Below are positions 1 through 33,817 of a stretch of DNA of 33,817 nucleotides, piece by piece. This DNA comes from Acidobacteriota bacterium (GTDB taxonomy: Bacteria; Actinomycetota; Actinomycetes; S36-B12; CAIYMF01). Within the stretch, counting starts at the first letter, position 1. Every line of letters starts with the position of its first letter. A model generated the notes under the pieces. That model was not told where the DNA came from, searched no databases, and saw nothing but the letters and a program-made list of their open reading frames with translations. Where the stretch lies: NCBI GenBank assembly GCA_025449595.1, contig JANWJC010000027.1, positions 1 to 33,817 of the forward strand, in the 5' to 3' direction. Both the position numbers and the translations under genes were made by a program.

Positions 1-56
1 AGGACAAGATGCGCCGGCGCCGCTCCGGCTCGAGCTCCGGCGAGGACGGCGGCTGA
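1..56 (+). CDS. 3' end of a truncated plus-strand CDS (tail DKMRRRRSGSSSGEDGG*), possibly a DUF4229-type small membrane protein
   Basis: Open frame from nt 3 to TGA at 54-56, basic/Ser-Gly tail, convergent with ccsB; identity inferred only from usual neighbourhood. Confidence 0.35.
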   Translation, partial: DKMRRRRSGSSSGEDGG

Positions 57-86
57 TCGCGAGCGCCAGAGGGTCGGCGCCGCGGA

Positions 87-1121
87 CTATTTGATCCCGG
101 CGTAGCTGTGCAGGCCGCTGAAGAAGATGTTGACGCCGTAGTAGTTGAACAGGAAGCATGCGAACGCGACGAGGCCCAGCACGGCCGCCTTGCGACCCTT
201 CCAGCCGGCCGTCGCCCGCGCGTGCAGATAGGCCGCGTACGCCAGCCAGGTGATGAATGCCCAGGTCTCCTTGGGGTCCCAGCTCCAGTAGCTGCCCCAG
301 GCGTTCTCGGCCCAGATCGCCCCGGCCACCACGGTGAACGTCCACAGCGGGAACACGAACGCGTTGACGCGGTACGCCATCACGTCGAGCTTCAGGGCCT
401 CCGGGAGCCGTACCGCGAGCGGCTCGAGCCAGTACGAGCGGCCGGCGCGATGACGGCGTTCGCTGGTGTCGGCCACGAGGAACAGCCCGGTCACCGCGGC
501 GCCGACGCACAGCGCCCCACCGCTGACGATGGCGCAGGTGACGTGGATGTAGAGCCAGTACGAGTTCAGTGCCGGGACGAGCTGCTCGGCCGCGGTGTAG
601 AGCACGGTCACAGCGAGCCCCAGCGTGAGCAGGACCGGCGCGATGACGAACACCCCGAGCCAGCGCAGGTCGCGTCGCAGCGAGAACACCAGGAACGCCA
701 CGCTGATCGCGAGCGCACTGGCCGTGGAGAACTCGTACATGTTGCCCCACGGCGGGCGCATCACAGCCAGCCCGCGAGCCAGCACCCCGGCGGCGAGCAG
801 CAGCGCACCGAGCCAGGTCAGCGACATCCCGATGTTGCCGGCGCGTCGGCCCGGAGGCAGCGGCGGCAGCGATCCGTCACCCTCCGCGGCGCGGCTGGCG
901 GTCTGCTGGGTGACGGCGCCGGACTTGGACCGTGTCAGGGTGGCGACCGACCCGGCGAGGACGGCGTCGGACCCGTCAGGGGTGGCCGCTGCGGCGGGCA
1001 GCTCCCGACCCTTGGCCGCCGCGAAGCACACGGCGAAGGCGATGAAGGCGAGGGCGTACGCGGCCATCGCGCCGTAGACCAGGTAGTTGCTCGTCTGGGC
1101 GAGCGACTCGTTGACGGACAC
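87..1121 (-). CDS. ccsB: Cytochrome c biogenesis protein CcsB/ResC
   Basis: Multi-TM protein with WGSYWSWDPKETWAFITW tryptophan-rich heme-handling motif; next to resB. Confidence 0.97.
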   Translation of the reverse strand: MSVNESLAQTSNYLVYGAMAAYALAFIAFAVCFAAAKGRELPAAAATPDGSDAVLAGSVATLTRSKSGAVTQQTASRAAEGDGSLPPLPPGRRAGNIGMSLTWLGALLLAAGVLARGLAVMRPPWGNMYEFSTASALAISVAFLVFSLRRDLRWLGVFVIAPVLLTLGLAVTVLYTAAEQLVPALNSYWLYIHVTCAIVSGGALCVGAAVTGLFLVADTSERRHRAGRSYWLEPLAVRLPEALKLDVMAYRVNAFVFPLWTFTVVAGAIWAENAWGSYWSWDPKETWAFITWLAYAAYLHARATAGWKGRKAAVLGLVAFACFLFNYYGVNIFFSGLHSYAGIK

Positions 1122-1136
1122 GGTTCGTACTCCTCC

Positions 1137-2786
1137 TCACTCCCCGGGCGGGGAGCCATGAGCCGGCTGTGAAACCACCGGGAGTGCAGCCACAAGAGCG
1201 TCGAGCTCGTCCTCGACGGAGGCGTGCTCGCTGCGGGTCAGCCCTGCGACCTCGACCACCGTAGCCCCCGCCTTGTCCCGGGTGGCGCGTACCCAGACCC
1301 GTCGCCGCTGCACCAGCAGCGACAGCGTCAGACCCAGGATCGCCAGCAGCGCGGCGGCCAGGGCAAGACCGGTCCCGGGGTCGCGGGCGACGGAGAACGT
1401 GGCGAACTGGACGAAGCCGTCGAACGTCACGATCTGCCCGGTCGTGGGGATCGTCCAGGTCTCGCCGGGGATCAAGGACTTGATCCCGACCTGCTTCATG
1501 GCCGACGTGTCGAGCTTGTAGACGGTCTGCTGCCCGCTGGCATCGATCGTCCCGGTCCACGCCGACAGGAAGACCGCCGGGTTGTCCGGCGCCGGGAACG
1601 AGGAGTACGGCCCGCGCTGCGGGTCGACCGCCGCGGTCGGCAGGAAGAAGCCCTGCAGCGCAAGCTCCGGCTTGGTGTCGAACGCCTTGACCACCCCGGT
1701 CGAGGTGAAGTTGCCGTCCTGCGGCAAGAACACCACCGAGTCCTGGAACACGATCGCGCCGGTCTTGTCCTTGATCGTGAACTTCGGGGCGTAGCCGTGC
1801 CCGACCAGGAAGATCTTCACGCCGTCGAGCACGAGCGGCTCGTTGACCTGCATCGTGGTGGTCACCGGCGCGGCGTCAGGGGTGGTCCGCGAGGTCACGG
1901 TGGCGGAGAACTCCCGGGGGGCACCGTTCTGCGTGCCGCCGCGCTGGTAGGCGGCCGTGAACTTGTCGAGCGTGAACGCGAACGGCGGCAGGTCGGAGGA
2001 GTCGGTCAGCCGGCCCGGCGTGAAGCTGTCATACGAGGGGATCGCATCGGCGAAACCGGTGCCCTCCTTGACGATCACCCGACCGGAGAACCCCGCCATG
2101 GACCCCAGGGCGATGGCCGCCAGGATCCCCATGAGGGAGATGTGGAACAACAGGTTCCCGACCTCGCGGGAGTAGCCCTTCTCGGCGGCGACCCAGCCCG
2201 TGGTGCCGTCGAAGGCCGCGGCACGCAGCCGCCACCGGCGCTTTCGCAACGTGGTGGCCGCGAGATCCAGGACCTCCTGCGGGTCGGCCTCCGGCGGCGC
2301 CGTCGCGGTGCGGCTCTGCGGCAACCGGGACAGGTGGCGTGGCGCCTTCGGCGGCGGCTGGCGCAGGACCCGGGCGTGCTGCATCGACCGCGGGATCACG
2401 CAGCCGATCAGCGAGACGAACAGCAGCACGTAGATCGCGGAGAACCACGGGGCGCCGAACACGTCGAACATGTCCAGGCGGTCCAGGATCGGTCCCCAGG
2501 TCGGGCTGTCCCGGATGTACTGGGTGACCTCGATCGCGTTGACCGAGCGCTGCGGGAAGATCGAGCCGGGGATCGAGCCGAGGGCGAGCAGGAACAGCAG
2601 GATCAGCGCGGTCCGCATGCTCGTGAGCTGCCGCCAGGTCCAGCGCGCCCACCCCAGCGCGCCGAGGCCCTTGACCGAGTCGTCCTCGCGCGGTGCCGTG
2701 GATAGCCCGCTGGTCGCGGCAGCGTCGCCGCCGGCACCGGCCGGGTCGTCGGTCGGGTCGGTCGTCTTGACGTCGCTGGTCGTCAT
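1137..2786 (-). CDS. resB: Cytochrome c biogenesis protein ResB
   Basis: ResB-type protein starting MTTSDVKTTD, TM segment RTALILLFLLALGSIPGSIFPQR; start overlaps ccdA stop (TGATG). Confidence 0.95.
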   Translation of the reverse strand: MTTSDVKTTDPTDDPAGAGGDAAATSGLSTAPREDDSVKGLGALGWARWTWRQLTSMRTALILLFLLALGSIPGSIFPQRSVNAIEVTQYIRDSPTWGPILDRLDMFDVFGAPWFSAIYVLLFVSLIGCVIPRSMQHARVLRQPPPKAPRHLSRLPQSRTATAPPEADPQEVLDLAATTLRKRRWRLRAAAFDGTTGWVAAEKGYSREVGNLLFHISLMGILAAIALGSMAGFSGRVIVKEGTGFADAIPSYDSFTPGRLTDSSDLPPFAFTLDKFTAAYQRGGTQNGAPREFSATVTSRTTPDAAPVTTTMQVNEPLVLDGVKIFLVGHGYAPKFTIKDKTGAIVFQDSVVFLPQDGNFTSTGVVKAFDTKPELALQGFFLPTAAVDPQRGPYSSFPAPDNPAVFLSAWTGTIDASGQQTVYKLDTSAMKQVGIKSLIPGETWTIPTTGQIVTFDGFVQFATFSVARDPGTGLALAAALLAILGLTLSLLVQRRRVWVRATRDKAGATVVEVAGLTRSEHASVEDELDALVAALPVVSQPAHGSPPGE

Positions 2787-3685
2787 CACAGCACCGTCGT
2801 GGTGTTCGCGGCCCAGGACGTGAGCGCGATGGTGACGTGCTGCCAGACCCCGCTGACCAGCAGCACCCCGATGAGCACGAGCATCCCGCCGCCCAGACGC
2901 ATCACGAAGGCGTAGTGGTGCTTCACCCAGCTCATCGCGCCAAGGCCACGGCGGAACGCCAGCCCCACCAGCACGAACGGCAGACCCAGGCCCAGGCAGT
3001 AGGCGAACGACAGCAGCGCGCCGCGGGCGGCGCTGGCCTCGTTGAACGCCAGGGTCTCGACGGCACCGATCGTGGGGCCCAGGCACGGGCTCCACCCGAT
3101 CCCGAACAGCAGCCCCAGCAGCGGTGCGCTCCACACCCCGATGCCGGGCGTGCGGTGGACCCGCCAGTCCCGCTGCAGCGCCGGGACCAGGCCCAGGAAG
3201 CTCAGCCCCAGCACGATCACCAGCACGCCCAGGACCCGGGAGATGACGTTGCCGTACTCCAGGAAGAACGTCCCGAGCCAGCCGATCAGCGACCCGTACG
3301 AGACGAACACGACGGAGAACCCCAGCACGAACAGCAGAGAGCCGGCGAGCACCCGGCCGCTGCGATGCACCGGCGTCAGCGCGGGCTCGCGCACCAGCGT
3401 CGCCGTGCCGCTGGTTGCGGACCCGGCACGGTCCCCAGGCGGCTCGTCGACCGCGGAGTCGTCGGCCCGCGGTGCGTCTGCCCGCGGCGCTTCGGTCGGC
3501 TGCGCCTGCGCCGCCGCCTGCGCCTCGCCGGCCAGGTCGGCACCGGTGAGCCCGGTGACATACGAGAGGTAGCCGGGCACCAGGGGCAGCACGCACGGGG
3601 ACAGGAACGACACCACGCCGGCGGCGAAGGACACCGGGATCGCCAGCAGCAGCGACCCGGTGACGACGGTCTCGACGGCGCTCAT
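2786..3685 (-). CDS. ccdA: Cytochrome c biogenesis thiol transporter CcdA
   Basis: FLSPCVLPLVPGYLSYVTGL and GWSPCLGPTIGA motifs, 6 TM segments. Confidence 0.97.
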   Translation of the reverse strand: MSAVETVVTGSLLLAIPVSFAAGVVSFLSPCVLPLVPGYLSYVTGLTGADLAGEAQAAAQAQPTEAPRADAPRADDSAVDEPPGDRAGSATSGTATLVREPALTPVHRSGRVLAGSLLFVLGFSVVFVSYGSLIGWLGTFFLEYGNVISRVLGVLVIVLGLSFLGLVPALQRDWRVHRTPGIGVWSAPLLGLLFGIGWSPCLGPTIGAVETLAFNEASAARGALLSFAYCLGLGLPFVLVGLAFRRGLGAMSWVKHHYAFVMRLGGGMLVLIGVLLVSGVWQHVTIALTSWAANTTTVL

Positions 3686-3697
3686 CCGCAGTTCACC

Positions 3698-4297
3698 TCA
3701 CGCCGGCTTCTCGTCGAGCACCGGGTCGATCAGCCCGAGCAGGCGCGACCGGTCCACTGCCCCGAGCGCCCGCGCCGCGATCCGGCCCTGCCGGTCCAGC
3801 ACGTACGTGGTCGGAGTGTTGGCCACCGGAAGCGTGCCCCGGAACGCCAGCAGGATCGAGTTGTTCGTGGGGTCGTCGAACAGCGAGGGGTACGACAGCG
3901 GGTAGGTGCGCAGGAACGCCTTGGCGTTGTCGACGGTGTCCCGGGTCACGACGCCGACGAACTGCACGTCCTTGTCCTTGAGCTGGCCGGACACCTGCGC
4001 CAGAGTCGCCGCCTCGTCCCGGCACGGCACGCACCACGACGCCCAGAAGTTCACGACCACGACCTTGCCACGCCACTGCGCGAGGTCGAGAGTGGTCCCG
4101 GTCAACGTGGTGCCCACCACAACAGGTGCCGGGTCGCGGTCCGCGGCCGCCAGGATCACCGTGCTCCCGTCGGCGGAGTCGTACCCCGTCCCCTGGTCGG
4201 GGGAGCTGGAGCAGCCCGCCAGGACGAGGGCCAGCAGCGCCAGGACCGCGACGAGTGCCCGCCGGGCCGGCGGGCCGTACGTGACCGCAGGGGTCAC
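3698..4297 (-). CDS. TlpA/ResA-like thioredoxin lipoprotein
   Basis: Lipobox LVLAGCSS, thioredoxin motif NFWASWCVPCRDE; GTG start chosen at 4297 just after phosphatase stop. Confidence 0.94.
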   Translation of the reverse strand: MTPAVTYGPPARRALVAVLALLALVLAGCSSSPDQGTGYDSADGSTVILAAADRDPAPVVVGTTLTGTTLDLAQWRGKVVVVNFWASWCVPCRDEAATLAQVSGQLKDKDVQFVGVVTRDTVDNAKAFLRTYPLSYPSLFDDPTNNSILLAFRGTLPVANTPTTYVLDRQGRIAARALGAVDRSRLLGLIDPVLDEKPA

Positions 4298-4299
4298 CG

Positions 4300-4950
4300 T
4301 CAGGCTCCCGCCGCGGTAGCCGCGGAGTGACCAGCAGCGGCGATCAGGTCCGCCGACGGCTCGGTGTAGGTGATCGCGACGAGCTCGTCGTCGTCGTACA
4401 CGAACGAGGTGAGGCTCGCCAGGGCGCACTGGCGCCGACGTGGGTCGTGGACGAACCGGCGGTGCTCGGCGTCCAGGCGCGCCACCCAGATCGGCAGCTG
4501 GTGGCTCACGAGCACGGCCTCGTGCCCCTGCGCCCGCGTCCGGGCATCGCTCACCGCGACGCGCATCCGGGCGGCCAGCTCGACGTACGGCTCACCCCAG
4601 CTCGGGGTGAACGGGTTGTAGAGGTGGCGCCACGCGCGCGGCTGGCGCAGGACCCCGTCCCCGACGGAGACCCGCTGGCCCTGGAACACGTTCGTCGCCT
4701 CCAGCAGCCGGTCGTCGGTCCTGACCTGCAGGCCGTGCGACTGTGCGACCGGGGTCGCCGTCTGGACGGCACGCTCGAGCGGGCTGGCGACGACCTCGAC
4801 GACGTCGCGGTCAGCCAGCGCCTCGGTCGCCCGCTGGGCCATCTGCTCCCCGAGGGGGGACAGCAGGAAGCCGGGCAGGCGGCCGTACAGCACCTTGGTC
4901 GGGTTGTCGACCTCGCCGTGGCGCAGCAGGTGGACGACGGTACGGGACAT
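4300..4950 (-). CDS. Histidine phosphatase family protein (phosphoglycerate mutase-like)
   Basis: LLRHGEV catalytic motif, SPLERAVQTA. Confidence 0.95.
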   Translation of the reverse strand: MSRTVVHLLRHGEVDNPTKVLYGRLPGFLLSPLGEQMAQRATEALADRDVVEVVASPLERAVQTATPVAQSHGLQVRTDDRLLEATNVFQGQRVSVGDGVLRQPRAWRHLYNPFTPSWGEPYVELAARMRVAVSDARTRAQGHEAVLVSHQLPIWVARLDAEHRRFVHDPRRRQCALASLTSFVYDDDELVAITYTEPSADLIAAAGHSAATAAGA

Positions 4951-4974
4951 GGCCAGCTCCTGACTCGGGTCGGG

Positions 4975-6618
4975 TCAGGTCGCCTTGCGCCGGGCGGCCA
5001 CCCGCCGCTTGCTGGGACGCCACACCTGCTCGCCGGACTCCATCGCTGCGATGCGCAGCGCGTCTCCGTGGGCGGCCAGTGCATCGGCCAGGGCTGTCAC
5101 CGACGGTGTCTCGGCCAGCACGTCGACGCGCAGCCCGTGCTCCTCCGCGGTCTTGGCCGTTGCCGGTCCGATGCACGCCACGACCGTCGAGGGGTGCGGC
5201 TTGCCCGCGATCCCCACGAGGTTGCGCACGGTGCTGCTCGAGGTGAACAGGACGGCGTCGAAGCCACCGCTCTTGATCGCGTCGCGGGTCTGCGCCGGCG
5301 GCGGTGCAGCTCGCACCGTCCGGTACGCCGTGACGTCCTCGACCTCCCAGCCCAGCTGGACCAGGCCGGCCACGAGGGTGTCCGTGGCGATGTCGGCGCG
5401 CGGCAGGAAGACCCGGTTGATGGGGTCGAAGACCGGGTCGAACTCCGGCCAGTCCTCCAGCAGCCCGGCGCTGCTCTGGTCGCCGGAGGGGACCAGGTCC
5501 GGCTTCACACCGAAGGCGGTCAGCGCAGCAGCGGTCTGCTCCCCGACCGCCGCGACCTTCAGGCCGGCGAAGGCCCGCGCGTCCAGGCCGTACTCCTCGA
5601 ACTTCTCCCGGACCGCCTTGACGGCGTTGACGCTCGTGAACGCGATCCACTGGAACCGGCCCGAGACGAGCCCGGTGATCGCCCGCTCCATCTGCTGCGG
5701 GGTGCGCGGCGGCTCCACCGAGATCGTGGGGACCTCCTGCGACACCGCGCCGAAGCGGGCCAGCTGGCGGGACAGCTCGCCGGCCTGCTCCTTGGTGCGT
5801 GGCACCAGCACCTGCCAGCCGAACAGCGGCTTGGTCTCGAACCAGGAGACCGCGCTGCGCTGGGCGACCGCCTCGCCGACCACGACGACCCCGGGTCCGG
5901 CCTGCCGAGCCTGCTTCACCGCGGCCTCGAGCTCGCCGAGGGTCGAGGCCAGGGTGCGCTGCTCGACGGTCGTCACCGCGCGGGTGATGGCCACCGGCGT
6001 GGCCGCGGAGCGACCGGCGTCGATGAGGTGCCGGGCCAGCTCCGGTGCCCGGTCCGCGGCACCGAGGACGACCAGCGTCACCCGGGGGCTGACGTGCGCG
6101 CCCCACTCGATACCGGGGTCGTCCATGTCCAGGACGCGGATCTCGCGCGCCTTGCCGCCGACCAGCCCGGTGCCGGCGTACGCCGCGACGCCGGTGAGCA
6201 CCGAGACACCCGGGGCGACCTCGAAGGCCAGGCGCGCCTTGGCCACAGCGGCGGCCTCGACCGCGAGCGAGCCGTCGATGACCGGGTCGCCGGACAGCAG
6301 GCGTACGACCCGGCGCCCGGCCCGAGCGGCCTCCACGACGAGCTTGGCCCGCCCCGCGTGCGTCAGCGGCAGCCCGTGCTCGTCGACCGCGGCGTGCAGC
6401 TCGGCCTCCGGGTCGATCAGGGCGCGGGCCAGGTCCACGGCCCCGAGGTCGGCCACGACCACCTCGGCCTCGCGCAGCAGCGCGACGGCACGGACCGTGA
6501 GCAGCTCGGGGTCGCCAGGACCGGTCGCCACGAACGCGACCTGGCCCTGGACCTTGACCTTCCGCGACCGGCTCTTGGCCGGCTCGCTGGTCTTGGCGCT
6601 GAAGGCGGACTGGCTCAC
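4975..6618 (-). CDS. hemD: Uroporphyrinogen-III synthase with N-terminal uroporphyrinogen methyltransferase-like domain (HemD/HemX-type fusion)
   Basis: ATGPGDPELLTVRA methylase motif, C-terminal HemD domain (AFTSVNAVKAV, FTSSSTVRNLV); GTG start overlapping preceding stop. Confidence 0.94.
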   Translation of the reverse strand: MSQSAFSAKTSEPAKSRSRKVKVQGQVAFVATGPGDPELLTVRAVALLREAEVVVADLGAVDLARALIDPEAELHAAVDEHGLPLTHAGRAKLVVEAARAGRRVVRLLSGDPVIDGSLAVEAAAVAKARLAFEVAPGVSVLTGVAAYAGTGLVGGKAREIRVLDMDDPGIEWGAHVSPRVTLVVLGAADRAPELARHLIDAGRSAATPVAITRAVTTVEQRTLASTLGELEAAVKQARQAGPGVVVVGEAVAQRSAVSWFETKPLFGWQVLVPRTKEQAGELSRQLARFGAVSQEVPTISVEPPRTPQQMERAITGLVSGRFQWIAFTSVNAVKAVREKFEEYGLDARAFAGLKVAAVGEQTAAALTAFGVKPDLVPSGDQSSAGLLEDWPEFDPVFDPINRVFLPRADIATDTLVAGLVQLGWEVEDVTAYRTVRAAPPPAQTRDAIKSGGFDAVLFTSSSTVRNLVGIAGKPHPSTVVACIGPATAKTAEEHGLRVDVLAETPSVTALADALAAHGDALRIAAMESGEQVWRPSKRRVAARRKAT

Positions 6619-6884
6619 GAAGCACGCTCCCCGAGTAGACCGGGCAACCAGGCGGCGTACGGGCGGTCTGCCGCAGCAGCCCCCACCCGTTCGCCGGAGG
6701 TGCCGGTGACGGACTTGCTCACCCGGCCGGGACCCCGCAGCTCGCGGGGGACCGGGTGGTGGACGGTTGTCGCGCCGTCGGCCTCTCCGAGGCCGGACGG
6801 GCGCGACAGAGCTGCTCGGCGCAGTGCGGCGGACAGGGACTGGGGGGCGGTGCAGGTCGGCACCGTGATCGTCATGACGGTCAC
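6615..6884 (-). CDS. Small ORF (89 aa) coupled to rex and hemD; possible hemA-hemC deletion remnant
   Basis: GTG at 6882-6884 overlaps rex TGA (GTGA); TGA at 6615-6617 overlaps hemD GTG (GTGA); C-terminus SVTGTSGERVG...LLGERAS resembles a HemC tail by eye. Confidence 0.5.
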   Translation of the reverse strand: MTVMTITVPTCTAPQSLSAALRRAALSRPSGLGEADGATTVHHPVPRELRGPGRVSKSVTGTSGERVGAAAADRPYAAWLPGLLGERAS

Positions 6885-7603
6885 GCGGTCACCGCGGCAG
6901 GGCCGAGCTTGCGCTGCTCGTGGAAGGCCAGGATCTGCAGCTCGACGGCGAGGTCGACCTTGCGGATGCCGATCTCGGGGGGAGCCACGAGCACGGCGGG
7001 TGCGAAGTTCAGGATGCTGGTGACGCCGGCACCGACCAACCTGTCGCACACCGGCTGCGCCGCGGCGGCGGGGGTCGCGATGACGCCGATCGTGACACCG
7101 CACTCGGCCACGAGTGCCTCGAGGTCGGCCAGGGGGCGTACGACTACCGGTTCCCCGCCTGCCACCACGACCTCACCGATCCGGACCGGGTCGGCGTCGA
7201 GCAGGCCCACCACCCGGAACCCGCGCGAGGCGAAGCCGCCGTACCCGGCGAGGGCGTGGCCGAGGTTTCCGACGCCGACGATGACGACGGGCCAGTCCTG
7301 GGTCAGGCCGAGCTCGCGGGCGATCTGGTAGACGAGGTACTCGACGTCGTAGCCGACCCCGCGGGTGCCGTATGACCCGAGGTGCGAGAGGTCCTTGCGC
7401 AGCTTGGCGCTGGTCACGCCGCTGGCCCGGGCGAGCTCGTCGCTGCTGACCACCCCGACCCGGCGCTCGGCCAGGGACGTGAGCACCCGGTGGTAGACCG
7501 GCAGCCGGGCGACGGTGGCGTCGGGGATGCCGCGGCGGCGAACCGGGGCTCCGGTGCCGGGAGCGGCGTGCCCGCCACGGCCCGGACCACCCGTCAGCGG
7601 CAC
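6881..7603 (-). CDS. rex: Redox-sensing transcriptional repressor Rex
   Basis: N-terminal winged helix (SGVTSAKLRKDLSHLGSYGTRGVGYDV) and Rossmann VVIVGVGNLGHALAGY. Confidence 0.97.
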   Translation of the reverse strand: MPLTGGPGRGGHAAPGTGAPVRRRGIPDATVARLPVYHRVLTSLAERRVGVVSSDELARASGVTSAKLRKDLSHLGSYGTRGVGYDVEYLVYQIARELGLTQDWPVVIVGVGNLGHALAGYGGFASRGFRVVGLLDADPVRIGEVVVAGGEPVVVRPLADLEALVAECGVTIGVIATPAAAAQPVCDRLVGAGVTSILNFAPAVLVAPPEIGIRKVDLAVELQILAFHEQRKLGPAAVTA

Positions 7604-7708
7604 GTCGGCTCCTCGCGGCTCGACCGGGGCAACCCGGTACGGCGCCAGCTCCTGCGGTGGACCGTCCCGGTGCAGGTGTTCTGACGCGGCAAGGGCCAGG
7701 TTAGGTAG

Positions 7709-7726
7709 TCCTGAACGAACGCACAA
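7709..7726 (-). promoter_or_regulatory. Candidate Rex operator upstream of rex (TTGTGCGTTCGTTCAGGA)
   Basis: 12/18 match to the known ROP consensus TTGTGAACGCGTTCACAA, about 105 bp upstream of the rex start. Confidence 0.3.
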
Positions 7727-7815
7727 AGTTGCGTCCGACTTTCGTTCCACGATGTGGACAACCTGGGCCGTGAGGCACGTCACCCGACGGGCGGCGCAGT
7801 GCCGGGCCGGTGCTG

Positions 7816-9069
7816 CTAGCTGACGATCCCCAACAGGTCCGGACGGGGGACGCCGTTGACGATCAGCGTGATGTCCCCACGTTTCTGAACCTGCGGCTGA
7901 CCCCAGTACTGCGAGTGGATCCGTACGACGAACCGACCGTCGATCGCCGCGAACACGGGGTCCACGATCCGGACACGGCACGACCCACCCTCGGCGTCCG
8001 AGTCGACCGTCAGGTGCACCGGCGACGCGGACGGCCCGAACTCGCACTCCTCGAGCAGGATCGACGTGGAGCCGTCCGCACCGCACCGCTCGAAGTTCCA
8101 CGGCTGGACGTTGGACACGCTCCGGCAGCGCCGGTAGGTGATCGTCCCGGTCATCTTGTAGTGCGTGAAGCCGGCGCCGTACCGCATGTCGTGCGAATAG
8201 CTGTCCTCGACCGTCAGGTCGTGCCCCATGTTGTTCCCAAGGCCGGAAGCGCCCACCCGATGCCCGCTCGCGTCGAGACCGTCGAGCTCGACACGCAACA
8301 GATGCAGCTGCGTCCCCCGGTAGTTGTTGATCGAGAACGTCTCGCCGGGGTTGGCCGAGTTGCCGCCGGGAATGCCGGTCACCTTGACGTCCGTCACGCG
8401 GGCGCCCCTGCGCTGGTAGAGCATGATCCCGTTGTACAGATCGCGCTGCGGGGTGCCTCGCACGGTGAGGTCGGACAGGTCGGCGCTGTCGGTCCGCAGG
8501 ATCTGCAGCGGGTTGGTGCCGGAGTCGTTGAACGCGTAGTCCGCCGCCGGCGGCTGCGGCGGGATCATCGCGGCCGAGCTCTTGGACATCGTGTGAGCCG
8601 GAACCGCGAGAATCGTCTGGTCGATGCCGGACCCGAGCAGTGCGGTCGCCTTCTGGACCAGCTCTCCGTAGACCGGGAAGCTGGTCGGGAACTCGAATCC
8701 TGGACCGAGGGGGAAGACGCCGGCGGGGAACGAGACCTTGCCCGTGGCGTAGAACAGCTGATGTGGGCCTGGCGGCAGGTCCTGCACGTGAGTGATCCCC
8801 GGCCCGGTGGGCTGGCGGTGTGCCTTCGCGGGTCGCGTCGGCGACGGGTACGGCAGTGCCACGACCGGTTTCGGGCCCGGGGGGCGACCCGCTGTCGCGA
8901 CGACCGCGCCGAGCGCCCCGCCCAGCACGAGCAGCGACAGGACCACGCGGCGGGTGAGGTGGGACTCTGTCGCCCCGGTGGCCGGCGGCGACGGGTTCGG
9001 CGGGACATCCATGGCGAGGGACTCGGGCTCGGGCTCGGTGTCGGGGCGGATCACCCCATGGTAGGTCAT
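7816..9069 (-). CDS. Secreted/anchored right-handed parallel beta-helix protein
   Basis: N-terminal RR + hydrophobic segment (LTRRVVLSLLVLGGALGAVVATAG), Pro-rich linker, repeated short beta coils (LTVRGTP..., VTDVKVTGI, HLLRVELDGL, LTVEDSYSHD). Confidence 0.8.
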   Translation of the reverse strand: MTYHGVIRPDTEPEPESLAMDVPPNPSPPATGATESHLTRRVVLSLLVLGGALGAVVATAGRPPGPKPVVALPYPSPTRPAKAHRQPTGPGITHVQDLPPGPHQLFYATGKVSFPAGVFPLGPGFEFPTSFPVYGELVQKATALLGSGIDQTILAVPAHTMSKSSAAMIPPQPPAADYAFNDSGTNPLQILRTDSADLSDLTVRGTPQRDLYNGIMLYQRRGARVTDVKVTGIPGGNSANPGETFSINNYRGTQLHLLRVELDGLDASGHRVGASGLGNNMGHDLTVEDSYSHDMRYGAGFTHYKMTGTITYRRCRSVSNVQPWNFERCGADGSTSILLEECEFGPSASPVHLTVDSDAEGGSCRVRIVDPVFAAIDGRFVVRIHSQYWGQPQVQKRGDITLIVNGVPRPDLLGIVS

Positions 9070-9120
9070 GACCGAGCGCCGACCCGGCGACGAATACCCG
9101 GTTGGGTCAGTGCGGTCAGC

Positions 9121-9160
9121 GCAGGTCGGAGCGGGTCGATCCGGGTCGGTCCGGGTCGGT
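9121..9160. repeat. 10-bp degenerate tandem repeat, about 4 copies (unit ccgggtcggt)
   Basis: gcaggtcgga / gcgggtcgat / ccgggtcggt / ccgggtcggt in exact 10-bp register. Confidence 0.75.
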
Positions 9161-9173
9161 GGTGGCCGGCCTC

Positions 9174-9428
9174 TCAGCGCAGCGCGGCCGCGAGCCTGGC
9201 CGGGTCGATGCGCCAGTAGTCGTGCCGTACGCCGTCCACGAGCACGACCGGGATCAGCTCCCAGTACTCGTCGGCCAGGGCCGGGTCGTCCAGGATCGAG
9301 CGGCGCTCCCAGCGCTCCCCCATTTCGGCGCAGACCGCCTCGACGACCCGTTCGGCGTCCTCACAGAGGTGACAGTCGGGCTTGCCGATCAGCTGGACCC
9401 GCGGCGCGGCGGCGCCGCCCTCAGTCAC
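9174..9428 (-). CDS. Glutaredoxin family protein
   Basis: 84 aa thioredoxin fold, CHLC motif (GKPDCHLCEDA), VVLVDG. Confidence 0.94.
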   Translation of the reverse strand: MTEGGAAAPRVQLIGKPDCHLCEDAERVVEAVCAEMGERWERRSILDDPALADEYWELIPVVLVDGVRHDYWRIDPARLAAALR

Positions 9429-10950
9429 CGGTCAGTCCGTCGCGCAGCCGGGCCCTCATCACCTTCCCGGTGGAGGAGTGCGGCAGGGACGGGACGACCT
9501 CGATCTCGGTCGGGCACTTGAACCGCGCCAGCTTGGTCCGGCAGTGCTCGGCGATCGACTCGACCGAGATCTCGTGCCCGGGCAGCGGCACGACGAACGC
9601 CTTCACCGCCGACCCGCTCGCCTCGTCCGGGACGCCGATCACCGCGACCTCTGCGACGTCGGGATGCGCGCTGATCACGGTCTCGACCTCGTACGGGTAG
9701 ACGTTGAAGCCGGACACCAGCACCAGGTCGCGACGCCGGTCGACCAGGTGCAGATCGCCTGCGGCGTCGACGTACGCGATGTCCCCGGTGCGCCACCAGC
9801 CTTCCGGACCCGGGCCGTCGACCCCGCTGGGCCAGTAGCCGCTGAACAGGTTCGGGCCACGCAGCTCGATCTCGCCGGGGTCTCCGTCGGTGGCCGCGTC
9901 GCCGTCGTCGTCGACGATGCGGACCTCCAGCCCGGGCAGCGGCCGACCCACGCTGCCCGGCGTCGCGCGCCCGCTGGACAGCGTCGTCGCCACGACCGGC
10001 GCTGCCTCGGTCATGCCGTAGCCCTCCCACACCGGCTGCCCGGCCAGCTCGGTGATCAGCGCCAGCACCCCCGGCGCCAGCGGGGCCGCCCCGGAGACCA
10101 GGGTCCGGACGCTCGCCAGCGACTCGCGCAGCTGCGGCTGGCGCGACCAGGCCACGTACATCGGCGGCGCACCCGGCACGTTGGTCACGCCGTCGCGCAC
10201 GATGATCTCCAGGCTGGCCGTCGGCTCGAACCGGTCGACGAGCACGCACGCCGCGCCCACCGCGGCCGCCATGCCCAGCGCGGCGTTGAGGGCATAGACG
10301 TGGAACAGCGGGAGCACCACGAGCACGACGTCGTCGCGGACCATGACGGGCGGGTCGAGACGACGCAGCTGTCCGATGTTGGCCAGCAGTGCCCGGTGGG
10401 TCAGCATCGCGCCCTTGGGTCGCCCGGACGTACCCGCCGTGAACAACAGGACCGCGAGCGACTCCGGGTCGAAGGTGGCGGGGTTCGGCGGCGCGATGGC
10501 GTCCGACCGGCTGCCGGCCTGCCCGATGGCGTCGTACGACGCGTCGCCGACGACGACGACCTCGACGTCACCGGCAGCGGCCCGTGCGGTGGCTGCCGTC
10601 GTACGGTCCGCGACCACCAGCCTCGGCCCGCTCTGGGACATCAGGTCGGCGAGCTCGCGCTCGGTGTAGCTCACGTTCGTCGGGACCACGGCGATCCCGG
10701 CCCGCAGCGCGCCGAAGTAGCTGACGACGAACGGCACCCCGTTGCCCAGCACCAGTGCGAGCCGGTCCCCGGCGACAAGACCGTGGCGCAGCAGCCCCGA
10801 CGCGAACGCCTCGACGGCCCGGTCGAGCTCGAGCCACGTGAGCCGGCGGTCAGCGACGACGAGGGCCACTGCCTGCGGCCGGGCCATGGCCGAGAGGCGT
10901 ACCAGGTCGGCCAGGTTGCGTACCCCTCGCACCGGATCCAGAGCCGACAT
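9421..10950 (-). CDS. AMP-dependent synthetase/acyl-CoA ligase
   Basis: LLFTAGTSGRPKGAMLTHRALL, YGMTEAAPVV, ELRGPNLFSGYW, WWRTGDIAYVDAAGDL; start MSALDPVRGV at 10950. Confidence 0.94.
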   Translation of the reverse strand: MSALDPVRGVRNLADLVRLSAMARPQAVALVVADRRLTWLELDRAVEAFASGLLRHGLVAGDRLALVLGNGVPFVVSYFGALRAGIAVVPTNVSYTERELADLMSQSGPRLVVADRTTAATARAAAGDVEVVVVGDASYDAIGQAGSRSDAIAPPNPATFDPESLAVLLFTAGTSGRPKGAMLTHRALLANIGQLRRLDPPVMVRDDVVLVVLPLFHVYALNAALGMAAAVGAACVLVDRFEPTASLEIIVRDGVTNVPGAPPMYVAWSRQPQLRESLASVRTLVSGAAPLAPGVLALITELAGQPVWEGYGMTEAAPVVATTLSSGRATPGSVGRPLPGLEVRIVDDDGDAATDGDPGEIELRGPNLFSGYWPSGVDGPGPEGWWRTGDIAYVDAAGDLHLVDRRRDLVLVSGFNVYPYEVETVISAHPDVAEVAVIGVPDEASGSAVKAFVVPLPGHEISVESIAEHCRTKLARFKCPTEIEVVPSLPHSSTGKVMRARLRDGLTGD

Positions 10951-11014
10951 GGCCCCGATCCTGACATACGGTCGGCAGGGATACGGCGTCCGGCGAGTGT
11001 GGCAGGGTGGCGAT

Positions 11015-11995
11015 GTGAGCGACCCCGACCCGGCAGCACCGCGTCCCATCGGGGACCCCGCAGCACTGCGTCCCATCGGGGACCCGGCAGCACTGCGTCC
11101 CATCGGGCGCCGGAGCTCCGGACGGCTCGACCTGCTCAGTGCGTCGCGGATGGCGGGGCAGGCCTCGGCCGCTGTGGCGGACGTCGGCGACCAGCTCCAG
11201 CTGCCCATGGACCCGACCGCGGCGGCGTTCTTCGACGTCGACAACACGGTGATGCGCGGGGCGAGCATCTTCCACCTGGCGCGGGGGTTGGCGCAGCGGC
11301 GCTTCTTCACCGTTTCCGAGGTGCTCGACTTCAGCTGGAAGCAGGCCAAGTTCGTCATCGGCGGGTCCGAGGACATGGAGGACATGGCGTCGGCGACCGA
11401 GGCCGGGCTGGCGTTCGTCAAGGGCCGGCGGGTCGCCGACATCAGCGCGCTCGGCGAGGAGATCTTCGACGAGCTCATGAGCCGCAAGCTGTGGCCGGGC
11501 ACCTTGGCCCTGGCCCAGAACCACCTGGACAAGGGGCAACGGGTCTGGCTCGTCACCGCCACCCCCATCGAGCTGGCCAGCCTCATCGCGCGCCGCCTCG
11601 GCCTGACCGGCGCGCTCGGCACCGTGAGCGAGATCGAGGACGGCGTCTACACGGGCCGGCTCGTGGGCGCGCCGCTGCACGGCAAGGCGAAGGCGGAGGC
11701 TGTTCGCGCCCTCGCCGAACGGGAGGGCCTGGACCTGACCCGCTGCGCCGCGTACTCCGACTCCGCCAACGACGTCCCGATGCTGTCCCTTGTCGGTCGC
11801 GCCGTCGCGGTCAACCCCGACAGCACCCTGCGCTCGCACGCCCGCGCGGTCGGGTGGGAGGTGCACGACTACCGGCGCCAGCGCTTCAACCGCAGGTACG
11901 GCATTCCGGTCGGCGTCGCCGCCATCGCCGGGGCCGGGGTGGGTGCCGGTCTCGGCATCGCCGCGATGGCCGCCCGCCGCGCCAGCACCGGCTGA
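11015..11995 (+). CDS. HAD-IB family hydrolase (SerB-like phosphatase)
   Basis: FFDVDNTVMRG motif I, VTATPIELA motif II, YSDSANDVPML motif IV; GTG start at 11015. Confidence 0.94.
   Translation: MSDPDPAAPRPIGDPAALRPIGDPAALRPIGRRSSGRLDLLSASRMAGQASAAVADVGDQLQLPMDPTAAAFFDVDNTVMRGASIFHLARGLAQRRFFTVSEVLDFSWKQAKFVIGGSEDMEDMASATEAGLAFVKGRRVADISALGEEIFDELMSRKLWPGTLALAQNHLDKGQRVWLVTATPIELASLIARRLGLTGALGTVSEIEDGVYTGRLVGAPLHGKAKAEAVRALAEREGLDLTRCAAYSDSANDVPMLSLVGRAVAVNPDSTLRSHARAVGWEVHDYRRQRFNRRYGIPVGVAAIAGAGVGAGLGIAAMAARRASTG
11027..11107 (+). repeat. 27-bp in-frame tandem repeat x3 (DPAA[P/L]RPIG)
   Basis: gacccggcagcaccgcgtcccatcggg / gaccccgcagcactgcgtcccatcggg / gacccggcagcactgcgtcccatcggg. Confidence 0.97.
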
Positions 11996-12030
11996 GCCGC
12001 GACCGCTGCTGATGGTCGAGCGCCGAGCAC

Positions 12031-12139
12031 CATGATCAGTAGGCGTTTCGTGAGGTCGTGCCGAGGCGCGAGAGGCGAGCTGAGCACGAACGGCGGTACG
12101 GTCCCGACAAGCGACCACCGATATCGCCTACCGATCATG
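12031..12139. repeat. 109-bp segment bounded by 15-bp terminal inverted repeats (catgatcagtaggcg / cgcctaccgatcatg)
   Basis: 14/15 complementarity, remaining position G-T; lies between convergent genes. Confidence 0.7.
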
Positions 12140-12173
12140 AAAGGCCGACGGCCGGGGTCGGAAACGGGGTGAG

Positions 12174-13236
<1,063 letters not shown>

Positions 13237-13244
<8 letters not shown>

Positions 13245-14313
13245 GACGCACCTCCTGGGAGTCGGGCGTGGCAGCGGAATCGTGAAGCTCGGCGACCGTG
13301 CGCCGGCCCAGGGCGTGTGCCAGCCCCTGCTCGAACGCCACGATCCGCTCGCGCGGCAACGTCCGGTCGACCAACCGGTCCGCGACGAAAGACTCGAAGG
13401 TCTCCCGGGTGTTGTACGTCGGCGTGAACCCGAAGTCCTCGGTGAGCCGGGTGGTGTCCAGGGCACGGCCGTAGGTCAGGAACCGCACCTGCTCGGTGGA
13501 GAAGTCGACGAAGCCGGCCCGCCGGAACCAGCCCCCGACCAGCCCCACCATCGGGCTCGGCACCGGCAGGGCCTGCCGGCCGGCAAGTCGGGCGGCCTGG
13601 CTGAGCATGAGCACCCCGTCGCCGGCGACGTTGTACGTGCCGGGGTGGTCGGCCACGACGGCCTGGCGCAGAGTCTCGAGCAGGTCGTCCTCGTGCACCA
13701 ACTGCATCCGGGCGTCATGGCCGAGGACGGTCGGCAGCAGCGGCAGGCTGAAGTAGCCCGACATCGCCGTCTCGACGCGAGGACCGAGGACGTTCGCGAA
13801 ACGCAGCGTCGTCACCGTGACGTCCGGGCGGCGGCGCCCGAAGCCACGGACGTAGCCCTCGACCTCGACGGAGTCCTTGGCCCACCCCGAGCGCGGCTGG
13901 CTGCGCGGCTCGGTGTCCTCGGTGAACTTGGCCGGGTCCTTCGGACCCGCGCCGTAGACCGACGACGTCGACTTCACGACCAGCTTGCGCACGGTCGCCG
14001 ACTTCTGGCACGCCGCTAGCAGCTGCATCGTGCCGATGACGTTGATGTCCTTCATCGTGAGCCGGCCACCGGCCTGCAACGGTGTGGAGATCACGCCCAT
14101 GTGTACGACGATGTCAGCCCCCGCCGACGCGATCACCTTGGCGATGATGGGGTTTCGGATGTCGGCGCGTACGAACTCCGCACCCCCGATGTCGGCGCGC
14201 GGGGGCACGACGTCGACGCCGATGACCCGGCTCACTGCCGGATCGGCGTCCAGGAGCCGCGCGAAGCTGCTGCCCAGGTGGCGCGAGACGCCACTGACCA
14301 GGACCACGGACAT
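13237..14313 (-). CDS. NAD-dependent epimerase/dehydratase (SDR family)
   Basis: N-terminal Rossmann LVSGVSRHLGSSFARLL, VVHMGVIS, STSSVYGAG. Confidence 0.94.
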
Positions 14314-14371
14314 GACCCCTCCGTCCTGACGTACGGGTCGAGCGGCGTCCCGGAGCGACCCGGGAGGCGTA

Positions 14372-14470
14372 TTACTTCTTGTTGCGGCGCTGGACGCGAG
14401 TCTTCTTCAGCAGCTTGCGGTGCTTCTTCTTGGCCATGCGCTTGCGGCGCTTCTTGATGACCGAGCCCAT
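14372..14470 (-). CDS. Small 30S ribosomal protein bS22 / AURKAIP1-COX24 domain protein (32 aa)
   Basis: [32 protein letters not shown], read directly; too short for the ORF track. Confidence 0.95.
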
Positions 14471-14674
14471 GGCTCACCTCACGAACGTCGTCGATCAGGG
14501 TGCGCCCTGGGGCGCGGGGACATGCGATGCGAGCGCCGGTGGTCGTCACGAGTCTCGGTCGTCGAGGGACCACCGTCGTCCGTGCATCCAGCCGACACCC
14601 GCGACCGCGGTCAGCCTACCTGGCCCCGGCGCCCCGGCGGCACCGCACCGACAGCATCGGTGGCCGGCACGGGG

Positions 14675-14902
14675 TCAACCGGCCTCGACGAAGGAGTGCC
14701 GCAGGTAGTCGTGCACCGCCTGCTCGGGGACCCGGAAGGAGCGCCCGATCTGCACCGCGGGCAGCTCGGCGTTGTGCACCAGTCGGTAGACGGTCATCTT
14801 CGACACGCGCATCAGCGCGGCGACCTCGGCCACCGTGAGGAAGCGGACCTCCGCGAGCGACGGCTCGGGCGCGGGCCCGCGCGACCGTTCGGAGGGGGGC
14901 AT
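14675..14902 (-). CDS. Helix-turn-helix DNA-binding protein, BldC/excisionase-like (MerR-type HTH)
   Basis: FLTVAEVAALMRVSKMTVYRLVHNAELPAVQIGRSFRVPEQAV; start MPPSERSRG chosen, upstream ATG at 14977 also possible. Confidence 0.92.
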   Translation of the reverse strand: MPPSERSRGPAPEPSLAEVRFLTVAEVAALMRVSKMTVYRLVHNAELPAVQIGRSFRVPEQAVHDYLRHSFVEAG

Positions 14903-15050
14903 GGCGACCTCGCAGCAGCGCCTCATGGCGGGAGCGACTTCCCCATCGTCCCGCGACCACACGAGCGCCGTAGGCATCGGACTGTAGTGGCGGACGGGGC
15001 AGTTGGTAAGGGTGGGACGCGATTGTCGACCGTTCGGACCAACGCCGCGA

Positions 15051-16241
15051 TCACCAGGCGCCGAAGCCCATCAGCAGCCCGTGGTACGGGAAGACAGCCT
15101 TGCGGGTGGCCAGGATGGCGGCATCGACCCGGTCGCGAGGGTCGTACCCGGCGTCGAAGGAGAGGGCCACGGGTTCCTGGCCGTCGGTCATCGACGTCGG
15201 GGCTGGCACTGCGCAGCGGGCCGTCGCCTCGTCGCGCCAGGCCTGCGGGGTCGGCGTCTGCGGCGGGACCGGGGCGCCGACGACCTCACCGACCAGGTGC
15301 GACCAGGCGCGCGGGACGACCTCCACCCAGAGGTAGCCACCGCCACCGGTCGCGATCCAACGACCGTCGGTCAGCTCGTGCGCCAACCGGTGGATCGCCG
15401 CGTACGACGCGCGCTGGCCGTCCACGGACAGCTCGAGGTGGGCCAGGGGGTCGCCGCTGTGGGAGTCGCAGCCCTGCTGGCTCACGATGACCTGCGGGGC
15501 GAACTCGCGCAGCAGCGGCGGCACGATCGCATCGAAGGCACGCAGCCAACCTGCGTCGCCGGTGCCGGGGGGCAGCGCGAGGTTGACGGCATACCCGACA
15601 CCGCGTCCCTCGCCGACGTCACCGGGGAACCCGGTGCCAGGGAAGAGCGCACGTCCGCTCTCGTGCAACGAGATCGTGAGCACCCGGGGGTCGTAGTAGA
15701 AGACCTGCTGTACGCCGTCGCCGTGGTGGACGTCGACGTCGACGTACGCCACCCGCTCCACGCCCTGGTCCAGCAGCCAGCGGATCGCGACCGCGACGTC
15801 GTTGTAGACGCAGAAGCCGCTGGCCCGGTCCGGCATGGCGTGGTGCAGCCCGCCGGCCAGGCTGACGGCGTGCAGCACCGAACCGGAGTGCACCGCCTGC
15901 GCCGCGGCGAGCGTCGCACCGCAGATCCGTACCGAGGCCTCGTGCATCCCGGCGAACGTCGGTACGTCGTCCGAGCCCAGACCGCGGGCCAGGTTCGTGC
16001 GCGACGGGTCCTCCGACGCGGCCCGCACGATGTCGACGTACGCCGCATCGTGGACCGAGAGCAACAGCTCGTCCGGTACCTCGACCGGGGTGATCTGCGT
16101 GACGGAGGGCCCGTCGAGCAGCCCGAGCTGACGGACCAGGGACATGGCGAGCTGCACTCGTACCGGCGACAGCGGATGTCCGCCACCGAAGTCGTACTCG
16201 GCGAGCCGGTCGTCCCAGACGACCGCCGCCGGCCCGGTCAT
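15051..16241 (-). CDS. acuC: Histone deacetylase-family acetoin utilization protein AcuC
   Basis: GGLHHAMPDRASGFCVYNDVAVAI, YVDVDVHHGDGVQQVFY, ISLHESG, GFPGDVGEG. Confidence 0.95.
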   Translation of the reverse strand: MTGPAAVVWDDRLAEYDFGGGHPLSPVRVQLAMSLVRQLGLLDGPSVTQITPVEVPDELLLSVHDAAYVDIVRAASEDPSRTNLARGLGSDDVPTFAGMHEASVRICGATLAAAQAVHSGSVLHAVSLAGGLHHAMPDRASGFCVYNDVAVAIRWLLDQGVERVAYVDVDVHHGDGVQQVFYYDPRVLTISLHESGRALFPGTGFPGDVGEGRGVGYAVNLALPPGTGDAGWLRAFDAIVPPLLREFAPQVIVSQQGCDSHSGDPLAHLELSVDGQRASYAAIHRLAHELTDGRWIATGGGGYLWVEVVPRAWSHLVGEVVGAPVPPQTPTPQAWRDEATARCAVPAPTSMTDGQEPVALSFDAGYDPRDRVDAAILATRKAVFPYHGLLMGFGAW

Positions 16242-17035
16242 GTCCCGAGCTCGTGGGAGCGGTCCCGCGCGGCCTCCATCGCCACCAGGAACGCCGCCCG
16301 GACGCTGTGCTCCTCCAGCTTGCGCACCGCGGCAGCTGTCGTCCCGGCAGGCGAGGTCACGTTCTCCCGCAACACAGTCGGGTGCTCCCCGGTGTCGCGC
16401 AGCATCGTCGCAGCACCGAACACCGTCTGGATGACCAGCTCGGCCGCGGTGGCACGCGGGAGGCCGAGGTGCACGCCAGACTCGATCATCGCCTCGACGA
16501 CGTAGAAGACGTACGCGGGACCGGTCCCGCTGATCGCGGTCACGGCGTCCTGCTGCTTCTCCGGGACCCGGATCACCTTGCCGACCGCGCGCAGCAGTCC
16601 CTCGGCCTCGAGCAGCTGCGACTCGTCGCAGTGCGACCCGGCCGAGACCGCGGCCATGCCCTGGTCGACGAGGGCGGGCGTGTTCGGCATGACGCGTACG
16701 ACGGCCGCGCCGGGCGCCAGCCGCTGCTCGAGGTAGGTCGTGGTGATCCCGGCTGCCAGGGACACCGCCAGCACTCCCTCGCGCAGGTGCGGCGCGATCT
16801 CGTCCAGCAGCGCACCCATGTCCTGCGGCTTGACGACCAGCACGACCGTGTCGGCCTTCGCGGCGGCCTCGACGTTGCTGACGACCTCGATGCCGTAGCG
16901 ATCGATCAGCTCCTTCGCGCGGTCCGGGCGCCGCTCGGCGACGAGCAGCTCACCGGCCGCACGACCGGAGCGCAGCAGTCCGGACAGCAGCGCCTCGCCC
17001 ATGACGCCCGCGCCGAACAAAGCAGTAAGTCCCAC
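16238..17035 (-). CDS. proC: Pyrroline-5-carboxylate reductase
   Basis: ALFGAGVMGEALLSGLLRSG, VVRVMPNTPALVDQGMAAVS, AISGTGPAYVFYVVEAM. Confidence 0.97.
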   Translation of the reverse strand: MGLTALFGAGVMGEALLSGLLRSGRAAGELLVAERRPDRAKELIDRYGIEVVSNVEAAAKADTVVLVVKPQDMGALLDEIAPHLREGVLAVSLAAGITTTYLEQRLAPGAAVVRVMPNTPALVDQGMAAVSAGSHCDESQLLEAEGLLRAVGKVIRVPEKQQDAVTAISGTGPAYVFYVVEAMIESGVHLGLPRATAAELVIQTVFGAATMLRDTGEHPTVLRENVTSPAGTTAAAVRKLEEHSVRAAFLVAMEAARDRSHELGT

Positions 17036-17068
17036 AACAGCTCCCTGGTCGCCTCACGTGTCTGCACG

Positions 17069-17100
17069 CGTCACGTTCTCGGCTCGTCAAGTTCTCGGCC
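17069..17100. repeat. 16-bp tandem duplication upstream of proC (cgtcacgttctcggct / cgtcaagttctcggcc)
   Basis: 14/16 identical adjacent units. Confidence 0.7.
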
Positions 17101-17139
17101 TATGGCGCCAGCCTACGGACGCGGCCCGTGGGCCGGGGG

Positions 17140-18069
17140 TCAGGACGGCGACACCAGCGACCGTGCCACCAACGTGAGGTTCGCCGGTCGTTCGGCAAGC
17201 CGACGCACCAGGTAGCCGTACCACTCCTGGCCGTACGGGACATAGACCCGGACCTTCTCTCCCTGCTGGGCCAGTCGGCGCTGCTCCTGCGGGCGGATGC
17301 CGTACAGCATCTGGAACTCGTACGAGCCCTTCGCCCGGTCCGCACGCACTGCGAGCGCCGCCGCGATCTCGATCAGCCGCGGGTCGTGGGTGGCCAGCAT
17401 GGGGTAGCCCTCGCCGCTCATCAGGATCCGCAGCGCACGGACGTAGGCCCGGTCCACGTCGGCGGCGGACCGGAAGGCCACGGACGCCGGCTCGTCGTAC
17501 GCGCCCTTGCAGAGCCGGACCCGGCTGCCGGCAATGGCCAGGTCGCGACAGTCCGCCTCGGTACGGCGCAGGTATGCCTGCAGGACCGCGCCGGTCGTCG
17601 GGAAGTCCCGGCGCAGCTCGGCCAGCGTCTCGAGGGTCAGGTCGGTCGTGGTGTGGTCCTCCATGTCGAGGGTGACCGTCGTCCCGAGCTCGGCCGCGCG
17701 GGCGCACACCTGGCCGGCGTTGTCGTACGAGATCTTGCGCCCGTCGCCGGGCAGCGCCGGCCCCACTGCCGACAGCTTGATCGACACCTCGGCGACCTGC
17801 GCCAGGCCGGCATCGCCGAGGGCGGAGAGCAGCGAGAGGTATGCATCCCGGGTCGCCGCGGCCTGGCCGGAGTCGAGGGTGTCCTCCCCGAGGTGGTCGA
17901 TCGTGATGAGCAGCCCGTCCGCGTGCAGGGCTCTGGCCACCGCAACGGCGTCGGACTCCAGGTCACCGGCGACGAAACGGGCCACGAGTCCGTGCGCCAG
18001 AGGCGCGGAGGACGCCAGCGACCGCATCCGCCCGCTGCCCGCCAGGCGCTGAAGTGCACTGCTCAACAA
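17140..18069 (-). CDS. Proline dehydrogenase (monofunctional)
   Basis: TIDHLGEDT, SIKLSAVGPAL, VTLDMEDHTTTDLTL, RLCKGAYDEP, LATHDPRLIE, RVYVPYGQEWYGYLVRRLAERPAN. Confidence 0.97.
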   Translation of the reverse strand: MLSSALQRLAGSGRMRSLASSAPLAHGLVARFVAGDLESDAVAVARALHADGLLITIDHLGEDTLDSGQAAATRDAYLSLLSALGDAGLAQVAEVSIKLSAVGPALPGDGRKISYDNAGQVCARAAELGTTVTLDMEDHTTTDLTLETLAELRRDFPTTGAVLQAYLRRTEADCRDLAIAGSRVRLCKGAYDEPASVAFRSAADVDRAYVRALRILMSGEGYPMLATHDPRLIEIAAALAVRADRAKGSYEFQMLYGIRPQEQRRLAQQGEKVRVYVPYGQEWYGYLVRRLAERPANLTLVARSLVSPS

Positions 18070-18247
18070 CGGATTCCCCTCCTACCAACCCCGTATCCCA
18101 CCGAGCGGTGCCCGACCCGATTCGCGCCGACCCCGTGGCGCAGGCTACGCCGTCCGGGCGCGGGCCGCCCCGAGGTCGGTGCAGTCCCCCCTGCGACCCG
18201 ACATGATGGGCAGCACCCGTCGACGGACCTGAGCGGAAGGGGACCCG

Positions 18248-18811
18248 GTGGCAGCCGAGCTCTTCCCCGACGTGGTGCTGTCGACGCCACGACTGTCGTT
18301 GCGCCCGTTCGAGGAGTGCGACATCGACGGCGTGCTGTCCGCCGCGTCCGACCCCGTCACGCAGCAGTGGCTGCCGCTGCCGGACCCGTACACCCGAGAG
18401 CACGCGCAGTCCTGGTGCCGCGACGAGGCGCCGTCGGTACGCACCAGCGGGCAGGGGCTCGTACGCGCGATCGAGGTTGCGGGGCAGCTGGTGGGGGCGA
18501 TCGACCTCAAGCGCACCGACTGGGCGGCGCGTACGACGGAGATCGGCTACTGGACCTCGCCGGAGGCTCGCGGCCAGGGGTACATGACCGAGGCGGTGCG
18601 TACTCTGGCCTGCTGGGCGCTGCAGGACATGGGTTTTGCGCGGGTCGAGCTGCGGGTCGCGCCGTTGAATGCGGCGTCGCTGCGGGTCGCGCAGAAGGCC
18701 GGATTCGTGCTCGAAGGGGTGGCGCGCTCCGCCGGCCACGTGCACACCGGGCGGGTCGATCTGGTGATCAGCTCGCTGGTCCGGGCCGACCTGGGCCTGC
18801 CGGAACGGTAG
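18248..18811 (+). CDS. GNAT family N-acetyltransferase (RimJ/RimL-like)
   Basis: TPRLSLRPFEECDIDGV, IGYWTSPEARGQGYMTEAVR, NAASLRVAQKAGFVLEG. Confidence 0.95.
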   Translation: MAAELFPDVVLSTPRLSLRPFEECDIDGVLSAASDPVTQQWLPLPDPYTREHAQSWCRDEAPSVRTSGQGLVRAIEVAGQLVGAIDLKRTDWAARTTEIGYWTSPEARGQGYMTEAVRTLACWALQDMGFARVELRVAPLNAASLRVAQKAGFVLEGVARSAGHVHTGRVDLVISSLVRADLGLPER

Positions 18812-18821
18812 CTCGCCCGCC

Positions 18822-19400
18822 GTGGCGGTGACGTCTGTCGCCGGGCGCCCTCCTCGTCTCGTGCAGTACGGTCCGGCCGTGCGCGCACTGTTGCTGACCG
18901 GTGAGCTCGGTGCCGGCAAGACCTCGGTTGCGATCGAGGTGGCCCACCAGCTGGACGGCCTCGGGATCCGCAACGCCGCCGTCGACCTGGACTGGCTGTG
19001 CTGGGCAGGCCCCGACGTGACGAGCGAGGGCCTGCGGGAGCTGTTGCAGCGCAACCTTCATACGGTCGCAGCGAACCTCGCCGAGATCGGCGTGACCCGG
19101 ATCGTCCTGGCACGGGCGCTTCGCGACCCCGCCGACCGCGCGGCCGTCGAACGGGCCCTGCCGGACTGGGACCTGGTGGTCGTACGGCTTCTGGTCGACC
19201 CGGACGAGGCGCTGGCGCGGGTACGGGCCCGCGACCGCGGCAGCGAGCTGGTCGACATCGCCGCACAGGCCGACGCGATCCGCAGCGATGTAGCCCGTAC
19301 CGACCTCGCCGACCTCGAGGTCGACAACAGCGGCACCCGTACCCTCGCAGCCGTCGCCACCGAGGTCCTGCATCGCACCAACTGGCTCCCCAAGCCCTGA
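18822..19400 (+). CDS. P-loop nucleotide kinase-like protein
   Basis: Walker A LLLTGELGAGKTSV, VDLDWL; GTG near 18880 may be the true start. Confidence 0.85.
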   Translation: MAVTSVAGRPPRLVQYGPAVRALLLTGELGAGKTSVAIEVAHQLDGLGIRNAAVDLDWLCWAGPDVTSEGLRELLQRNLHTVAANLAEIGVTRIVLARALRDPADRAAVERALPDWDLVVVRLLVDPDEALARVRARDRGSELVDIAAQADAIRSDVARTDLADLEVDNSGTRTLAAVATEVLHRTNWLPKP

Positions 19401-19468
19401 CGTCACTCACGACGTTGTCGTTTCCAGGTCAGAAACCCGGGCTGAAACGACAACAGCGTGAGTGACGT
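19400..19468. repeat. Large imperfect palindrome/hairpin between convergent genes
   Basis: acgtcactcacg(ac)gttgtcgtttc - 19 nt - gaaacgacaac(ag)cgtgagtgacgt; 12 bp + 11 bp perfect stems separated by a 2x2 internal loop. Confidence 0.95.
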
Positions 19469-19479
19469 GCGTCGCTGGG

Positions 19480-20043
19480 TCAGTGGCCGGTGAGGGTGGC
19501 TTGGACCACTGGGGCCAGCAGGCGTACGACTTCCTCGTCGCTGGCCGAGGCCAGGGGCTCGAGCTTGAGGACGTAGCGCGAGGTAGCAGCGCCGAGCAGG
19601 TACGACGTGGCCAGCACCACCCGCATCCGGGCGTCCGGGACGCCGAGGGCGGTGGCGGCTCGGTCGACGACAGCGACCTCGAGGAACTCCCGCATCGCCG
19701 CCGTGGCCTTGGACGCCCCGGCCCCGGCGCGCACCAGGTCGGCGAGCTGCTCGCGGGTCTGCGGATCGGCGAACATCGACATCGTCGTACGGACGAGCCG
19801 CTCCCCCATCCCGTCCAGGCCGGGAGCCAGCAGCGCCTGCACCGCTGACGCCGGCTCGAAGGGCAGCCGCATCGCCGCGGCGAACAGCTCCTCGCGGCTG
19901 TCGTAGTAGTTGCGCGCCACCTCCGGTGCGACACCGGCGGCGGCCGCGACCCCCTTGATGGTGGTGGCGATGAACCCGCGAGCGGCGTACGCGGAACGGG
20001 CCGCATCGAGCAGCTGGCGCCGTACGTCGTCGGAGTCGCTCAC
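19480..20043 (-). CDS. TetR family transcriptional regulator
   Basis: N-terminal HTH ([47 protein letters not shown]). Confidence 0.95.
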
Positions 20044-20840
20044 GCCCCCGCACCCTTCGCCAGGTGTTCGCGCGCGAAGGCCAGTGACTCCACTAGATCT
20101 GCCTCCCGGTCGTCACGGGTGGCGGCCTTGCGGGTGCTGATCTCGATGACGACCTGCCCGGAGAAGCCCGAGGCACCAAGGGTCTGCAGCAGCTCGGCGC
20201 AAGGTTGCGTGCCCCGGCCGGGCACCAGGTGCTCGTCCCGCGCAGCCCCGCTGCCGTCCGCGAGGTGGACGTGCGCGAGGCGGTCGCCGAGGTCGGCGGC
20301 CATCTGGATCGCGTCCGATCCCGACACCGACGTGTGGGACAGGTCCAGCGTCGCGTGACGGTAGTCCTCATCGCGTACGTCCCAGTTCGGCGAGTAAGCG
20401 GCGAACCCCCGGCTGCCGGCCCGCCACGGGAACATGTTCTCGACCGCGAACCGGGTGTCGGTCTCGTCGGCCATTGCCTCGATGCCCGCCACGAACTCCC
20501 GGGCGTAGTCGCGTTGCCAGCGAAAGGGCGGGTGGACGACCACGGTCGCGGCGCCGAACAGCTCGGCTGCCGCCTGGGCGCGGCGCAGCTTGGGCCACGG
20601 CTCGCTGCCCCAGACCCGTTGGCTCACCAGCAGGCACGGCGCATGGATGCTCGTGATCGGCAGCTCGTAGTGGTCGGAGAGCCGGCGCAGCGCGTCCGGG
20701 TCCTGCGACACCGCGTCGGTCATGACCATCACCTCCACGCCGTCGTATCCCAGCCGCGCCGCCGTCTCGAACGCGGCGGCCGTCGTCTCCGGATACACCG
20801 AGGCCGTGGAAAGCGTCACCAGCGGCGCAGCCGACGTCAT
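20040..20840 (-). CDS. Sugar phosphate isomerase/epimerase (xylose isomerase-like TIM barrel)
   Basis: [58 protein letters not shown]. Confidence 0.93.
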
Positions 20841-23206
20841 GACGTGCCCGCCGCAAGGGCCGGTGCCGGCTCCCGCCAGCGCGCCACGACGAACCGCAGC
20901 ACCGAGATCGCGACGCAGCCGACCGCGCCGACCCCGAGCGCGATGAAGGTGGGCCGGTCCGCGTCCAGCGTGAGAGCAAAGAGGTGGTTGAGGAACGGCA
21001 GCATCACCACGCTGGCGAAGCCCACGACCATGGCCCCGCATATCAACAGCCGCAACGCATTCCACGGGCGGGCCACCTGCACCAGGACCCACCAGGTCAC
21101 GGTGAACAGCGTGAGCGCGGCGGCGGCCCTGGCGCTTTGGATGCCCTCATCGTCGAGCAGCACGATGCCATACGTCGCATAGGCGGCGACGGCACACAGC
21201 ACACCTGCCGGCAGCGCGAAGACGATCACCCGACGGAAGAACCCGGCCCGGAACCGCGCCGTGTTCGGCATCAGCGCAAGGAAGAACGAGGGAATGCCGA
21301 TGGTGAACGCCGTGACGAGGGTGAGGTGCCGGTTCAGGAAGGGGAAGGGCATCGCGAGCACGACCGTGGTGATGGACAACGTCATGGCGTAGAAGCTCTT
21401 GGTGAGGAACAGGTCCGACACCCGCTCGACGTTGCCCAGCACCCGGCGGCCCTCGGCGACCACCGACGGCAGCACCGAGAACTGGCTGTCCAGCAGCACG
21501 ACCTGAGCCACCGCCTTGGTCGCGGCGGCGCCGGAGCCCATGGCGATACCGAGGTCGGCATCCTTCAGGGCCAGGACGTCGTTCACACCGTCGCCGGTCA
21601 TCGCCACGGTGTGCCCGCGCCGCTGCAGCGCGCTGACCATCGCCCGCTTCTGCGCCGGCGTGACGCGCCCGAACACGTTCGAGCCCTCCACGACCTCCTC
21701 GAGCTGGAGCGGGTCCTCCGGCAGGGTGCGCGCATCGACCGGCGCTCCGGCCGCGGGTATGCCGGCCTCCGCGGCGACCGCCCCGACGGTGACCGGGTTG
21801 TCCCCGGAGATCACCTTGACGGTGACGCCCTGCTCCAGGAAGTACGCGACCGTCCGGGCCGCGTCCGGCCGCAGCTGCTGGTCGATGACCACGAGTGCGA
21901 GCGCCTGCAGGTCGGCGGGGGCGGACCCTGCGGTGAGCGGAGTCGCGGACCGGGCCAGCACGAGCACCCGGGCACCGGTCGAGGCGCTCTCGTCGGCCTG
22001 GCCCCGGGCCGGGTCGTGGATCCCGAGCAGCAGCTCAGGGGCACCGAGGACGAAGCTGCCGTGGTCCTCGAACGTGGCCGCGGACCACTTGCGGGCGCTT
22101 GAGAACGGCACTGTGCTCGTCGCCGTCCAGCCCTGCTGCGCCGGGTACGCCGCCACCACCGCCGCCAACGTCGGGTTGGGGTCGGGTTCGGCGGCACCGA
22201 GCGCGGCGAGCGCCTCCGAGACCGGTGCCGTCGGGTCGAGCACCTCGACGTGGCGCAGGTGCATCCCGGGCGCGGTCAGCGTCCCGGTCTTGTCCACGCA
22301 CACGACGTCGACCCGGGCGAGCACCTCCACGGCCGCCATCTCCTGCACCAGCGTGCGCTGGCGGGCCAGCCGCATGACGCTGAGCGCCATCGCGATGGAC
22401 GTGAGAAGGACCAGCCCCTCGGGCACCATCGTGACGATCCCGGGCACGGTCCCGGCGATGGCGTCGCGCACCCGCCCGTCGTTGGCGTTGTACTGGGAGA
22501 TGAACAGCAGCACCGCGAGCGGGGCCAGCAGGTACGACACCAGCTTGATGAAGCGCTGGATCGAGGCCGCCAGCTCGGACTTCGTGGTCGAGAACTGCCG
22601 GGCCTGCGCGGTCAGCCCGGCGGCGTACGACGCGGCGCCCACCCGGGTCGCGCGCAGCGTCCCGGAACCGGCCACGACGAACGACCCGGACATGGCCGGG
22701 TCACCGACGCGCATGTGCACCGGGTCCGCCTCGCCGGTCAGCAACGACTCGTCGACCTCCAGCCCGATCGACTCGAGCACCTCACCGTCGACGAGCACCT
22801 GGTCACCGGTCACGAGCAGGATCACGTCGTCCTGGACCAGCTCGGCGGACGCGACCGGGACCTCGACACCGTCGCGGCGTACGAGCGGGCGCGCCTGGCC
22901 GATGACCGAGAGCCTCGACAGCGTCCGGGCGGCCCGCCACTCCTGGATGATCCCGATGCCGGTGTTGACGACGATGACAAGCCCGAACAGCGAGTCGATC
23001 AAGGGGGCACTGAGCAGCATCAGCACCCACAGCGTGCCGATGAGCAGGTTGAAGTACGTCAGCGTGTTCTTGCGGACGATGTCGGACAGGCTGCGCGAGC
23101 GCAGGTCCGGCACCTCGTTGGTCAGCCCGGCGGCCACCCGTTCGCTGACCTGGGCCGAGGTCAGACCACGGCCGTCGGTGACCAGGACGGGGAGCTCTGA
23201 GCTCAC
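20837..23206 (-). CDS. HAD-IC family cation-transporting P-type ATPase, CtpE-like
   Basis: [27 protein letters not shown] phosphorylation motif, [38 protein letters not shown] resembles mycobacterial CtpE. Confidence 0.95.
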
Positions 23207-24156
23207 GGGTCCACCGCGCCCGCGACCCGGTCGCGCAGCGCGTCCAGTCGACGCAGGATGATCCCCTCGCGCAGCGCCCAGGGCGCGATCTCGAGCACGG
23301 GGATGTCGAGCAGGTCCATCGCGGCCTCGGCCACCAGCGCACCGGCCACGAGCTGCTCGGCCCGGCCGGTGCTAACCCCTGGAAGCAGCGCGCGTTCGGC
23401 GGCCGACATCCCGGCCAGCTTCGGCAGCCACGCGCGCACGTCGTCCCGACGCAGCTCGCGGCGTACGAACGGACCTTCGGCGCTGGCCGCGGCCCCCGCG
23501 ATCCGGGCGAGCTGACGGAACGTCTTGCTGGTGGCCACGGTGTGCCGTGCCGTGCCGCCGCGTACGACCTGACCGGCGACATCCCCGATCGCCGTGCGAA
23601 CCTCGCGCCGCAGGTCCTTCACCTGCTCCGGCGGTGGCGGGTCAGCGCTGAAGCGGGCCCGGGTGAGCCGGCCGGCCCCGAGCGGGAGCGACACCGCGAC
23701 GTCGGGCACCTCGTCGTTCCCGGCGGCGACCTCGAGGCTGCCACCACCGATGTCCAGGACCAGCAGCCTGCCGCTGGACCAGCCGAACCAGCGCCGGACC
23801 GCGAGGAACGTGAGCCGGGCCTCGTCGGGACCGGGCAGCGCGAGGATCTCGATGCCGGTCCGGGCCCGGATCAGCTCGATGACCTCGTCGCCGTTGCGGG
23901 CCTCGCGGATCGCGGATGTCGCGAAAGCCAGCACCTCCGTCACGCCGAAGTCCTCCGCGCGCGCCAGCGACTCCGACACGAACGCGGACAGCGCGTCAAC
24001 CGCGGTCGGTGCGATTCGGTCGTCGTCGGTGAGGTGCTCGACGAGGCGCAGCTCGGTCTTGCTGGCGTACGCGGGCAGCGGCGCCGCGCCGTGGTAGGCG
24101 TCGACGACGAGGAAGTGCACGGTGTTCGACCCCACGTCGAGCACTCCGAGCCGCAT
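23203..24156 (-). CDS. Ppx/GppA phosphatase family protein
   Basis: [50 protein letters not shown]. Confidence 0.96.
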
Positions 24157-24252
24157 GGGTACGACGCTACCCGGTGAGCAGTTCACCAGCGGCGTCGAGC
24201 AGGGCGAGGGGTTCGGCCCGACGACGGCACCACGTGGGCCTAGGCTCACCGC

Positions 24253-25047
24253 GTGCCAGAAGTGAGCCTCGACTTTCCCAGGGTGTGGGTGGAGTTCTCC
24301 GACCCCGCCGACGCAGACCAGCTGTTCCGCTGCGACCTGACGTGGCTGACGTCGTCGTGGACGTGCATCTTCGGCCGCGGCTGCAAGGGGATCGACGCGA
24401 CGAAGCCCGACGACGGGTGCTGCGTGCTCGGCGCGCACTTCTCGGACAAGGCCGACGAGAAGCGTACGAAGAAGTGGGCGGACAAGCTCACCGACGAGAC
24501 GTGGCAGTACCGCCGCAGCGGCCTGAAGAAGGGGGTCGTGGAGAAGGACGAGGACGGCGGGCGCAAGACCCGCGTCGTGGACGGCGCCTGCATCTTCTTG
24601 AACCGCAAGGGTTTCGCCGGCGGCGAGGGCTGCTCGCTGCACAGCTTGGCGCTGCGCGAGGGCCTGGACATCACCGAGACCAAGCCGGACGTGTGCTGGC
24701 AGCTGCCGGTGCGCCGCACGTTCGAGCGGGTGACCCGTCCCGACGACACCGAGGTCCTCGTCGTCTCGATCCAGGAGTACGACCGTCGCGGCTGGGGTCC
24801 CGGCGGTCACGACCTTGACTGGTACTGCACCGGGGACCCGATCGCGCACGTCGCGACCGAGCCGGTGTACGTGACCGAGCGGCACACCCTCGTGGCACTG
24901 ATGGGTGAGGCGGCGTACGACGTTCTCGCGACGCACTGCGACGCCCGGGTCGCGGCCCTGGCCGACGCGCGGGCCGCTGCCCGTACCAAGCGCGCCCGCG
25001 TCGCGCGGCTCGCCCCGCTCGCCCCCCACCCCGCCGACCCGGCGTAG
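24253..25047 (+). CDS. Cys-rich conserved actinobacterial protein of unknown function
   Basis: Cysteines in [61 protein letters not shown]. Confidence 0.93.
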
Positions 25048-25095
25048 TCCGCACCTCCCGCGCTGACGTGGGAGGTGCGTCGTACGGTTCCGGGC

Positions 25096-26454
25096 ATGGC
25101 CAAGCCGCGTACCGCAGCCCCGTCGTACCGATGCGCCGAGTGTGGCTGGACCGCGACGAAGTGGCAGGGCCGCTGCGGGGAGTGCCAGGCCTGGGGGACG
25201 CTGGAGCAGGCAGGGGCCCCTCGGCTGCGCGAGGTGACGGCGGGCCCGGTGACCTCACCCGCGGTCCCGATCGGCGAGGTCAGCGTGGTGACGGCCGCCG
25301 CCATACCCAGCGGGGTGGACGAGCTCGACCGGGTGCTGGGAGGCGGCCTGGTCCCCGGCTCTGTCGTCCTGCTCGCCGGCGAGCCCGGCGTCGGGAAGTC
25401 GACCCTGCTGCTGGAAGTGGCGGCCCGGCACGCCACCGGTCAGCGCCGCGCGCTCTATGTCACGGGGGAGGAGTCCGCGGCTCAGGTACGCATCCGGGCC
25501 GAACGGATCGGGTCGGTGTCACCGGACCTGTTCCTGGCCGCCGAGACGGACCTGGCCGCGGTGCTCGGTCACGTCGAAGCGGTCGGGCCGGGCCTGCTCG
25601 TCGTCGACTCCGTGCAGACGATCGGCACGATCGACGCCGACGGTGCGCCCGGCGGGGTGACGCAGGTCAAGGAGGTCGCAGCCGCCCTGATCCGCACCGC
25701 GAAGGCCCGCGACATGGCGACGATCCTGGTCGGGCACGTGACCAAGGACGGGTCGGTCGCCGGCCCCCGCACGCTCGAGCACCTCGTCGACGTGGTGCTG
25801 CACGTCGAGGGAGACAGGCACGGCCGGCTGCGCATGGTGCGGGCGCTGAAGAACCGATACGGCCCTGCCGACGAGGTCGGCTGCTTCGAGCTGGCCGAGG
25901 ACGGGATCTGGGGCATGCCCGACCCCAGTGGGCTGTTCCTCACAGCCCGCCAGCACCCCGCACCGGGCAGCTGCGTCACGGTCACGCTGGAGGGCACCCG
26001 GCCGCTGCTGGCCGAGGTGCAGGCCCTCGTCGTCGCGACCTCGGCCCCCTCACCGCGGCGACAGACCTCCGGGTTGGACTCCTCCCGGGTCGCCATGGTG
26101 TCCGCGGTCCTTGACAAGCACGGGCTGCTGGCCAGCGCCCGGTCCGACACCTATGTCGCCACCGTGGGGGGCGTACGGATCACCGAGCCGTCGGCAGACC
26201 TCGCGATCGCGTTGGCACTGGGTTCCAGCCACAGCGAGGCACCGGTCCACCCGCGGCTGATCGCCTTCGGCGAGGTAGGACTCTCCGGCGAGATCCGGCG
26301 GGTCTCGGGCACCGCTCGACGGCTCAGCGAGGCGGCCCGGATGGGCTTCACGCATGCCCTCGTACCCGCCGACTCCGGACCGGGCCCGGACGGACTCGTC
26401 GTGCGCGAGGTGCGACTGGTGTCCGACGCGTTCGACCTGCTGCGCCAACGTTGA
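25096..26454 (+). CDS. radA: DNA repair protein RadA (Sms)
   Basis: Zinc finger [25 protein letters not shown], Walker [28 protein letters not shown]. Confidence 0.97.
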
Positions 26455-26458
26455 CGCG

Positions 26459-26484
26459 GCGGGCCGTCCGGGCGTGCGGCCCGC
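26459..26484 (+). terminator. GC-rich hairpin directly after radA (gcgggccg-10 nt-cggcccgc)
   Basis: 8-bp perfect stem 5 nt after the stop; no U-tract. Confidence 0.5.
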
Positions 26485-26586
26485 GGCTGCGGCGCTCTGT
26501 ACGCTGACCGTGTCGCACCGCCCCCTCGACGTACGACTCGTCGCGCACGCAGGGCCTTGGCGCGCGACGCGAGCTCGGGAGATCCC

Positions 26587-27690
26587 TTGTCGCCCACCGA
26601 CAGATCGCCGGCCACCGACGCCGACGCGCTGATGCGGGCTGCCATCGCTCAGGTGGCACCTGGCACGTTGCTGCGCGACGGGCTCGAGCGGATCCTGCGC
26701 GGGCGCACCGGCGGCCTTGTCGTCCTCGGGTTCGACCGTACCGTCGAGGCGATGTCGACCGGCGGGTTCGCCATCGACGTCGAGTTCACCGCCCAGCGAC
26801 TGCGCGAGCTGTCCAAGATGGACGGCGCCGTGATCTGCGACAAGGACGCGACGAAGCTGCTGCGCGCCGCGGTGCAGCTGCTCCCGGACCCGTCGATCCC
26901 CACGGACGAGCAGGGCACCCGCCACCGCACCGCTGACCGGGTGGCCAAGCAGACCCCGTTCGTGGTCGTCAGCGTCAGCAAGTCGATGAACACCATCGCG
27001 TTGTACGTCGGCAGCCGGCGCTACGTCGTCGAAGGGTCGGCCGCGATCTTGTCGCGGGCCAACCAGGCGCTGGCCACCCTGGAGCGCTACAAGATGCGTC
27101 TGGACGAGGTCAACGGCACGCTGTCCGCGCTGGAGATCGAGGACCTCGTAACGGTCCGCGACGTGGTCAACGTCGTCCAGCGCCTGGAGATGGTGCGGCG
27201 CATCTCCGGGGAGATCGACGACTACGTCGTGGAGCTCGGGACCGACGGCAGGCTGCTGACCCTGCAGCTCGACGAGCTCGTCGCGGGCGTGGATGCCGAA
27301 CGAGCCCTTGTCGTACGCGACTACGCCCCCGCGACCACCGGTCGCCGCGGCAACGCCGTCGCCTCGGTGTTCGACGAGGTGGACGCCCTGTCGGGTACGG
27401 ACCTGATCGACCTGCCGCTGGTGGCCCGCGCGGTCGGGCTGGGCGCGAGCAACGACGCGCTCGACCAGCCCGTCAGCCCGCGCGGCTTTCGGCTCATGGC
27501 GCGGGTGCCCCGGCTGCCGGAGGTCGTCGTCGAGCGTCTCGTCGAGCACTTCGGGGGGCTGCAGAAGCTGCTCGCGGCCAACATCGACGAGCTGCAGGCG
27601 GTCGAGGGCGTCGGCGAGACGCGGGCCCGCTCCATCCGCGAGGGTCTGAGCCGGCTGGCGGAGTCCAGCATCCTCGAGCGCTACGTCTGA
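26587..27690 (+). CDS. disA: DNA integrity scanning protein DisA / diadenylate cyclase
   Basis: DGA (KMDGAVICDKD) and RHRTADR active-site motifs, C-terminal HhH; TTG start at 26587. Confidence 0.97.
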   Translation: MSPTDRSPATDADALMRAAIAQVAPGTLLRDGLERILRGRTGGLVVLGFDRTVEAMSTGGFAIDVEFTAQRLRELSKMDGAVICDKDATKLLRAAVQLLPDPSIPTDEQGTRHRTADRVAKQTPFVVVSVSKSMNTIALYVGSRRYVVEGSAAILSRANQALATLERYKMRLDEVNGTLSALEIEDLVTVRDVVNVVQRLEMVRRISGEIDDYVVELGTDGRLLTLQLDELVAGVDAERALVVRDYAPATTGRRGNAVASVFDEVDALSGTDLIDLPLVARAVGLGASNDALDQPVSPRGFRLMARVPRLPEVVVERLVEHFGGLQKLLAANIDELQAVEGVGETRARSIREGLSRLAESSILERYV

Positions 27691-27710
27691 ACCCGCTACT
27701 TCTGGACCAG

Positions 27711-28184
27711 CTAGCTCTGGACCAGGACCGACGACCCGAGGGCCGGACCCGTGGCGGGTTCGTACGCCGGATCACCGATGGCCGGCACCCGGGGCAGGTC
27801 GACGAGCAGCATCGGGGTGCCGCCCTCGGCCGGGCGCAGCACGGCACTGGCGTACGAAGGGAGCGCCGGACCCGTGGCGGGGTCGAGGATCAACGCTCCT
27901 GGGCGCTGCACCGAGGTCACCCGGTCCACGAGCAGCCCTACCTGGTCCTCGTAGCGCGGCACGATCAGGTCACCGACGACCGTGGGTTCCGAGCGCAGGT
28001 CCAGCACGGGGACCGAGGCGCCGCGGACGTCGACGAGGCAGAGCTCGCGCCCGGACAGCGTGCGACCGCTGCCGGGAAGCCTCCGTACCTCGCTGGCGCG
28101 CAGCACCTCCATCACGTCGGCCACGTCGACGGCGAACGACGTCCTGCCGACCTCGAACGTCAGATGCCCTCCCACGTCAGACAT
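27711..28184 (-). CDS. cheW: CheW-like chemotaxis coupling protein
   Basis: LTFEVGRTSFAVDVADVMEVLR, LPGSGRTLSGRELCLVDVRGASVPVLDLR, VGLLVDRVTSV. Confidence 0.88.
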   Translation of the reverse strand: MSDVGGHLTFEVGRTSFAVDVADVMEVLRASEVRRLPGSGRTLSGRELCLVDVRGASVPVLDLRSEPTVVGDLIVPRYEDQVGLLVDRVTSVQRPGALILDPATGPALPSYASAVLRPAEGGTPMLLVDLPRVPAIGDPAYEPATGPALGSSVLVQS

Positions 28185-28280
28185 GCCTGCCTCCTTCCCG
28201 GGCCTGGACCGCAGCGTGCTCCTGGGAAGGATCGGTCGTCCGGGGGCCCGGCCTGAGGGGCCAGGTGCCGCCGTACGCCG

Positions 28281-29717
28281 TCATCGGGCGGCCGCCCGGT
28301 GATCGCACTCCTCGGCGAGGCGGCGGCACAGCGTCACCAGCTCGGCCACGTCGCAGCCGTCGAGGAGGGCGTTGAGGTCCGCCGGCGAGGTGCCGGGCAG
28401 GGTCGCGGCCGCCGCCCGGTACTCCCGGGCCGCTGCACCGGGCTCGGCGCACCGGGCCAGCGCCCCGGCCAGCAGGAAGCGGGCATGTCCGGCGCGAGGT
28501 GAGAGATACACCGCCTTGCGCAGCGCGACGAGCGCGCCGGGGTCGTCGCCGACCGTCGCGCGCGCCTGGCCCTCCACGACGTACGCGTCGACCTCGAACG
28601 GCGAGGCGGCGGCGGCGCGCGCGGCCAACCGGGCCGCTTCGGAGTACCTGGCCTGCTCCATCGCGGTCCGCGCGTCCTTCAGCAGCGACGTCGCGGCGTC
28701 GGGGTCGGGCATCGTGTCCAACGGGTCCGGCTCGGGGCGCACCGCGGCGCGCACCCGCTTGGCCCGCGCCGGCCTTGTGGGGCGGGGGGCCGGTGGCGCG
28801 GCCCGCGGGACCGGCCGCTGCGGGGGGGCCGGCTTGGGGGAGGTCGTGGCCGGCACGTCCTTGCGGTACGCGAACGCGTCGCCGAGCGTCACGAGCGTGA
28901 AGTCTTCGGTGACCTGCCAGAGCGTCTCGGCGTGACCGATGACCAGGTAACCACCGGGGGCCAGGACGCGGTGGAACGTCGCGATGAGCTCGCTCATCGT
29001 GTCCCGGGAGAAGTAGATCGTGACGTTGCGGCACACGATGAGGTCCGCCTGCCCGCGGTCGAGCGGCGGGTCGTCGGTGACGAGGTTGTGCAGCCGCGCC
29101 GTGACGACGTCGCGTACCTCCGCCGCGACCTCGTGGACGCCAGCTCCGCGCGGGGTGAACCAGCGCTCGACCTGCGCAGGGGTTGCGAACGACAGCGACC
29201 GCCCGGAGTACCGGGCCTGCTTCGTGGCGGCCACGGCGACGGAGGAGACGTCGGTGGCCAGGATCCGTACCTCCGGGGCGGTCGGCAGCCCGGTCGCCGC
29301 CTCGGCGGCCAGGATCGCCAGAGAGTACGGCTCCTCCCCGCTGGAACAGCCCGCGCTCCAGACAGTCAGCGGCCGGCCGCGGGACACGGCGCGACGCATC
29401 AGCTCGGGCAGCAGCCGGTCGCGCAGCGCGATCATCTGTGGTGGGTTCCGGAAGAAGTGGGTCTCCGGGATGGTGACGTCGTCGAGCAGGTGCTGGCGCT
29501 CGTCTGCCCCGTCGGGCGCCGCGATCCGCGCGAGGTAGGCACCCAGGTCCGCCGCGCCGGTGTGCGCGAGGCGGTCGGCCACGACCGCGCTGAGCGCCGC
29601 GCGCCGGCTCACGTCGAAGACCAGTCCGGCCTCCCGCGCGAGGTAGCCGGACAGGGCGGCGTACTCCCCGTCACTCAACGTGCGGCTCCGGGACAGCGCA
29701 CCAGCGACGGTGGTCAC
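28281..29717 (-). CDS. cheR: CheR-type chemotaxis methyltransferase with C-terminal TPR-like region
   Basis: TIPETHFFRNPPQM, VWSAGCSSGEEPYSLAIL, LIVCRNVTIYFSRDTM; Pro/Arg-rich linker then TPR-like helices. Confidence 0.94.
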   Translation of the reverse strand: MTTVAGALSRSRTLSDGEYAALSGYLAREAGLVFDVSRRAALSAVVADRLAHTGAADLGAYLARIAAPDGADERQHLLDDVTIPETHFFRNPPQMIALRDRLLPELMRRAVSRGRPLTVWSAGCSSGEEPYSLAILAAEAATGLPTAPEVRILATDVSSVAVAATKQARYSGRSLSFATPAQVERWFTPRGAGVHEVAAEVRDVVTARLHNLVTDDPPLDRGQADLIVCRNVTIYFSRDTMSELIATFHRVLAPGGYLVIGHAETLWQVTEDFTLVTLGDAFAYRKDVPATTSPKPAPPQRPVPRAAPPAPRPTRPARAKRVRAAVRPEPDPLDTMPDPDAATSLLKDARTAMEQARYSEAARLAARAAAASPFEVDAYVVEGQARATVGDDPGALVALRKAVYLSPRAGHARFLLAGALARCAEPGAAAREYRAAAATLPGTSPADLNALLDGCDVAELVTLCRRLAEECDHRAAAR

Positions 29718-30877
29718 GGCGAATCGGCCCCCAGAATCCGTCTGACCGACACGGCCACCCGCGGCGCGATGTCGTCCAGGGCCAGCTCGATGCTGACGGC
29801 GTCCAGGGCCCGGGCCGCGCCGGGCATGCCCCAGACCGCCGAGCTCTGCTCGTCCTGCCCGATGGTGACCGCGCCCTGCTGGCGCATCTCGAGCAGGCCG
29901 GCCGCCCCGTCGCGACCCATTCCGGTCAACAGGACCCCGATCGCATTGGGGCCACAGGCCTGCGCCACGTTGTGGAACGTGATGTCCACCTCGGGGACGT
30001 GCAGCTGCCCGGGGCGCGGCTCGGTCAGGCGCACCCGGAGGCCCGGACCGAGCTCGAGGTTGGCACCGCTGGGTGCGAGCAGCACGTGACCGGCACGAAG
30101 CCGCTCACCGTGCGCCGCCACCGAGACCGGGGCGGCGATCGTGGCGTCGAGCCAGGCGGCGAGGCTGGCAACGAAGCCTTCGGCCATGTGCTGGACGATG
30201 AGGACGGCAGCGGGCAGGTCGGCCGGCAGTCCCGCGAGCACCGCCGCCAGCGCGGGAGGTCCGCCGGTGGACGCGCCGATCGCGACGACGGGCAGCAGGT
30301 CGGTGCTCCGCGCAGTGGCCGGCGTACCGCTGCGCCGGCGGGCGGGCTCGTGGCCGGCCGCGACGCTGTCGGCAGCAGGCCCACCGGGCCCGGACGTACG
30401 TCCCCGCGCTCGGTCCCGCAACCGGCCCCGGGGGTGCGTGATGACTCGGACGCGACTGGCGAAGAGCAGCTGACGGGCCAACAGGTCCCCGTACGCGGCC
30501 GAACCGAGTGCTTCCGCGGTCGAGGCGATCACGTCGACCGCGCCACCGGCGATGGCCTCGTCCGGGTCCTGGGCCGCCGCCCCGGTGAGCACGATCGGCA
30601 GTGGGCACCTGGCCATTACCTGCTCCACGACCTCCAGGCCACCGGCACCGGACGCCAGGTCGAGCAGGATCACGCGTGGTCGGTGGTCGGCGATCAGGGT
30701 CTGGACTTCGTCGGGGTCCCGGGCCGCGCCGCAGACGTTCAGCCCTCGGTCGGTGAGCAGCTGGGCCAGGCGGACCTGCCGCGTCCCCGCGGCCACGATC
30801 ACCACGGACAGCGCGACGTCGACCGTCTGCGGGGCCCACGGCGTCGTGGTCACGACCGGTTGCGCCGCAGGCTGCAC
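29714..30877 (-). CDS. cheB: CheB-type chemotaxis protein-glutamate methylesterase
   Basis: Catalytic motifs IGASTGGPPAL, IVQHMAEGF, LLTGMGRDGAAGL; N-terminal receiver-like domain; stop overlaps cheR start (GTGA). Confidence 0.93.
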   Translation of the reverse strand: MQPAAQPVVTTTPWAPQTVDVALSVVIVAAGTRQVRLAQLLTDRGLNVCGAARDPDEVQTLIADHRPRVILLDLASGAGGLEVVEQVMARCPLPIVLTGAAAQDPDEAIAGGAVDVIASTAEALGSAAYGDLLARQLLFASRVRVITHPRGRLRDRARGRTSGPGGPAADSVAAGHEPARRRSGTPATARSTDLLPVVAIGASTGGPPALAAVLAGLPADLPAAVLIVQHMAEGFVASLAAWLDATIAAPVSVAAHGERLRAGHVLLAPSGANLELGPGLRVRLTEPRPGQLHVPEVDITFHNVAQACGPNAIGVLLTGMGRDGAAGLLEMRQQGAVTIGQDEQSSAVWGMPGAARALDAVSIELALDDIAPRVAVSVRRILGADSP

Positions 30878-30967
30878 CGACGCACCTCTTCTACTCGCCC
30901 CCCGACGAACCGGCGATGCTCGCCGCTCGACGACGCGTCTGCCTCGCACCCTGTCAGTCGGCGCGTC

Positions 30968-31031
30968 GGGGCCGGCGCTTGAGTTCGGCCGGCCGTCCCG
31001 GGGCCGGCGCATGAGCAGGCCGGCCCGTCCC
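30968..31031. repeat. 32-bp GC-rich tandem repeat x2 (plus partial third copy to about 31052) upstream of cheB
   Basis: ggggccggcgcttgagttcggccggccgtccc / ggggccggcgcatgagcaggccggcccgtccc. Confidence 0.8.
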
Positions 31032-31068
31032 GGGCCGGAATCGGCCGGGTCCGAACGGGTGGCCGGGA

Positions 31069-31737
31069 TCAGGTGAGTGAGAACGGGGCCGGTGCCGAAC
31101 TTACGTTCCCGTTGCGGCCGATGAGCGTGTACGACCCTGCGCTCGCGGCGGGCTGGTTCGCCGGGCAGCCCTGCGCCGAGGCACGGCCGGGCCAGGTGAC
31201 GCTGACTGAATACGACTGGCCGGCGGCGATCGTGGCCGGGCCCGCCGCCCCGCCGGGACTGCAGTCGTCACTGGACCAGAACTTCGTGCCGCCCTTGTTG
31301 ATGATCAGAGTGTTGGGCAGCGCGCCCACGTCGCGCACGCAGGCGTGCGACGAGGTGTTCGTGATCTGCATCCGCAGCTTCGGCGTCGACCCGACCGGAT
31401 AGGTGGCCGCGTCCGTGGATGCGGTGACCGAGATGTCGGAGTCCTTGCACTTCGGGGTCGTGGCGGTCGGCGTGCTCGTCGGGGTCTTGCTGGGGGCAGC
31501 GGATTCCTGCTTCGTCGGGGTCGCCGACGGGGTGGGGGTCGCGGACTGCTTCGAGGCCGAGGGAGTGGGTGAGGCGGACACCGAGGGGCTCGCGACCGGC
31601 GCCGTACCGCCGCTGCGGCCCCCGATGAGCCACACCGCTCCGCCGATGATGAGGACCACGACGATCGCGACCAGGACCCGGCGCACCCAGTAGACGCTCG
31701 GGGGCTGCGGCCCGACCGGGTGGATCACATGGCTCAC
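31069..31737 (-). CDS. Membrane-anchored extracytoplasmic protein with Ser/Thr/Pro-rich linker
   Basis: Single TM VLVAIVVVLIIGGAVWLIGG, STP linker, C-terminal beta-rich domain with Cys residues. Confidence 0.88.
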   Translation of the reverse strand: MSHVIHPVGPQPPSVYWVRRVLVAIVVVLIIGGAVWLIGGRSGGTAPVASPSVSASPTPSASKQSATPTPSATPTKQESAAPSKTPTSTPTATTPKCKDSDISVTASTDAATYPVGSTPKLRMQITNTSSHACVRDVGALPNTLIINKGGTKFWSSDDCSPGGAAGPATIAAGQSYSVSVTWPGRASAQGCPANQPAASAGSYTLIGRNGNVSSAPAPFSLT

Positions 31738-31811
31738 GGGGTGGACGCTACCGGGCAGGCGGGCCGGATCGGGGGCACACTCACCGGAGCCGTCGCGCAG
31801 AATGGCTGACC

Positions 31812-32816
31812 GTGACGCGAGCCCACCGCCCTCCGGACCCGTCCGGAGCCGTGCCGGAACGGGCCGAGCGCGTCGTCGCCGAGGTCCTGGGCTGGTACGC
31901 CGGCCATCAGCGAGACCTGCCCTGGCGAAGCGCGGACCGCACCCCTTGGGGAGTGCTGGTCAGCGAGGTCATGCTGCAGCAGACGCCGGTGGACCGCGTC
32001 GTCCCGTACTGGACGAGCTGGTTGCAGCGCTGGCCCACGCCGAGGCGGTTGGCCGGGTCCACCACGGCCGACGCCGTCCGGGCGTGGGGCCGGCTGGGCT
32101 ACCCGAGGCGGGCGCTACGACTGCACGCGGCGGCGCTCGCGTGCGTGGAGCGGTTCGGCGGCGCGGTGCCGTCCTCGTACGAGGACCTGCGGACCCTGCC
32201 CGGCGTCGGTGACTACACGGCGGCTGCCGTGGTGGCGTTCGGCTTCGGCGGCGCAGCGGTCGTGCTGGACACGAACGTGCGTCGGGTGCTGGCCCGGGTC
32301 TTCGTCGGGCGGGCCCTGCCCGGGCCGTCGGTGACGGTGGCCGAACGGGTGCTCGGCGCAGCGGTGCTGCCCGTGGGCCCGCGGGTCGCCGCGACCTGGT
32401 CCGTCGCCGTCATGGAGCTCGGCGCCCTGGTCTGCACGGCGAGATCACCGGACTGCGGTGGTTGCCCGATCGCGCCGGACTGCCGTTGGTTGGCCGCGGG
32501 CAGCCCGCCGGCGCAGGGTCCGGCCCGGCCGACGCAGCGCTTCACCGGCACCGACCGGCAGGTTCGGGGCCTGCTGCTTGCCGTGCTGCGCGAGGACGAC
32601 GCGGCTGTGCCCTCCCACCGGCTCGACACGGTGTGGCCCGACCCGGTGCAGCGGGACCGTGCCCTGGCCACGCTTGTGGCCGACGGGCTGGCCGAGGCGC
32701 TGCCCGGGGGTACGTACCAGCTGCCTCAGCGCGGGTCGCGCCACAGGGTGTCGACGGTCGGGCCGTCGTACGGCAACGAGAACCTGTCCACGCGGCGAAA
32801 GCCCACCGACTCATAG
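31812..32816 (+). CDS. mutY: A/G-specific adenine glycosylase
   Basis: VSEVMLQQTPVDRVVPYW, LPGVGDYTAAAVVAF, FeS cluster CTARSPDCGGCPIAPDC. Confidence 0.95.
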   Translation: MTRAHRPPDPSGAVPERAERVVAEVLGWYAGHQRDLPWRSADRTPWGVLVSEVMLQQTPVDRVVPYWTSWLQRWPTPRRLAGSTTADAVRAWGRLGYPRRALRLHAAALACVERFGGAVPSSYEDLRTLPGVGDYTAAAVVAFGFGGAAVVLDTNVRRVLARVFVGRALPGPSVTVAERVLGAAVLPVGPRVAATWSVAVMELGALVCTARSPDCGGCPIAPDCRWLAAGSPPAQGPARPTQRFTGTDRQVRGLLLAVLREDDAAVPSHRLDTVWPDPVQRDRALATLVADGLAEALPGGTYQLPQRGSRHRVSTVGPSYGNENLSTRRKPTDS

Positions 32817-33325
32817 CGCGCCAGGTTCGCCGGGTTGGACGACTCCAGGTAGGCAGGGCGCCCGACCGCGTCGAGCTCGGCGAGGTCGGCCCGCAGCAGC
32901 GCCATGCCCACACCACGGCCCCGGTGGGCCGGGTTCGTCGCGAAGATGTCGAGGTACTGGTGCTCGGCTTCGGGGCGGTGCTGCTCGAACACGGCGTAGA
33001 CCTCCGGCATCACCGCGCCCCAGTCCCCCATGACCGCCGCGGCCAGCTGGTCGGCGTGCGCCTCGTCCTCGGCCAGCACCTCCGGCGCACCCGGCGGCAG
33101 CCACAGGGTCACCGCCGCCCCGCCGTCGGCGACCCGGCCTGCGCCGGCGGCCACCGCGGCCCGGGCGTACTGCGCCCAGTAGCTCGCCCGCAGCTCACGA
33201 GAGGGCACGGGGTCACCGAAGATCCACGCCCAGGTCGGGTCGTCCTCGAACGCCTCGGCCAGCGTGCGGGCCGTGGCGTCGATGTCGGCGACGGTCATGG
33301 GGCGTACGACCACCGGGTCGACCAC
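32726..33325 (-). CDS. GNAT family N-acetyltransferase
   Basis: VVVRPMTVADIDATARTLAEAF, DIFATNPAHRGRGVGMALLRADL, YLESSNPANLARYESVGF. Confidence 0.95.
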   Translation of the reverse strand: MVDPVVVRPMTVADIDATARTLAEAFEDDPTWAWIFGDPVPSRELRASYWAQYARAAVAAGAGRVADGGAAVTLWLPPGAPEVLAEDEAHADQLAAAVMGDWGAVMPEVYAVFEQHRPEAEHQYLDIFATNPAHRGRGVGMALLRADLAELDAVGRPAYLESSNPANLARYESVGFRRVDRFSLPYDGPTVDTLWRDPR

Positions 33326-33349
33326 GTGCCCTCTCTTCGCTGCGTCTTG

Positions 33350-33817
33350 TCAGTCGCTGACGGGTTCGTCCCCCGGCGTCGTGGGCTCGGCGGCTGCACC
33401 GGCTCCCACGGGTACGACATCGGGCAACGCGGCCTTGGGCTCGCTGCGGAACGTGAACTCCCGCGTGTCGCCCTCACCCTGCACATCGACCACGACGATC
33501 GTGCCCGGCAACAGCTCACCGAACAGGATCCGCTCGGAGAGCTGGTCCTCGATCTCGCGCTGGATGGTGCGTCGCAGCGGCCGGGCACCCAGGACCGGGT
33601 CGTAGCCGCGCTCGGCGAGCAGCGCCTTGGCGCCCACGGTGAGCTCGATGCCCATGTCCTTGTCCCGCAGCCGGCCGTCGAGCTTGGCCATCATCAGGTC
33701 GACGATCGTCACGATCTCGTCCGGTGTCAGCTGGTGGAACACGATGGTGTCGTCGATGCGGTTGAGGAACTCGGGCCGGAAGTGCTGCTTGAGCTCGTCG
33801 TGCACCTTGTTCTTCAT
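33350..33817 (-). CDS. clpC: ATP-dependent Clp protease ATPase subunit ClpC, C-terminal part (5' end outside window)
   Basis: FRPEFLNRIDDTIVFHQL, ERGYDPVLGARPLRRTIQREIEDQLSERIL. Confidence 0.97.
   Translation of the reverse strand: MKNKVHDELKQHFRPEFLNRIDDTIVFHQLTPDEIVTIVDLMMAKLDGRLRDKDMGIELTVGAKALLAERGYDPVLGARPLRRTIQREIEDQLSERILFGELLPGTIVVVDVQGEGDTREFTFRSEPKAALPDVVPVGAGAAAEPTTPGDEPVSD

Follow-up and report, generated by a model that had tools for sequence, protein, structure and literature searches.

A cheB-cheR-cheW module beside disA and mutY as the probable adaptation half of a two-locus chemosensory system in actinobacteria

The chemosensory class scheme of Wuichet and Zhulin reportedly includes a class designated ACF, for alternative cellular function. 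CheR proteins carrying TPRs (CheR-TPR) associate with ACF pathways, and REC-GAF is among the multidomain response regulator architectures listed for the class, while the phyla listed as having CheR-TPR do not include Actinobacteria (PMC3447774). A CheA that carries a receiver is known from F3, F5, ACF and Tfp systems (PMC10782961), and a 2023 survey of the phylum found ACF systems in no more than six species (PMC10746217). One would not generally expect signalling by receptor methylation in actinobacteria that lack flagella, and in the open-licence literature we found no description of disA with cheW or of the che genes of such organisms.

The window, by which we mean the whole stretch of 33,817 nucleotides that was analysed, contains three che genes transcribed in the order cheB, cheR, cheW from the minus strand (approximately 30883-27711). 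The features of the region are as follows.

disA, 26557..27690, plus strand: DAC, DisA-linker and HHH domains, all present by Pfam; convergent neighbour, outside the proposed system
cheW, 27711..28184, minus strand: second, divergent coupling protein (PF01584, 48.8 bits; alignment with the core CheW)
cheR, 28281..29717, minus strand: methyltransferase with C-terminal TPRs (PF01739, 163.9 bits)
cheB, 29714..30883, minus strand: degenerate receiver and intact methylesterase domain (PF01339, 190.6 bits; matches solved CheB structures)
222-aa membrane-anchored protein gene, 31069..31737, minus strand: co-directional, upstream of cheB, outside the proposed system
mutY, 31812..32816, plus strand: conserved flank

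The cheB and cheR genes overlap by 4 bp, and cheW and disA converge with a gap of 20 bp between them. The start codon of cheB is uncertain (GTG at 30877 or ATG at 31012), and the Pfam match to its receiver is weak (22 bits, under the Pfam cut-off). Beyond mutY there is a GNAT-like gene followed by the end of clpC, and the other larger ORFs of the window belong to ordinary metabolic, cytochrome c assembly, tetrapyrrole and transport families (Pfam scan). An earlier, sequence-only reading of this DNA had described three che genes in one direction between disA and mutY, and Pfam and the coordinates agree with that description. It had also noted the lack of cheA, cheY, receptor and flagellar genes in the window, and when the larger coding ORFs were scanned with Pfam, none matched CheA, CheY, a receptor or a flagellar protein. 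The 222-aa gene, which sits between cheB and mutY, was omitted from that reading.

The sequence-only reading had suggested looking elsewhere for cheA and receptor genes, and a cheA, a core cheW and MCPs are indeed present in the source genome (72.8% complete, 228 contigs). Besides the window, there are CheW-family matches on contigs C156 and C64. C156 ends within cheA and C64 starts within it, the two contig ends have 127 identical bases in common, and reading across the join yields a single CheA of 767 aa in which one HPt, the ATPase, one CheW domain and then a receiver follow one another (Pfam run on an orthologue). The gene order at this second locus is ftsH-like protease, DUF6113, cheW, MCP, cheA, a response regulator (REC-GAF), flavin reductase and a VanW-like protein, and by eye the key REC and HPt residues of CheA and the regulator are intact. 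In the operon MCP about five hydrophobic helices stand out clearly, with little space for an external domain, and inspection by eye finds no C-terminal pentapeptide at its end. Its HAMP-to-tip distance is 159 against 143 in the 36H receptor Tsr, which is approximately two heptads longer on the measured side, and its alignment with the aromatic acid receptor 6s18 needs almost no gaps; together, the longer signalling helix and the near-gapless alignment suggest that it belongs to a class of about 40H. Two further MCPs are encoded on C10 and C86, and these could use the same Che proteins. In several other families the cheA operon holds a tandem pair of MCPs, of which one is conserved and the other divergent (L301 12022-13584 and 10299-11996; also L302, L303, L309 and L315). 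The gene for an FtsH-like M41 protease that precedes the cheA operon (for example L048 6699-8771) lies beside mshB in che-less genomes too.

We consider it likely, judging from gene content and genomic context, that cheB-cheR-cheW constitutes the adaptation (receptor methylation) half of a system whose signalling half is the ftsH-DUF6113-cheW-MCP-cheA(:CheW:REC)-RR(REC-GAF) locus, because both halves lie in the same genome, are found together from genome to genome, hold constant positions and are lost together. Among the 17 genomes of the window's family, orthologues of the window CheB and of the second-locus CheA are found together in nine (G000, G001, G002, G008, G011, G012, G013, G015 and G016, with the CheB of G012 counted from a contig-end fragment only) and both are missing from the other eight; identities are 54-63% for the complete CheB orthologues and 60-69% for CheA. 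In the class, for which 148 mostly draft assemblies were sampled, 31 of 33 genomes with the window-type CheB also have the second-locus CheA, against none of 18 control genomes, several of which carry a more distant CheA instead; the exceptions, with CheB but no CheA found, are G098 (95% complete) and G136 (78% complete). This co-occurrence is in part a matter of shared descent. The two sites can also be seen empty: disA, the 222-aa gene and mutY stand together without che genes in G004, G005, G009, G014 and G020, and ftsH, DUF6113 and vanW do so in G005, G010 and G014. In a tree of DisA, RadA, MutY and ClpC, G005, G009 and G014 together, and G010 separately, nest among che-bearing genomes, so that, if this quick neighbour-gene tree is right, both loci have been lost together at least twice. 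All of these results are computed, and the trees throughout are quick ones.

The arrangement around the module is older than the sequence-only reading, which had the module inserted between disA and mutY, would imply. The CheB orthologue group, which is set off by a score gap of approximately 165 versus 133 bits, is found in about 35 of the 148 class genomes. At the 33 loci outside the family, mutY adjoins the module or lies near it in 29; in the remaining four the 222-aa gene is the last on its contig (one), clpC is present with no mutY match (G089), or the contig ends within cheB (two). On the other side of the module disA is found at 22 of the 33 loci, the remainder being mostly contig ends, and it is beside the module in three genomes of the family. 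In all, the arrangement covers 14 family-level groups, the window's family and 13 further ones, and in the tree of the CheB esterase domain and CheR a single branch separates each listed group from the rest. Class signalling loci that reach far enough likewise keep the order mshB-ftsH-...-cheW-MCP-cheA-RR. If horizontal transfer had recently placed the module between disA and mutY in the window's lineage, the relatives with an empty site would be accounted for, but such an insertion would have to explain the same site in all 14 groups with a gene tree that matches them, and the nesting of che-less genomes among che-bearing ones, and we regard it as extremely improbable. Given its recurrence in 14 family-level groups and the agreement of the gene tree with these groups, the arrangement is, as far as synteny and trees can tell, old and vertically inherited rather than inserted, the che-less nested relatives representing losses. 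Both halves hold fixed places in many actinobacterial families, apparently mostly uncultured ones, and apparently did so in their common ancestor.

The CheB of this family combines an unaltered esterase with a receiver that differs markedly between groups. The catalytic motifs GxSTGG, QHM and TGMGxDG are found in all orthologues that reach them, with one QHI variant. In the window and its family, the acidic pair of the receiver is replaced by A, G, S or T, the lysine is missing and only the Asp is retained, so the residues of a phosphorylatable receiver are not all present. The canonical receiver (DD, D, K) is found in groups f16, f17, f19, f21, f27 and f38, and the receiver is partly altered in f15 and f36. 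The window's family (f1) and groups f14, f26, f29, f30 and f33 have no lysine and a lost or broken acidic pair, with catalytic motifs unchanged; several members of f14 retain one acidic residue. On a tree made without the receiver columns this degeneration maps to one change on a well supported branch. CheB subtypes without a receiver are known, and missing receiver residues do not exclude a protein from the CheB family. It might be argued that the degenerate receiver marks a dying system, of which the lost residues and at least two whole-system losses would be the signs. We think this most improbable, since the catalytic motifs are invariant across the degenerate clade, the frames are open throughout, and the degenerate receiver has been kept as a conserved domain in six family-level groups since the one change. 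The sequence-only reading was thus correct in calling the CheB atypical, and also in assigning TPRs to CheR: there are two to three of these, under the Pfam cut-off, and both the predicted fold and profile comparison with TPR structures support them. The window CheW, when aligned with the core CheW of the second locus, is the divergent one, and in the window's family its beta4-beta5 region is only a few residues shorter; an identification of it as a FrzB-like second CheW was rejected on this alignment. In G001 there is another CheB-domain gene beside an opposite-strand CheR gene (L045 6673-9722), of a type unlike the window pair.

Compared with described systems, the proposed one shares features with several. 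Like Frz of Myxococcus xanthus it would have a CheA:REC hybrid, a CheR-TPR, two CheW proteins and independence of the flagellum, but the receptor here is predicted to be membrane-embedded and not cytoplasmic, the regulator is REC-GAF rather than REC-REC, and the second CheW lacks the 20-aa (beta4-beta5) deletion of FrzB. Wsp of Pseudomonas, to which the sequence-only reading had likened the module, has a CheR-TPR and, as here, a hybrid CheA; as the operon described here has REC-GAF and no REC-GGDEF regulator, Wsp is a loose analogue only. The Tfp class differs in that several Hpt domains are present there and a single one here, where in addition no pilus genes are linked in the flanks read. 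As predicted from domain content, the parts list resembles that of ACF (PMC3447774), with a CheR-TPR, a C-terminal REC on CheA, a multidomain response regulator (REC-GAF), no flagella and no FlhA, although the genes here are divided between two loci with fixed housekeeping neighbours and the CheB receiver is degenerate in one clade. The ACF system of Actinoplanes (PMC10746217) is also actinobacterial, with a REC-length tail on CheA and a long CheR; however, cheA, cheB and cheR lie within one fetched locus there and are split over two here, and the CheAs are of separate lineages. In a CheA tree that included loci fetched from other phyla, and no class-labelled references, the second-locus CheA family forms one fully supported lineage apart from the Actinoplanes and alphaproteobacterial CheAs. 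On the same tree, the che clusters of two records titled Akkermansia muciniphila and Klebsiella pneumoniae (L139 and L178) group with environmental or proteobacterial MAGs, and these are probably mislabelled bins. F3 of the Campylobacterota (PMC9321776) likewise pairs a CheA that has a receiver with a CheB that has no working one, but F3 has cheVAW, serves flagella and lacks the CheB receiver altogether, whereas here the receiver is present and degenerate. F5, found in later actinobacterial classes (PMC10746217), has cheB and cheR adjacent but a CheA with two CheW domains (one here), 38H receptors (a length of about 40H being suggested here) and an AW...BR cluster.

A plausible mechanism is that the core CheW and CheA assemble into an array with the membrane receptor, which would be about 40H long and have several membrane helices but no large external domain, and that the methylation of this receptor is adjusted by CheR-TPR and CheB. 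CheA would pass phosphate to the REC-GAF regulator and to its own REC, the latter probably serving as a phosphate sink. In the clade to which the source genome belongs, where the CheB receiver would not be phosphorylatable, we infer that CheA no longer switches demethylation on, and that adaptation may be constitutive or may operate through protein contacts, either of the CheR TPRs or of the second CheW. The output would be something other than flagella in the source genome as assembled, with type IV pili, cell polarity or envelope, and gene regulation as candidates.

As to flagella, no flagellar export gene was found in the source genome at its 72.8% completeness, and this incompleteness is what would allow the module to be the ordinary adaptation genes of flagellar chemotaxis, the flagellar genes lying in the unassembled quarter. 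The pattern in the family makes such a role very unlikely. FlhA is missing from eight of the nine che-bearing members, near-complete ones included, and is found only in G008 and G014; of these, G014 lacks the two-locus system and has its own distant CheA, and G008 has both FlhA and the two-locus system but carries additional distant copies of CheA and CheB. The earlier view that the module stands closer to alternative-function than to flagellar systems is upheld by the CheR-TPR, the REC-GAF regulator and the FlhA pattern. A complete flagellar chemotaxis cluster, with disA-cheW synteny confined to this strain, had been named as the outcome that would speak against that view, and what we see is the reverse, with no flagellar export gene found and the synteny widespread.

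Control of type IV pili, in twitching or pilus polarity and in the manner of Frz or Pil-Chp, is a more serious candidate. T2SSE-type ATPases including a PilB-like one (G000:C49:1033-2193; one per genome) are present in 17 of 17 family genomes, flagella are absent from most of them, and the parts list is similar to that of Frz. A second T2SSE ATPase is mostly close to the PilB-like one, and type IV pili look universal in the family. The same pilus ATPases are nevertheless present in the che-less relatives, no pilus genes are found in the flanks read at either che locus, and CheA has a single Hpt. A pilus output is thus possible and is not favoured by co-occurrence, and on balance we think it rather unlikely; it concerns the output of the system and is compatible with a division into an adaptation and a signalling locus.

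Going further, we tentatively suggest, as something short of an even prospect, that the two loci represent an undescribed actinobacterial chemosensory class, non-flagellar and already present in the ancestor of a large part of the Actinomycetia, in one clade of which a single ancient loss of the receiver would have freed the methylesterase from the kinase, giving adaptation without phospho-feedback. Roughly one in four of the sampled class genomes carries a complete che set in fixed places. Which process is under its control without a flagellum, and how an array adapts with a CheB that cannot be phosphorylated, are testable questions, for which the canonical and degenerate CheB proteins within one orthologous family offer a natural comparison.

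The proximity of disA had raised the possibility, which the sequence-only reading itself called speculative, of a functional link with DisA and c-di-AMP. That reading had proposed a search for disA-cheW synteny in relatives, and the neighbourhood does recur in many families; the 22 class loci and three family genomes with disA beside the module are what would be expected if the che genes acted with DisA in c-di-AMP signalling. Yet disA and cheW are convergent in every pair measured, and domain scans report no c-di-AMP domain for the Che proteins. The neighbourhood of radA, disA, the 222-aa gene, mutY and clpC also persists in che-less relatives, and since this region is stable without che genes the adjacency need not reflect a shared function. 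G015 and G016 retain the module, but there other genes and then glgA/glgC come after cheW in place of disA. We therefore find the link unsupported and hold it to be highly improbable. A PF00724 flavin oxidoreductase gene follows disA in G002, G011, G013, G015 and G016, and in G011 it adjoins both disA and cheW; in G008 there is an extra gene between disA and cheW (the coordinates L038 5579-6328 and L094 8755-9888 cover the disA-side extras).

The side of the module that is most consistently kept, and co-directional with it, is not disA but the 222-aa gene with mutY, and conservation of the 222-aa gene beside mutY extends across families. A role for the 222-aa protein as a component of the system was considered and rejected, as it matched no Pfam or NCBIfam family, its fold is a generic beta-sandwich only, and it is kept in che-less genomes. 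The protein itself (31069-31737) has one membrane helix, a linker rich in Ser, Thr and Pro, and a beta-sandwich domain for which the closest short structure is 3isy.
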